Source: Daphnia pulex (lineage: Eukaryota > Arthropoda > Branchiopoda > Diplostraca > Daphniidae). From it: a DNA stretch of 64,000 bases. The notes beneath the pieces were generated by a model, which saw only the letters and a list, made by a program, of their open reading frames with translations, did not search any database and was not told the origin of the DNA. The position numbers were made by a program, and so were the translations under genes. The stretch's first letter is position 1. Each line of letters starts with the position of its first letter. This document shows positions 1-64,000 of this stretch, piece after piece. The stretch covers positions 22,501 through 86,500 of the forward strand of contig NC_060028.1 of assembly GCF_021134715.1 (NCBI RefSeq), given 5' to 3'.

Positions 1-1957
1 CTTGATCAGCGTTTCACGCTGAGCACGAAGAGATCAAAATCGGGTTTAGTTCCAACACTTGCCACTTGGTGGCGCTGCTTTCCAGACTTACTAAAAATGC
101 TCAGAAACAGGCAATCGAGGATATATTCTTGATCAGCGTTTCACGCTGAGCACGATGAGATCAAAATCGGGTTTAGTTCCAACACTTGCCACTTGGTGGC
201 GCTGCTTTCCAGACTTACTAAAAATGCTCAGAAACAGGCAATCGAGGATATATTCTTGATCAGCGTTTCACGCTGAGCACGATGAGATCAAAATCGGGTT
301 TAGTTCCAACACTTGCCACTTGGTGGCGCTGCTTTCCAGACTTACTAAAAATGCTCAGAAACAGGCAATCGAGGATATATTCTTGATCAGCGTTTCACGC
401 TGAGCACGAAGAGATCAAAATCGGGTTTAGTTCCAACACTTGCCACTTGGTGGCGCTGCTTTCCAGACTTACTAAAAATGCTCAGAAACAGGCAATCGAG
501 GATATATTCTTGATCAGCGTTTCACGCTGAGCACGATGAGATCAAAATCGGGTTTAGTTCCAACACTTGCCACTTGGTGGCGCTGCTTTCCAGACTTACT
601 AAAAATGCTCAGAAACAGGCAATCGAGGATATATTCTTGATCAGCGTTTCACGCTGAGCACGATGAGATCAAAATCGGGTTTAGTTCCAACACTTGCCAC
701 TTGGTGGCGCTGCTTTCCAGACTTACTAAAAATGCTCAGAAACAGGCAATCGAGGATATATTCTTGATCAGCGTTTCACGCTGAGCACGAAGAGATCAAA
801 ATCGGGTTTAGTTCCAACACTTGCCACTTGGTGGCGCTGCTTCCCAGACTTACTAAAAATGCTCAGAAACAGGCAATCGAGGATATATTCTTGATCAGCG
901 TTTCACGCTGAGCACGAAGAGATCAAAATCGGGTTTAGTTCCAACACTTGCCACTTGGTGGCGCTGCTTTCCAGACTTACTAAAAATGCTCAGAAACAGG
1001 CAATCGAGGATATATTCTTGATCAGCGTTTCACGCTGAGCACGAAGAGATCAAAATCGGGTTTAGTTCCAACACTTGCCACTTGGTGGCGCTGCTTTCCA
1101 GACTTACTAAAAATGCTCAGAAACAGGCAATCGAGGATATATTCTTGATCAGCGTTTCACGCTGAGCACGATGAGATCAAAATCGGGTTTAGTTCCAACA
1201 CTTGCCACTTGGTGGCGCTGCTTTCCAGACTTACTAAAAATGCTCAGAAACAGGCAATCGAGGATATATTCTTGATCAGCGTTTCACGCTGAGCACGAAG
1301 AGATCAAAATCGGGTTTAGTTCCAACACTTGCCACTTGGTGGCGCTGCTTTCCAGACTTACTAAAAATGCTCAGAAACAGGCAATCGAGGATATATTCTT
1401 GATCAGCGTTTCACGCTGAGCACGAAGAGATCAAAATCGGGTTTAGTTCCAACACTTGCCACTTGGTGGCGCTGCTTTCCAGACTTACTAAAAATGCTCA
1501 GAAACAGGCAATCGAGGATATATTCTTGATCAGCGTTTCACGCTGAGCACGAAGAGATCAAAATCGGGTTTAGTTCCAACACTTGCCACTTGGTGGCGCT
1601 GCTTTCCAGACTTACTAAAAATGCTCAGAAACAGGCAATCGAGGATATATTCTTGATCAGCGTTTCACGCTGAGCACGAAGAGATCAAAATCGGGTTTAG
1701 TTCCAACACTTGCCACTTGGTGGCGCTGCTTTCCAGACTTACTAAAAATGCTCAGAAACAGGCAATCGAGGATATATTCTTGATCAGCGTTTCACGCTGA
1801 GCACGAAGAGATCAAAATCGGGTTTAGTTCCAACACTTGCCACTTGGTGGCGCTGCTTTCCAGACTTACTAAAAATGCTCAGAAACAGGCAATCGAGGAT
1901 ATATTCTTGATCAGCGTTTCACGCTGAGCACGATGAGATCAAAATCGGGTTTAGTTC
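1..1957. repeat. 127-bp tandem satellite array, about 15.4 copies
   Basis: Head-to-tail copies start at 1, 128, 255 and every 127 bp to 1906, where the last copy stops after about 52 bp. The array probably continues past the left edge. Copies are almost identical. The main difference is an A/T site in the CACGA(A/T)GAGATC segment, which reads A,T,T,A,T,T,A,A,A,T,A,A,A,A,A,T across the 16 copies; copy 7 also has a private change (TTCCCAG for TTTCCAG). Each unit holds two small perfect inverted repeats, TCAGCGT-TTC-ACGCTGA and GCCAC-TTG-GTGGC. There is no open frame and no spacer variation. Confidence 0.97.
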
Positions 1958-2290
1958 AAAGTCTTTTGGTCAATTTATGTCTTTTAAGTTTAGTTTGGAT
2001 AAATTCTTAGCTACTTTTATTTTGACAATAGATGGCGCTGACGTCGAATTTTTGAATTGAGTTTTAAAGCTGTTCTACTGGTCGGATAATTTTTTAAACC
2101 CGATTTTCTTGTTCCTCGTGTCAAGACTCATCTTTTAAGTTTAGTTTGGTTAAATTCTGAGCTATTTTAATTTTCAAATAGGTGGCGCCACTTTCGAAAA
2201 TGAGCTTTTTTGACTGTTGAGTAGATGGCGCTGCAATCGAAAATCTTTTTGAAGCATTTCTACTGGAAGGGCTGCACTAGTCGATGTGTT
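1958..2290. repeat. Diverged satellite-like relics beside the array
   Basis: Two related stretches begin with TCTTTTAAGTTTAGTTTGG at 1980 and 2131 (about 150 bp apart), and each carries a GGTGGCGC or GATGGCGCTG core like that of the 127-bp unit. A third GATGGCGCTG lies near 2223. Around 2092-2116 the TTAAACCCGATTTT run is the reverse complement of the AAATCGGGTTTA part of the satellite, so a piece of the unit is present inverted. I read this as an older, eroded edge of the satellite domain. Confidence 0.7.
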
Positions 2291-2808
2291 TACTAATGCC
2301 CAGTTAAATGGTGGATCTCCTTTGTCCTTTGAATTTACATGGTCCGATTTGCTAATAATTTATTTGAACAATTCAAAGAACTGGATCGCCACCTTCTTTA
2401 ATTTCTTTAAAATCGAAGGGAAGGAAAGCTTTTCTTGCTGAGCTTGACGAGCACGAAAATTTTATCCATTTGTATGGGGTGACGCGTTGACGACGAAACA
2501 TTTTATTAACAATAAGCAATAACAAAGAAAAGGAAAAATATTAACAGTAAAAAAACACAATGATATCATGTAAAATAATTAGAATAAAACGTAATGAATA
2601 AGAAAAATTAACGAAGTCTGAAAAAAACAAGTGAAAAATAAATGTTTTAAATTGTTAAACTGGCAACTGTGCTGCATTAGTCAGACGCTTTAATAAAAAG
2701 AAACACATTTTTGAACATGTGTTTATTAGCAGTCTGCAGTCTAGTCAGTTTAGATTGGAAGCTTGAAGTCTTGAACAGTATTAATCTGATTTAATCGAGG
2801 AAAACAGA
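2291..2808. other. AT-rich intergenic DNA, no gene seen
   Basis: There is no open frame of note and no recognisable repeat. It may contain the promoter and 5' UTR of the gene starting at 2809. No clear TATA box was identified. Confidence 0.6.
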
Positions 2809-3101
2809 ATGAAGGTAACGTACTCTTTGTCGAATGAACTACAATTTCATAGCTTTAAAATGTTAATTTATCAATCAGAGACTAGATGTTCTTCAAATCT
2901 TGGCAGAAAGGAATGAAAGAAGAAAACGCGAACTGGAGCTCAATGGTTTACCGTCAGAAAGCAAATAATTCTTTGCCCATAACCCCAAATTTTTCAAGGC
3001 AGGTAACATATAATGGATTATTTTCTGTTTGGGCCCAAAACAAAACTTAAACACATTTTCACTCAAAGACTCCATCCTCGTTGAATCATCATCCCAGAGT
3101 G

Positions 3102-3412
3102 TGTTAGGAATATTCCATTCCAACAGACGACGACGAGATCAGGGCGCCGCACAACAACACCGGCGCACCTACGCGACTATTGCCTTGGGGGCCCCCGATA
3201 GGTGGCCCCAAATTCAGTCGTTGGTCCCCAAATTCAGTCGTTGTTTCCCTACCCCCCTATTGTTTATTCCCCCCCAATTTACTGTACAATATTCAGTGTG
3301 TTAAAATAGACGAGAGGTAAAAGACACGGTTTTGTTCGTGTCTAATTTATTCAACTTGGAAACTGTAAGTAAACGGCCCGACACGCCGAACATCCCTATT
3401 ACATTTTCTACA
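3102..3412 (+). repeat. 5' LTR of BEL/Pao element
   Basis: This 311-bp LTR begins TGTTAGG and ends CTACA. It includes a doubled segment CCCAAATTCAGTCGTTG near 3210 and 3230. It is followed directly by TGG at 3413, as expected for a tRNA primer-binding site. No base difference from the 3' copy was noticed. Confidence 0.93.
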
Positions 3413-4523
3413 TGGTCCTTCGAACGGTTTTTAACCCAGTGCATAACCGTGTCCTCCCTCTCAAATCACTCAAATCAACTCACTCAAAACTCAAAATTGT
3501 GAAGCCGGTTGGGGCTACACAATTCTAGACCCCCCAAACGTTTATCTTTGTTTCTTTCTTTTGTTGTTGGGTGGTTAAAATCTGCCCAAACTAAAACTAC
3601 TAAATTGTAAAAACAAAAAAGACGTAGAAAAGGGGGGAACCTATGCCCAAAAATTCCATTTTTTTTCTTTCGACTTTTTTGTGCCTTTCGTTGTCGGGCT
3701 AGCCTGAGGGGGCGGCCATTGAACACGCCGTCCCAACCTCTGGCCCATAGATCGGCCTGGGCTAAACTACTGGGATTTCGTCTCCTCTTTTCATTGCACG
3801 TGTGTCCTCCCGTATCCATTCTTCGCTTGCTGATGGTATCGAGTCAGAAATAATCTTTCTCTTTCTCTCAACATTCACAGAGGAGCCGAAAGGTCTCCAA
3901 AACAACCGCTAAATACAATTATTGAATGAATATTCTCTGTCCATCTGTCCTTCCTTAAAAAAAAAAAGAAAAAAAACCCTCTTACATAGGATCCCGAAAC
4001 ATCGGTGCATCCAAACGAAAAAAAAAAAAACTATTTCTCTCTCACGCTCACTGTAGTGGCACGCCGCAAGGGGCGCCACCAACAAAAAAAAAAAAAAAAA
4101 AATTATTTCTCGCTCACGCTCAGTGTAGTGGCACGCCGCAAGGGGCGCCACCAAAAAAAAAAAACTTTATTTCCTCTCTCGCAAAGTGTAGTGGCACGCC
4201 GCAAGTGGCGCCACCAACAACAGAAAAAAACCAGATTCACTTAATTGAGTCATCCAGCCCGGATTTTTGCAGGAGCCTGGGTATTACCCTAGCTCCAAAT
4301 TTAAATCGATTCTTTTTCAGATACATCCAAGGGATTTCAAACAAAGTGGAAACAAAAAACGGAAACTCATCCGTTCCACGAAACCCCAAGGAAAACAGGA
4401 AAAGGAAACGGGCAAATCAGTCGATAAGTGATCGAAAAAAAAAAAAAAAAAATTAAATTAATTCTCTATTTCATCTCCTTTTCCCCAGTCAACAGCTCTT
4501 GAAGAGCTACACAACCAGGAAGA
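3413..4523 (+). repeat. BEL leader with primer site and triplicated hairpin motif
   Basis: The primer-binding site begins TGGTCCTTCGAACGG right after the LTR; I did not assign the tRNA. Between 4021 and 4216 a unit of about 65-70 bp occurs three times: an A-run, a pyrimidine run (TTTCTCTCTCACGCTCA-like), then GTAGTGGCACGCCGCAAG ending GGCGCCACC. The GTGGC and GCCAC parts of each unit can pair, giving three successive stem-loops upstream of the reading frame. Poly-A stretches also lie at 3957-3978 and 4435-4452. The role (packaging or translation control) is unknown. Confidence 0.75.
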
Positions 4524-7500
4524 ATGGTTCAGTCAATGAAAAACACAAGGTCAGCCACCAAAGGCCACATAACAAGAGCAATAACCCGGATCAACGGATT
4601 TGCAAATCAAGTAATGGCCCAAGAAGATGTTAAAGAACTAGAAACCTTAGAAACAAGATTGAAAAGTCTCTTCGAAAGCTACCAAAGCGCAACAAAAGAA
4701 ATCAAGGAGAAATTAATAGCGACCAAGGCCGCGCAGGAGGAGATTGATGGGGATCTGGACACCTTTCTCCAAGTTCAAGATGAAGTGTCTGGAGCAAGAT
4801 CAATCATCAAGCAGAAGAAGCAAGAATGGTTGGACGACGTGAAAGAAAAGCAAGAGGCAAAGAAAGAAGAGGACAGAGACAAACGATTGTTAGCGCTCTT
4901 CCAACAACAGGCAACAAGCCAAGCAGCAAATCAAGCGGCAAATCAAGCAGCAAATCAAGCAGCAAATCCAGCAACAAGTCAAGCACAGATGGCGCAAATT
5001 ATTGCCCAAATCATGGCGGCCATTCCGGCACCTCCCGCGCCAGTAATCAACGTGACGGCAGCACCAGCCCCAGCTTCAGCCGTACAGTCGATACGATTGC
5101 CGCAGCGACAAATTAAGCACTTCAAAGGAGACGTACTGGAATGGACCCAATTCTGGGAATCCTTTAACGCAGCTGTCCACTCTTCATCTCTTTCAAACGT
5201 CCAAAAATTCGATTACCTCAAGGAATATCTTAAAGGTGAGGCGTACCTGTTGGTTAACAATCTTGAATTAACAGATGCGAATTACCAAGTCGCAATCGAC
5301 GAACTGAAAAGGATGTACGGGAAGACGGACGTTCTAATCGACGCGCACATTGAGAAACTGGATGCCTTGCAGCCCGTAAAGGACGGGAACGACGTTCCAG
5401 CTCTGAGGAGCTTCCAGCTGAATCTCCAATCGCACATTAGCGCGTTGGAAACGTTAGGAGTCCCCACAAGTTCCTTTGGCGGACTCCTCGGAGCAAGATT
5501 AATCAAATTAATTCCTACCAGGCTCCAACAAGAATGGGCAAAATCGCCAACAAACAAATCAACGGACATCGAGATGGTCATCAAATTCATTGGAGATCAA
5601 ATCGACGCGGCCGAAAGGTTCAACCGAATCAAAGGTGTGGAAAAGGAGAAATCGTCTCCAGCTCCTAAACAGCCCAAACCGGCAAATCCACAGCCGGCAA
5701 CAGCATCACAATTGGCAGTAGGAGCCAAAGCAAGTCCAGCTCCTCAGGTTAAATCCGCCTTAAAAAATAAAAACGTTAAATTTAACCCAAGTTGGATTGT
5801 GTGCGAAAGGCCCTGCATCTTCTGCAGCCAAATTCACTGGCCGACAAAATGTCCGAAAGGGCTGACGGAAAGGAAAAAGATAATCTTTGATTTGAAAAGG
5901 TGCGTCAACTGTTTTGGAGACAAACACGCGCTGAAGGATTGCACATCCGCCCGGAACTGCAACAAGTGCGGAGGGAGGCACCACACCGCTCTCTGCGACA
6001 AAGGAGACGTCAGAGTCACCAATCCCACAACAGCAGCAATAATCGTGGCCAGCGATCCAACTTTGACAACCACAGCCTGTGCAAGCAGCTTTGGACAATT
6101 GATGCTGAAAACGGCAACAGTCATCATCAGCGGCCAAAACGGTAACGAAACAAGAGCGATTTTATTTGCAGACGACGGAAGTCATCGTTCTTGGGTGCTG
6201 AAATCACTCTCATCGCAACTTAACATGAAGACAGTAGCGGTGGAAAACATCAGCACAAGAGTGTTTAAGAAAAAGGAACCCAACAAGCCCGAAATGACAA
6301 AAAACGTCGAAATGCAAGTAAGGGGCACCTGGCAAGGCGCCCCAAAAGTTACACTAATGGCTTTAGAATCGGATCACATTTCAGATACCGGCCCGTACGT
6401 AGGATCCGAATTTGCAAACAGCCTCTGGATCCAAAACGAAAAATTGGCCGACGACAGATTCGAGATGGCACACACCGAAGATCAGCCAATTGGAATTTTA
6501 GTCGGAATGGACCAGATGTTCCAGATCATGTCGAATGAAGCCGCCATACAGAGTCCATGCGGATTGCGCGCGTTTCAAACGAAACTCGGAAGAATGATTG
6601 CTGGACCATCTCAAGAAGCAAAATCGAAGACAGGAACTCAAGTAATCCAAAATTTAATTTTAACATCAAGTTACCCGATTCCACAGATTACGTCAACATT
6701 CGCGACAAGTAGCCAAAAAAGAAAAATCCTTTCAACTCAAGCAAACAAAACTCCGATGGAAAAGGAGACTGGAACGGCCAGTCCCCAAACTACGCCAATA
6801 GGAGCGTCATTCTCAGATGCCCCAATCGGATCCAGCGGAGAAGAAGATAGTAAATGGTTTGAGAAGGAAGAACAAGTTGCTGCTAATTTCGACCTTTCTC
6901 TTTTCTGGAAAATAGAAAATTTTGCGAACCTTGAAGGCGCTGATGCAGTGGAATCGGATGATCGCTTCGATTTCTTTGACGAAAAAATAACGAGATGGCC
7001 AGATGGAAGATACTGTACACCGATCCCTTGGACAACTGACAAGTGGAGACTTCAGAAAAATCTCCCGTTGGCCACCGGAAGAGTGGAAAGCACAATAACA
7101 AGATTGAGAAAAAATCCAGGAGACTTGGTGAATTACCACGCAGAAATCCAAAAGCTCATCGACAGCAAATTCGTCGAGGAGGCGAACATGGACTACGAAG
7201 AACTTCACACCTATCTCCCACATCATCCGATCTTCAGAGGCGACAAATCAACGACGAAAATCAGACCCGTCTTTGACGGAGCAGCAAAAACGAAATTTGG
7301 ACCAAGTCTGAACGACGTGTTGGAGACCGGACCAAATCTCAATCCCGATCTCCTATCAGTGCTATTACGCTTCAGAAAGTACGAGATTGCCTGGATCGCC
7401 GACATAGAAAAAGCCTTTCTAAACATCGCCCTGCAGCCGGAAGATGCTGAAGCAATCAGGTTTTTATGGCCCAGGGATCCAGCAGTGGCTGGATCGCCTC

Positions 7501-10500
7501 TTATTGCCTACAAGTGGAAGAGAGTGCCCTTTGGCCTTAGTTCTAGCCCCTTTCTCCTACGTGTTACAATTAACAAACATTTCAAATCACTAAAGTCTCG
7601 TTTTCCAGAAACTATTCAACAGCTGGAAGAAAGTTTGTACGTTGACGATTACCTCGGCGGAGCAAACAATTTATCAATCGCCAAGAAAAGAGTCGATGAG
7701 ACGGACGAGATCTTTAGTGACGCCCAACTCAACATGAGAAGCTGGGCAACCAACAACGAAGACCTCAAACAACACCTGAAGGAGAAAGGACTGTCGAATC
7801 AAGTCGTAGGCCTACTCTCCCCAGCCTTGGACGGCCAACAGAAGGTGTTAGGAATCCGGTGGGACACCGGATCCGATTCGTTCAAATTCAACCCAGCATC
7901 CATCATCCAAGCAGTAGAAGAAGTGGGATCGGAAATCACCAAAAGAAAGATACTCAGTATCTCGGCAAGGATTTTTGATCCAATTGGATTTTTATCTCCC
8001 ACTGTACTTTTGTTAAAGATTATTTACCAGAAGCTCTGGGAAAAGGAGATAGGTTGGGACCAAGCAGCGCCAGCCGATATCCAAAAATCTTGGAAGATAG
8101 TGATGACTGGTCTCGCCGATTTCACCGAACTACAAATTCCACGATGGATCGGACTATCCGAAAAAGTCACTTCTCACGAAATACACGTCTTCGGAGACGC
8201 TTCTGAAGCAGCGTATGGAGCCGTAGCCTACGCCCGACTCCAAAAAGGACAAGAAGATCCACTCATCATCCTACTGGCCAGCAAAACGAGAGTTGCACCC
8301 CTACCTAAGAAAAAAGTAACTTTACCGCGTTTAGAACTGCTGAGCTCACTTTTAGCCGTACGTTTAGGTGAAGTCGTAAAAAATGCAATGCAAGTCCAGT
8401 ATTGGAGAACTATCTACTGGTCAGACTCCTTGGTTGCACTAGGATGGATTAGAGGAGAGCCGAACAAATGGAAACCATTCGTCCGAAACCAAGTGGAGAC
8501 GATACGAAAATTTTCACAACCCGAGTGGTGGAGACACTGTCCAGGTCTCCAAAATCCGGCCGATCTTGCCTCGCGGGGAGCGCCAGCGCCAACGCTGGTA
8601 ACCTCAACTCTTTGGTGGAACGGCCCGATTTGGCTCAAAGGAGAAGAAACGGAATGGCCAGATTCTCCCAACGACCAAATTCCACAAACAATCCAGTCCG
8701 AAATGGAATCGGAAGCTAGGAGTACGACGGTCAGCACAACAGCAGCCATCGCAATTCCAACAGCCTCCGTCGACTGGAATCTCGACAAAATTTCCACCTG
8801 GAATCGACTGTTAAGACGTACAGCCTGGGTCTCACGATTCCTCAGCAGGAGTCAAAAGAAGCTCAGACCTCCCGGTCCAGAACGAATGGAGTCGATAAAG
8901 GCAATTGGACCAGATGGAAAAGGAAGTGGAAAAGTTATCCGGATTACAAGATTATCCAGAGAGGAGCTGGATGAAGCGGAACTAACGATCTACAGACAGC
9001 TCCAACGAGAGCGGTATCCTAAGGCGTTTGAATCGCTACAGTTAGACAACACAATCCAGCCCAAGGAGAAAATCGCTGCACTTTTTCCAATCTGGGACGC
9101 CAGAGACCGTCTCGTTCGAATCCATGGGAGAGTATCACTTGCCCTAAGAGATAGAAACATCGATCCCCCAATTTTGCTTCCTGCATCACATATAGTAATC
9201 ACTTTCTTAATTACAGACAAACACGAGTCACTACTACATGCAGGAGCAAAAGTAACACTATCCGAGTTAAAAGAAAAATTCTGGATAGTTAAAGGACGAC
9301 AGCAAGAACTAGCAGCCCCTCTTCCTTTAAACCGACTCAAACATGCGCAATCTTTTCACGTTACAGGAGTCGATTTCGCTGGACCACTGCTGTACAAACC
9401 AGCACAGCGAAGGAAGAAAAGGAAAGCTCCACCAAGCGTCCAGGATCCGACGCCAGCAGACGATCCAACTGAAGAGCGAATCGAGGAGCCACCCGCTGAA
9501 GGAGACGCTCCAATCGAAGCTCTAATCGTAGGCGAAGAGGATTCAGTCGAAGAAGATGTCGAAATCCAAGACATCTTAATAACAACAACTAAAGCTAAGA
9601 AAACGAACCATCTTAAAAGTTATGTTTGTCTTTTTACGTGTGCAGTCACTCGAGCGGTTCACTTGGAACTACTACCCGATATGACGGCGCGTTCCTTCTT
9701 ACTAGCCTTTCGAAAATTCGCAGCTAGACGAGGACCCGTCTCAGTGATGTATTCGGACAACGCGCAAACGTTCCGATGTGTCGACCGATTCCTGAGAACT
9801 ATTCACGCCGATCCCATCATTCAAGACTTTCTCGCGTCCAGAAAAACCCTTTGGATATTTTCCGCCAGCCTAGCGCCATGGTGGGGAGGATTCTGGGAAC
9901 GGATGGTGAGGAGCGTCAAGGATCTGCTGCGACGCTCCAACGGTCGAGCCTGCCTTGACTACATGGAACTGGAAGCGAGTTTAGCAGAAATCGAGAGCGT
10001 AATCAACGCCCGCCCACTCAGCTATATTGGGGAAGGAGCTGACGATCCACTTCCGATAACTCCTAACCAATTTCTAAACAACAGACGTTCTACTCGTGCC
10101 GATCCGGAGCCAGCCGTTAACTTGCTGGATCCTACATCGACCAGCATCGTACTACAAGAGATGGACAAGAACAGGAGGGAATATGTCGCTGACATCTGTG
10201 CTAGATTCGTCGACGATTATCTACTCCAACTAGACAACTTCCACTCCAAAGGAAAATCCGGAAGGAAGATCCGCCTAGGAGAAGTCGTTGTTATCCACGA
10301 CGAACACTCCAAACGACTCATGTGGTCTACCGGAGTAGTGAAGGAACTGATTCCAAGCCGCGACGGACTCATCCGTTCTGTCATGCTCAAGATTCCAAAT
10401 GGTAATTTAATTAATAGAGCCATTCAATGTCTTCACCCTATAGAGCTGCGAGAAGATCTCGCCGAAGACGTCGAAATTGGAAATCCGGAACCGATCCAGG

Positions 10501-10739
10501 AGCCGGAAGAGGATCCAAATCCAACTCTGCCAGAACCAGAAATCGATCTCGCTATCGGAGACGCTATGCCAGCTCCCGAAGAACCGGAAGACGTCGTCGA
10601 AGATGTCGAGCCGGATGCTACGGGCTCTGGTGGGGAGTGTGTTAGGAATATTCCATTCCAACAGACGACGACGAGATCAGGGCGCCGCACAACAACACCG
10701 GCGCACCTACGCGACTATTGCCTTGGGGGCCCCCGATAG
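4524..10739 (+). CDS. BEL/Pao Gag-Pol polyprotein (2071 aa)
   Basis: This is a single frame, as is usual for BEL/Pao. Parts in order, by rough residue: an N-terminal coiled-coil and Ala/Gln-rich stretch; a DUF1759-type Gag domain (about 195-390); cysteine/histidine zinc knuckles (425-492); an aspartic protease region (about 545-700); a Pao-type reverse transcriptase (about 880-1150, YVDD near 1039); an RNase H region near 1220-1340; integrase (about 1590-1850); then an acidic Pro/Glu-rich tail. The frame runs about 100 nt into the 3' LTR, so the last 33 or so residues are LTR-encoded. It reads as whole and was probably active recently. Confidence 0.93.
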   Translation: MVQSMKNTRSATKGHITRAITRINGFANQVMAQEDVKELETLETRLKSLFESYQSATKEIKEKLIATKAAQEEIDGDLDTFLQVQDEVSGARSIIKQKKQEWLDDVKEKQEAKKEEDRDKRLLALFQQQATSQAANQAANQAANQAANPATSQAQMAQIIAQIMAAIPAPPAPVINVTAAPAPASAVQSIRLPQRQIKHFKGDVLEWTQFWESFNAAVHSSSLSNVQKFDYLKEYLKGEAYLLVNNLELTDANYQVAIDELKRMYGKTDVLIDAHIEKLDALQPVKDGNDVPALRSFQLNLQSHISALETLGVPTSSFGGLLGARLIKLIPTRLQQEWAKSPTNKSTDIEMVIKFIGDQIDAAERFNRIKGVEKEKSSPAPKQPKPANPQPATASQLAVGAKASPAPQVKSALKNKNVKFNPSWIVCERPCIFCSQIHWPTKCPKGLTERKKIIFDLKRCVNCFGDKHALKDCTSARNCNKCGGRHHTALCDKGDVRVTNPTTAAIIVASDPTLTTTACASSFGQLMLKTATVIISGQNGNETRAILFADDGSHRSWVLKSLSSQLNMKTVAVENISTRVFKKKEPNKPEMTKNVEMQVRGTWQGAPKVTLMALESDHISDTGPYVGSEFANSLWIQNEKLADDRFEMAHTEDQPIGILVGMDQMFQIMSNEAAIQSPCGLRAFQTKLGRMIAGPSQEAKSKTGTQVIQNLILTSSYPIPQITSTFATSSQKRKILSTQANKTPMEKETGTASPQTTPIGASFSDAPIGSSGEEDSKWFEKEEQVAANFDLSLFWKIENFANLEGADAVESDDRFDFFDEKITRWPDGRYCTPIPWTTDKWRLQKNLPLATGRVESTITRLRKNPGDLVNYHAEIQKLIDSKFVEEANMDYEELHTYLPHHPIFRGDKSTTKIRPVFDGAAKTKFGPSLNDVLETGPNLNPDLLSVLLRFRKYEIAWIADIEKAFLNIALQPEDAEAIRFLWPRDPAVAGSPLIAYKWKRVPFGLSSSPFLLRVTINKHFKSLKSRFPETIQQLEESLYVDDYLGGANNLSIAKKRVDETDEIFSDAQLNMRSWATNNEDLKQHLKEKGLSNQVVGLLSPALDGQQKVLGIRWDTGSDSFKFNPASIIQAVEEVGSEITKRKILSISARIFDPIGFLSPTVLLLKIIYQKLWEKEIGWDQAAPADIQKSWKIVMTGLADFTELQIPRWIGLSEKVTSHEIHVFGDASEAAYGAVAYARLQKGQEDPLIILLASKTRVAPLPKKKVTLPRLELLSSLLAVRLGEVVKNAMQVQYWRTIYWSDSLVALGWIRGEPNKWKPFVRNQVETIRKFSQPEWWRHCPGLQNPADLASRGAPAPTLVTSTLWWNGPIWLKGEETEWPDSPNDQIPQTIQSEMESEARSTTVSTTAAIAIPTASVDWNLDKISTWNRLLRRTAWVSRFLSRSQKKLRPPGPERMESIKAIGPDGKGSGKVIRITRLSREELDEAELTIYRQLQRERYPKAFESLQLDNTIQPKEKIAALFPIWDARDRLVRIHGRVSLALRDRNIDPPILLPASHIVITFLITDKHESLLHAGAKVTLSELKEKFWIVKGRQQELAAPLPLNRLKHAQSFHVTGVDFAGPLLYKPAQRRKKRKAPPSVQDPTPADDPTEERIEEPPAEGDAPIEALIVGEEDSVEEDVEIQDILITTTKAKKTNHLKSYVCLFTCAVTRAVHLELLPDMTARSFLLAFRKFAARRGPVSVMYSDNAQTFRCVDRFLRTIHADPIIQDFLASRKTLWIFSASLAPWWGGFWERMVRSVKDLLRRSNGRACLDYMELEASLAEIESVINARPLSYIGEGADDPLPITPNQFLNNRRSTRADPEPAVNLLDPTSTSIVLQEMDKNRREYVADICARFVDDYLLQLDNFHSKGKSGRKIRLGEVVVIHDEHSKRLMWSTGVVKELIPSRDGLIRSVMLKIPNGNLINRAIQCLHPIELREDLAEDVEIGNPEPIQEPEEDPNPTLPEPEIDLAIGDAMPAPEEPEDVVEDVEPDATGSGGECVRNIPFQQTTTRSGRRTTTPAHLRDYCLGGPR

Positions 10740-10950
10740 GTGGCCCCAAATTCAGTCGTTGGTCCCCAAATTCAGTCGTTGTTTCCCTACCCCCCTATTG
10801 TTTATTCCCCCCCAATTTACTGTACAATATTCAGTGTGTTAAAATAGACGAGAGGTAAAAGACACGGTTTTGTTCGTGTCTAATTTATTCAACTTGGAAA
10901 CTGTAAGTAAACGGCCCGACACGCCGAACATCCCTATTACATTTTCTACA
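10640..10950 (+). repeat. 3' LTR of BEL/Pao element
   Basis: This is the direct copy of 3102-3412, offset by exactly 7538 bp and apparently identical. A purine-rich tract (GGTGGGGAG) lies just upstream, as expected for plus-strand priming. The polyprotein stop lies within this LTR. Confidence 0.93.
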
Positions 10951-11917
10951 GAGTGCTTCGTCAAAAAGTAGTAGACAGGAAGAATTAAATCGTGCTACAG
11001 TTCTGGATAATTTTGATGATACACAAGTTTATCTTTTTTATTCAAAAGGTAAATTCTCAATTGATTGATTGTTTTATCTTATTATCATCTTCATTCATTC
11101 CCTTAGGCGAAGTAAACTATTCTTGGCTTGATAAAGATCTAGGTATTAAAGATGTTCCAAAGATGTCTTCTTCAGATTTGGTGAACTATTTGCGGTCAGA
11201 AATAAAGGTATAATTTACAAAATTGAATGTTGTGGCTCTAACTGATTGTTTCTCATTTTGTTTTAGGGCAATAAATTACAACGATCATTGTTAACCTGCA
11301 AATTATCATGTAGGAGATATTTGTTCTTTCTAATGTCAGTGACAACAAGCAAAGATGTGGCAGAACTCAGAAGTGTGTCTCAAGATTCTTTCAGAAAAAA
11401 TATTTGATAAAACTCAACAATTCTGTATTGAAGTGCCTGACTTACTTCTAGTCCTGATGAATTTTGGTACTGTTCAAAGCAACTTTTGGCCTGTGGCTTT
11501 GGACATTTCTTTTCCTCGCCCATTCCGGAAATTTTCCATGAACAGTTTCGATTCGGAAAAACATCATGTCCCTTTCCCTCGCTTGAATTTGGAGAAAATA
11601 TTGTCTCTCTTGAGTTTCAATGTGAAAACATATCCCTATTTTTCCGAGAACGAGAAAATTGGAATGTGCAACCTCTTGCTAAACCTTTACATGGCCAATT
11701 TTATAGCTGGAGACACTTTTCTAACTCTCAAAATCAGAGACATTATATCACATATACTTGAAAGTTTTACAGTAGAGGAATGGAGGGAACTTAATTTCAA
11801 AATGGTATTTCTTTTATATTATGTTTTGTTTTAAGTTCTCAAACTTATCTTTTTGGTTTTAGTATTGAAGAACTTATTTTGCAGTGTTGGATTGAGAACC
11901 TGTAACCTACAGCGATG

Positions 11918-12434
11918 GTTCAACGAATTACGTACAGTATATACCAACAACTACAAGCCGTGGAGCAACTACAAGCTGTCGGTTCATCAGCGATGGACTC
12001 GAGTAAACGACGAGCAATGGTCGTTTGCCGAAGGGCTTCTTCCGCCAAGGCAAGAAATTGACTGCTACTGAGAACCTTGGTGCTAGAGCTGACGGATTTC
12101 TTTTGTGATTGGCGTTGCGATGCAGGGATTGTAGGGAGCGTTGTAATTTGATTCCTGCCTTTTGCTTGTTGAGGTGACGACACACTCTCCTGGAGCTCAT
12201 CCAGCAACAAATCTGCAAAAAAAACCAAATAATTCACAGGTAAGAAAGAAGAAGGCACAAGTTGTATTATAGAGTTTTTAATGAGATTCTTTAGTCCACA
12301 CCTAGATTTTGGTCCCATTCGGAGATTGGATACTGTGTCTCGTACAGTTGTATTTCCTCCGCATCTCCATTAAGGTTCCATGACTGTTGATGACTGGTGG
12401 TACTCATCGACGTTGAATTCGGTATGTCTCCCAT
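11918..12434 (-). CDS. Small two-exon unknown protein (about 142 aa)
   Basis: On the minus strand ATG at 12434 opens MGDIPNSTSMSTTSHQQSWN. Exon 1 (12302-12434) ends at a GT donor. After an 89-bp intron with a pyrimidine-rich acceptor, exon 2 (11918-12212) continues in phase with DLLLDELQESVSSPQQAKG and ends ACSCWYILYVIR. The product is acidic then Ser/Gln-rich, with a short helix (FLALAEEALRQTTIARRLLES) and a cysteine-rich tail; no domain was recognised. It converges with the SLF2-like gene, whose end lies only a few bases away. The splice phase supports a real gene, and the odd tail leaves room for doubt about the true 3' end. Confidence 0.45.
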
Positions 12435-13736
12435 TTCTATCTTTATAGTTTTTCCTTTATTTTCGCCTCTGTGTTCAACATGGTAATATTTTATAACAAT
12501 TTATCATCCGTTTTCCGGATGATTTACAAGGGTAGTAAAAGGACACTGCAATAGGGCGGGGTTGAACACAATCAATCGAGAGACAGGTCGATATGCTGAT
12601 AGTCAATAGACTCTTGCGTGCAGTTGTTTCTATGTGACATTTCTCTTGATTCATTTCGTGTCAGCTAGCAGCTAGTGAAAGGCGTAACGAATTAACGATT
12701 CGAGTTGAGTTGCTGCCGCAAAGCAATCAAATTAGCTGTCGCTAGGTGGCTTAAAATGATTTCCACTAGGTTGCGCGAGTGTCTTCACTCTTCAGGGATA
12801 AATGTGTTATGGTCGTGACGTTTCTCATGATGAAAATGAAAAGGTCCAATGCAACAGTAAAAGTAATTATTTTTTATCCAATTTCTTACTAAAGTACTTA
12901 ATCAATATGACCAGAGATCAATTTGCTATTTGAATACCTTGCCAATCACAACTTCCTTTGTAAAATTTCAGATGTCATTCTTTTGGACTGCATAGTTTTG
13001 TCTTACTCCTGGTATTCTATGGTCATAATGAGTCCTGCATGTAATTGTGTACACACTGTGTTTCCTGATGGTAATCTTAATATTTTCTTAAATAGGTCCG
13101 CTGCTGGTTACTTTGTTGCAGACAGCTGGGGATAGGTGTTCCTTTTGCAGGTGTGCTACTGGTACTGGTTGTAATTTTCGTCATGTACAGAAACAATTCT
13201 TAAGCAGGTAAGTGAATCATGAGAGTTGCCACTTTCCAAGTCTGTTTTCTAATCTACTTTAATTCATCTTGTAAAAGGATGTCGAAGATCTTTCCTTTCT
13301 CCACGAGGTTGCTGACGTGTCATGAAGATGTGTTTTTCGGGAGGGTCTCTACTATATTGCAAGACAAAAGTGTGATGAAAACAGGAAATCTGAAATGGTA
13401 ATAATGTACTGGTATGATAAATCAAGTAGGTTAGCATTTTGTTCTTGGTTGAAGATAACTGACATCTTATTTCATGCTTCAAATTAGAGCTTTTGTGGAA
13501 GGTTCTTCGTACTTGGAAAGAGTTGTAAATTTTGTTTGATCAGACAGAGCAGATTGCATATTCTTAAAACCTGAAATGAAATCTTTGCGATGTGTTGATC
13601 TTTGGTCATTTCTTTTTCTTGTTTAGTGTATATTTAAAGTAGATCATTATTGGTATCTTTTTTCACATTTCAAAATGTTTATTAAAGTTCTTTTTCTTTG
13701 TAGGTGTCCATCTTTCTTAATAGCCCACATTTCTAC
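12435..13736. other. Promoter-side and decayed DNA, no intact gene
   Basis: The first few hundred bases are upstream of the minus-strand gene ending at 12434 and may hold its promoter. From about 12.9 kb there are short coding-like stretches with splice-like edges, for example near 13270 (DVEDLSFLHEVADV), but none continues. No product was recognised. Confidence 0.4.
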
Positions 13737-13911
13737 TTGACAGCTCTACCAATGTGCTTAACAGCATAAGAAGTTAATCAATGATGCCAAGCTTCTAAGG
13801 ACTTAGAAACGAAAATGTTTCTCATTTCACAGTAATGGTGATCCCAAAGAATATGACCATTGAAGATTTAGTTCTCTATGCAGAGACAAAACGATAGTGT
13901 TAAGTCTGAAG
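13737..13911 (+). pseudogene. Relic of RINT1 exon 3
   Basis: Two blocks match the start of exon 3 of the intact RINT1 gene at 53739 and following. 13739-13790 shares CTTGACAGCTC and AATG-TGCCAAGCTTC with it at the same spacing. 13850-13905 translates MTIEDLVLYAE against VTVEDLILYAE in RINT1. The stretch between is eroded and no open frame remains. It is on the same strand as the intact gene, about 40 kb away, and stands beside the decayed repeat unit that also neighbours RINT1 at 49.5-53 kb. Confidence 0.7.
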
Positions 13912-16809
13912 TTGAGTCACACCAATTAGCTTGAAACTAAATTGCTTTTTTCACACTGCAGTGGCTGAAAACAATTGGATGTACATGGCTAATTTTATCG
14001 TCATATAAATAGGGTGGTGGACATGTTACAAAATTTTTCCACAAGAATGCAGAAAACTATTATCAAATCAATTACTAGATGACCTTTTTATATCTTCCTT
14101 TTTACTCCTATCATTTGGTAAGGTTACCCCTGATTCAAATAGTCATATCTTTCACATCTCACTAGAGTTATTGATTATTCTAAGGGTTTAAATAGTGACG
14201 AACTGACAGGTGGATGGTGGCAGCATATTTGATACAGGGATCCACTCTTTCTTATAGGCTAAAGCATCTGACAGAAGTTATCCAAAATAGGCAACTTGTG
14301 TGTATTACGTTTCAGATGGTTTCGATTCCGACTAGTCCGGTGCATCAGTGGGCCCTCTTCCGACAAACCCAGATTAGTTTCATTATCAATCATGTTTTCG
14401 AATTTTTTTTAGTAAATGGCTAATTGGTTTTTCTTTTGTGAACATGTGTTGGTGGTGGACCGTAAATTCCAGAATCGGATGAGATTTCTGGCGATGACAA
14501 TAGAACAGGATGCATATTCGGAAGTCATGGGCTGTCTGATGGGCCCGCAACACGTCCAGCAGCCACATTGAGACTCGGAAACGTTTGTCGGTTCTTCGTT
14601 GCCGACGTCGGCCGTCTTGACTGAGTTACATCACGCTACCTGGACAATTCCCGACTCTTCACTCGCTTCGACGACAACAAAGAATTTTTTCCGGTTCCAA
14701 AGTTTATGGTGTTCCGTCGGTGGACCACACATTTTGAGTCATCGTTATTATGATGCATTTGCCTATAATAGTGAAGCAGGAGCGATTACTGGAGCAGCTG
14801 CCGGATGATTCTGGAACCACGAACTTACTCTTCCGTTTGGTGTTCCGATTCGCCAGTTATTTGTTTGGTCGTTTGCATCGCAACCGACTGAAACATCACC
14901 GCAATGAACCGAAACTATGAGATGCTATTTTGTTGCCGGGAGTAATCAAAGATATCCTATCAGGTAAAATTCCATTAGAACTATTTCTTGAAACTCTAAA
15001 ATTTGAATCCTCATTTAATTTTATTGCTGCCCAGTGCTGGATCGTGGATAGAATCATTCGTTCGGCTGAAGAATATCTCGATTCTTTCGAATGACCTGGC
15101 CCAACAATTCACAGATCTCGTCCGGGATCAACTCGCTTATTCAATCCCGCCATATTGGGATCCAGCAAAGAAAACTTTTACTCCTCAGCTGAATGTTGTC
15201 CACCATTCAACAACGGATGCCACTGCTTCTAGTCAATCTGCTGGACCGTGTTCCGGCATGAAAGATTCATTTCAGATTGTTTGAAATTGCCATGAACTTG
15301 TTTGTTTTTTGTTTGTTTTCTGCAATTCGTCTTGTTGTGGAGCGTCTAGACTAGCATATCTGAGTAAGGGTCTAACAGTTTGCGTATTGGCCCAGTCGAA
15401 GGTACTGGAGGAAGTCTGATTGGTGGCGATCGTGTGCCCGTTTTAGTGATGGTTAGTTAGAGAACGCTGCCGTAATTGTTGTCACAGAAGGAGTGATTTA
15501 TGTCTCCGGCTCTTTTAGTTAAATTTCGTGTCAGAAACAAAAAGGTTTTCCATTCAGGGTTCCCCATCTCTCATACCGGTCTGTTACAGCAGTAGTCAAC
15601 GGCGTACAACGAATTTTTTATATCAAGGTTTTTTTTCTCATTTAAATGCTGCAGTGCATTAATGTTAGTATTTGTTTTTGTAAGAGTTGACTGGGGAAGT
15701 ATTGGGTTAGTACATGCATGGTGTTATTTATCATAAGAATACAAGAACAGACATGGGAAACATTGGGAGGTAATAGAGGGGGGACATGTGGAAGGAGTAG
15801 GAAATGAACCTGGGGCCTTTCTTATCATCACTAGGGGCCGTAACCATGACGTGGTCCATCATCCAATTTGATAAATCTCGAGAATTTTATCAGATCCTTT
15901 AAAGGGCTGGCTAAGAATGTTGTGGAATTTTTCAATTTAGGCAACACAGTAGGTAGCTATTGGTTATAGCTAAAAATTGTCACGAGTTACGTGTTTGAAT
16001 CTTGTAGGACACTGGAGGACTAAGAGGGTAGGAAGTAGAAGTGCAGAGAAATCTGTGGAATAGTCCAGTAAAATGCGAATGTATAAGAAAAGAAACGTGG
16101 TAAGTTGCAATTTTATTTTTCAACGGGATATTTACATCCATCAGGATGATTCCATTCATAGTCGAAATGTTTGGTTAGTAATGTAACTATAATTGCGTAT
16201 TATAGAGACGTTACATAGTGTTTAAGGATTGATCCACCGTAGTGTTGGTAGTTTTAAATGGTGCACGCGAATCTTTCAGTCTTCATTCTGCAGTGTTGTG
16301 TCGAATTTGTGTTCTGGTCATCCGTGTGGACAATCGGTTTGACTGAGTGTTAGCTTGTCAAGGTTGTTTTAACTCTTACTTTTATACGGCCGTATAAAAC
16401 TAAACCAATAAATGTGTAATTGAAAATAACTTGTGCCAGAGCCATATAGCTCTGCTTGTGCCTAGGTTGTGTTTTGTTTTTACTTCGGGTGTTGCAGGAT
16501 GCAAAAATTGTGGATTGATTACCGTTTGGAGTTACTTATTTGGCTGTTGGTGATGTGTTGGCGGTTTTTTTATGGTGAGAAGATGATTATTTAGTGAAGA
16601 CCATATTATGTTAGTATCGATTTCTCGTATTTCTTTGTTATTCTAATGAGTGTCGATTACTTAAAGCGGGAATTATTTCCAATTATTTTAAACCTTGCCT
16701 TTGCCTTATTTTCTGCAGTTATTTTGATTTACTTTACACGTCTCTGAAACATTTATCGGCAGTTGCTGAGATGCGATTTTTAGTGATGACTAACATTTAT
16801 TGAATCAGC
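13912..16809. other. Decayed coding-like DNA, no intact gene
   Basis: Scattered plus-strand pieces look formerly coding, such as LLFRLVFRFASYLFGRL near 14815 and SIPPYWDPAKKTFTPQLNV near 15145. Each is cut by stops and none was assigned to a family. From about 16740 (ACATTTATCGGCAGTTGCTG) the sequence is similar to that preceding the MITE copies at 21.2 and 51.6 kb. Confidence 0.4.
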
Positions 16810-17200
16810 AACAAAGCTCACTTGTTCGATTTTTGAAAAATTGATTTTTTTTTTCTACTTCCGGTTTTCTCATTTTAGTCAGTAGTTCAGTAAATATTCA
16901 TTCCACGAAAAAAAGAACCACATATTCGTGATCCTCGTCAAATTTGTGGTAAAGTTCATGTTTTTTTTTGTGCGTTTTCGAACTTCCGGTTTCGAAAATT
17001 TTCCTGAACTATAGTTCAGGAAAATTCTCGATTTTGACAAAATTTTGGATTTCGTTCAAATTACACCTAATCGACCCCAAATTTCATGGAGATCACGAAT
17101 ATTTGGTTTATTTTGTCAGCAGCTCAACGGTTAAGGTGCTATCGCTTACTTCCGGTCTACTTCCGGAAAATTTGCATAAAACTAGCAAGTGAGCTTTGTT
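16810..17200 (+). mobile_element. Palindrome-centred MITE, copy 1 (391 bp)
   Basis: Perfect 15-bp terminal inverted repeats, AACAAAGCTCACTTG and CAAGTGAGCTTTGTT, bound the element. A perfect 30-bp palindrome at 16997-17026 (half-site AATTTTCCTGAACTA) lies at its centre. Four ACTTCCGG octamers occur (near 16857, 16981, 17150 and 17160). There is no coding capacity, so this is a non-autonomous element. No target duplication is convincing, and the flanks also resemble those of copies 2 and 3, so it may have spread as part of a larger unit. Confidence 0.8.
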
Positions 17201-18300
17201 CTCAATACTGCTCTCAAGATTGATTGCTAGGTTTTGGCGAACAAAAATGCGCTTTTCAAGTTATGTGAGTATGTTAAGACTAGCCCTTCAAATTCTGAGT
17301 TTTTAGACGTGTCTAATAGATGGCGTGTCGATTATTGTGTCAGTTATGGGCTTGTGGCGTTTTGCTGTCAGAAGTTTAGTTATCTTTTCTTCGAAAATTA
17401 CCAATGAATTCATAGGTAAATACGAGTGATTTCGTCTGTAACTTGTCGGTGATGTGTTCTATTCCGTGTATATGTTGGATAACCTTAATGTCTTTCATCA
17501 ACTTACAGTCTGATAACTGAAAACTTACAGTCTGAATGTCGTGCAGCCGGCCGTCAACTATTTTGTTCAAACTCATTGTATTCTACTGAATGTGCCATCG
17601 AAATGATACAGGTGACAACCAACACTAGCTTTATAACATGCTGAAACCTTAATTCTTCTCATGTTTTATTAGGATTCATCATAATTATCGGCTGTTTCTA
17701 TTGGACTTGCTAGATCACCAACCCCAGCATGGACCAATCTCTCATTCCAGCTTCTAGAGAATCTTGGATAACTGATTGGCGGTTTCATGTGTAAGTTCAC
17801 TTGTCATGTCAGTCGTGTATGTTTCAAAAGTATTGATCTACACTTACATCTATCTAATGTTTAAGAGACAATTTGAGTGTGTAATGATAACTGTTTAATT
17901 ATTCTTTTAGATCATAGACGCACATTGATGACATAAATTATAAACAAGGTGACTTATTTTTCTTTTTTTTATTTACAGGATCTAAACTCCAGGTTTCTAA
18001 ATTTGCACGGCAGACTTTATGAGAATTCATGTCCTTTCAAGTAAGTCAACAAGGTCACTTGTTTACTAACCTTTTGGCTGCTACCCTTGAATCTCCCTTT
18101 TTACTCTCTAAAGCGGGCCATCTTAATTTGAGGTATTGCTTATTCTGTCGTTACAATCTTGTTTGAATATTATTGATATCCCAATAAATGTTCATTCTGC
18201 TTACAGGGTAATCCTTCGCTACTTGTCATGGACTTCATCCACTGGTGAAAACCGACGAGAGAATGCTGTAATCCAAGACTGATAAATTGTTTAGTCGTTA
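17201..18300. other. Decayed DNA with a possible RINT1 exon 2 fragment
   Basis: No gene is intact here. Near 17978-18015, CTCCAGGTTTCTAAATTTG resembles RINT1 exon 2 (TTCCAGGTTTCCAAATTTG, about 53542-53560), and the translation QVSKFARQ resembles QVSKFVEQ. This is short and could be chance. At 18257-18295 the GAGAATGCTGTAATCCAAG segment resembles the end of the repeat arm at 23428-23470 and may mark a unit boundary. Confidence 0.4.
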
Positions 18301-18760
18301 GATTAAATTAAAAGTGCATATCTGGGCTCCCTTCTCTTCTGTGGCCCCGTTTCCCTTACTAACCACTAACCAACGCCCGCCGGTGGTCACTCACCCGCTG
18401 TGAAACCAGGAGGAGGGGAGGGCTCTGGTCGAACGGGGACTTAGAAGGCGCATGATCCGATGAAAACTTTTGGAGGGTCATGAGCCTAACCCGGAAGCCT
18501 AGTATGACTACATCTCCCCGGAAAAACTTGCCTCGTACTTCTCTCTTCTTCTCGGTCCAGATAAATATCTCTGGGGGCCGTAGACAAAACCTATAACAGC
18601 ATGTGCGAGTTTATAAGAAGCAGCCCACTATCCAATGAAAGAAAAAGCCGTGGATTAGTTTTGCGGACAGTCACGCAGATTTCCGCACAAATAGACCATC
18701 GCTTTTTGTCTCATTGCCGCAGCGGTGGTGGCGGGTTTGCAATAAACTCGTACAGTAGAA
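18301..18760. other. GC-rich noncoding block, function unknown
   Basis: The composition rises sharply against the AT-rich surroundings, with runs such as CGCCCGCCGGTGGTCACTC and a CCAGATAAATATCTCTGG inverted motif at about 18557. On the minus strand a TTATAAA lies near 18615, with long non-coding GC-rich sequence downstream of it. This could be a structured RNA gene or a CpG-rich promoter. I compared it in mind with U1-U12, U3, 7SK, SRP, RNase P and MRP RNAs and found no match. Confidence 0.3.
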
Positions 18761-20670
18761 AAACTTCTTGAACCGGACGCTCTGTTTATTGAATTATTAA
18801 AAAGAAAAATAACTGGTTTAAAATACAAATTTTGTATTCATTATTGACATTACATTGTTTGGGTTTAACATTGGTTTATGTGGTTTAGGGTATAAATTTG
18901 AGGATTGAAAGGTGTATGTTAGTGGGGTTTGAAGAATTGGAAAGTCTAAGTTTTTGGGGTTTTTGGGGTGGGTTCAAATTCAACAGACTGGCTGAATAAA
19001 TCCATCTGTGAATTAGACTGGAACGAAGAAGAAGGTGAAGCTAAGACTTAAACTAGCTATAAATCTACAGACATCATGCAAATTGAACAAAATACTGCCT
19101 GTAACTTCCATAACAAGACACCAGCAACAAGTAACAGCCACAGGTTAACTTGATGCACAACAATCTTTCACCGGCCAAGGGGGTAAACAAACAAAGAACC
19201 TTGTTGACCTTGTTGGTGGTGTTGGCCTTTTCCTTATCCTTGGATGGGCAACAAAATGGTTCTCATTCAGTCTAAATGCAAAATCTAAAGCAAAATTTAC
19301 ATTAGAAATAAAAATAATTCAAACGGTCTCACACAAAATGATGAATTCTCTCTCTCATCAGCAACAAAGAATTGGATCTGGCGAAGGCATCAATATCTTG
19401 AAGATTTCCAACTTGAAAGGGAAAAATGAATGTGAACATTATTGTCTTAAAGAACACAGTAATTCAAAGTATTTTTGGTAAAATAATTAACCTGCAACAG
19501 AAATGATTTTTCTTCAGAAGACATAGGTTGTGAGCTTGCATTATTGGATTAGACCATTTCATTTCTATTGTCACGAGCACCTAGTTGGCCAGGTACATGA
19601 AAACTTCAGCTGAAATTATCTGAAAACATAGTCAAGAATGCAGTAAGAATCATTTGCTAAAGTTTGTTTTATCTATTACTTAAAAACAGTTAACTTGTTA
19701 TCCGATCTCCGTTGTTGAACTTTTTTGACGTGTAATGTCATGTCTGTCTGTGACTGACTGTGCAACCAACTTAAGATTCAAAACTCATTACTAGATGTCG
19801 CCAGTGTCGCTGTTGTTGTTCTTTCATGGTGGAGGCGGAATGAGCGATACAAATTGTTTCTATTTTATACTTATTCCTGTGATTTAAAATACCAAATTGA
19901 ACTTCGTATCATATGTAGGTTTATCTTTACCTAGTTTCCTTATTTTTATACTGTACTAACTTATTTCTTCAAATTCTAGATGCATACTGTCAGTCATTCC
20001 AACAAGTTGACTTAGCCCATGACTTAGCGCTCAGTCAATTTCCATCCATTAGATCCTCATCATGCTGTCAAAAGCCTAAAACTCATGTTTGAAGAGCACA
20101 TATAGTGGAATATAAATGTGTCGAGATAAGGTATTTCCCCATTACTGCTGTATCAATCACCAGACCATTACATTTCAGATTTTCATATAACATAGGTATT
20201 CAGTATTCTTGCTTATGAATCATAGTATCTTTTCTGAATCTCGCAATTTTGGTGGTGTTTATTGCAACAGCATGTTTGTTGTTAATCTTGTTATGGCTTT
20301 TTTTTACTTTGGTTTAGAAGGCAACCCAGCTAAGAGATAGGTAAAGTTTTATCTCTTATGTGTGTAAATGTGTGTAAATTTGTAAATAACGTAGAGAATT
20401 TCCTTGTCCCATTTCCACTTAGAGTTTCAGTGACATGAAGAGTGTGAAGTGAACCACCTATCACCACGCTTCTGCAATACTTTATGACACTTTCTTTAGC
20501 ATCAGGAAATTTATCTCAACATGTGGAGTAATGCTGTTGGTTGCTGTGAATTCCATTTTTACGGTTTTGTCATCATGAACTTTTCAGTGTGCTTCTTAGA
20601 AAAGGTAAAGATTGATATGCTTTATTCATTTTTATATTTTCATTAATGTAAAACTTTTTTTGTTTACAGA
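18761..20670. other. AT-rich noncoding DNA, no gene seen
   Basis: No convincing frame was found. CTAGATGTCGCCAGTGTCGCTG near 19791 is faintly like GCTAGATGTCGCTATTATCGC (minus strand, near 52810) at the far end of the other repeat arm, so the two arms may share an upstream region. Confidence 0.4.
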
Positions 20671-21179
20671 GCACGCAGTTTCTTTGTGGAATCGTGTGGT
20701 CCTGGCACGAAGATTCTTGAGCCAACGCTGGCTTTTGTCCATGACCAACGTTCTGCTTCATCCCTATTTTCCGGCGTAAGCTCATCCAGCTTCTGCTTCA
20801 TCGCTTCGTACACAAAAATACAACTTGTCTTACTTCACTGACGAGTTGGAACACTTCAGTGGTCGCTTCCGTGCCGCTGTTACACACCTGCAGTCACTCA
20901 CCACGGGATTATGCCCAGGTACCCGACAATTTACTTATTTTCGTAGATTATCTATTCGAATAGTATATTTACTTGTGTCTGTAATAATTCCGAAATCAGG
21001 CCCTACTTGCGCGCAAACGTAGTTTTAATTAGACGTTTTTTTTCTAACGCTAGATGGCTTTTCGATAATTGTCAGCTGTCAAAACAGTCAGTTTCAGTTA
21101 CTTTAAAATCTCTTTAAACATTTATCGGCAGCTGTTGTTTTGAAATTTTTTTGTGAAAACTGACGATAACTATTCCCCC

Positions 21180-21566
21180 AACAAAGCTCACTTGTTAGAT
21201 TTTGAAATAATGTGTTTTTTTTCTACTTCCGGTTTTCTCATTTCAGTCAGTAGTTCAATAAATATTCATCTGACGCACAAAAGAACCACAAATTCGTGAT
21301 CCTCGTCAAATTTGTGGTAAAGTTCATGTTTTTTTTTGTACGTTTTCGTACTTCCGGTTTTGAGAATTTTCCTGAACTAGTTCAGGAAAATTCTCGATTT
21401 TGGCCAAATTTTCGATTTCGTTTAAATGATACCTAATCGACCCCAAATTTCATGGAGATCACGAATATGTGGTTTAATTTGACGACAGCTCAGTGGTTGA
21501 GGCACTGTGGTTACTTCCGGTATACTTCCGGAAATTTTTTCATAAAAGTAGCAAGTGAGCTTTGTT
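21180..21566 (+). mobile_element. Palindrome-centred MITE, copy 2 (387 bp)
   Basis: It has the same 15-bp terminal inverted repeats as copy 1 and the same central palindrome with a small deletion (GAACTAGTTC). ACTTCCGG motifs are retained near 21226, 21351 and 21505. It sits at the same relative place as copy 3 in the other arm of the inverted duplication, so it predates that duplication. Confidence 0.8.
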
Positions 21567-21828
21567 CTGTTTACAATTCTCAATATTGCAAGCTTGATTT
21601 TAAGTTTTTAAAATTGCATCTTCAAATCTTTTAGCCAAAAAACCTGACTATTGTTTCTATCTGTATCATGTAACTTTTATTGGCATTTCACTTAATAACA
21701 ACTGTTTTGTCTTTATTCAGGTAATGCAGAGGAGACGTCAAGAAGATGGACACCAAAACATCTCCGTTATCTTCAAAATGTCAGCGCGGATCATCATTTA
21801 TTGTTGGTAATATTTGTGTTTGTGTTAG

Positions 21829-22046
21829 TTAATCCGTTGTCTGCCACGCCTTTGTTCTCCGTTTCTCCCCTACCTCCTTAGCACGGGCCTCCTAGAGGCC
21901 TCCTAAATGCGTGCATTCCATCTTCCCTGTCAGCCCGGACTTGTCAGCAATGGCAAGTCCCACCTTGGTCATGGATCCTTCAGACATGGCGCGTAGAGAG
22001 TAGAGAACAACCTACGGGTTGTGTGGCGTGGCAGCCAACGGGTTAA
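21829..22046. mobile_element. piggyBac-like TTAA MITE (218 bp)
   Basis: It starts TTAATCCGTTGTCTGCCACGCC and ends GGCGTGGCAGCCAACGGGTTAA, giving inverted ends of about 18 bp bounded by TTAA. That is the target duplication and end style of piggyBac-family elements. The interior (near 21960-22010) is non-coding. An orthologous copy lies at 50714-50937. Confidence 0.75.
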
Positions 22047-23460
22047 CTAAAGTGTATGTATGTATGTGTGTTATTGTAAAAAGTGGTGGAATTGTGGGTG
22101 GAGGTGGGATAATAAAGCAATTCCTTTTAACTTATAACAAAATCATATTTAGCACTTGACTTGTATATTTCTTACAACTTTGAAGTTTTACATAAGTTAA
22201 AGGCAGAAGTGGCTGATAATCTCCAGACTCTTTAAATAAACTTCTATCAACTTCTATGAGGAACCAAACACTATCTGCAACTCTTGTGGCACAGCAATTT
22301 CAGGTGAACACCAGCACAGCTACTTCAGTTCTTTTTCTTTAATCCTGTATCAGCTGCATTATCACATCTCTCAACCGGAAACAGGCTGCAAAACCACTGG
22401 ACATAGAACAGCACAGGCATAGTTTAAGTATCACCAAGTCCTATGGGGAAAAAGGAATGCAAAAGAAATCGTGTAAAACAAATGACATCAGACATTTTTC
22501 CAAGATTTCATTGGCAAGATGAAATCCCAGGAAAAGAGAATTCTATACATCTAATTCTTAAGTGTTAGAAAAAGTTGTTAATACAGAGTGGAAATTTTTG
22601 TTCTAGTTTCATCAGACGAAAATTGTTAACTCAAAGGAAGTTGATCTCTATCTGATATCTTTCACGGAAACTATTATTTGGAAGCAAGAAATAGCACCAC
22701 TTATGATCTACATCATATCAGTTGAATTTAGAAAAAAAAAGACGCAAGACTTCCCAAGTTACAACCAATAAATTTAATCAACTTACCATTTCAAAAATTC
22801 TTCCTACAATGACACTTCAGGATAACCAGATCGATAAACTGCATGCAGCAGCTGCAGCTCAACTTGACTCGATCACACCTTTCACCAGCTGGCTGCAACA
22901 AAACCACTGCAATGATCCAGCCATGGAGCTCAGACTTTGTTGAGCTCTCACATTCTGCAACAGTTAGGCAACGGGATCTCCAACCTGAGCACCAACTAAT
23001 AAAATTTATAGCATCATTGCAGGGAAATTGATCAACAAAATTACTCTACTACCTCTGTAGTGTTTCTGTGTGAGATGAGACGTACATCCGAACAGGTCCA
23101 GCCAACAACGGACGACATTTCGGCAAAATGGAAAGCAGTTTCAGTCCACGTGATCGATTATTTGGCCAAGTGGAAATTATATGCCAGATTGCCTGTAAAT
23201 TCACACATCAACGTCTAGGATTAATTACATTTGAGAAATCCAAACTAGAATTTACCATTAAATTTCAAAATGTAGATCGACACCGCAATTCCGTAACGAA
23301 TTTGGAATACCTTTTCACTTGGCGTTTTGGAACAAAGTGGTGAATTCCATCATAAAGCACCTTTTGCTATTTGGTAGGCCTCGCAGACAGCAGCTACTGT
23401 CACCTAGCGGTAGAAATATGGATCTCTTCTGGGCGGGAGAATGCCGTGATTCAAACTTGA

Positions 23461-24617
23461 ATTGTATAGTCTCGTTGATTGTTTCCAAAATCAATTGAAA
23501 ACATCTCTGATACTAAATTATTTAAATAATAAAAATGCGCTCAAGCTCATACTTTTTGTTTCTAGCAATAAAAAGAGAGAACGTGAAAACCAATCATGTT
23601 ATAACATCTTTGCCTTGTATTACATAAGTCCACTGTTCATATTTATTTTTATTCTTTTTTTGTTTTTGTTCTCCCTCAAAGGGATTGAGATTTCCCGATC
23701 AAACAGTTTTTTTTTTTTTCAATTTGACACTGACGAGGTGACGACAATGTTATTATATAAACAACATGTATAATGCCAACAACTTTTATTTTCATTTTTT
23801 TTCTGCTGGGCTGGGGTGGAGGGGGGCGGGTCTACATGATGCACACAAATACTCACTACGCGCACACGGTCAAATATTTTTTTTATAATTTTTCTTTTCA
23901 TTTCTTGTGTGTGTGATGGACTGTGGGGCGTCGCAAAAAGGCAGGAGATGTTTTTTTTCTTAGTTGACGGGAAAGGAAACACGAAATCAAACAGAATCGA
24001 AACACGAAAAAGAAAAAAGAAAAACGGCACGGTTCTTTATCGTCGTCGAATGGGGTTGCAAAAGCCAAAGAGTGGGAGGAGTCAAATGTGTGTACAGAAA
24101 CATTGGATTTCGCTACTTGAAATCATAAATAAGAAATTTTCTTGTTTTCATTTCTTTTTTCGTCTGAGGGGGGAGGCTACACAAGTACACAGTCAATCTA
24201 CTCTGCCCCAATAGTCAAATTCTCTCTCAAATAATAATCAGATTTAAAAAGAATAAAGAAAAATGCATTTGATTGTGGGCAAACCGGAGGGTAATAAAAG
24301 GAGTGGGGGGCCGATTGGAATGTCGATTGTATAAACATCATCTGCTAAAACACGACTGTCGTTTTTAAAAACCCTAATTTTTAGAAATCATCACTACACA
24401 CCTGATATCAGCCTGTGATATAAATTGCCCCGCCCTCTGATCCATTGGGCCAAAGGGCGGGTGTCGTTACATAACTGGACATTGATTCACTACTCTCTGA
24501 CAGATTAGCCCATTTTCTTTTTTGTTAAGTCAAACATCTCTTCGTCTTTTGACAGTCGAAAATTAAGAAGTTCCATCGCTGGACATTTTCAAAGAAGCGT
24601 AGCACTCCTGACACACC
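23461..24617. other. Noncoding DNA with T-rich and A-rich runs
   Basis: Open frames here are low-complexity (poly-T or poly-A derived) and lack family resemblance. The part nearest 24.6 kb may be the former 3' UTR of the minus-strand FYVE pseudogene. No RNA gene was recognised. Confidence 0.4.
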
Positions 24618-25024
24618 CGCACCGGCCGGCGGATCCTCAATTGCATAATTTCAAGACTCGTAGCGACTGCAACTGTGGAAACCCAAAAATAAAATTTCAA
24701 AAATGAATTTCTATTTCAATCCGCAAATTTCCATTTCATTTGAAATTGAATTTACCGGGAGCAGAAGACGTGCCCGCAGTTGCGGCAGTGATGTCGGCGC
24801 TCAGTCAACGAGAATTTCACGCGACACTTGGTGCACATTTCGACCGTGTCGTCGCGGAGCCAATATGGGTACCGCATCAGATTGTTGTAGGAGCGGCCGG
24901 CCAGCGTGTTGAGGTGCATCAGATACTGGAAGTTGGACAGCTCACCCCTCAACCAACGCTGGGTCACCGACTGGCTGGCCGAGTCCAAGTAGCCGTGGGC
25001 AGCCGGGATGCTGGATCCGATCAA
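24618..25024 (-). pseudogene. BEACH-FYVE fusion fragment, WDFY3/Blue cheese-like
   Basis: Read on the minus strand, [20 protein letters not shown] and [16 protein letters not shown] form the start of a BEACH domain. The frame passes straight into [19 protein letters not shown] and [13 protein letters not shown], the first half of a FYVE zinc finger that binds PI3P in the WDFY3/ALFY autophagy scaffold. A GT donor follows. The next exon (about 24670 down to 24560) carries the rest (IRRPVRVCQECYASLK) but only in a frame one base off, near GAGTCTTGAAATT. In full-length family members most of BEACH and the WD40 propeller separate these parts, so about 300 residues are missing by an in-frame join. 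WDFY-like coding may extend to about 25240. I judge it a dead partial copy. Confidence 0.8.
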
Positions 25025-25557
25025 TTCACTTTCTCGTCAATATCGGCCATCGTCGCTGGTTCACCCGCTGGACGTCTCGTTTGATGGGCCGCAACAACTG
25101 CGGCAGCTACTGAGTCGACAGAATCGTCTTGGCCGCCACCAACTCGTCACAGACGTCACTCTCAACCAGCGTATGATGGGCTTCCGGCTTCTGGACCCGA
25201 TCCACCTGATCCTCCTGCCAGGGATGAACGGTCGCATGCTGTATGTCTAGAAAATAAGATGCCCACATTACAATCAAAGGCCAATAAGTCAAATAAGCAA
25301 AACAAAACTGTTACCACGTCCATTCGAAAACCCACCAGTATTGTTCATTGGATTAATAAAAAGAAATTTGACGTTGGCCATCTTCAAAGCAGATACCCTG
25401 TAAAAAAAAATGTGGTCAAATCTCATTATTTAGTCATCACTCATCAGCATGATATTCAAGAAAAACACTGAAACACTGACTGGGATCTGGCGAAGCTTCC
25501 AAGAACCATTCAAATTCAAAATATATACAATACAATCAATCGTAGATCAGACACGAT
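25025..25557. other. Flank of the FYVE pseudogene, no intact gene
   Basis: A minus-strand stretch (25107-25240, QKPEAHHTLVESDVCDELVA) looks formerly coding and may belong to the same WDFY-like copy, but I could not place it in the family. The rest is AT-rich with nothing recognised. Confidence 0.35.
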
Positions 25558-25900
25558 TGTTTTCAATCAAATGCCATCGATATAAATAAACGCATTGCTT
25601 ATACCTGATAAACGCAACCGTAGCCAGTCTCTTTCCTACTGGTGCACAGTCATGGTGTCTCTTTGGCAAATCCTGTAATAATTCCCGTTGTCGCAGTGGA
25701 AGGGGCCAGACTGGACATTTGGGCAACACCCGTGTTTACGTTGGCCGTTGTCGTCGCAACTGGTCAGAGTTTCCATGACACCTATTTTGTGCACGTGAAA
25801 TAAATAAATAAAGGTTTTAAAAGTAAAGGGGAACTGTCACACATTAACAACTTACCACAGCGACAGCCAGAACGAAGAGAATAATCGGAATTGATTTCAT
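25558..25900 (-). pseudogene. Degenerate copy of the Thr/CUB secreted gene
   Basis: On the minus strand ATG at 25900 opens MKSIPIILFVLAVAV, followed by a GTAAGT donor, like the signal-peptide exons at 30676, 38875 and 45153. Further on, TGTCCAGTCTGGCCCC ... GACAACGGGAATTATTACAGG lines up with the GVVQSPNFPGDYGNYY segment of the intact CUB exons, now without an open frame. The Thr-rich exon and the second CUB domain are absent. It is the only family member found on the minus strand. Confidence 0.7.
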
Positions 25901-26791
25901 TTTCTATATAGAAGATGTAGAGGTTATGAATCCAAAACCGAAATCGTCCGTCGCATTTGTCTATGTTGATTGTAAAATAGCTCCAGTTTTCCTAGGCCTT
26001 GAGTGAAACAGCATGGACTAAATTGAATCTCTTCACCCACTTTGGGCGACACGCCATGAAACGCAGTCGAATTCCTGTTGCTACAAAGGAGGGGCAGTTT
26101 ATGGGTTCAAACGGTTGGGCAGCAGCAACTGCCTGGGATACATGGTTGAATTTCTCCTGATTACCGAGTCCAACAGAAGGGCTACAGTGTTGATTCATCC
26201 AACAGCAATCGTGGATCAAAGTGCCATAAGGATCGACTACTACTTGCTGATCAACTTCAGAATGGAAATCCTGAATCCTGTTAAATAATAGCAAAAACTT
26301 TAAAGAAAACATTGGAAAACTAATTTAACTTTGATAAGGGTCCAGACGTTGTAAGATGATTCCTGTAGTCGATAGTAGTATCTGTTAGGGTTAAATGTCA
26401 ACGTAGAAATGAAACTTTGATGTGGAAATTATCTACAAATGTCAGAACACGGATTAACTGTAAGCAGCCAACAACCTGGAATCAGGAAATCAACTTGAAA
26501 TACAAAAAATAAAAACTAGCACGACAAAATCAAAACTTATCAAATGTAGAGTTGATCGAGTTGTTTTGTATTGCTCGTTTATCGCGCATTGAGAAAGAGG
26601 AAAGAAGACGTCGTGCATGGACAGAAATGAAAGCAAATGGCAACTTTCAATTAAAAAACAATTTAGAAAAAAACTTTGAAATAAGAAAAGGCCAAAACTC
26701 ATGATTAGGATAGCGTTCAAGAAAGTGAAGAATATATTTACCGTTGTAAAGGCAGAAAAAAATCAAAAAGAATTTTTAGATTATACAAAAT
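25901..26791. other. Intergenic, one unassigned minus-strand frame
   Basis: A minus-strand frame (25992-26312) contains GTLIHDCCWMNQHCSPSVGL and looks partly coding, but has no recognised family and no clear start. Next to 26.79 kb lies the 3' end region of the importin gene. Confidence 0.3.
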
Positions 26792-28847
26792 TTAGAATGA
26801 GAAACCTCCTTCGGGGGCTTGAGATGGCGAGTTGTTGAATTCGTAATTGCCACTCTGCGATGTAGATGGCGCCAACTCGGAATCTTCATCCCCCTGTCGA
26901 AATAACAAACAAAAACGATTAAATCAAATTCAAGAACACTATTTCAAAATAAAACTAATTTTCTAAAATCTCAGTAATGGTTAAGTTGTCAGCACAAACA
27001 CTATGAATGTGAACAGTTGTGGTAATCATTGAAATAAACCCAAAAAAAGAAACAATAAAAAAAGAATAAATTACGTCAGTTGAGAAGTACTGCTCCAGAA
27101 TGGCCAATGACTTGTGATAGATTTCAACATTGTCGTGGCTCTGCAGAGCTTCGATGCGGTCCAGACCACCACACTCTTCGACGTGAAGGGAAACTTTCTC
27201 CAATTCACCCATTTTCTCAGCTGCGGCCAAAATATTAGCCAATCCATCCAGCACGACCAAGATGGTCTTGGGTTCCTTTGCCTCCAGCAAAGTGCACAGC
27301 GGAGCGATGGCACCAAACTGGCACAACAAGGCGATCTGCTCCACATTGCCACCTGAAATGAATAAGAAAAATCAATTAAAAATCAATAAAACACCAGTAA
27401 AAATGAAATAAGTTACCTAAAGTGATGTTGGTGATGGCCCAAGCTGCCTCCTTTTGGCATTTGAAGTCACCTTTGCCCAGCACATCCACCAACGGACGAA
27501 TAACATTGTTGGTGATGAGAGCCTGAATCTGGATGGCATTGCCGGCAGCAATGTTGGACACGGTCCAGGCAGCCTCCTTGACGATGTTCATCTTAGCATG
27601 AACGAGTAACTTGGCCAGCAACGGGCAGGCACCAGCAGCCAGGACGGAATCGGTCTGAATGTCACTTCCTGTAACGATATTCCCGATTGTTCTCAGAGTG
27701 GGGGTGATCACGGCCACCTCAACGTGGTCCAGCAAAGCGACCAGCCGTGGGACGACACCGGCGTCGACAACCTCCTGAATCCGTTCGTTGGGGCCATCGG
27801 TGAGGTAAGAAAGAGCCCAGCAAGCATCGGCGAGGATCTCTTTGTCGTTGTTGTGGATCAGGTGGGCCAATGCGGGAAGCAGTTGCCGGACGGCAGGGAC
27901 ACTGGGCGGAGGATTCTTGTTACGACACAAGTTGGACAAAGTCCAAGTGACATTACGCAAGAATGTGGCCTATAGATCAAATCAATTAACAACTGCACAC
28001 GAACGTAAATTTAAAATAAAACTCACCGAAGTATCAGGTTTAATCAAAGTAAGCAGAGGCTTGATAATGCCTTGCTCGATGACGTGATCACGAAGCTCTG
28101 GTCCGTCTCCGGCGATGTTACCCAGAGCCCAAACAGCTTGCTCTGCCACAACTGGATGAGGTGACCCCAACAGGGAAATGAAGCCAGCGACAGCCCCAGC
28201 ACTGACGACAGCCTTTGTCTGGTCAGATGTGCCTGAAGCAATGTTGGTGAGAGCCCAGGCTGACTCAAACTGCAGATCGGGGCTGAAACAAAGAAAGACC
28301 ATTAGGAAATGTTCAAAAACCAAAAGAGACACTTGACATACTTGCTGACACGACTGAGAAACTCCACCAGCTTCGGAACAACATTTGCATTAATGAGGAT
28401 GTCAATGGGTGGATTACGTTCCCTGCTGAGGATTTTACGGGCAGCATGGGTTGCAGTGATCTCCTTGTTCTCATCACCACTGTTGATACCTAACGATAAT
28501 GAAAAACATATGAGAAGCAACTCAGAAATAAAAACTGATGCACACATACCATTGACTATGTCCTCAATGCTCATATTTGCTGCAGCCATCCGATTCTGTT
28601 CTTGGAGTGGGCTGAGGGGCTCATCATCGATTTCAAGGTTACGTCTCTTCAACAAATGATCTTCCTTCTTGGCTTTCCGCAACTCAACATTCACCTCTGT
28701 ACGTCTCCTCCTCATTTCCTGAACAAGAAAGATGAAAAATCTGTTACATTTGAGAACTGACACTAGTTATTTTAAGGTATTTACCTCAACATCTCTGCCT
28801 TTGTTCTTGAAGTCCTTCAACCGGCTGGGATTTGCTTCAGTAGGCAT
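26792..28847 (-). CDS. KPNA2: Importin alpha, alpha-1 clade (about 522 aa)
   Basis: Seven exons join in phase (transcript order): 28785-28847, 28550-28718, 28342-28489, 28027-28282, 27417-27969, 27075-27352, 26792-26893. The N-terminus [19 protein letters not shown] plus [20 protein letters not shown] is an importin-beta-binding domain of the KPNA2 (Drosophila Pendulin) type. About ten armadillo repeats follow, with the [26 protein letters not shown] and [19 protein letters not shown] signatures whose Trp/Asn pairs bind nuclear localisation signals. An acidic tail ([14 protein letters not shown]) ends GGFSF. Length is normal for the family (about 520-530). It carries NLS cargo to importin beta for nuclear import. 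An acceptor just 5' of the ATG (28870) indicates a spliced 5' UTR. The gene is intact. Confidence 0.96.
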
Positions 28848-30608
28848 TGTGATAGTGTAATTTACTCCAGCTGTCAAAGAAAGAGAATTCTAAAAGGGAT
28901 TTTCAAATCTGGCACAATGACAAAAGAAAAATGAGAAATGGGACTCGAGACAATGAAGCAACAAAGAGAAAAAATTTCCCGCGCCACGTGCAAAATTTCC
29001 CAGACTATGGCAGTCGTTAAAAATGTGTCAATGATGACTCATACCATTATTTCACAATTTGTTATAGTCGAAGCAAGAAGTAAACTATTATTCCACGTGG
29101 GAATGTCAGAAAAATTGAAAATTAATAGAGAGAGGAATTACCTGCGGGACTTGTGAGCAAGAATCAATTGATGAATGGTGACCGTTTGATCGCTAAGAGA
29201 ATTCCAGACGACGAAGAAGAAGAAGGGGGAGGGAATTTCAAACCTAACCGTTGCCTGTTGCCAAATTTATTCATTGATGCAATCGGAATGGGATCAAATC
29301 TGGCAACGTATAAGCAGACGAGAAAATTTAAAATTTCAAAATAAGCAGAAAATGAAAAACGCCGATGGAGCTGGTCATAATAGAATTTAACTGAAATTGA
29401 TAATTGATTTTAATAAGAATTTGTTACCATAGGATTTCTCATTAATTAACCTTCTGACTTAATGATCTGTTGGAAGTCTTTCTTTAAGAACATGATGTAT
29501 GATGATGTCCAAATGACAGTGTCAGAGATCTCTCCCCTGGTTTAAACAGTTTTCATAAAACTAGCATCAACAATTTTTATGTTGGCAGGAAGAAGTTATA
29601 CAAATATAGATCCAGTAATCTTGAACATTCAATTTATATAAAACTGTTTTCCAAACTAAAAAAGTGGCAAAAATTTGAATACCAGCCAGTGCCAGCCGAT
29701 TCCTGAAAGCTTAAACTTTAGACTGCCATCTGGAAGAAAGAAAAGTTTTCTCCCACAACCCAAATTAATTTATACTAAATTTTCAAATATTTTTCAGACC
29801 AAATTTTCCATCAGTTGTAAGAGTATCATCCAAAATCAGTGTGAACAGAATCAACAGATAAAGTATGGAAGAAACTTCATTTTAATACATCTTCCTAACG
29901 AAATGAGGTAGGCCTAGCTGTGATACCAAACATACAGAATGAAATTTAGATTTACAATGTCTCTTGTCTGATCTCTAAACTTTCTGTAGAAATTAAAACG
30001 TTTTAATTGCTTTAAACACTAACAGTTGTGAATTCAAGTTATATATCTTATTTCATTTAATTTATTAAATCAGTGGCAGGCAAATAACTTTTATTTTTAA
30101 AAATCAGTTTCATCCGACTGCAAGAGGGGACCGTTTAGCCTTTCGACAAGTTTGATCAACAGAGCGTACCAAATATAGTTCAGTTGGAATCGCTAATTCC
30201 GACACAGGTGGTCGTAAAATCCGTGCTGGACAGTGTGCACGTAATACGTTAAACACATTTTTCAGTCTATACGTTTCTTAAAAACTAATCATATTCTGTG
30301 ATTAGGTCACGTGTGCTAATAGACTCTAAAATTCCTTTTCATTTCCAATTTCCCCACAATTAGTTGCAATCCGCCGGGCAGTTCCAAAAGAAACGGAGAA
30401 ATCCAACGTGAACAGCTGCAACTCCCGTCATCGGTTCAACTGGATTACAACGACCCTGCAAAGTTGGTGTTGCAGTTGGTGTTTATTCCAACACATTCGT
30501 ATCACGTCCAATCATTTTCCAGCCCCTCGTAAATTGTCAAGTTTCATTTGAATCCGATAGTTCAACTGGCGCTACTTAAATAATCGACATAGAAAAATGC
30601 GGCTCGAC
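28848..30608. other. Importin promoter side plus duplicated CUB-upstream block
   Basis: Up to about 29.2 kb is the importin 5' UTR and promoter side. From about 29650 (ATACCAGCCAGTGCCAGCCGATTCCTGAA) and 30105 (GTTTCATCCGACTGCAAGAG ... CTTTCGACAAG) the sequence repeats, diverged, at 36990-37200 and 43935-43985. This block lies upstream of three members of the CUB family and was evidently duplicated with them. No intact frame was found. Confidence 0.6.
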
Positions 30609-30615
30609 TATAAAA
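30609..30615 (+). promoter_or_regulatory. TATA box of the 30676 CUB-family copy
   Basis: TATAAAA lies 61-67 bp before the ATG and is followed by ATGACGACCCACTT. Its counterparts are TATAAAA at 45088 in front of the 45153 gene and a weaker TTTAAAT near 38816 in front of the 38875 gene, each followed by the same GACGA-CCATT-CGTCGTTGGATTCATAA leader. Confidence 0.7.
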
Positions 30616-30675
30616 TGACGACCCACTTGGGCGTTTGAATTCCTAAACCCCCACGTCTGATCTCCTAGATAAAAA

Positions 30676-31928
30676 ATGAAGTTCCTTCCGATTCTCTTCC
30701 TTCTGGTTGCCGTCTGCCTGGTTGTCGCCATGGTGAGTTGTTTTGACATTTCTCGTTTAAGTTTCAATCTGTTCCACGTCTCTTTTTTAATTGAACATAA
30801 TGTGGCGCATTATTATTTGATGATGCACGAAACAGGAGGCCCAAACAACCAAGAAACCAACACCTGCAACGACCACCAGCAAGACACCAACAACAACTGC
30901 CAAGACAACTGTTAAATCAACAACATCGAAGACAACGACAACCACCAAACCGTGTCCAGTAGTACCACCGTTAGAACGTCGTCCACTAAACCTGCCACGA
31001 CGACAACAACAGCCAAACGGACAACTGCCAAGACAACAACGTCAGTCAAAACAACCGCACGAACGACGACATCCCTGAAGCACCGCAAACAACATCGCAG
31101 AAAACAATCAGCACAAAATCCAACACCCCCGCCAGGACAAAAGCTGCACCAACAACAACGTCAATTCCTTCACCGGCTCTTTTTGATTGTTCAGTTTCCG
31201 ATCCAGGTATAATAACACGACGTGATTAAGCTGCAGTTGAAACTTGGATATTCAAATGTCTAATGAATCGAAATTTCTCTCGTTCAATTGCATCGCGGAC
31301 GACTGTACAAATCAATTGCGGACACCATCTAGCCTGCGGAACTATGTGCACCAATCTGACGTCAACGGGAGGTGTTGTCCATTCTCCCAATTTCCCCGGC
31401 GACTACGGGAATGATTAATTCAGGATTTGCGAAGTCGATCGTTGTCGTGCCAGCAGGAAAGAAAATCCAATTGACATTCACCATCTTTAATGTGGAGACT
31501 GACTACGGTCATGTTTATGTAAGTAATAATGCATCAAACTGTTGATTCTGTTGTTTGATTGATACAAAGTTAATTACTGTATTTCAGTATTATTCAGGGA
31601 AATGACTACACTTGTTTGACTTCTCAAGGTTAGCGACAGATACACGGATTTATTATATGGGCCAACCGGCCACGGGTCCGGAAGAACAATTCAGTCACCA
31701 CAGCATCCACCATCATGTTTATACAGTTTGTTACCTATGCCACTACTAAACCCAAACCCACAATCTATAATTGGCAGGTGACTTACACTGCTGTCGCGAT
31801 CAATAAGGTTTCCCAGTATTTAGATTCTAAACATTACCTTCAAACGCTGATTACCATTTTCTTTTTTATTCTTGAGCAGGGTAATACAACCACAACGACA
31901 TCTACGGTGCCAACGACTGTAAAATAAA
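30676..31928 (+). pseudogene. Thr-rich/CUB secreted protein, pseudogene
   Basis: Exon 1 (30676-30732) encodes a signal peptide, MKFLPILFLLVAVCLVVAM. The next exon encodes TTTSKTPTTTAKTTVKSTTS and further Thr/Lys repeats, but the Thr-rich reading moves through all three frames before reaching ALFDCSVSDP. The CUB exon (about 31330-31519) has an in-frame stop after GDYGND and another frame change before VPAGKKIQLTFTIFNVET. The last exon still ends IYNWQVTYTAV. AATAAA follows at 31923. Order and splice sites match the intact genes at 38875 and 45153, but only one CUB domain is present. Several independent breaks make a sequencing artefact unlikely. Confidence 0.8.
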
Positions 31929-32363
31929 TGGCTTTGCTTCTCGTTTGATCGACGCTGATCGACAGTCCTGATTAAATGAACCATTGAACAGGTGAGAAAC
32001 GTCCTGCAGCAGTCACAATGCCATCAGTGAACCACCATGACGCTCCCTGTGCTCTTTAACACTCAGCGTCAACTGCTTTATTATTAATTGGCCCAAAAAT
32101 AATTACCTAACTGTGTGCACTATAACTACAAGTAATAAACTCTTGTATTTAACCACTTATTCCCACCTTATTTACTGTGCCAAATCAACTGCTCTTTTCA
32201 AAGAATAGAGGCGACATTACACATATATGTGTCCCTTGAGTCTTTTAAAGCATTAGTGGTGCACACGCTGTTCGTCCACCATAGGGATAAGAAAATAGAT
32301 ATTAACAAAAGAGAAAGACGAATAAATAGATACTCAACAGCATGTCAGCATGGGAAAACGATG
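31929..32363. other. Spacer, nothing recognised
   Basis: This is the 3' flank of the CUB pseudogene and AT-rich DNA. No open frame has support. Confidence 0.5.
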
Positions 32364-32849
32364 ACAAAATTTAGAACGGGAAAAGGTTGGGAAAATATCT
32401 TCACTGCAGCGACCGCGTCGCCATGAATTTTGGTTATTTGCATAAATTATCTAGTTAATCTTATTATTTATATACTCAATCTCATTCAAAATTACTGCGT
32501 TATTTAATAAAAATAGACGGCCCGAATCGTTTTGTTTACTTATTTGTTTTCATCGGAGAGACCCATCTAACGGTCATTTTAATAGACTGAAATTTCACAA
32601 GAATAAGATTCTGTCTATAACGTAACGATTTTTCTAGGTAATAGATATTATAGCATTACAGCAATGAAATAATAATGAAATAATAATTTCATCAACTTCA
32701 CCAAATTTAATATAATTATCATTAAATAATTCATTAATTATATTTATTTCTGAAACCCTGCCTTCTCGCTGCCCTGGGCATAAGTGGCTTTAAGCCAATC
32801 ATAATCAAGACATTCTGAAACGTCCGCAAACACCCTACATAAACGAACC
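32364..32849 (+). promoter_or_regulatory. Duplicated histone-type promoter block, copy 1
   Basis: This block is about 95% the same as 35189-35650, the block directly ahead of the H3-variant gene. It shares ACGGTCATTTTAATAGACTG, a CCAAT motif (TAAGCCAATCAT near 32793) and CATTCTGAAACGTCCGC. The TATATAAA of the other copy is here TACATAAA (32836-32843). No histone follows; instead the coiled-coil gene begins at 33013. Confidence 0.75.
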
Positions 32850-33012
32850 CCCCATCAAGGGCTGATCCCGGCCTAGAAGTTATAGTATGCCATCAGTCAT
32901 GATTTGAAGTTACAAGTTCACTCAAAACTCTGAAGATTGAAAGTCTGAACTTGAGTTATTATTTCATTTTGAATTAGTTTAGTTTACGTATTTCAAGATT
33001 CAAATTTTTAAA

Positions 33013-34411
33013 ATGCCGAAAAGAACTGAGGTAAAAAAACAAACAAAAAAACACTTCCTCGCTAGTTGAAAATTGGTTCACTTTTTAAAATTCAGGTGGA
33101 CAAGTTAGGAAAAAAAGGGAAAGCAGATGCCAATGAAGTCAAACGAAAACAGTCCAAACCTACAGAATTAAAAGAAAAAATGCCGAAAAAAACTGCGGTA
33201 AAATAAAAACAAACAAACCAAATAAAACACTTCCTCGCTAGTTGAAAATTGGTTCACTTTTTTAAATTCAGGTGGACAAGTTAGGAAAAAAAGGGAAAAC
33301 AGGTACCAATGAAGTCAAACGAAAACAGTCCAAACCTACAGAATCAAAAGCAGAAGCAAGCAAAGCAGTCTTACCTGTTGAAGAAACATTGTATTCTCTT
33401 CAAATGGAGAAACGTTTGCTAGTCTCAAAATTGAAAAATGAGAAAAAAGAATTGTCTGAGATGAAAAGTGACTTAAAAAACTTGGAATTTCAATTATTGC
33501 GAAATCCTGAGAGGTAAAATTTTAATATTTTTTAACCGTTTGTTCAATAATTTTTACAATGTCTGCAGAAAAGAAGAAAAGTATTCAGAATTGTCAAAGA
33601 ATGTTATGATGTGGTCCGAATGTTTTGGCATGGTCATTGAACAAGCCAATTGTGTCAAAAAAGAGGACTGGGAGTGGCATATTCTAGGCACTGTTGATGA
33701 GTTGAAATTTGAACTCACTATAGTTTGTGCAAAACAAGTAAGCCAATTCACATCTTTATTATGCGATTATGTAATTATTCTTAACTTTGAGCTTGACACC
33801 TACTCACAGGAAACCTCTCTCAAGGGTTATGTAAAAAAATGCACTATTGAAACTTCTGTACCTTGCAAACAAGAGCTTGAGCAATGGTTTGAAAATGTTG
33901 AATGCAATGTTGAGCAGATCTTCAAAGTTTTGAAAGGTGCTGTTTTATTTATTTGTAGATTTTAGTTGTATCAAATATTAATGTAATTTGTAATACCCAG
34001 GTTATAGTGAAATGAATAATGCAAGGACAATTGGACTTGATACTTGCCAGGAAAAGTTTCCTTCTCTAATTTCTGTTTCTCAGCTTGAAATGTCGGAAGG
34101 TATCACTGTTGAACTGAGCAATGAGGATGCTTATTTTTATAAGATCCAATGGAAGCTTGAACCTTGTCCAAAAAATTTCGCGAAAGTGATTAATTATTGT
34201 CGCCTCGCATGTACTGAAGATGGTACAATTGTTATTCAGTTACACTTACGAATGAAAATAATTCTTTCTATTATATTTAGGTGAGAAATATCTGAAAAAT
34301 AAGACTGAACTGTCAAGTATCAAGAAAAAATTAAGTAGTTCTCCTGTAGAAATTATTCAACTTTTGGCCAGTAAAATCGACAGAGCTCTTCAGAAAGAAA
34401 AAAGTTTATAA
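33013..34411 (+). CDS. Lys-rich coiled-coil protein (336 aa), unknown; RWD-like C-terminus possible
   Basis: Exons 33013-33030, 33096-33197, 33272-33513, 33569-33737, 33810-33936, 34001-34222 and 34281-34411 join in phase. The basic N-terminus is internally duplicated: MPKRTE-VDKLGKKGKADANEVK recurs as MPKKTA-VDKLGKKGKTGTNEVK, and the intron is duplicated too (units begin at 33013 and 33180). A coiled coil (EKRLLVSKLKNEKKELSEM, residues about 95-120) precedes two beta-rich segments, one with DELKFELTIVCAKQ and one with DAYFYKIQWKLEPCP, then a helical end (IIQLLASKIDRALQK). The order coiled coil, then two short beta-rich parts with a WxxxxxP strand, recalls RWD-type kinetochore proteins such as CENP-P, but this is a guess. 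Promoter block copy 1 lies about 160 bp upstream. Confidence 0.8.
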
Positions 34412-34468
34412 AAACCTTACAGCACAGATTATGAAAAGCGCTTATAATTTCCTTTGTACTTGAGCTTT

Positions 34469-34645
34469 TTATTTATCTGTGACACTTATGGTGGAGATAT
34501 CACTGCATTGCTTTTTTTTTTTTGTTTTGGCAGAACTGATCTCTTGAACCACTTCCATCCCCTTTACAACTCGCCCAAATGCGTTTTGTTTATTTCCAAA
34601 CAACAGTTGAAACAGTGAAATATCAAACAAAACAAAATACTGAAA
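34469..34645 (-). pseudogene. Last exon of a PPWD1-like cyclophilin
   Basis: On the minus strand NKQNAFGRVVKGMEVVQEIS followed by DISTISVTDK and a stop matches the end of cyclophilin-type prolyl isomerases. It is closest to PPWD1, which ends with NKHTVFGRV, KGMEVVQRIS and an IINITVK-like strand. Several residues between the last two strands are missing, and an A-rich run stands there instead. No earlier cyclophilin exons are present nearby. AATAAA overlaps the stop. It is tail to tail with the coiled-coil gene, whose stop is 58 bp away. Confidence 0.6.
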
Positions 34646-35188
34646 TAAACTTATGTGTATCAATTGTCTCGCATTTGAAATAGCCATATCTAATTCATCG
34701 GCAGACGACAGTGAACCCTTTCCTCTCAAAATCAAAATCAAACTTAAGCATACTTTGTCTGGCTGGAAACTTATCGAGCAGCGTTGTTCTCTGTCGGTCG
34801 TCGCTTCAAATAATGGAAACTGTTTTTAGTGAATGAAAGTCGTAGATGAATTAGACCACCGGGGCACCAGCACACAGAATGCAGCGATTTTTATGTCTAG
34901 TCGAGCTCTTACGACCTTCTGTCGGTTAAGTTTAGCGCTGCCCTTATAAAGAAGCAGATGTAGTACAGTACGTAATCACATCCGCCAACGACCAGTCCAC
35001 TCGGGAAATCCACGTCTTGAAAATACTTGAACACGCGTGATCCGAACATGAGTTATGAGTACCAATCCACTTTCACCCAACAGCAGCAGCGTTTGAGAAG
35101 CCGGACAAATTTCTTAGACCTACGCTTCCTTTGGGTATCGGATTAGTTTGAATCATTACATTGGTGATGAAAGTCGATCCCCTTATCA
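34646..35188. other. Intergenic, no gene seen
   Basis: Mixed-composition DNA with no supported frame. It separates the cyclophilin relic from the H3-variant promoter block. Confidence 0.5.
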
Positions 35189-35691
35189 ACAAAATTTAGA
35201 ACGGGAAAAGGTTGGGAAAATATCTTCACTGCAGCGACCGCGTCGCCAAGAATTTTGGTTATTTGCATAAATTATCTAGTTAATCTTATTATTTATATAC
35301 TCATTCAAAATTACTGCGTTATTTTTAAAAAATCAACGGCCCGAATCGTTTTGTTTACTTATTTGTTTTCATCGGAGAGACCCATCTAACGGTCATTTTA
35401 ATAGACTGAAATTTCACAAGAATAAGATGTTGTCTATAACGTAACGATATTTCTAGGTAATAGATATTAGCATTTCAGCAATAAAATAATAATTCCATCA
35501 ACTTCACCGACTTTTATTATCATTAAATAATTAATTAATTATATTTATTTCTGAAACCCTGCCTTCTCGCCGCCCTGGGCATAAGTGGCTTTAAGCCAAT
35601 CATAATTAAGACATTCTGAAACGTCCGCAAACACCCTATATAAACGAACCTCCACCACCTGACCACGTTATTGTGTATTCATTCGACGAAA
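35189..35691 (+). promoter_or_regulatory. Histone-type promoter block, copy 2, driving the H3 variant
   Basis: The CCAAT motif (TTAAGCCAATCAT, near 35591) and TATATAAA (35637-35644) are spaced as in a core promoter, with the ATG 48 bp after TATA. The block is nearly the same as 32364-32849, differing by small deletions and point changes. Only this copy keeps a canonical TATA. Confidence 0.8.
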
Positions 35692-36141
35692 ATGGCTCGT
35701 GAAAAGCAGACTGCTCGTAAATCTACTCTCGCGGCACAAATTGCTGCCATGAAGCAGGCCCAACTTGCCCGGAAGAAACTTACAGTAAAGGGATCGAAGC
35801 TTACTGTCCGTAAGACAGTAAAAGAGGAGGGTGCGAAGAAGAAGAAGGAGCGTTATCGTCCTGGTGCCCTTGCGTTGAAGGAGATACGTCGGTATCAAAA
35901 ATCGACGAATCTTCTTATCCCTAGACTTAGTTTTCAACGTTTGGTTCGAGAGATTGCCGAAGAATTCAAGTTGGATTTGCAATTTCAGAGCGGTGCCATT
36001 GGTACCTTGCAGGAGGCTAGTGAGGCTTATCTGGTGGGTCTTTTCGAAGACACCAACTTATGTGCCCTTCATGCTAATCGTGTTACCATCATGCCAAGAG
36101 ATATACATTTAACACGCCGTATACGAGGGTATAACAACTAA
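35692..36141 (+). CDS. Divergent histone H3 variant, intronless (149 aa)
   Basis: The core fold from [19 protein letters not shown] (about residue 54) to the end is plainly H3, with [21 protein letters not shown] and [20 protein letters not shown]. The tail is new. It keeps K4 and K9 in [11 protein letters not shown] (T3 is E) but then runs [20 protein letters not shown] and [20 protein letters not shown], so the usual K14, K18, K23 and K27-S28 contexts are gone and the protein is 13 residues longer than H3. Loop 1 has normal H3 length, which argues against CENP-A. The AIG at the start of helix 2 is the H3.3-type motif. K115 and K122 sites read N and R. Intronless structure, a TATA/CCAAT promoter and the stem-loop at 36174 make it look like a replication-dependent gene. 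It would act in chromatin; its specific role is unknown. Confidence 0.95.
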
Positions 36142-36173
36142 AATCCCATCTCAGACTACCAAACAAAAACAAC

Positions 36174-36189
36174 GGCCCTTATCAGGGCC
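36174..36189 (+). terminator. Histone mRNA 3' stem-loop
   Basis: GGCCCTTATCAGGGCC is a perfect 6-bp stem with a 4-nt loop, 33 bp after the H3-variant stop. It fits the GGYYCTTNTNAGRRCC histone stem-loop bound by SLBP. A purine-rich GGGAAAGGAATTG follows at about 36200-36212 and could pair with U7 snRNA. This implies 3' processing without a poly-A tail and S-phase-linked expression. Confidence 0.92.
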
Positions 36190-37100
36190 AACAGTTTAAT
36201 TGGGAAAGGAATTGCATCCATTCTAATTTATCTAAGAGGAGTTTTATAGAAAAAGAACCGCTGGTCGTTCATGAGATTTCGCACGTAAACATAATATATT
36301 CAGAGCTATAGAATATTCTAAGTATTCTATAGCGATAGCTCTGATATATTCTCAAAACAAAAAAAATATTCGCAAAATCGCTCCAAATCTGAACAAGTCT
36401 GTTTTTTTTTTTTAATTTGGCAACGTCGAGCAGACGAATGTTACACGTGCAAAAAAGAATACGAAAAATCGCCATCTCGTCGAGTTTACTTTACGACTTT
36501 ACTTTTGAAAACAGAAATAGTTAAAAGATGCATTATGAAAGAATCAATTATTGTTTGAATCTCTGGTTCTAGTTCAACATGGACTTGTAAGTTTTAAGAT
36601 TTTCAACTTCTTGTTTTGGTAGGTGAGAGTGGTAAACCCCTTGCCTGTGGTTATATTCCGTTTTGTTTCATCATCATATAAGACTAGATGGAGAAAAAAG
36701 TTTGTGAGCCACACTTGAACATACAGGAAATGCAAGATTGATGATTTCCACTTCCAGGTTACCAACTTTGATGAAAAGCATTTTTCTCTTTTCCCCGCCA
36801 GTCAGTCAACGGTGATTCAATATTTGTTCCCCATAAAGTTTCTTTGTGTTAAAACTAACATTGACAATTTTCTTATTCATAGGTAGAATTTATCAAAAGT
36901 ATAATCAAGACACCTTAAACAGTCAATCATAAGTTACCTAAATCGATTTTCCAAACTCAACAAGTGGTAAAAGCAGTAAAAGTAGGAATACCAGTCAGTG
37001 ACTGCCGATTCCTGAATGCTTAAACTAAAGTGTGTTGTAACTATACTATGTGCAAGAAAGAAAAGTTGTCGTATTTTCTAATACTTTTGAATCCAGTTTC
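36190..37100. other. Intergenic with a long imperfect hairpin
   Basis: At 36293-36350 an imperfect inverted repeat (AATATATTCAGAGCTATAGAAT against TATTCTATAG-CGATAGCTCTGATATATT) could form a cruciform of about 24 bp per arm. The rest is AT-rich. From about 36940 the diverged CUB-upstream block begins again. Confidence 0.6.
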
Positions 37101-37160
37101 ATCCTACCACGATGTAATAGGTGTAATGTAGTTGTAATATATATTACATCGTGATCCTAC
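37101..37160. mobile_element. 46-bp palindromic micro-insertion with 7-bp target duplication
   Basis: 37108-37153 has perfect 12-bp inverted ends (CACGATGTAATA and TATTACATCGTG) and is flanked by ATCCTAC on both sides (37101-37107, 37154-37160). Related blocks at about 30108 and 43938 read GTTTCATCCGACT-CAAGA straight through, giving empty sites. This indicates a very short MITE or MITE remnant. Confidence 0.75.
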
Positions 37161-38874
37161 AAAGGGAAACGAAAAGGGCCGTTCAGCTTTTCGACAAGTT
37201 GAGAGGGACCCAGAAAATTTTAACCCCAATAATCCCCTTAGTTTCTTCAGTCCGAACTCGTGTGGCGGGGAATAGATTTAATTCTTTAAATGCTCTCCAG
37301 TGTTAAGAATGTTAAAATTTATTTTGATGGGGTTTTGACCGTTTTGTATTGGTTTCCTTTTTAATAATTGAGGGGTTGTAGTTTTGTTTCTTTTTTTTTT
37401 TTTTATTATAGCCTTTCTTTTTGGCCGAATTGGAATTTTCGACGCAGGTGGTGGCCGCCGTGGATCACTGGATCCCCTGCCGGATGCGCAGCTTGGCGTT
37501 TCAGAACATGCTGGGTAAATAAATGTTTTTTTGTCTATTCGCTTTTAAAATTTCCCGTCCGTCCGTGCATTGAAATAGTTCTTTTGTGTCAATCATTTCA
37601 TTGTCTTTCCCTTTATTTGTTTTAGTGAAATTCCCATGTTGGGGCTGAGATAGTGTGGCGAGAGAAGCGGCCAGTGGCTGCCAATTTCTGTTGGCTCAAC
37701 CGGGTCCACTGATGAAATAGAAATAACAACTTATTATGTCCCAAACGCTTCCCGCCGAGCTGCCACTTGCCGTTGGGGGGAAATGATACGCTGCAATTAT
37801 ATCGACAAGTTCGTCCCCTTTTTGATCTATGAAGCGCTGGACCAACTGTCCATATTTAAGTATTTTATTTGAGAATTGTTTTTTTAAAAACATTTGTTTT
37901 CTTTTACAAAAATGACACCAAGGAAGATTGGAAGGGCTTTGTTTATTAACTAGGGTGGATTGGGACTACGTATTAGCTGTCGTTTATTATCTCATGCCGG
38001 ACAACATTAGAATAGAAATAATAGGCTTTCAACATGCAATGCAATGAAAAAGACAAGAGCTGAAATACCTACGAGATACGGACATAGTGCGAGCCCAATT
38101 TTGAAATTTGACGTCGGTCTCGAATGACTTGATTAGAACCTGCCACGCCTTTTTCTGTAGGTTGGATTAAACTTTAAATTCTACGAATTGAAGACGAAAT
38201 TAAAGAAAAAAGGGATTTTAACTAACCGTTTTTAAGTGTGTTGACCAATCAATGCGACCAAAAATGATTCGATTGTACAAGACCAAAAGTGTGCGGCTGT
38301 AGCCGACCGATTTGTGTCGACTACTGTCGTAATTGTCATTCGTTTGGTTCGAGTGGCAAGTTTAAATCAGAGGGTGGTGTCGGGAGGGGGTTGGAGCTCA
38401 TTAATCACCCGAGCGGAAAACAGACGCGTGCGTCATTTTTTCACCAGCAATGTAAAGCATCAGGTTTCTATAGAAATAAAAAAACAACTGCGAGAGCCAC
38501 ACACTTGTGGATTTTTTCCCTGTTGGACGACAAAGGGAATAGAGAATCAGCACGGGGCTTATCCTGGCCGGCCAGCAACAGAGAAACGCAGATGCTCATC
38601 GCAGACCTCATCATATTTTTGGGTGTAACTCTGCTCGTTTTAGTTTGTTCCCCAGTCCACCAATCAGAACTAGAGTTTGGGTTTTTTCTGGCTACGTGTC
38701 GCCATTTCGGTTGCCATTTTTCTGTCAACCTGGGACGACCATCCCAACTGTTTCTAACGTCCCTCCCTCCTTTTGTCCCCCGTTTCTATCGATAGGAAAA
38801 CTGAATACGACGGGCATTTAAATGACGACCCATTTCGTCGTTGGATTCATAAACCTTCGAACCTCCCGTAGAAA
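37161..38874. other. Upstream region of the 38875 CUB gene
   Basis: 37161-37480 continues the block shared with 30.1 and 43.9 kb (CTTTTCGACAAGTTG, CGACGCAGGTGG). From about 38290 the sequence resembles 44330-45120 upstream of the second intact CUB gene (TCCCAACTGTTTCTAACGTC, ATCGATAG), that is, a shared promoter region. Frames in this stretch are shadows of that non-coding similarity. Confidence 0.55.
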
Positions 38875-40642
38875 ATGAAGTTCTTTCCTATTTTCTTCCT
38901 TTTGGCTGTCGTCTTCCTTTTGGCTGTCGCTGCTGGGGTAAGTTGCGTCTCTGAATTTCTCGTTTGAGTTTCGATATTTAACCTCAAGCCCATTCCCACG
39001 TCCAAAACAGGAGGCCCTTGGCGAAATTTGCAATTCCCGGAAGACGACAACAAATCTGATAGCGAGACGAACTTGGCCCAGTCAAATTGCCTCGACGACG
39101 GCCAAACCGACAACCAACACGACGACGGCCAGTCCAAAGAGCACAACAACCGCAGAGTCATCCACTGTTTCGACGACAGCACCAACAACAACCACAACAA
39201 CTGCTGTGACAAGCACGACGAGCATCCCGTCGACAACCACCACAAAGTCCAGCAGCACCATGAGTTCAACATCAACAACAATGGCAACAACAACTCCTTT
39301 GCGGCCGATTTTTACATGCGCCGTTGATAAACCAGGTAATGAACATATGATTCGATTGCCCAACAAACATGAGGTTGAAACGACAAAGGAATCGAAATTT
39401 TTCTCGTTCAATTGAATCACAAATCTGACCGTCTCTACAAATCCATTGCTGGAGCGAAGCCTGCGGAAATATGTGCGGCGACGCGACGTCGGCGACTACC
39501 GGTGTTGTCCAGTCTCCCAACTTCCCCGGCGACTACGGCAATTATTATCAAAGGTATTGCGCTGTCACCATCACCGCCCCAGCCGGATGGATGATCCAAC
39601 TGAACTTCACCACCTTCAATGTGGAAACTGATGCGGCCTATGTTCAGGTAACGAAAAGAAATCGATACATTTCAAATGTTTAGCGTTCGATCCACATTTG
39701 ATTTGAAATTCTCAGATTGGTGGCGAAATGACTATAACCGGAAACGAAATTCCCGCTCTAGTCCCCGTAGCATCCGAGACCATGTTCATCAACTTTCTTT
39801 ACGCTGCCAGTAGTAAACCCACCAGCGCCGTATTCAATTGGCAGGCGACCCTTTCTGTGACGGTAAATTTCATTTTGCATCAACAATTCCTTCAACGATT
39901 ATTTTTTCCAGTTTCAAACGTCATTCAAACATTCCATTTTCTTAAACCTCGATAGAGCGACAGGAGTTCTTGTTCCGTTGGTAATCCAACATCAGGTAAC
40001 GCCCCCAATTATTTGATGAAATCACTTGAACTGTTAACTCGTATGAGGTAAAAAATGTCAAATGAACGAAATTGTTTTATTTTGTTTATTTGTCTCGTGA
40101 ATCTACGCGTCTGTGAATTTCAATTGCGGAAGCCTGCGGAACTATGTGCACCAATGCCACGTCAGCGGGCACCGGTGTTGTCCAGTCTCCCAACTTTCCC
40201 GGCGATTACGGCAATAAGCGAATGAATTCATGCTCCGTCACCATCATCGTGCCAATAGGAAAGAGAATCCAGCTGAACTTCAACACCTTCAATGTGGAGA
40301 CTAATGCAGCCGTTCTTTTTGTAAGTAAATCCATCGATTTGTATAAATGGAATTTCAGCATTTTAGTTCAAAGCCCAATTTTTTTTCTAGTGCACTTATT
40401 ATTTCAAATTTAGATTTTTAATTTTTAATTTTCACCGTATTCGGTGGAATAATTAGACTAATTATTTGACTTTTCAGGTTGGAGACAAAAACACGACTTA
40501 TTTGAACCTTGTAAGCGGAAACACAATTCCTGCAGCAATCACCACATCATCCAACGTCGTGTATATGATCTTTAATTCCTATGACAGTAGTAAACCCATG
40601 GACACCATATACAATTGGCAGGCGACTTACACTGCTGTGTAA
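38875..40642 (+). CDS. Secreted Thr-rich protein with two CUB domains (371 aa)
   Basis: Seven exons join in phase: 38875-38937, 39011-39335, 39460-39647, 39716-39862, 39956-39995, 40133-40320, 40478-40642. Exon 1 is a signal peptide (MKFFPIFFLLAVVFLLAVAAG). Exon 2 is a mucin-like Thr/Ser stretch of about 100 residues, a likely O-glycosylation region. Exons 3-4 and 6-7 each encode a CUB-like domain: CG-MC ... SAGTGVVQSPNFPGDYGN ... C-VTI ... IQLNF-TFNVET, then an ITG-EIPALVP half ending YNWQAT. The introns split both CUB domains at the same place, so one domain arose by duplication. CUB domains bind proteins or glycans outside the cell; the partner is unknown. TAA at 40640 and AATAAA at about 40743. 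This is the best-preserved member of the cluster. Confidence 0.88.
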
Positions 40643-41464
40643 CGGTACGGCATCTCACAGACTATCAAAATTTTAACTTCAAACGCCGGTTCAATTATTT
40701 TTTTGATGCAGACAACCACAACATCTCGGCTCATTTTAAGAAATAAAAACGACGACGGCCGATGAAATAAATTTCTTGACTTTTCCTTCACTCGCTGTGC
40801 TTTATTATCAAACACAGCGCCGTGATTCGAAATGATTTACATTACTATTTTATTATCAATTGGCAAACAAATAAATTTATTTAGTCCCTTAAAGTTCCTT
40901 TTCCTTCCTTATGCCGTTTCAAAAGTTTAACCTACTAGTCGACTCCTTTTGATGTCCTGCTCGATCGTGAATCCTCGTGACAAAATTGAATTTTTCAAAG
41001 GGATTTAAAATTCTCCAACGAAGATATGGGCGTGTTGCCGCAAGTGTTTTAACTTTAATTGCGATGGGCAGCAATTTGTGTGTTCCCTGGGAGCCCAAAA
41101 ATGTGACAAGGTCTAGTTGCAACTGGACAGGAATTCAGAAGCGAACGGCATTTGCATGATGGATTATATAAAACTCTTTGGCTTTGATGCGTTCGAGTTG
41201 GTAGAATCCCCATACCGTACAAAGTTTAAATGCCATTCGTTTGTTTGAGTAAAACTAATATTGGCAATTTTCGTATTTGTAGGTAGAAGTTTAATTAATT
41301 TAGAATTTAAATTAACAAAAATATTTGATTATTTTAATTGCTCCTTGAAAAAATCAGTCCGTCACGATGCTGGGACGAAAAAATGGGAAAAATCAGACGT
41401 AGAATCACAAAGGCCCTGCAGTTGCGTTCACTTCACACCCACCAACGCACCGGCCAACCCAGGC
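40643..41464. other. Intergenic, 3' flank of CUB gene
   Basis: Holds the poly-A signal (about 40743) and AT-rich DNA. A short plus-strand frame near 41400-41510 (FTPTNAPANPGHGC, CRYNGSHCLCYKVP) overlaps the inverted repeat listed next and may be an exon relic. Confidence 0.45.
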
Positions 41465-41516
41465 CATGGTTGTAGATATAATGGTTCCCACTGTCTGTGT
41501 TATAAGGTCCCATAAG
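41465..41516 (+). repeat. Left 52-bp inverted repeat flanking the THAP gene
   Basis: CATGGTTGTAGATATAATGG ... GTTATAAGGTCCCATAAG is the reverse complement of 42887-42938 at 51 of 52 positions. Weaker similarity continues on both sides, including GTGATCTTTGG-like and ATGATCTTTCC-like tails. Confidence 0.85.
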
Positions 41517-41667
41517 AAAAAAATTGAAAGTTCTCCGTCAATGATCTTTCCTCAGGGCATGGTTACTACGAAAGTGCTGCCATCTGCCCACACAATCTCT
41601 AACTGAATGGCTTACTGCAGAAACGAAGAATTCACGTTTTAATGGCGGAAATGCAGATTAATGTAAA

Positions 41668-42491
41668 ATGACACGCAAACCATGTTTCGTTTTTAATTGT
41701 AAATCTTCTTATAACAAAGAAAATGAAAGTCTTGCGTTTTTCCATCCACCGAAGTTGTGTCTAAATTCCTGGCAGGAAATTATTAAAAAGCCAGGACTCA
41801 CTTGCCAGTCCAGAATTTGCAGTATTCATTTTGAAGAGAACGACATACTCAAAGGGAGAGAAATTCAAGGCGTGTTTTACAGTTATCCGAAATGGAAATT
41901 AAAATCAGGTGCTCGGCCCAGTAAATTGCTAAGTATTCTCAAATTTTAATTATCCATGACAATGTTAAGTTATACTAATACTGCTAATTCTGTATGTTTC
42001 TAACAGGAAATGATGTCAGCGTACTCGAAAGACCTGCTGCAAAGAAGTATGTTCACAGTGATAGGTTTAAGTCACCATATCGAAATATAACAGCAAAGTC
42101 TAAAGCTGCTAATCCTAAGCTGCAGTTGGACAATCAATCATTTTTGTCGAATAACAACACCGATGTATTTATCCCATCACATGCAAAGAAGTCAACGTCA
42201 AATAGCATAGGTAAATTAAAAACTAAGTGTAATAAGATATTTTTTTAAAACATGACATGTTATGTTACAGCTATACACCAACTTGACGCTGAAAAAGGAA
42301 AAGTAAATGATATGGAAGCAGCTGAACCTGTGGCATTACCATGTGTAACAACAGAAGACATGTTCCAGGAACCTACTTCTGATACACTCCTACACATTCC
42401 ACCTGAAAAAGAACTACAATCTGAATCTGAATCTCAATTGAGAGTCCTTTTTTTTGTGACACACACCGTGCTGACTCGTATCCTTATTTAA
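41668..42491 (+). CDS. THAP-domain protein (221 aa), 3' end uncertain
   Basis: Exons 41668-41908, 42007-42210 and 42271-42491 join in phase. The N-terminus MTRKPCFVFNCKSSYNKEN ... SLAFFHPPKLCLNSWQEIIK ... CQSRICSIHFEEND is a C2CH THAP zinc finger (Cys6, Cys11 then CxxHF), a sequence-specific DNA-binding module shared with P-element transposase. The rest is Ser/Lys-rich, then acidic, with no transposase catalytic region seen. Exon 3 has a run of 8 T after GAGAGTCC. The annotated frame stops soon after it, whereas one frame over a long tail continues (MEFVQVRYHFESKRFQERNL ... NFKMAKLA), which looks like the genuine C-terminus. This implies a homopolymer error, an allele, or a real loss. Inverted 52-bp repeats stand about 150 bp upstream and 400 bp downstream. 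Confidence 0.8.
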
Positions 42492-42886
42492 TAATGGAAT
42501 TCGTACAAGTTAGATATCATTTTGAATCAAAGCGTTTTCAAGAACGTAATTTGGCAGAAGTTGATAGTAACGTGCGACAAAATTTCAAGATGGCAAAACT
42601 TGCTTAATTTTTTTTTTCTAAATGTAAATTGTATGTATGTTAATACACATTACAAGTTATAAATTGAACCAATGAAATCTATTGTTATCATCTGAAATTA
42701 ATCTTAATTAGAAAATCGTCAATCAATCTGTTTAACGGATGCGCAAAGCCGCAAAGTACGCATAGCTCTGATTTGTTTACGAGGGACTTAGAAAATTTCT
42801 GTGTTGTTTCAGTGTAAGCTTCCACCCTTCCAACACCAGGTCGCGGGGCTGTCGCAGTAACCAAAGATCACAAAAAAATCAGCTGC

Positions 42887-42938
42887 CTTATGGGACCTTA
42901 TAACACAGACAGTGGGAACCATTATATCAACAACCATG
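42887..42938 (-). repeat. Right 52-bp inverted repeat flanking the THAP gene
   Basis: This is the partner of 41465-41516 in opposite orientation; the two enclose the THAP gene in a 1.47-kb segment. On the minus strand it also reads YNGSHCLCYKVP, the same peptide as the left copy on the plus strand, so the repeat may derive from a coding exon rather than from transposon ends. Confidence 0.8.
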
Positions 42939-45087
42939 ACCCAGGCGGGCAGTTGTTGCATGGGCTGGCATTTGGCATGGACGAAAACGGGCAACGGGTA
43001 AGGGAATTAGAACATTTGTGGAACAAACAAACAAAACCGCTAGGAAAAGAGTTAGGAAAATAAATTTGAAGAGAAAATTGCAAAACGAATCTATTTTGAA
43101 AAAAAATATGGCAAATTGGCAATATCCATCAAGCACAAGCAGACGAATATAAGTTAAAACCAGAAGACAGAAATGTATGGATCTTGTGGCATGGTTGTAG
43201 CTGAAAAATTACCTGAAACTAGGGCTGTAAGCAGTTAGGCACTAAGCAACATGTATTTTAATGAAACTTCTTGCAAAAAATTAAGAAAAGTATAAACTTT
43301 TCTAGAATCTAGTTTACTATAGATTTGCAGTCTCTGTGGATCAATATGGAGTCGTTCAGTTTCAAAAAAGGTTGTGTCATAGCTGTTGAAGAAGAGTTCA
43401 GCAGGGTTGGGATTGGGATCCTTCATTGTGCCTTTTAAAATAGGTCCTTATTGGTCTTAGTAATCTTTGGGTTTACTCACACAGCTGGTTGACATGGAAT
43501 ACATCAACGTAAAAGTCTGATGGTTGTAAGCTAAATACGTCAAATTTTCATCATTTGTTTGCTCAATTCTCTGACATTTTAAACAGGTCTTATTAATCGG
43601 GTTCGATTTAATAATTTTAGAAGTTCAAAAATTTACATGCTAAAAGTCATTTGAAATATGTGAAACGACAACACCAGTCGCAACGAAAGAAACAACTTCC
43701 CCCACAACTTGTGCAACATTTATCATTGCCAAGAGCAGAGCAAACAACAACATCGACTGCCCCAACCACTTCATGATTACCCTACCAACACCTCAGAATT
43801 AATTGAACGTTAAATTGAGTTTCTGATTTCATTTACAGATATCTCAAACCATTGGCAAAAGCGTTATTCTAAAAGTAAGACACATTGGTAGATGTTTAAT
43901 CATTTTATCTAAACCTTGACTTTCCTTAAAAAAAAGTTTCATCCGACTACAAGAAAGGGACTGCTGAGCCTTTCGACAAATTCAAATCGAGTGCAGCCAC
44001 CCAATATCGTTCAGGTGGAATCGCAACTTCCGACACAGGTGCTGGACACGAGGTTTGACGTTTAAGAAAATGGGTAAATATATTGTTCACTCTATTCGCT
44101 TCTTAAATTTCACGTCTGTGTCTTTCTAGCCGAGCATTCCTCACCGTATTATTAGTTTCGTCAGATAGTTATTTAATTCATAGGCAAAGTAAAAGATCAT
44201 TTTAATTGAAAACGGAATTTCAGAATTAAAGACAACAGATTTTGACTAACCATTTCCAAGCGTTGACAATTAACTGCTACGAAATGATTGCCTGAAAGTC
44301 TGCGCCTGTAGTCGACCGATATATGTCGACTACTGTTATACCTGTATCATTATTGTTTTCTCTTTGAGCAGTCAGTTAAAGGCAACTAGTCACTCGCCAC
44401 ACGCAACGTGTTGGCAAACCAATGGTAGACGGGAGGTTGGTGGTGTCGGTGGAAAGGGGGGTATGCAGTTGCGATGAGGAGATGAGTTAATTAATTACCC
44501 GAGCGGAACACAGCCGTGTGCGTCATTCCCACTTGTTTTTGTTTCCATAGAGAACAATGTAAAAGCAGCAGGTTTTTAGCGAAACGAAAACTGCGACAAC
44601 GGCTGTGGCCTTGTTTTTCTTTTTTGTTTACCAACGCAGATCCCTGCTGGTCTGTTTTGGATCCGGTTCTTTCAAACATCTGCATCCGTTTTCAAATGGA
44701 CTAGATGGCTTTAAACTGGGAGGAGAATTTGATGACTAATGGGCACTCACGAATACCCCCCAGATGTGTGGATTCTATATGGCCGAGGGGTAGTGCGAAT
44801 CAGCACCGAGCTTATCTTGGCCGGCATCAATGAGAACACAGATGCAGACCTGATGGTGGGTGTCCTTGTGAGTTCCCTTCTCCTTGTCAATCAGAAGAAG
44901 AAGGGTTGTTTTTGTTTTCCTGGCAACCTGGCCTTCGAAAACAACCTTGGCAACCCAAATGCGGCACGTGCCGTGTTTGGGTTGCCAATTCCTATCAACG
45001 TGGCACGCAGATCCCAACTGTTTCTAACGTCCCTCCCTTTTGGGTCCCACTTCAATATCGATAGAGAAGAACCGGATCCAGCGGGCG
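42939..45087. other. Intergenic with CUB-family leftovers
   Basis: At 43668-43780 a Thr-rich stretch (TTPVATKETTSPTTCATF) resembles the mucin-like exon of the CUB family. At 43937-44050 the duplicated upstream block appears a third time (GTTTCATCCGACTACAAGAA). From about 44330 begins the promoter region shared with the 38875 gene. No intact gene was found. Confidence 0.5.
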
Positions 45088-45094
45088 TATAAAA
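45088..45094 (+). promoter_or_regulatory. TATA box of the 45153 CUB gene
   Basis: TATAAAA lies 59-65 bp before the ATG, followed by the family leader GACGATCCATTCGTCGTTGG. Confidence 0.75.
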
Positions 45095-45152
45095 GACGAT
45101 CCATTCGTCGTTGGATTCATAACCCTCACAATCGTCTAGAAATAGAAAGAAA

Positions 45153-46729
45153 ATGAAGTCCTTTCCTATTGTCGTCCTTTTGGCTGCCGTCGGCCTGGTT
45201 GCTGTCGCTACTGGGGTAAGTTGTTTTGACTAAATTTATCTCTCTAGTTTGATAATTGGCCTGTCTTTGCCGGTTGGCAGGCGAATTACACGATAGTGCC
45301 GATAAGCGCAGCGACAACAACAACCAAAGTCGCCTCATCATCGACGCTGTCGACAACAACAAAAACAACTCCAACTCTTTCCGGGCCGATTCTTTTTAAT
45401 TGCACTGTTTCTAGTAATTCTAGTCCAGGTATGGCGCACAATTTAATTGTCGGATTAATTCGATTTCAATATAACTAACGGTAACACGTGAATCTACACG
45501 TGACTACATATTTCTTGGTTTGCGAACGCCAAGCCTGTGGAAATGTGTGCACCAATCTGACGTCAGCGGGCACTGGTGTTGTCCAGTCGCCCAACTTCCC
45601 CGGCGATTACGGCTATGAGAACAAGTATTGCGAAGTCACCATTGCTGTGCCAGTAGGTTGGATGATCCAATTGAAATTCACCGTCTTCAATTTGGAGACT
45701 TACGTCGGCTATATTGATGTAAGGAAAAGAAATCGAATTTCAGCGTTCGATGCTGCTGTAAAATTGGTTTGTCTTCTCAGGTTCACGATGAATCCTTGAT
45801 TCTATTGTCCGAAATAACCGGCAACACAATTCCTGCCCTAGTCCCCGCAACCATCAACAAAATGAACATCCTCTTTTCAACATCCACCAGTAGTAAACCT
45901 AGCACCGCTATATACAATTGGCAGGCGACTTTCTCTGTGACGGTAAATTTCATTTTGCATCAACAATTCCTTCTGCGATATTTTTATAATTTCAGACTTT
46001 TCATTTTCTGGCCTCGATAGAGCCAAGGGAGTTCTTGTTCCGTTCATAATCCAGGTAACGCCCATTCATTCAATGGACTGATTAGAATTTCAATTTCACT
46101 TTTCAAACGGTGCAAAATGTTTAAAAGGAACGAAATTATTTTATTTTGTCTATTATTTGTCACGTGAATCTACGCGTCTGTGAATTTCATATGTGAACGC
46201 TAAGCCTTCCTTGAAGCTTGCGGGAATATGTGCACCAACGTGACGTCAGAGGGCAGTGGTGTTGTCCAGTCTCGTAATTTCCCCGGTGACTACGGGAATG
46301 AGGCCAGGGATTGCATATTCCCCATTGTCATCATTATCGTGCCAGCAGGAAAGCGAATCCGGTTGACATTCACCACCTTCAATTTGGAGACTAATAAAGC
46401 CTTTATTAATGTAAGGGTAATTCAGTTTGCTTTTATTGAAATGCTAAGCCCAAAATGATATGCCCCCCCCCCTCCCTTAAGCCCCCTACTGTACTTCATA
46501 TTTATTTTTATTTTAATCTTCTTGGTGGAATGATCGCATAACTTTTTTTTTTAACTTCACTCAGGTTGAAGACAGAAACACGACTTATTTGATCGGGGCA
46601 ACAGGAAGTACAATTCCTGCAGTAGTCACCACAGCATCCAACTTCATGTACATCCGGCTTGATATGTCTTCCAGTACTACCCCCACCACCGCAACGTACA
46701 ATTGGCAGGCGACTTACACTGCTGTGTGA
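45153..46729 (+). CDS. Secreted Thr-rich protein with two CUB domains (316 aa)
   Basis: It is a paralogue of the 38875 gene with the same seven-exon plan: 45153-45215, 45281-45428, 45534-45718, 45781-45942, 46021-46054, 46217-46410, 46565-46729, all in phase. The signal peptide is MKSFPIVVLLAAVGLVAVATG. The Thr-rich exon is much shorter (about 49 residues, ATTTTKVASSSTLSTTTKTT). Its start, GTTGGCAG|GCGAATTACAC, resembles the YNWQA-TYT end of a CUB exon, as if copied from there. The CUB domains carry SAGTGVVQSPNFPGDYGYEN and EGSGVVQSRNFPGDYGNEAR, and the protein ends YNWQATYTAV. Probably extracellular or cuticle/mucus-associated; the function is not known. Confidence 0.87.
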
Positions 46730-47218
46730 CGGTATGCTGGGCTTCACAGCTAAGAATTATGACTTTAAACGTGGTTATTCCATTGTCCATTTATTCTTGA
46801 GCAGGTGTAGATGCAACAAGTACAACACCTCGGCTGACTACAATGAAAACAACTACCATCAAATAAGTTCCTTTGCTTCCCAGGTATTATGATGCAATAG
46901 AAACTATTGGAACGAACTATTAATTAGCCGGAATCATTCAAAATGCCTGCAGTAGCCGCAACAACAATTGAAAACAGGCGCATACAGCGCTCATTTAAAA
47001 AGATTTCCAGTTGTTTTATTATCAAGGAGAAAATAAAAATTCAATTTGATCTCCGAATCAATTTTAACTGAATATACTTTCTCTATATTAAATGACTTGC
47101 GACTAATAAAAGGCAACCATCACGCTTCCAGCTATCCGCCCGGCCGTCTAGTTGTAACGCCGATGTCACGCCAAGGGTTCATCATCATTCAAAAATAAAA
47201 TTTTGTATCTGATGTCTG
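46730..47218. other. 3' flank of CUB gene, no gene seen
   Basis: AT-rich sequence with a TACAACACCTCGGCT segment near 46820 matching the 3' region of the 38875 gene. Nothing else was recognised. Confidence 0.5.
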
Positions 47219-47890
47219 ATGGGATGGGAGGTCGTCGGTGAAATGACTTTGTTGTTGCTAACGGAATCATTTCAAATTTCAGTTCAAGAAGTTTATTCCT
47301 CCCGTGGGATATTACAACCAAATTCGACAGCAAATGAAACGACTCTTTGTGGTGATTTCACAATCAATGCCACACCAGATGATCATCTCATGCAGATCTC
47401 CTGCTCTGTCATCAATTTCAACAGTAGCGAAAGTGTTTTATATGTGAGTTCAGTTCTTCATTTTCTAATTGCTGTTGTCGTCTATTACTGTTCTAACGTT
47501 CTATAGATTTACGGCGGGATATCCGATTTGGATGCGAATCCGCCAGTATTGAACAGGATCTACTGATCATTCCATCCAGTTTTCCTGCTCTTTCGATAAT
47601 CTTACTAACCCCAATAGTGATTTAGATGTGAGCCGATAACTTCACATACTTTAATAATGTCTAAATGATCCTCATATTGACATTAAGATTACAATTTTTT
47701 TATTATAGGCTAGGTCATGTATTCCTTGGACATGGACTATGTGCGTGTGCCTGTAGCCATCAATAGAATATATTTTTCAAGTGATCCTTATCTGGCGCTA
47801 TTGAATCGTTTCACCAACGGGAATCAATTTCATTGCAATTGGAAACTGTTCACCATATCAACGACCAACGATTTCAAGAGTTATTAGTTA
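47219..47890 (+). pseudogene. Distant degenerate CUB-like gene
   Basis: An open stretch (TTLCGDFTINATPDDHLMQI, then SCSVINFNSSESVLY and a GT donor at about 47443) has the Cys/strand layout of the CUB exons. The next exon (from about 47506, IYGGISDLDANPPVLNRIY) runs into a stop. A later piece (about 47745-47885, VPVAINRIYFSSDP ... HCNWKLFTIS) matches the NWQATYTA end. No signal peptide exon was found. It is either a decayed diverged member or a gene whose exons I have not joined correctly. Confidence 0.5.
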
Positions 47891-48226
47891 TTAGAGTTAT
47901 CGCTGGATTCCTACTGCTGGAAAGGGATTTGTATTGGGAACCAATAAAGGTCATCTCAAGGTGATTGATTGAGATTCTTTTGGGATTTTTATTCGTTTTT
48001 TATTATTTTTTTCATGTGTAGAAGCTATGAAAATTGAAAATACATTTCCCAGACGCGTTTCTAAAATGTTTTATTTTTTCCGAAACTTTGAAAACTGTTT
48101 TTAATAACCCGGCAACGTTGATTTATTTTCCCTTCCCTTTCAAATCCCATCTTCGTTCTTCACACGTTAACGTCTTGTTAATTTATTTCCTAGCCAAAAC
48201 TCGTTAAAGAAAAGTTTATAAACGAA
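47891..48226. other. Short intergenic stretch before PLD6
   Basis: T-rich DNA with no gene. It probably contains the PLD6 promoter and 5' UTR; no TATA stands out. Confidence 0.5.
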
Positions 48227-49001
48227 ATGAATTCGGTAGAAATCCTTGGTTTTATCCCCAAACTTGGTCTAGTCGTAGTAGGAATTGTGTTGGTTGAATG
48301 CACTCGGCAAGGCTTGAATTACCTGCAGCGAAAAAATTCAAAGCCAGTGATTAGACAAGTGATTTTCTTTCCTGATAAACAAATTGCCTGTAAAGACTTT
48401 TTCGATTCAGTCGAAGGCTGTTCTAGGATTCGCTGCGATTTCAGCCACACAACAACTGGCTTCAGGTTGGACATATATGAGTTTTTTGTGTGTCGGTCTA
48501 TGAATGTAAAAGATAACCTTTATTTTATCACTTTTTGCAATGCAGGCAACTACTTTCCCACATAAAGTCAGCAAGGAAATCTATCGACATTGCTGTTTAT
48601 TGCATCTCTTGTTTTGAGATTGCAGATGTTGTGTTGCAACGTCACAAAGTTGGAGTCAGAGTCAGAGTGATTACAGACCAGAGCATGGAGATAGCTTTCG
48701 GATCCCAGAATCACCGTTTTATGAAAGATGGTAAAGGACTTTATACAAATTTTAGGAAGCATGCTTATTTTCCACTTATCAAACAGGGATCAGGGTACAT
48801 ACCAACAAACCCCCATTTCTAATGCACCACAAGTTTTTTATTATTGACGATGAGCTGCTTTGCTCTGGGTCCTTCAACTGGACTTCACAAGCTGTCACTG
48901 GTAACAACGAATCTGTCATAATCACTAATGATCCCTGGACCGTTGAACCTTTTTGTGCTGAATTTCAAAAATTGTGGCAAGAAACTAAGCCTGGAAATTA
49001 A
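48227..49001 (+). CDS. PLD6: Mitochondrial PLD6/Zucchini-type phospholipase D-like nuclease (212 aa)
   Basis: Exons 48227-48465, 48546-48730 and 48787-49001 join in phase. An N-terminal membrane segment (GFIPKLGLVVVGIVLVECTR) would anchor it in the outer mitochondrial membrane. A Cys3His segment (FFPDKQIACKDFF ... CSRIRCDFSH) is the zinc-binding strip of Zucchini. The body has LLSHIKSARKSIDIAVYCIS, VGVRVRVITDQSME and one HKD motif, MHHKFFIIDDELLCSGSFNW, so the enzyme would work as a homodimer. Zucchini cuts piRNA precursors at mitochondria; a cardiolipin-hydrolase role is also described for the family. Length fits (about 210-255). It looks intact, and its presence indicates a working piRNA pathway in a genome full of young elements. 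Confidence 0.93.
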
Positions 49002-49099
49002 CTCTTGTATTTATAGCTAATGCAATAGATTTTCTGTTTATTCTAATCTTCACCTTTATTAGGGGACTTCTTCTTTACCTCTTAAAGGGACCTTGAAAT

Positions 49100-49350
49100 T
49101 TTGTTTACCAAAATTTCACTTTTAGCACTTGCGATTCCGATACCTGCTCAGAGACAGTAGAACTCCACTATGCGACAATAGAAGTCCAATAAGTTCTTGA
49201 ATAAATTCTTTAATTATTTTCATGATCAACAATAGAACTACATTGAATTTTAAATATTTTAAATGTCCGACGATAGAACTCCAACGATTTTAAAACTATT
49301 TTCATGTCCGATAGTAGAACTTCATTGAATTTTGAATTTCTCCCGACAAT
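49100..49350. repeat. Degenerate short tandem repeat, GATAGTAGAACTCCATTG type
   Basis: Five imperfect copies of (GA)CRATAGAACTCCA(TTGAATTTT) occur near 49154, 49172, 49230, 49273 and 49310, spaced about 20-60 bp. No frame was found. It lies between PLD6 and the inverted-duplication arm. Confidence 0.6.
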
Positions 49351-50713
49351 CCATCCATCCTTGATTCCTTTCCGTACAGTCAAACGTGGAGGAATCTTTT
49401 GGCTCCGTCAGTAGGTGGCTAAAATCAAGTTGTCCCCCAGGCCCCAGCCGCCAGATGACGCGAGCGTCTTAGAGGGGACGAAATTTTCGCCATTTTGTTC
49501 CGAAACGCCAAGTGAAAAGGTTTTCCAAATTCGTTACGGAATTGAGAATTGAGATGTCGATCTACATTTTCAGCATTGAAATTGAATGGTAAATTCTAGT
49601 TTGGATTTCACAAATGTAATTAATCTTAGACGTTGCTGTGTGAATTTACAGGCAATCTGGCATATAATTTCCATTTGGCCAAATAATCGATCACGTGGAC
49701 TGAAACTGCTTTCCATTTGGCCGAAATTTCGTCGGTTGTTAGCTGTACCTGTTCGGATGTACGTCTCATCTTACGCAGAAACACTACTGAGGTAGTAGAG
49801 TAATGTTGTTGATAAATTTCCCTTCAACGATGCTATAGATTTTATTAGTTGGTATTCAGGTTGGAGATCCCGTTGCTTAACTGTTGCAGAATGTGAGAAC
49901 TCAACAAAGTCTGAGCTACATGGCCGGCATCATTACAGTGATTTCGTTGGAGCCAGCTGGTGAAATGTGTGATCGAGTCAAGTTGAGCTGCTGCTGCTGC
50001 ATGCAGTTTATCGAGCTGGTGTTATCCTGAAGTGTCATTGCAGGAAGACTATTTGAAATGGTAAGTTGATTGCATTTATTGGTTGTAACTTGGGAAGTCT
50101 TTTTTTTGTGAATCTTCTGATCTAAGTAAGACTAAAATTTCCACTACCAACTTTTTCCAACACTTAAGAATTAGATGTACAGAAGTCTCTTTTCATGGCA
50201 TTTAATCTTCATTTAAAATTCATTTGCCAATGGAATCTTGGAAAAATGTCTGATGTCATTTGTTTTACACGATTTCTTTTGCATTCCTTTTATCCCCATA
50301 GGACTTGGTGATACTTAAACTATGCCTGTGCTGTTCAATGTGCAGTGGTTTTGCAGCCTGTTTCCAGTTGAGAGGTGTGATTATGCAGCTGATACAGGAT
50401 TGAAGAAAAAGATCTGAAGTAGCTGTGCTGGTGTTTTCCTGAAATTGCTGTGCCACAGGAGTTGCAGATAGTGTGTTTGGTTCTACATAGAAGTTAATGT
50501 AAAGAGTTTGGAGATGATCAGCCACTTCTGCATATAACTTATGTAAAACTTCAAAGTTGTAAGAAATATACAAGTCAAGTGCGAAACATGATTTTATTAT
50601 AAGTTATAAGACACAGAAAACAAAAAACTTTAAAAGGAATTGCTTTATTGTCCCACCTCCACCCACAATTCCACCACATTTTACAATCAAATACATACAT
50701 ACATACACTTAAG

Positions 50714-50937
50714 TTAACCCATTGGCTGCCACGCCATACAACCCGTAGGTTGTTCTCTACTCTCTACGCGCCATGTCTGAAGGATCCATGACCAAGGTGG
50801 GGTGGGGGACTTGCCATTGCTGACAAGTCCGGGCTGACACGGTGATAGGAGAACATGGAATGCATGCCTCAAGAATGGATCACCGTATCGACAAGGGGGA
50901 ACAAAGGCGTGGCAGCCAACGGGTAAACTAACAAACA
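50714..50937. mobile_element. piggyBac-like TTAA MITE, second copy
   Basis: It begins TTAACCCATTGGCTGCCACGCC and ends GGCGTGGCAGCCAACGGGTAAA, so the right TTAA has mutated. Same insertion site as 21829-22046 in the other arm. The interior shares CATGTCTGAAGGATCCATGACC. Confidence 0.75.
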
Positions 50938-51167
50938 AACACATATTACCAACAACAAATGATGATCCGCGATGACATTTTGGAGATACCGGCGATGTTT
51001 TGGTGTCCGTCTTCTCAACGTCTGTATTTCCTGGAAGAAGACAAAATAATTCTCATTAAGTTACAGGACACATAAAGGTACATTTATCTGGTTTTTTTGC
51101 TCAAAACTTAAAAAGCGCAATTTTAATTGCTTAAAATTCAGCTATCAATACTGAGAACGGTACACAG

Positions 51168-51557
51168 AACAAAGCTCACTTGCTAGTTTGTCGAAAATTT
51201 TCCGGAAGTATACCGGAAGTAAGCAATAGCTCCTCAACTGTTGGGCTGTCGTCAAAATAAACCACAGATTCGTGATCCCCATGAAATTTGGGGTCGATCT
51301 GATATATTTTAAACGAAATCCAATTTTTGGCCAAAATCGAGAATTTTCCTGAACTATAGTTCAGGAAAATTTTCGAAACCGGAAGTACGAAATCGTACAA
51401 AAAAATACATGAACTTTACCACAAATTTTACGAGGATCACGAATATGTGGTTTGTTTGAACGTCGAATGAATATTTACTAAACTACTGACTGAAATGAGT
51501 AAAACCGGAAGTAGAAAAAATAAGCAAATATCGAAAATTTAACAAGTGAGCTTTGTT
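51168..51557 (-). mobile_element. Palindrome-centred MITE, copy 3 (390 bp)
   Basis: It has 15-bp terminal inverted repeats as in copies 1 and 2. The central palindrome (51341-51370) is intact, and CCGGAAGT octamers lie near 51192, 51203, 51379 and 51505. An isolated matching end, AACAAAGCTCACTT, occurs at 53092-53105, probably a solo remnant. Confidence 0.8.
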
Positions 51558-52110
51558 GGGGGAATGGTTATCGTCAGTTATCACTAAAAGATTACCACAA
51601 AAAACTCCCGATAAATGTTTAAGGAGATGTGCAAAGTAACTGAAACTGACTTGCTTTGACAGTTTAAAATTATCGAAAAGCCATCTAGCGGTAGAAAAGG
51701 AAACATTTAAGCAAGAAAGACTCCGTTTGATACTCAAGTGAAGAAGGGCCCGATTTAGGAACTATTACATAGACAGAGCTTAAATTAAGTAGATTATCTA
51801 AATAAAAAATAATTCAGTTGTCGGGTACCTGGGCATAATCCAGTGGTGAATTACTGCAGGTGTGTCATAGTGGACGGAAGCGATCACTGAAGTGGTCCAG
51901 TAACTCGTCACGTCAGTGAAGTGAGACAGCTTGTGCAGCAGTATAAGAAGGACGGAAGCCAGATGAGCGTGCGTCTCGAAGATAAAGATGGAGTAGAACG
52001 TTGTTGGAAGTCACTCTTCTGTCATGGACAAAGGTCGGCATTGATTCACGGATCTCCGAGCCAGGACCACACGATTCCATGAAGAAACTGCGTTGTATAT
52101 ATTGGCACTA

Positions 52111-53374
52111 GCGGCCCACTAGCAATCCCAGGATGCGATCCCAATAGTGCTGTAAAAACGAGATAGAAATTAAAAGGAAACTTTAAAACATTTTAGATTT
52201 TAGCATCTTACTTGAATCAACATTTTAGACCAACCCCCTCCAACTTTCCACTAAAGAACGGCTTCTGGAGGGAAAGTATGGCAAAAAATGCATCCGCAAC
52301 AAGGCCAAATGAAGACCGGAGCTAGCAGTCAGCAAATACTTCCAGGATTCCACACCCTAAACACATGTGAAAATCACTAAAATTGAGTTCTAAGCAAACG
52401 GTAGCAACCAACAGGTTAATTAATAAAAATAAACAGTACCAAACATGATGATCCGCGAACGATGATGTAACGCCTTTTCTGCTCCTGGCTTCTGGGCAGC
52501 AACTTCTCAGTCATTATCGGTGACGAACGAACGACGAACGAAGGTGACGAGCTAGCCATAATTGAAGTCAAGAGTGAACCTGTTAAATTAATGAACAACA
52601 TATAATGGGCTGATGAGATAAGCTGTAAAGTTATATGTTAGTTTGTAGAGTACACATTTACCTTTTGAATTGTGATTTTAAGTAGTTTTTAAATCTTTAT
52701 GGAACAAGTAATGACGGAAATAAATGCCGAATAATAGGAAATAAATTCCCTAGTAGGAAACATAGCTTTGAACATTTTCTCCCCATAAAAAACAACATTG
52801 CGATAATAGCGACATCTAGCATCATCGGTAGTAACTCGCTCGAATTTTTGAATATAAAAAAAAAATTCCAGAATTTGTTATTGTTATTAGACATGTAAGA
52901 AAAAATTGGTTCTGCTTCAAAATTAAAAAGTGTAAATAAATATTGGCCCCTTTTTTATGGGGACCTTTTGACAGCAAAATACCTTCTTCCGATGCAACTG
53001 GAAGTCTCGGCCGATCGCAAAACATGAACCGCTCACTCTTTAAGTCATAAACTAGGTCTGAAAATTTAAAAATTTACGAAAAACAAAGCTCACTTAAAGT
53101 TTTTTCAACTTTTGGAAATGAGCCGGAATTAGGACTCAATCTCAGTGATTCCTGGTGATTCTGCTTCAATGTCATTTCTAACGGATATTTGTCAATCTGG
53201 CAACAGCATTAATTCAGACGAATATTCAAATGAAAATACTGCAACAGAAATCGACTTCTGCAAGGGACCAAACTACCTGACATTTCAAAAAGTCAACAGC
53301 TTGAAGAATACTTACTGATTGAAGAACTTTTTTTAGTTGTATATTCCTTGTTTGTTTCTTCTAAACACCCCAAC
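52111..53374. other. RINT1 upstream DNA, no gene seen
   Basis: AT-rich, with the MITE end remnant at 53092. AGATGTCGCTATTATCGC (minus strand, near 52810) faintly matches 19791. The last 200 bp should hold the RINT1 promoter and 5' UTR. No TATA box is obvious. Confidence 0.45.
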
Positions 53375-55885
53375 ATGGCCTCGTTAGTTTCGGAAATTTT
53401 GATGTCAGCAGGTGAGATTGGTTGTTGTTGTTTCAGAATATACATGTACTAAGATTTAACTCCATTTTCAGGTCAATATGAGAAAAGAGACTTGCAAACG
53501 GAACTCGAGAAAGTCAAACGCAAGATTGATGATGCAAAATTCCAGGTTTCCAAATTTGTTGAACAGCACTACCTGGATTTCGATCCTTTGCTTGTTCACT
53601 CAAGAGAATTGGTCGAAACATCATCCAAACTCAGCGAAGAAGTAGAGGAACTAGTTGCCAAGGCAGAGACTGAAGTAAGTCCATATTGCATAAACTTTAT
53701 CATAATTTCAACAAACCTTTTCCGATTTGTGTTTGCAGCTCAAGTTTCAACTTGACAGCTCAACAAATGAGTTCAACTCCATCGGCAGTCAGATTAATGC
53801 TGCCAAGCTTCAAGTGCAGCTCCTGGAGAGGGTGTCTCGACTCCACACCATCCTGGAGAGTCTGAAACGGGTGACTGTTGAAGATCTCATTCTCTACGCA
53901 GAGGCAATAGCTGAAGCCGAATCTATCCTCGACGACGCTGAAGATCAAATCGACACTGAACTTGACATTTGGGGCAGTGTCAAGTTTGAAATTGAGTTGA
54001 ATAAAGACCAGCTCCTGAAACACTTGGAAAACAGCTGGAACACGGAAATTCAATGGATTAAAAAGGATTCAATTACACAACTCAAACTGAACCCAGACAA
54101 GCTGAAAGACGTGTTTCAAGCCTTGGCCATCGTAGGACAATTGGACAGGCCACTTTACGACTGGAGTTCCCGTCTGTTTGAAGATATCCTCGTCCCCTTG
54201 ACCAAGGCCGACACCGTCATCAGCATCGAAGAGAACCTCGAATTGACCGAAGGCGAACGACCCATCACCGAACTGGCTGAACTAGAAACAGCAGTGAAAA
54301 ATATCAGTTTGACATTCCAGCATCTGAACCAACACCTGGATTTCGAACTGAAAGACGTCCGGGTTTTGCAACTGGTTGGCCAGCAAATAGCTGACGAATT
54401 CGCCAAACTCTTTGTGAAAACCTGCCTGAAATCAACGTTGCCATCCAGCAGTTCTCTGCTGTCAAGTCCTGAATACGAAAAAGCCTTACAGATGTAAGTT
54501 CTAACTTTATTTTAAAAGCTAAAATAATTCAATTGAATAACAATTTTCGTTTCAGGGTTGTCGGTTTGGAACAGGAAATGATAGACAATGGATTTATGAC
54601 TGAACGAGTCATCGAGGAATTCTCCGTCAACGTCGACCTTTTCTTTGCCGACAAGCAGTGCCTGGAGAGTTTATCCCGAGCCCGCCAACTCATGTGCCTG
54701 GACCTGCACGACACGATTTACTTGAAGGACAACATCGAGCAGACGATAGTCGAGGAGGAGGAGAGGAACAACGCCGAAACGGCTCACTTGTGGAAGATGT
54801 TGAGCGAAGGCGGAATGGAAGTGAAATGGAGTCCCTTCCGTTTCCCCCACTGTCAAATCAGTCGCTCCACTCAGGATCTGATTGAAATGCTGACCAATCT
54901 GGTCCAGGAGGCTGGACTGAGTAGCGCCACCGAACGCAGTTCTGCTCGCCTCTTGTTCACTGTCCGATCCATTTGCGAGTTGTACGTTTCCGTCGTGCCG
55001 GAATACCATCGCGACGCCCTGGAGAAACTCCCTTTTCACGCTGCTGTGGCTCACAACAACGGCATGTACCTGGCCCATTCGATCCTGACGCTGGGCACTG
55101 GACATCTCATCAAATTGGTCCAGCAGAATGCCGTGCCCCTGATGGATTTGGTCGGAAAATTCAGGCAGTTGGCCGCCCACATTTTCCTGGAGCACATGAA
55201 ACGTCAGCGCGATCAACTCCTGGCCATCCTCAAAGAAGCTGGTAATCAATTAGTAAAACATTTTTAAACTTTTCGTTTCATTTAACTTTTGATTCAGGAT
55301 TCAACCGATTAGAGAGCGAATCGAAACTTCCGGCCAGTGTCGAAAAGGCTGGACGCCAAGTTTTGCACCAGCTCCGCAACTTGCAAAAGATTTGGCAGCC
55401 CGTTTTACCCCTGGAAGTTTACCTGAGAGCCATCGGCACCTTGTCCAACAGCGTCCTGGAGGAACTGCTACTCCGCATCACCACGATGGAAGATATTCCG
55501 GCCGCAGCGGCTCTACAATTGGCAGACCAGTGTCAAAACTTTACCAATACTTTACCCTTGCTCTTTGGCCCAGTCAACGTAAAATGAGTTCAAAAAGTTT
55601 CAACAGGAAATGAGAAATCTAATTTTAAATTTTTACACACAGGACGAAGAACCGGAAGACAAGACGGAAATGGTGGCACTAGTGCTTCAACACATTCACC
55701 TTTGGGCCAGATTTGAAGAGCTTCGACATTTACTGGGAGCCGGCCTGAGAGATATTGAAGGGCGTTGGTCATCCGGCAAAGGTCCACTGGCCGCCCATTT
55801 CGCTGCGGATGAAGTGAAACAAATGATTCGTGCCTTGTTCCAGAATACTGATCACCGAGCCGCCACTCTGTCCCGCATCAAATAA
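53375..55885 (+). CDS. RINT1: RAD50-interacting protein 1 / Tip20-family tether (734 aa)
   Basis: Six exons join in phase: 53375-53411, 53472-53674, 53739-54493, 54556-55241, 55298-55578, 55643-55885. The N-terminal third is coiled coil (ELEKVKRKIDDAKFQVSKFV; VSRLHTILESLKRVTVEDLI). The remainder is the helical RINT1/TIP20 domain, with NSWNTEIQWIKKDSITQLK, YDWSSRLFEDILVPL, FSVNVDLFFADKQCLESLS and the C-terminal end (LPLEVYLRAIGTLSNSVLEE, LADQCQNF). RINT1 is part of the NRZ/Dsl1 complex with NAG and ZW10, tethering Golgi-derived vesicles at the ER. Length is near that of the human protein (about 790). The stop is at 55883. The gene is intact; exon relics of it lie at 13.7 kb. Confidence 0.95.
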
Positions 55886-56327
55886 ACTCTTTCCCTGGAA
55901 AATAAAATGATCGCTGGAATTGCATGAAATATAACAATTAAAAGTCTGAAAGAAAATTGTGTGTTTTATGGCCCAAAAAGTGTACAATGTATTTTTATTT
56001 CATTGGCAGACTTTGACATGGTCATCAACAGAACCCGTTTGTTTTCAAATAAGAAAAAGCAACAAAAATTGGGAGACGAAATTACAACGTGTGTGTGTGA
56101 TGAGAATAAAATCAAAAAGAAAATGACGGAAAAATGAAAAAACAAATAATTGAAAACACAACGAGTTCCGAGCGCGGTGTACGAGAAAAAAAGATAAAGT
56201 CTGATTTTGTTTGAATCAAATTGTTTCGACTCTTTTTTTTTGTAGTAGTGGTTAATTAAGTTGTTTGTTTTGTATTTATTCCTCTTTCGTTCATTTCGTT
56301 AGTATTTCAATCATCATCGTCAAACAG
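55886..56327. other. Convergent 3' ends of RINT1 and the RRM/RGG gene
   Basis: AATAAAATG at about 55899 is the RINT1 poly-A signal. The rest is probably 3' UTR of the minus-strand gene. No other gene was seen. Confidence 0.6.
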
Positions 56328-57948
56328 TTAATTGTAAGATCGTGGTGAAGAGCCGCGGAAACCGCCTCGAGAAGATCCACCTCCGCTGCTGCTGCCTCCG
56401 CTGCTTCCGCGATAGCCACCGAATCCACCGCTGCCTCCGCCACGATCGCTGCGTGGTTGATGGCTGCCACGACCGCCACTGCCCCGGCTACCTCCATCAC
56501 GATCTCTCGATCCGAAACTGCGGCTGACGTCGTGAGTTTGGCCATGTTTATAAAGAATGGGGAGGGAAGATGACGGATTTCCCGTTGGTTTCATTTTGTC
56601 TAATTTGTTTTCTCTCTTTGCTCTCTCGTTTTCTCTCTTTTGAATTTGTCATTTAACGATAAAACACGTCGCACAAAATTTTGGTTTGATTCACAATTCT
56701 CGATGTCGTAGTCGGTCTCACATTTCCCTGAAATAGGCAGAAGCTCAATTTTTGATTTTGGGCGTAGATTAATCAAAACATCAATTTCATCACTCACGGC
56801 AGGTTCGGGTGAACGGCGCCGATTCGTCAAACCGAAAAATAAAACCTTTTCCAAGGGCTTTTTTTTACTTACTTTGATTCGAAACGATGAACATTTCAGA
56901 GCTAACGTAGATGGCCCAGTGTCTTAATTTGGTTTCTATATCAATTATTTTTTTGGTTTAAATGAATAATTTTTTTTGATTGGCCATTTAAAAATTTGAT
57001 TTCGTGCATCAGAGCAAGATTGAGAGAGAGACTGGAGCACTTTTGGTTTTTTGTTACCGTTGTTGTTCTGCCGGTCGTCGTGTCAATTGTCAAAAAATTG
57101 GTGATGATTTGCTGCGAAATTTGTTTTTTTTTGCAATAGTGCAATCATCAGTACGTCATTTGAGGGTTTGGGTTTGGTGGAGGGGGAGGCAGGAGGTTGT
57201 TTTAAAAAAGAGGAGAATTGACAGATGAAAAGCAATCTAAAATTTCTCTCTTTCTTTCACGATTTTTGGGGTTAAGTGTCGCTGTCTGTTTTCAGGAGAC
57301 AGGAACAGACGTTTCTCATTTGTGTGTTTGTTTTTAAATGGGATACCTCGGGGGCGATGAATTGCGGTGATCCTCGCCGCGGCTTCGTGAACGATCCGAC
57401 CGGAAGTTGCCACCATCTCCTCCTCCTCCATATCCGCCGCGTGAACTTCCGTAGCCTCCTCCACTACCACCTCGGGAGCCACCTCCTCGCCCACCCCGAT
57501 AACCTCCTCCGTCACGGTCGCCGTATGATCCACCTCGGCTTCCACTGAAGCCTCGACTGCCCCCGCGATCCCCACCCCGGAATCCGCCCCGGAATCCTCC
57601 TCCACGATCGCCTCCTCGACCCCCACGGCCGCCACGTCCTCTGCCACGTCCGCGGTTGGGAGAAATTTCAACTCGGATCTTGGAGCCCATGAAATCGGTG
57701 CCGTTCATGCTGGCCACAGCTTCCTGGGCGTCGGATTCGTCTTCAAACTCGATAAAGGCGAAGCCGGGAGGATTGAACGCCACCCAGGCACTCGTCAGCT
57801 TGCCGTATTTGCCAAATTCCACTTCGAGATCTTCCTTCTTGACGTTTTCCAGAATGCTGCCAACGTAGACTCGATGGCTAGTGGACACTGCTCGACCACC
57901 ACGATCGCCACCGGCATCTCTCTCGTCTGATTCGTAATCTGAAGTCAT
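56328..57948 (-). CDS. Rsf1/SRSF-like RRM and RGG splicing factor, alternative 3' ends
   Basis: ATG at 57948 opens MTSDYESDERDAGG. One RRM follows (HRVYVGSILENVKKEDLEVE ... NPPGFAFIEFEDESDAQEAV ... SKIRVEISPN), then an Arg/Gly-rich tail with a short RSRSRGED segment. The RRM is closest in memory to Drosophila Rsf1 and to SRSF3/7. The first coding exon can end in two ways. Read through, it stops at 57334 (PPRYPI, 204 aa). A GT donor inside the same codons (57347) instead joins in phase to 56523-56328, adding SRSFGSRDRDGGSRGSGG ... RGGFRGSSPRSYN (265 aa). An acceptor just before the ATG shows a 5' UTR intron. The protein would bind RNA in the nucleus and modulate splicing. Confidence 0.87.
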
Positions 57949-58792
57949 TTCTGAAATTCAATAAACCAGGAAAATTAGAATGGACGAAACATGTTAAACT
58001 TAGAGCTTGTGCATTTTGGGAAATCACGATTTGGAAATTTGACGGGACTTTTGGGGAAACTTGGAATCACTATCAAGTGAATGCAATCCAACCCAACAAG
58101 AAAGGCAATTTATAAGAAACAACCCTTTGTGGCGAATGCCTCTCCTTGAAAATCAATAAAATGGCCACCCTTGGGGTGTTGGTGGGACACAAAAAGCCGA
58201 TTCGCCAACAAGACTTGAAAAATTGATATTTAAGGGAAATTTGCAACTCGAATAATGATCACACCGCTACAAGCAATCTTAATAATTAATAAAGACAACT
58301 TGAAATCACAAAATAGTTATTTACTTGCCTCGTTTATTGGAAAAAACAGTCCCTCGTATGTGAAAAGAACGCGAGCTGTATGAACGACGCAGCAGACTTA
58401 AAATTGAGCCTCACTACTAACGAAGGCCTTTGAAACTAGCAGCGTGCTCTGAATCGAGATGGCAGTAGCGTTCATGGCGGCCAAATTTACAACTTTTAAA
58501 ATTTAACATCATCTAATTAAAACATTTATTTGTGCATTTGAATTTAAAAAAATAGTAATAAAAAGATTAAAACCATTTAGAATTCAATTTAAACCTCGGT
58601 AACATTAAAAAAACAACTTAAAATTCATCATTGGCGCTAGTTGACAGACACACATCTTTCCAAAGAAAAACAAGGCCCGGCATGTGTCAAAACCATTTAA
58701 CTAGTGACTGATTAAAAATGCAAACCGATAAAAACCTGTTTATCCTCAGGTAAGAGAGCCAAATGTCTCGCTCTTTTTCAGTGTCGTAAAAT
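57949..58792. other. Divergent promoter region, RRM gene and sulfotransferase
   Basis: It contains the 5' UTR intron and first exon of the minus-strand RRM gene (a donor lies near 58327) and, further right, the upstream region of the sulfotransferase. No other gene or repeat was seen. Confidence 0.5.
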
Positions 58793-59973
58793 ATGAGACT
58801 AACGCCTTCTCGTATCGTTTACGCTTTTCTTTCCGTCACAGTTTTCCTGCTCCTCCTCAAGTCATTGCACACAATCACAAATGGATGGACTCACTCGTCA
58901 ATTCCGATGGTAATACCTCACTCAAATTCTTCTCTCACCTGCTGTAAATGTTATTAACAAACATCAAATTTTGGTTAAAGGAGGAAATCGAGCAGAGAAT
59001 GTCCCGGAGGCTAAAACAGGTTGCCGAAACCTGTGTCAAATACAACATCCAACCCAATTCAATCAACATTGCCGATTATTCCATCCCGCATCCGCCAGCG
59101 CCGCAGTATAGTGTCCTCTACTATTTGCAGTAAGTAAATTGAATTCATTTAGATCAATTCCTTTGATTTAAAATTTGTTTTCAGTCCTAGGAAAAAGGCG
59201 GTTTACTGTCCAATCTACAAGGCCGCTTCCACGTCGATGCTGCACTGGTTACTGGCCATGAAGAATATCGACGGTGAATCGGAAATGAAGAAAGGCCATC
59301 GACAAATCAGCCAAGTCGCACGCCAGCAATTCCCATCGATTGATTACCCCGCCGCTGCCGAGGTAATTAAATAATTAAACTACTTAAACTAATTCAAATT
59401 AAATCGTTACACAATTTGCAGTTGATGAAAGAGTCCAAAAAGTGGATGGTGGTCCGCCATCCATTCGAGCGAATCCTGTCGGCCTATCGCGACAAACTGG
59501 AGAATTCCACCATCCACCGAGAAGATGGCACGCTCCATTTCTACGAGAAATACGGCCGCAAAATCGTCGCAAAGTACCGCGGGAAATCTCCAAAGGAGCA
59601 GAACGACGGTGAAAGGATCGAACCGACTTTCCAGGAATTTGTCGCCTATTTGATCAACACGGATTTAACGCTCTACGCCGACGACCACTGGATTCCTTAC
59701 TATCTCTTCTGCACTCCGTGTCTCATCGATTATGACGTCATCATCCAGTTTGAAACGCTCCAGGAGGACGTCCAGTTGTTGCTCAATCTCCTGGGCGAAA
59801 GCAGCGGCCCACTGCGCAAACACTCGACGACACTCGGTCGATCTAAAACGGAATTGATCAAATCTTATTACAGCCAACTCGACCGGGAAACGATCCTGAA
59901 ACTCTACGAAAAATACAAAATAGATTTCGAATTGTTTGGTTACAGCATCGACGGTTATTACCTCTCTACTTAA
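58793..59973 (+). CDS. Golgi carbohydrate sulfotransferase, CHST8-14 (HNK-1/C4ST) family (about 331 aa)
   Basis: There are four exons: 58793-58909, 58981-59129, about 59186-59362 and 59422-59973. A short cytoplasmic start and one membrane segment (IVYAFLSVTVFLLLLKSL) give type II Golgi topology. CPIYKAASTSMLHWLLAMK is the 5'-phosphosulfate-binding motif, and MVVRHPFERILSAYRDKLEN is the 3'-phosphate-binding motif for the PAPS donor. YADDHWIPYYLFCTPCLIDY and the FETLQEDVQLLLNLLG end are typical of the Sulfotransfer_2 family. It would transfer sulfate from PAPS to a glycan such as chondroitin, dermatan or HNK-1; the exact acceptor cannot be read from sequence. Length is normal. The third exon's start may be off by one base. 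Confidence 0.92.
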
Positions 59974-60350
59974 TGCAAATAAAATCTATTTATTGAATAA
60001 TTCCACGTAAAATGTAATTCATTTCCGTGTCGTTGAAAAAAGGACCGATAAACAAATTTTTACACAACACGAAGGACATTTTGCTTTTAGACGCTTGAAA
60101 AAAGAGACAAAATTTGAAAATTTATTTTTAAAGTTTTTGCACGATATCCCCTTCTCCATCTCAAAATAGTTTTAAAACATTTAGACCGATGCATTTGTGA
60201 GAATAAACTTAAATTCTAAAAAAAAAATTGATATGACTCGATCCCGAACGAAACGACCCAAATAAAGTGGGGGGGAGGAGGAATGGAATGTGGGTTTGTG
60301 TGTTTTCACGCGTGAAAGGAAAAAGAAAAAATGCCCTCTTATCTTTAAAT
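59974..60350. other. Convergent 3' ends, sulfotransferase and aftiphilin
   Basis: AATAAA occurs at 59979, just after the sulfotransferase stop. The remaining AT-rich DNA is probably the aftiphilin 3' UTR. Nothing else was seen. Confidence 0.6.
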
Positions 60351-62410
60351 TTACTGAAGTAGATCGACTTGTCGATTAGTCACAGACGAATTAGTCGCAT
60401 TATCTTGTAGATGCAAGTGTTGGAAAATGTCACTCAATTGGTGATTATTGTGACGGACGGGTAGTGCTGGTGACTGGGCAATAGGAGCCACTCCTGGGTT
60501 GCGGAGTCCTTTACCCTGAGGTGAAAGCAATTCGCGTTCAATCGTCTCCAAAATGCTGTCGCTCGTCGTGTTATTGGTAGTGGTGGTGGTGACAGGTACG
60601 GCGGTGGCGGATGATGATGGATTTAAAAAGAAATCCAAATCTAATGTGACTGCCGCCTCGGTGAAACTTTCACTCATCGACGCCGATGGCGAATTGACGC
60701 TGGGTGGCGAATTCCAACGGAAACCACCGGCATTCCCCTGTTAATCGAGCTCATTTTAAATAACTCTTTGGTAGTGAATGAAATATAAATTAATTAATAC
60801 CTGGAGAACACTGTCGATGCGGAGTGAGTGAAGGAATCGCTGCTGAGCTGCCGAATGCCTCCAACTAAATGACAGCGCCGGTGTAGAGTCCAACTGACTG
60901 ACATAAGACCACAAGGAACCGCCAGGAGAATTCATCAATGGAATGGTCGACGATTGTTGTTGAAGTTCCGAGTCGGTGGAGGCTGCTGAATTGACCGGAA
61001 ACAAGGTCGTCAACATCCGCTGGATGTGAGTTTCAGGTGTCGCCGCTGGCAATTCAACTACCGGCGCGCTATCCGTGCAGGGAGCTGCTTCGAAATCATC
61101 AAATTCGTCATCATCTTCTGTAGCCACAGCCTCTAACGTCGCCTAAATTAATTAAATTAAATTAAGAAATAATTTCAACTAATAAATGAAGTAAAATCTA
61201 AATTTTTTTACTGTTTGAAAATCGGTAAAATCTCCAAATTCTTCGACGTCGCCATCATCGACTGGTAAGTCGATCGGTTCCGTTTGAAAATCTGAAAATT
61301 CCGGCTCGGCCGTTTCCACATTTTGATGAAAAACAAATTCGTTTTCATCCTCTTCTTCTTCTTGGTTTAATATTTCTTCTTCCACCTTGACGACGTCATC
61401 CAATGGGTTCATTTTATCCACATCGAAACAGACAGTCGTTGAAAGTGGATCAACTACTTCCAGTGGTTCATCCCAGTTGATTTGAGGCGAATCCGTCGAG
61501 TCACTCATGGCGGCAAAGTGGGGCTGTTCCATCTCGTCCTGCTGATCGAAACACAGACTAGAGACTCCCGGAGAATCCAGCGTGAAAGGTGGGACGGCGT
61601 CTAAACTGAAAAGATCCTCCACAACAGGTGGATGATTTGATTCAGAAACTGATGACGCCTGTGTGAAATCACCAAAGTCATCATCGACTTTGGAGTTTGT
61701 CAATTGATCCAGTGGTTGCAGAGTAGGGGGTAATTCTAATGAGACTTGTCCCAATGTGGAGAAGATTTCTTCAACAATCGGATGAGGAGTCTGCTGGATG
61801 GGTGAGAACACACTGTTGATTGCAAGAGGTTGACAATTTATCGGTTCAGCACTAGTAAAGTTTGTAAATTCTTCTTCCTCTTCGACAACTCCATTAGACT
61901 CGTCTTGCTTCTGACTGATCCACGATAACTGGGACACTCCTGTTAAATCTTCCTCAAGATCAATGTCATAATTGGGCTGGCATTTTTTCAGACTTCCTTC
62001 TGGTGGAAGGCTTATATTACTATTACTATCAGGTGTAGCAGGCACAACCATGGAAAACTGTGAAGCGTTTGCCACAATAGGTCCACAAAAGTCACCAAAT
62101 TCATCATCAATGTCACTACTATCAGGAATGGGATTGAAGAAGACACTGCTGGTGGGCATTTTGGTGTTGCTTGATGGATGATTCTGCACAGGCAAACTGA
62201 CCTGAAAGCCAGGTTCCCCGTTGCAATTTCCTGCAACGAAATAAAGAAATTACAAATTCAACGCCATTGCTTGCAAGCCATGTAATGTTCAATATGTATA
62301 CCGATTGTGGGGTACGTCACAGCACTTGTGAAATCACCAAATTCATCATCTTCATTACTAATATCATTAAAAGGGTTTTTCAACGGGCCGGAATACGAAG
62401 GAAAGGCCAT
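60351..62410 (-). CDS. AFTPH: Aftiphilin-like clathrin adaptor accessory protein (618 aa)
   Basis: Four exons join in phase (transcript order): 62302-62410, 61212-62230, 60801-61142, 60351-60737. The protein is acidic and largely disordered. Repeated acidic-Phe motifs (DDEFGDF at residues about 21, 74 and 204, then EEFGDFTDF and DDEFDDF) are the kind that bind the AP-1/GGA ear. Near residues 450-490 SLWSYVSQLDSTPALSFSWR and HSLRIDSVL match the aftiphilin clathrin-binding box region. Aftiphilin works with p200/SYNRG and gamma-adaptin at the trans-Golgi network and endosomes. The C-terminus has a Thr/Asn-rich stretch. It is shorter than the vertebrate protein (about 930 aa) but keeps the signature order. 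Intact. Confidence 0.9.
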
Positions 62411-62828
62411 GGCTAGTCAGAATATTAAGCAGTGAGAAAGGGAAATAACACTGTGTGATGTGAGGCTGCATTAATGGGTCAAGAAACTTGCACGCATATA
62501 CAGTGGGATTGAACGAAATCCTTAAAGCACAAACTATTTTACGAAGGGTAACAATTAAAATTTTCCATTATCAAGGTGATTCAGGTCATCGTTTTTACAG
62601 ATTAATATTTTCCTTTTTATTCGAACAACGGGAGAATTTTCGTTCGACTTTTACAGACGAACGTTTAAGGGGAAATCAGCTGACAGGTATTGGCCTCAAT
62701 TTCATCAAGCTCTAATAATTCAATTAAGCTTAAATTATAAATTAAACATTTGAAATAGGCTAAATTTTTAATTCAAAAATTAATGATATAATTTAGATAA
62801 ATATTTGAGAAAAAATATTTAACCGAAA
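62411..62828. other. Divergent promoter region, aftiphilin and poly-Q gene
   Basis: About 420 bp separate two divergent starts. The sequence is AT-rich with no clear TATA. A short plus-strand frame (62488-62715) has no support. Confidence 0.5.
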
Positions 62829-63379
62829 ATGATAAAGATTCAACCGTTAGGTGGCCCTCTAACGTTGGAATGCGCCCAAAAGTTTTGTTTTTTCACCTCC
62901 GGCAAGGGGGTTTCAAGTGGAAAACCTCGTCAAGTGTGTGTTGATTCATCAAGATTCGGAAGCTCTACTAAATTTGTAATCGTTTCACAATTTACACAAG
63001 TCACAACGGAAATGTTGACGAAGAAAAAGGATCCGAAAACTTGGAATTCGAATGGAACTACGACGGGGAAATACCTAAAGAAAGAAGCGCCTTCAGATGT
63101 GCCAAGTAAATACATATAAACCAGTTTGCATACCGTTAAAGAATGTTTTGGTCTAGTTAACAAACGGAATTCTTTTGTCATTACGTAGTCATCAACGTCT
63201 GGACCTCCACTAGAACTGTTGATGCTTTGAAGAGCAAGTCCCAGGCAGCAAAGAAGCTGAGCGGCTCGACTCAAAGTTTGGAAGTAGTGTCCAACATAAA
63301 ACATGGTGGCAAGCAGCAAATTCAGCAGGGTTACGAGGGAAGGTACATACCTGCCAGCGAAGTCAAAGCTGAGCAGCAG

Positions 63380-63412
<33 letters not shown>

Positions 63413-64000
63413 AGTCATTTGGTAGGTAGACGTTTGTTTGTGTGTTTAATGGTGATTTGTTTACGGCATGTTTGCTTGCATCGGCACCTGGCTTGAGTGA
63501 ATGTTCACATCCTTGTTTGTGTTGCACGGCTTTTGCCCCCAAATTAGTCTGTCTCCTTTGATGAGGCCTACGCTGATTACGCCGAGGTATCAGAGAGTGA
63601 TTCACTCTCACTGGCAAGAGGCTTGGGCCTTGAGGGGCATATTCTGATGAAACCGGGGTCTGAGCAGTTCCCAGCCAACTCTCCTTTATGCCACCAAAAT
63701 ACCCAGGCCAATCCACTGAAACTCGTTCTGGTTGATCCTGATTCCCAGGTATGGCTTTCCTCATTTTTGCTTTTCGTTTGTCTTTTGTTTGTTTGTCTGC
63801 TGGTTCGCACACACTCTCTCTCTCCTTGGTCTGGCTGGAAATGAAAGAATCTTTTTCCTTTTTTTATTTTATTACAATTAAATAAATTCGACTAATTGTT
63901 ATTTTAATTTTTGAACAATTTAGCTCAGCTCAATGCAGGCAGCTGAACAACAACAACAGCAGCACATTTATCCACTTTATCTCTCTGCTTCTGCACGTGA
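62829..64000 (+). CDS. Unknown poly-Gln protein, 3' part off the right edge
   Basis: Exons 62829-63105, 63189-63421, 63548-63748 and 63924 to beyond 64000 join in phase. The start MIKIQPLGGPLTLECAQKFC precedes Ser/Thr/Lys-rich sequence. A CAG/CAA tract encodes 13 glutamines at about residues 154-166. Exon 3 (SVSFDEAYADYAEVSESDSL) is acidic and Tyr-containing, and exon 4 has a second Gln run (EQQQQQHIYPLYL). No domain was recognised. Mixed CAG/CAA codons should make the tract fairly stable. Splice phase and donor/acceptor quality support a real gene; the family is unknown. Confidence 0.7.

What the first reader, a model, noticed from the sequence alone, without database searches (positions are those of the whole stretch)
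35692..36189. Histone H3 variant with a rewritten tail, an H3.3-type core and a replication-type 3' stem-loop
The 149-residue protein keeps K4 and K9 but replaces the tail after residue 11 with a longer Lys/Ala-rich sequence, removing the usual K14-K27 modification contexts. The core has the H3.3-like AIG motif, yet the gene is intronless and ends in a perfect SLBP stem-loop, a trait of replication-dependent histones. Loop 1 is normal, so it is not an ordinary CENP-A. I know of no described H3 variant with this combination.
Basis: partly seen in the sequence, partly recalled or inferred. Interest (0 to 1): 0.88.

Follow-up and report, generated by a model that had tools for sequence, protein, structure and literature searches.

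The report
Histone H3 variant with rebuilt tail
An animal genome carries an apparently intact gene for an unusual histone H3 whose signalling tail is longer and largely rewritten, while the part that packs DNA is kept and the gene ends like those switched on during DNA copying; it looks like a new variant of a known kind of histone.

Summary
Window 35692-36141 (+) is one open frame for a 149-residue histone H3 (Pfam Histone E 7.7e-40; best solved match H3.3, E 2.4e-49). From R40 the core aligns with H3.3 without a gap, 75 of 96 identical. The head (residues 1-11) has one change, T3E. The rest of the tail is 13 residues longer, proline-free and lysine-rich. A perfect 6-bp stem 33 bases after the stop matches Rfam's histone 3' element (E 0.0012 in 12 kb, below the gathering score) and precedes a purine run. 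CCAAT and TATA motifs lie upstream.

Two corrections. The tail is not wholly foreign: RKxLxxK and RK(S/T) landmarks persist between insertions. An intronless H3.3 with stem-loop is published (Hydractinia H3.3.2). New here are the tail, T3E and the loss of several basic core residues.

Best reading: a lineage-specific, H3.3-derived paralog made in S phase whose nucleosomes are less stable and carry an altered modification code, perhaps in germline or embryo. Expression, relatives and species could not be tested. The upstream block is duplicated before a gene with a sub-threshold CENP-P match; a centromere role is the boldest, unlikely reading.

The parts
35189..35653 (+). Upstream block of the H3-variant gene, ending just after the TATA motif; a second copy lies at 32364-32852
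   Evidence: blastn of the window against itself: 91.0% over 489 columns, 4 gap openings; the repeat finder families D1, D2, D4, D9
35596..35600 (+). CCAAT motif
   Evidence: sequence; also present in the second copy
35639..35644 (+). TATAAA (in TATATAAAC), 53 bases before the ATG
   Evidence: sequence; reads TACATAAAC in the second copy
35679..35685 (+). TCATTCG, fits the PyCATTCPu cap motif of histone genes (motif recalled); 40 bases from the TATA start, so the true start site is uncertain
   Evidence: sequence
35692..36141 (+). Coding sequence with stop: 149-residue H3 variant
   Evidence: Pfam PF00125 E 7.7e-40; PDB H3.3 E 2.4e-49
35692..35727 (+). Conserved head [12 protein letters not shown] (T3E is the only change)
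35728..35850 (+). Expanded tail, residues L12-E52 (41 residues; the matching stretch of H3 has 28)
35851..36138 (+). H3 core from R40 (aN helix and histone fold), 75 of 96 identical to H3.3, no gap
36174..36189 (+). Histone 3' stem-loop GGCCCT-TATC-AGGGCC
   Evidence: RF00032 25.6 bits; pattern; RNA fold contains it
36202..36211 (+). Purine run GGGAAAGGAA, candidate U7-binding downstream element
   Evidence: 10 of 10 purines; the role is inferred

Best explanation
It is a working, lineage-specific histone H3 gene. Its coding part descends from an H3.3-type gene and its transcript is organised like a replication-dependent histone gene: short leader, no intron, and a stem-loop with a purine element in place of a poly(A) signal. 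The mRNA would be made and stabilised in S phase through SLBP and U7. The protein would pair with H4 through an intact histone fold and be deposited at replication. Losing basic residues (R63P, R83Q, K115N) would loosen the DNA wrap, and the longer tail keeps the K4 and K9 contexts while changing K14 to K36 signalling, with T3E removing the T3 phosphorylation site and mimicking its charge. The use is probably a specialised chromatin state in germline or early embryo. Shown: intact frame, fold-level similarity, stem-loop, promoter motifs, substitutions. Inferred: expression, deposition, stability, tissue. My odds: real coding gene about 0.85, S-phase type expression about 0.7, altered nucleosome stability about 0.5, germline or embryo use about 0.4.
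For: Full-length H3 similarity with an ungapped core. Stem-loop at the expected place and the only Rfam match at E<=1 in 12 kb. Purine run 13 bases after the stem, and no AATAAA or ATTAAA starting between 36101 and 37499. CCAAT, TATA and cap motif in order (that pattern was written after seeing the sequence, so its 0 of 100 shuffles is not a fair test). Core changes are more conservative than neutral change would give: BLOSUM62 sum +6 against simulated means of -9 to -14; P 0.0055 with stops allowed and 0.012 to 0.021 with stops excluded. Codon 90 is GGT, three changes away from the ATG of an H3.2-type Met90, which favours an H3.3-type ancestor. Precedents: Hydractinia H3.3.2 and Oikopleura H3t (passages).
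Against: No relative, transcript or second species was seen. The stem-loop is under Rfam's gathering score and its loop is UAUC. TATA to cap motif is 40 bases, longer than usual. An open frame after this much change is not rare by itself: 13% of neutral simulations kept it. The tree of nine cores resolved nothing (0 of 6 inner branches supported). DNA-contact roles of R63, R83 and K115 are recalled, not computed. The simulation assumes an H3.3 ancestor and codons chosen by me.
Confidence: 0.6

Rival explanations
1. A young pseudogene or relaxed duplicate of an H3 gene that still has an open frame but no function.
For: 13% of neutral simulations reach 21 core changes without a stop; the tail has diverged strongly; third-position GC is 0.43 over the gene, so no strong codon bias is visible; no expression evidence is available.
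Against: Core replacements are too conservative for neutral drift (P 0.0055 to 0.021); both tail indels keep the frame; promoter motifs, stem and purine run are all intact.
Confidence: 0.15
2. A replication-independent variant: the stem-loop is a relic and the gene is expressed outside S phase, like an H3.3 replacement histone.
For: H3.3-type GAIG motif; stem-loop below the gathering score; Oikopleura H3t.3 is an intronless orphan gene with a degenerate stem-loop (PMC3156773, passages).
Against: The stem is perfect rather than degenerate, a purine run follows, and no AATAAA or ATTAAA starts between 36101 and 37499.
Confidence: 0.12
3. A divergent centromeric H3 (CenH3) or mitosis-specialised H3.
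Against: Loop 1 has no insertion and identity to H3.3 (75/96) exceeds that to human CENP-A (53/94), Cse4 (59/96) and two recalled CenH3s (50/96, 63/94); Q68 and the H3.3-type a2 helix are kept; the CENP-P match is below cutoff (E 0.015) and no better than shuffles against human CENP-P (113 of 500).
Confidence: 0.06

Closest known systems
Hydractinia echinata H3.3.2 (PMC5011920, passages seen)
   Same: H3.3-type protein; the specific section and the table give one exon, a 3' stem-loop and S-phase expression at a single locus (one overview sentence of the same paper swaps H3.3.1 and H3.3.2)
   Different: Its protein is identical to that paper's other H3.3; no rewritten tail and no loss of core basic residues
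Oikopleura dioica H3t.1, H3t.2, H3t.3 (PMC3156773, passages seen)
   Same: Lineage-specific divergent H3s; H3t.1 and H3t.2 keep the stem-loop; H3t.3 is an intronless orphan gene
   Different: H3t.3 has three tail and ten fold substitutions, with no large tail insertion reported in the passages seen; these genes were shown to be testis-enriched, which is untested here
Histone H3.3 (PDB 4hga and others)
   Same: Core 75 of 96, IG at 89-90, S96
   Different: G87, longer tail without S31, stem-loop gene type
Human H3.Y (sequence recalled)
   Same: Divergent H3 with H3.3-type AIG and K122R
   Different: 68 of 96 in the core; different changes
CenH3 / CENP-A
   Same: Divergent tail, some aN-a1 changes, altered C-terminus
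   Different: No loop 1 insertion; lower identity

Membership tests
Histone H3 | Histone fold with H3-type aN, loops and a2-a3, no gaps | tested here: met
   PF00125 E 7.7e-40; H3.3 E 2.4e-49; ungapped core, 75 of 96. The single-sequence structure model failed (pLDDT 46.5)
H3.3 replacement histone | AAIG at 87-90 | tested here: inconclusive
   GAIG: 3 of 4
H3.3 replacement histone | S31 in the tail | tested here: not met
   The region is replaced: [14 protein letters not shown] in place of RKSAPSTGGVKKPH
H3.3 replacement histone | Poly(A) signal, no stem-loop | tested here: not met
   Stem-loop present; no AATAAA or ATTAAA starting 36101-37499
Replication-dependent histone gene | 3' stem-loop shortly after the stop | tested here: met
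   36174-36189, RF00032 E 0.0012 in 12 kb, but below the gathering score
Replication-dependent histone gene | Intronless coding sequence | tested here: met
   One frame from ATG to stop
Replication-dependent histone gene | Purine-rich downstream element | tested here: inconclusive
   GGGAAAGGAA at 36202; no U7 RNA of this species to pair it with
Replication-dependent histone gene | Sits in a histone cluster | tested here: not met
   tblastn of H3, H4, H2A and H2B found no other histone gene in 64 kb; H1 was not searched
Replication-dependent histone gene | S-phase, non-polyadenylated mRNA | not testable with these tools
   No RNA data held
CenH3 / CENP-A | Longer loop 1 | tested here: not met
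   No insertion, against 2 to 6 residues in the four CenH3s compared, two of them recalled
CenH3 / CENP-A | Distinct phylogenetic grouping with CenH3 | tested here: inconclusive
   Tree of nine cores unresolved
Testis-specific H3 | Male germline expression | not testable with these tools
   No expression data

The most novel reading that the evidence does not exclude
An H3.3-derived, S-phase-made H3 specialised for mitotic or centromeric chromatin: T3E acts as a built-in mimic of Haspin-phosphorylated T3, the aN-a1 changes and the rewritten C-terminus converge on CenH3, loop 1 stays canonical, and the promoter region is shared with an inner-kinetochore gene.
Probability: 0.06. Interest if true: 0.85.

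Novelty: new variant of a known kind. Interest (0 to 1): 0.5.

Why it matters
H3 tails are among the most conserved protein stretches in animals. A functional H3 that keeps K4 and K9 but rebuilds everything between residues 12 and 39, carries a fixed negative charge at position 3, and is made in S phase would be a natural experiment on which tail marks chromatin can do without, and on how far the tail can change while the fold is kept.

Tried and rejected
Own-genome search: no genome held. Relatives: one scan each of viral contigs (23 pattern stretches, none a relative) and genome contigs (162 stretches, none a relative); these collections hold viruses and prokaryotes, so this says nothing about other animals. 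Structure prediction from the single sequence failed (pLDDT 46.5, pTM 0.29), so no fold search was run on it. The maximum-likelihood tree of nine cores gave no supported branch. CenH3 considered and set low: no loop 1 insertion. CENP-P identity of the neighbour considered and left open: Pfam E 0.015, 15.4 bits against a cutoff of 25; no CENP-P chain in the PDB search at E<=10; pairwise score against human CENP-P reached by 113 of 500 shuffles locally and 91 of 500 globally. Papers: ten searches; the strings [10 protein letters not shown] and GGCCCTTATCAGGGCC occur in 0 papers; the listings seen for Daphnia and crustacean histone H3 terms showed no such variant, but they were capped (2 to 20 rows) and cover open-licence papers only. 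The passages seen of a Daphnia magna meiosis paper (PMC5023733, 12 of 24 places) speak of modified H3 (H3S10ph, H3K9me3), not of H3 sequence variants.

Full report
WHAT IS THERE. The frame 35692-36141 (+) encodes 149 residues. Pfam finds the core histone family (E 7.7e-40) and only sub-cutoff matches to two other histone-fold families (CENP-T_C and CENP-S). Among solved structures the best of 179 distinct matching sequences (60 shown) is H3.3, E 2.4e-49. tblastn with typed H3, H4, H2A and H2B finds no other histone gene in the 64 kb, so it is a solitary gene in the window.

THE PROTEIN. Against H3.3 the first 12 residues (Met included) are identical at 11 of 12; the change is T3E. The core from R40 to the end is ungapped and identical at 75 of 96 (73 of 96 against H3.2): T45A V46L R49K E59N R63P K64R P66S Q76E D77E T80L R83Q A87G A91T I112L K115N K122R Q125H A127T E133Y R134N A135N. 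K56, K79 and Q68 are kept. R63, R83 and K115 are recalled as DNA-contacting residues; I computed no contacts. Before R40 the tail has 52 residues against 39 (both without Met), 13 Lys against 8, 4 acidic against 0, no Pro against 3, net charge +13 against +12. The alignments place 9- and 4-residue insertions and keep RKxLxxK and RK(S/T), so the tail is expanded and rewritten but not replaced wholesale. The K9 context QTARKST is intact; K14 is gone; the K27 context becomes VRKT; in the alignment the K36 position is still Lys in a changed context.

THE GENE. Upstream lie CCAAT (35596), TATAAA (35639) and TCATTCG (35679), then ATG at 35692. A pattern of the three occurs once and in 0 of 100 shuffles, but it was written after seeing the sequence. 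TATA to cap motif is 40 bases start to start, longer than usual. The stem-loop lies 33 bases after the stop codon. It is RF00032 at 25.6 bits, below the gathering score of 34: the default scan of the whole window lists nothing, the 201-base scan gives E 2e-5, and a 12-kb scan gives E 0.0012 with no other family at E<=1. A loose stem-loop pattern occurs once against 0.06 expected. Folding of 36142-36220 contains the hairpin, z -2.61, with 2 of 200 shuffles as stable. GGGAAAGGAA follows 13 bases after the stem, and no AATAAA or ATTAAA starts between 36101 and 37499.

IS IT A WORKING GENE? No orthologs or transcripts could be obtained. A weaker internal test was made. Starting from an H3.3 core and mutating without selection to 21 core changes, the summed BLOSUM62 score of the changes is -14.2 on average, and 0.55% of 4000 runs reach the observed +6; 13% of runs keep the whole frame open. 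With stops excluded, three transition shares give means of -9.2 to -11.2 and P 0.012 to 0.021 (3000 runs each). This speaks for past purifying selection on the core. It assumes the ancestor and part of its codons, and says nothing about the tail or the present.

ORIGIN. Residues 87-90 read GGT GCC ATT GGT. From H3.2-type Met90 (ATG) the last codon needs three changes, from an H3.3-type glycine none to one, so an H3.3-type ancestor is simpler. The tree of nine cores could not decide (0 of 6 inner branches supported). Identities: H3.3 75/96, H3.2 73/96, H3.Y 68/96 (recalled), yeast H3 66/96 (recalled), Cnp1 63/94 (recalled), Cse4 59/96, CENP-A 53/94, HTR12 50/96 (recalled).

NEIGHBOURHOOD. The 465 bases upstream of the gene, up to just past the TATA motif (35189-35653), recur at 32364-32852 (91.0% over 489 columns), ahead of a gene that I modelled by eye as seven exons, 33013-34410, 336 residues. 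In that copy the CCAAT motif is kept and TATATAAAC reads TACATAAAC. Which copy is the donor is not shown. That gene's best Pfam match is CENP-P at E 0.015, 15.4 bits under a cutoff of 25; the PDB search at E<=10 shows no CENP-P, and the score against human CENP-P is reached by 113 of 500 shuffles. I treat CENP-P as a lead only.

WHAT IT WORKS LIKE. Hydractinia H3.3.2 is an H3.3 encoded by one exon with a 3' stem-loop and S-phase expression, and its authors cite only a sea urchin precedent (PMC5011920, 12 of 25 places seen; one overview sentence there swaps the two H3.3 genes). Oikopleura has three testis-enriched H3s, two with a fully conserved stem-loop and one intronless orphan gene with a degenerate one (PMC3156773, 12 of 28 places seen). 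These show that divergent or H3.3-type H3s can use replication-dependent gene ends. The present gene differs by its enlarged tail, T3E and the core changes. CenH3s are recognised by a longer loop 1 and a highly divergent tail (PMC4359364, passage); the first is not met here. A Daphnia pulex Scm3/HJURP candidate is published (PMC13322267, passages), so if the window is from Daphnia a separate CenH3 is to be expected; this was not tested.

VERDICT. A real, unusual H3 variant gene; new variant of a known kind. Mechanism (S-phase supply, looser nucleosome, changed tail code, perhaps germline or embryo) is inference from anatomy. Species not verified: the window is 40.7% GC with intron-bearing host genes and a BEL/Pao element, which fits an animal but does not name one.

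Noticed in passing
32364-32852 and 35189-35653: Duplicated upstream block, 91% over 489 columns, in front of two unrelated genes; possible promoter capture by the gene at 33013-34410.
   Followed up: partly
33013-34410 (+): Seven-exon gene (336 residues, modelled by eye) with a sub-threshold Pfam match to CENP-P (E 0.015); its 5' coding region is tandemly duplicated (33010-33174 and 33177-33350).
   Followed up: partly
4524-10739 (+): Uninterrupted 2071-residue BEL/Pao-type retroelement frame (Peptidase_A17, RVT_1, DUF1759, DUF5641).
   Followed up: no
53727-54497 (+): Piece of a Zw10-like kinetochore/trafficking protein (Zw10_middle, E 7.5e-10).
   Followed up: no
41668-41949 (+): THAP-domain frame (E 7.6e-11).
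   Followed up: no
30670-31930 and 38869-39566: Partly repeated stretches (repeat finder D5-D7, 82-84% in the matched pieces), which look like copies of one gene; the stretch near 31370 resembles CUB-domain coding sequence by eye only.
   Followed up: no
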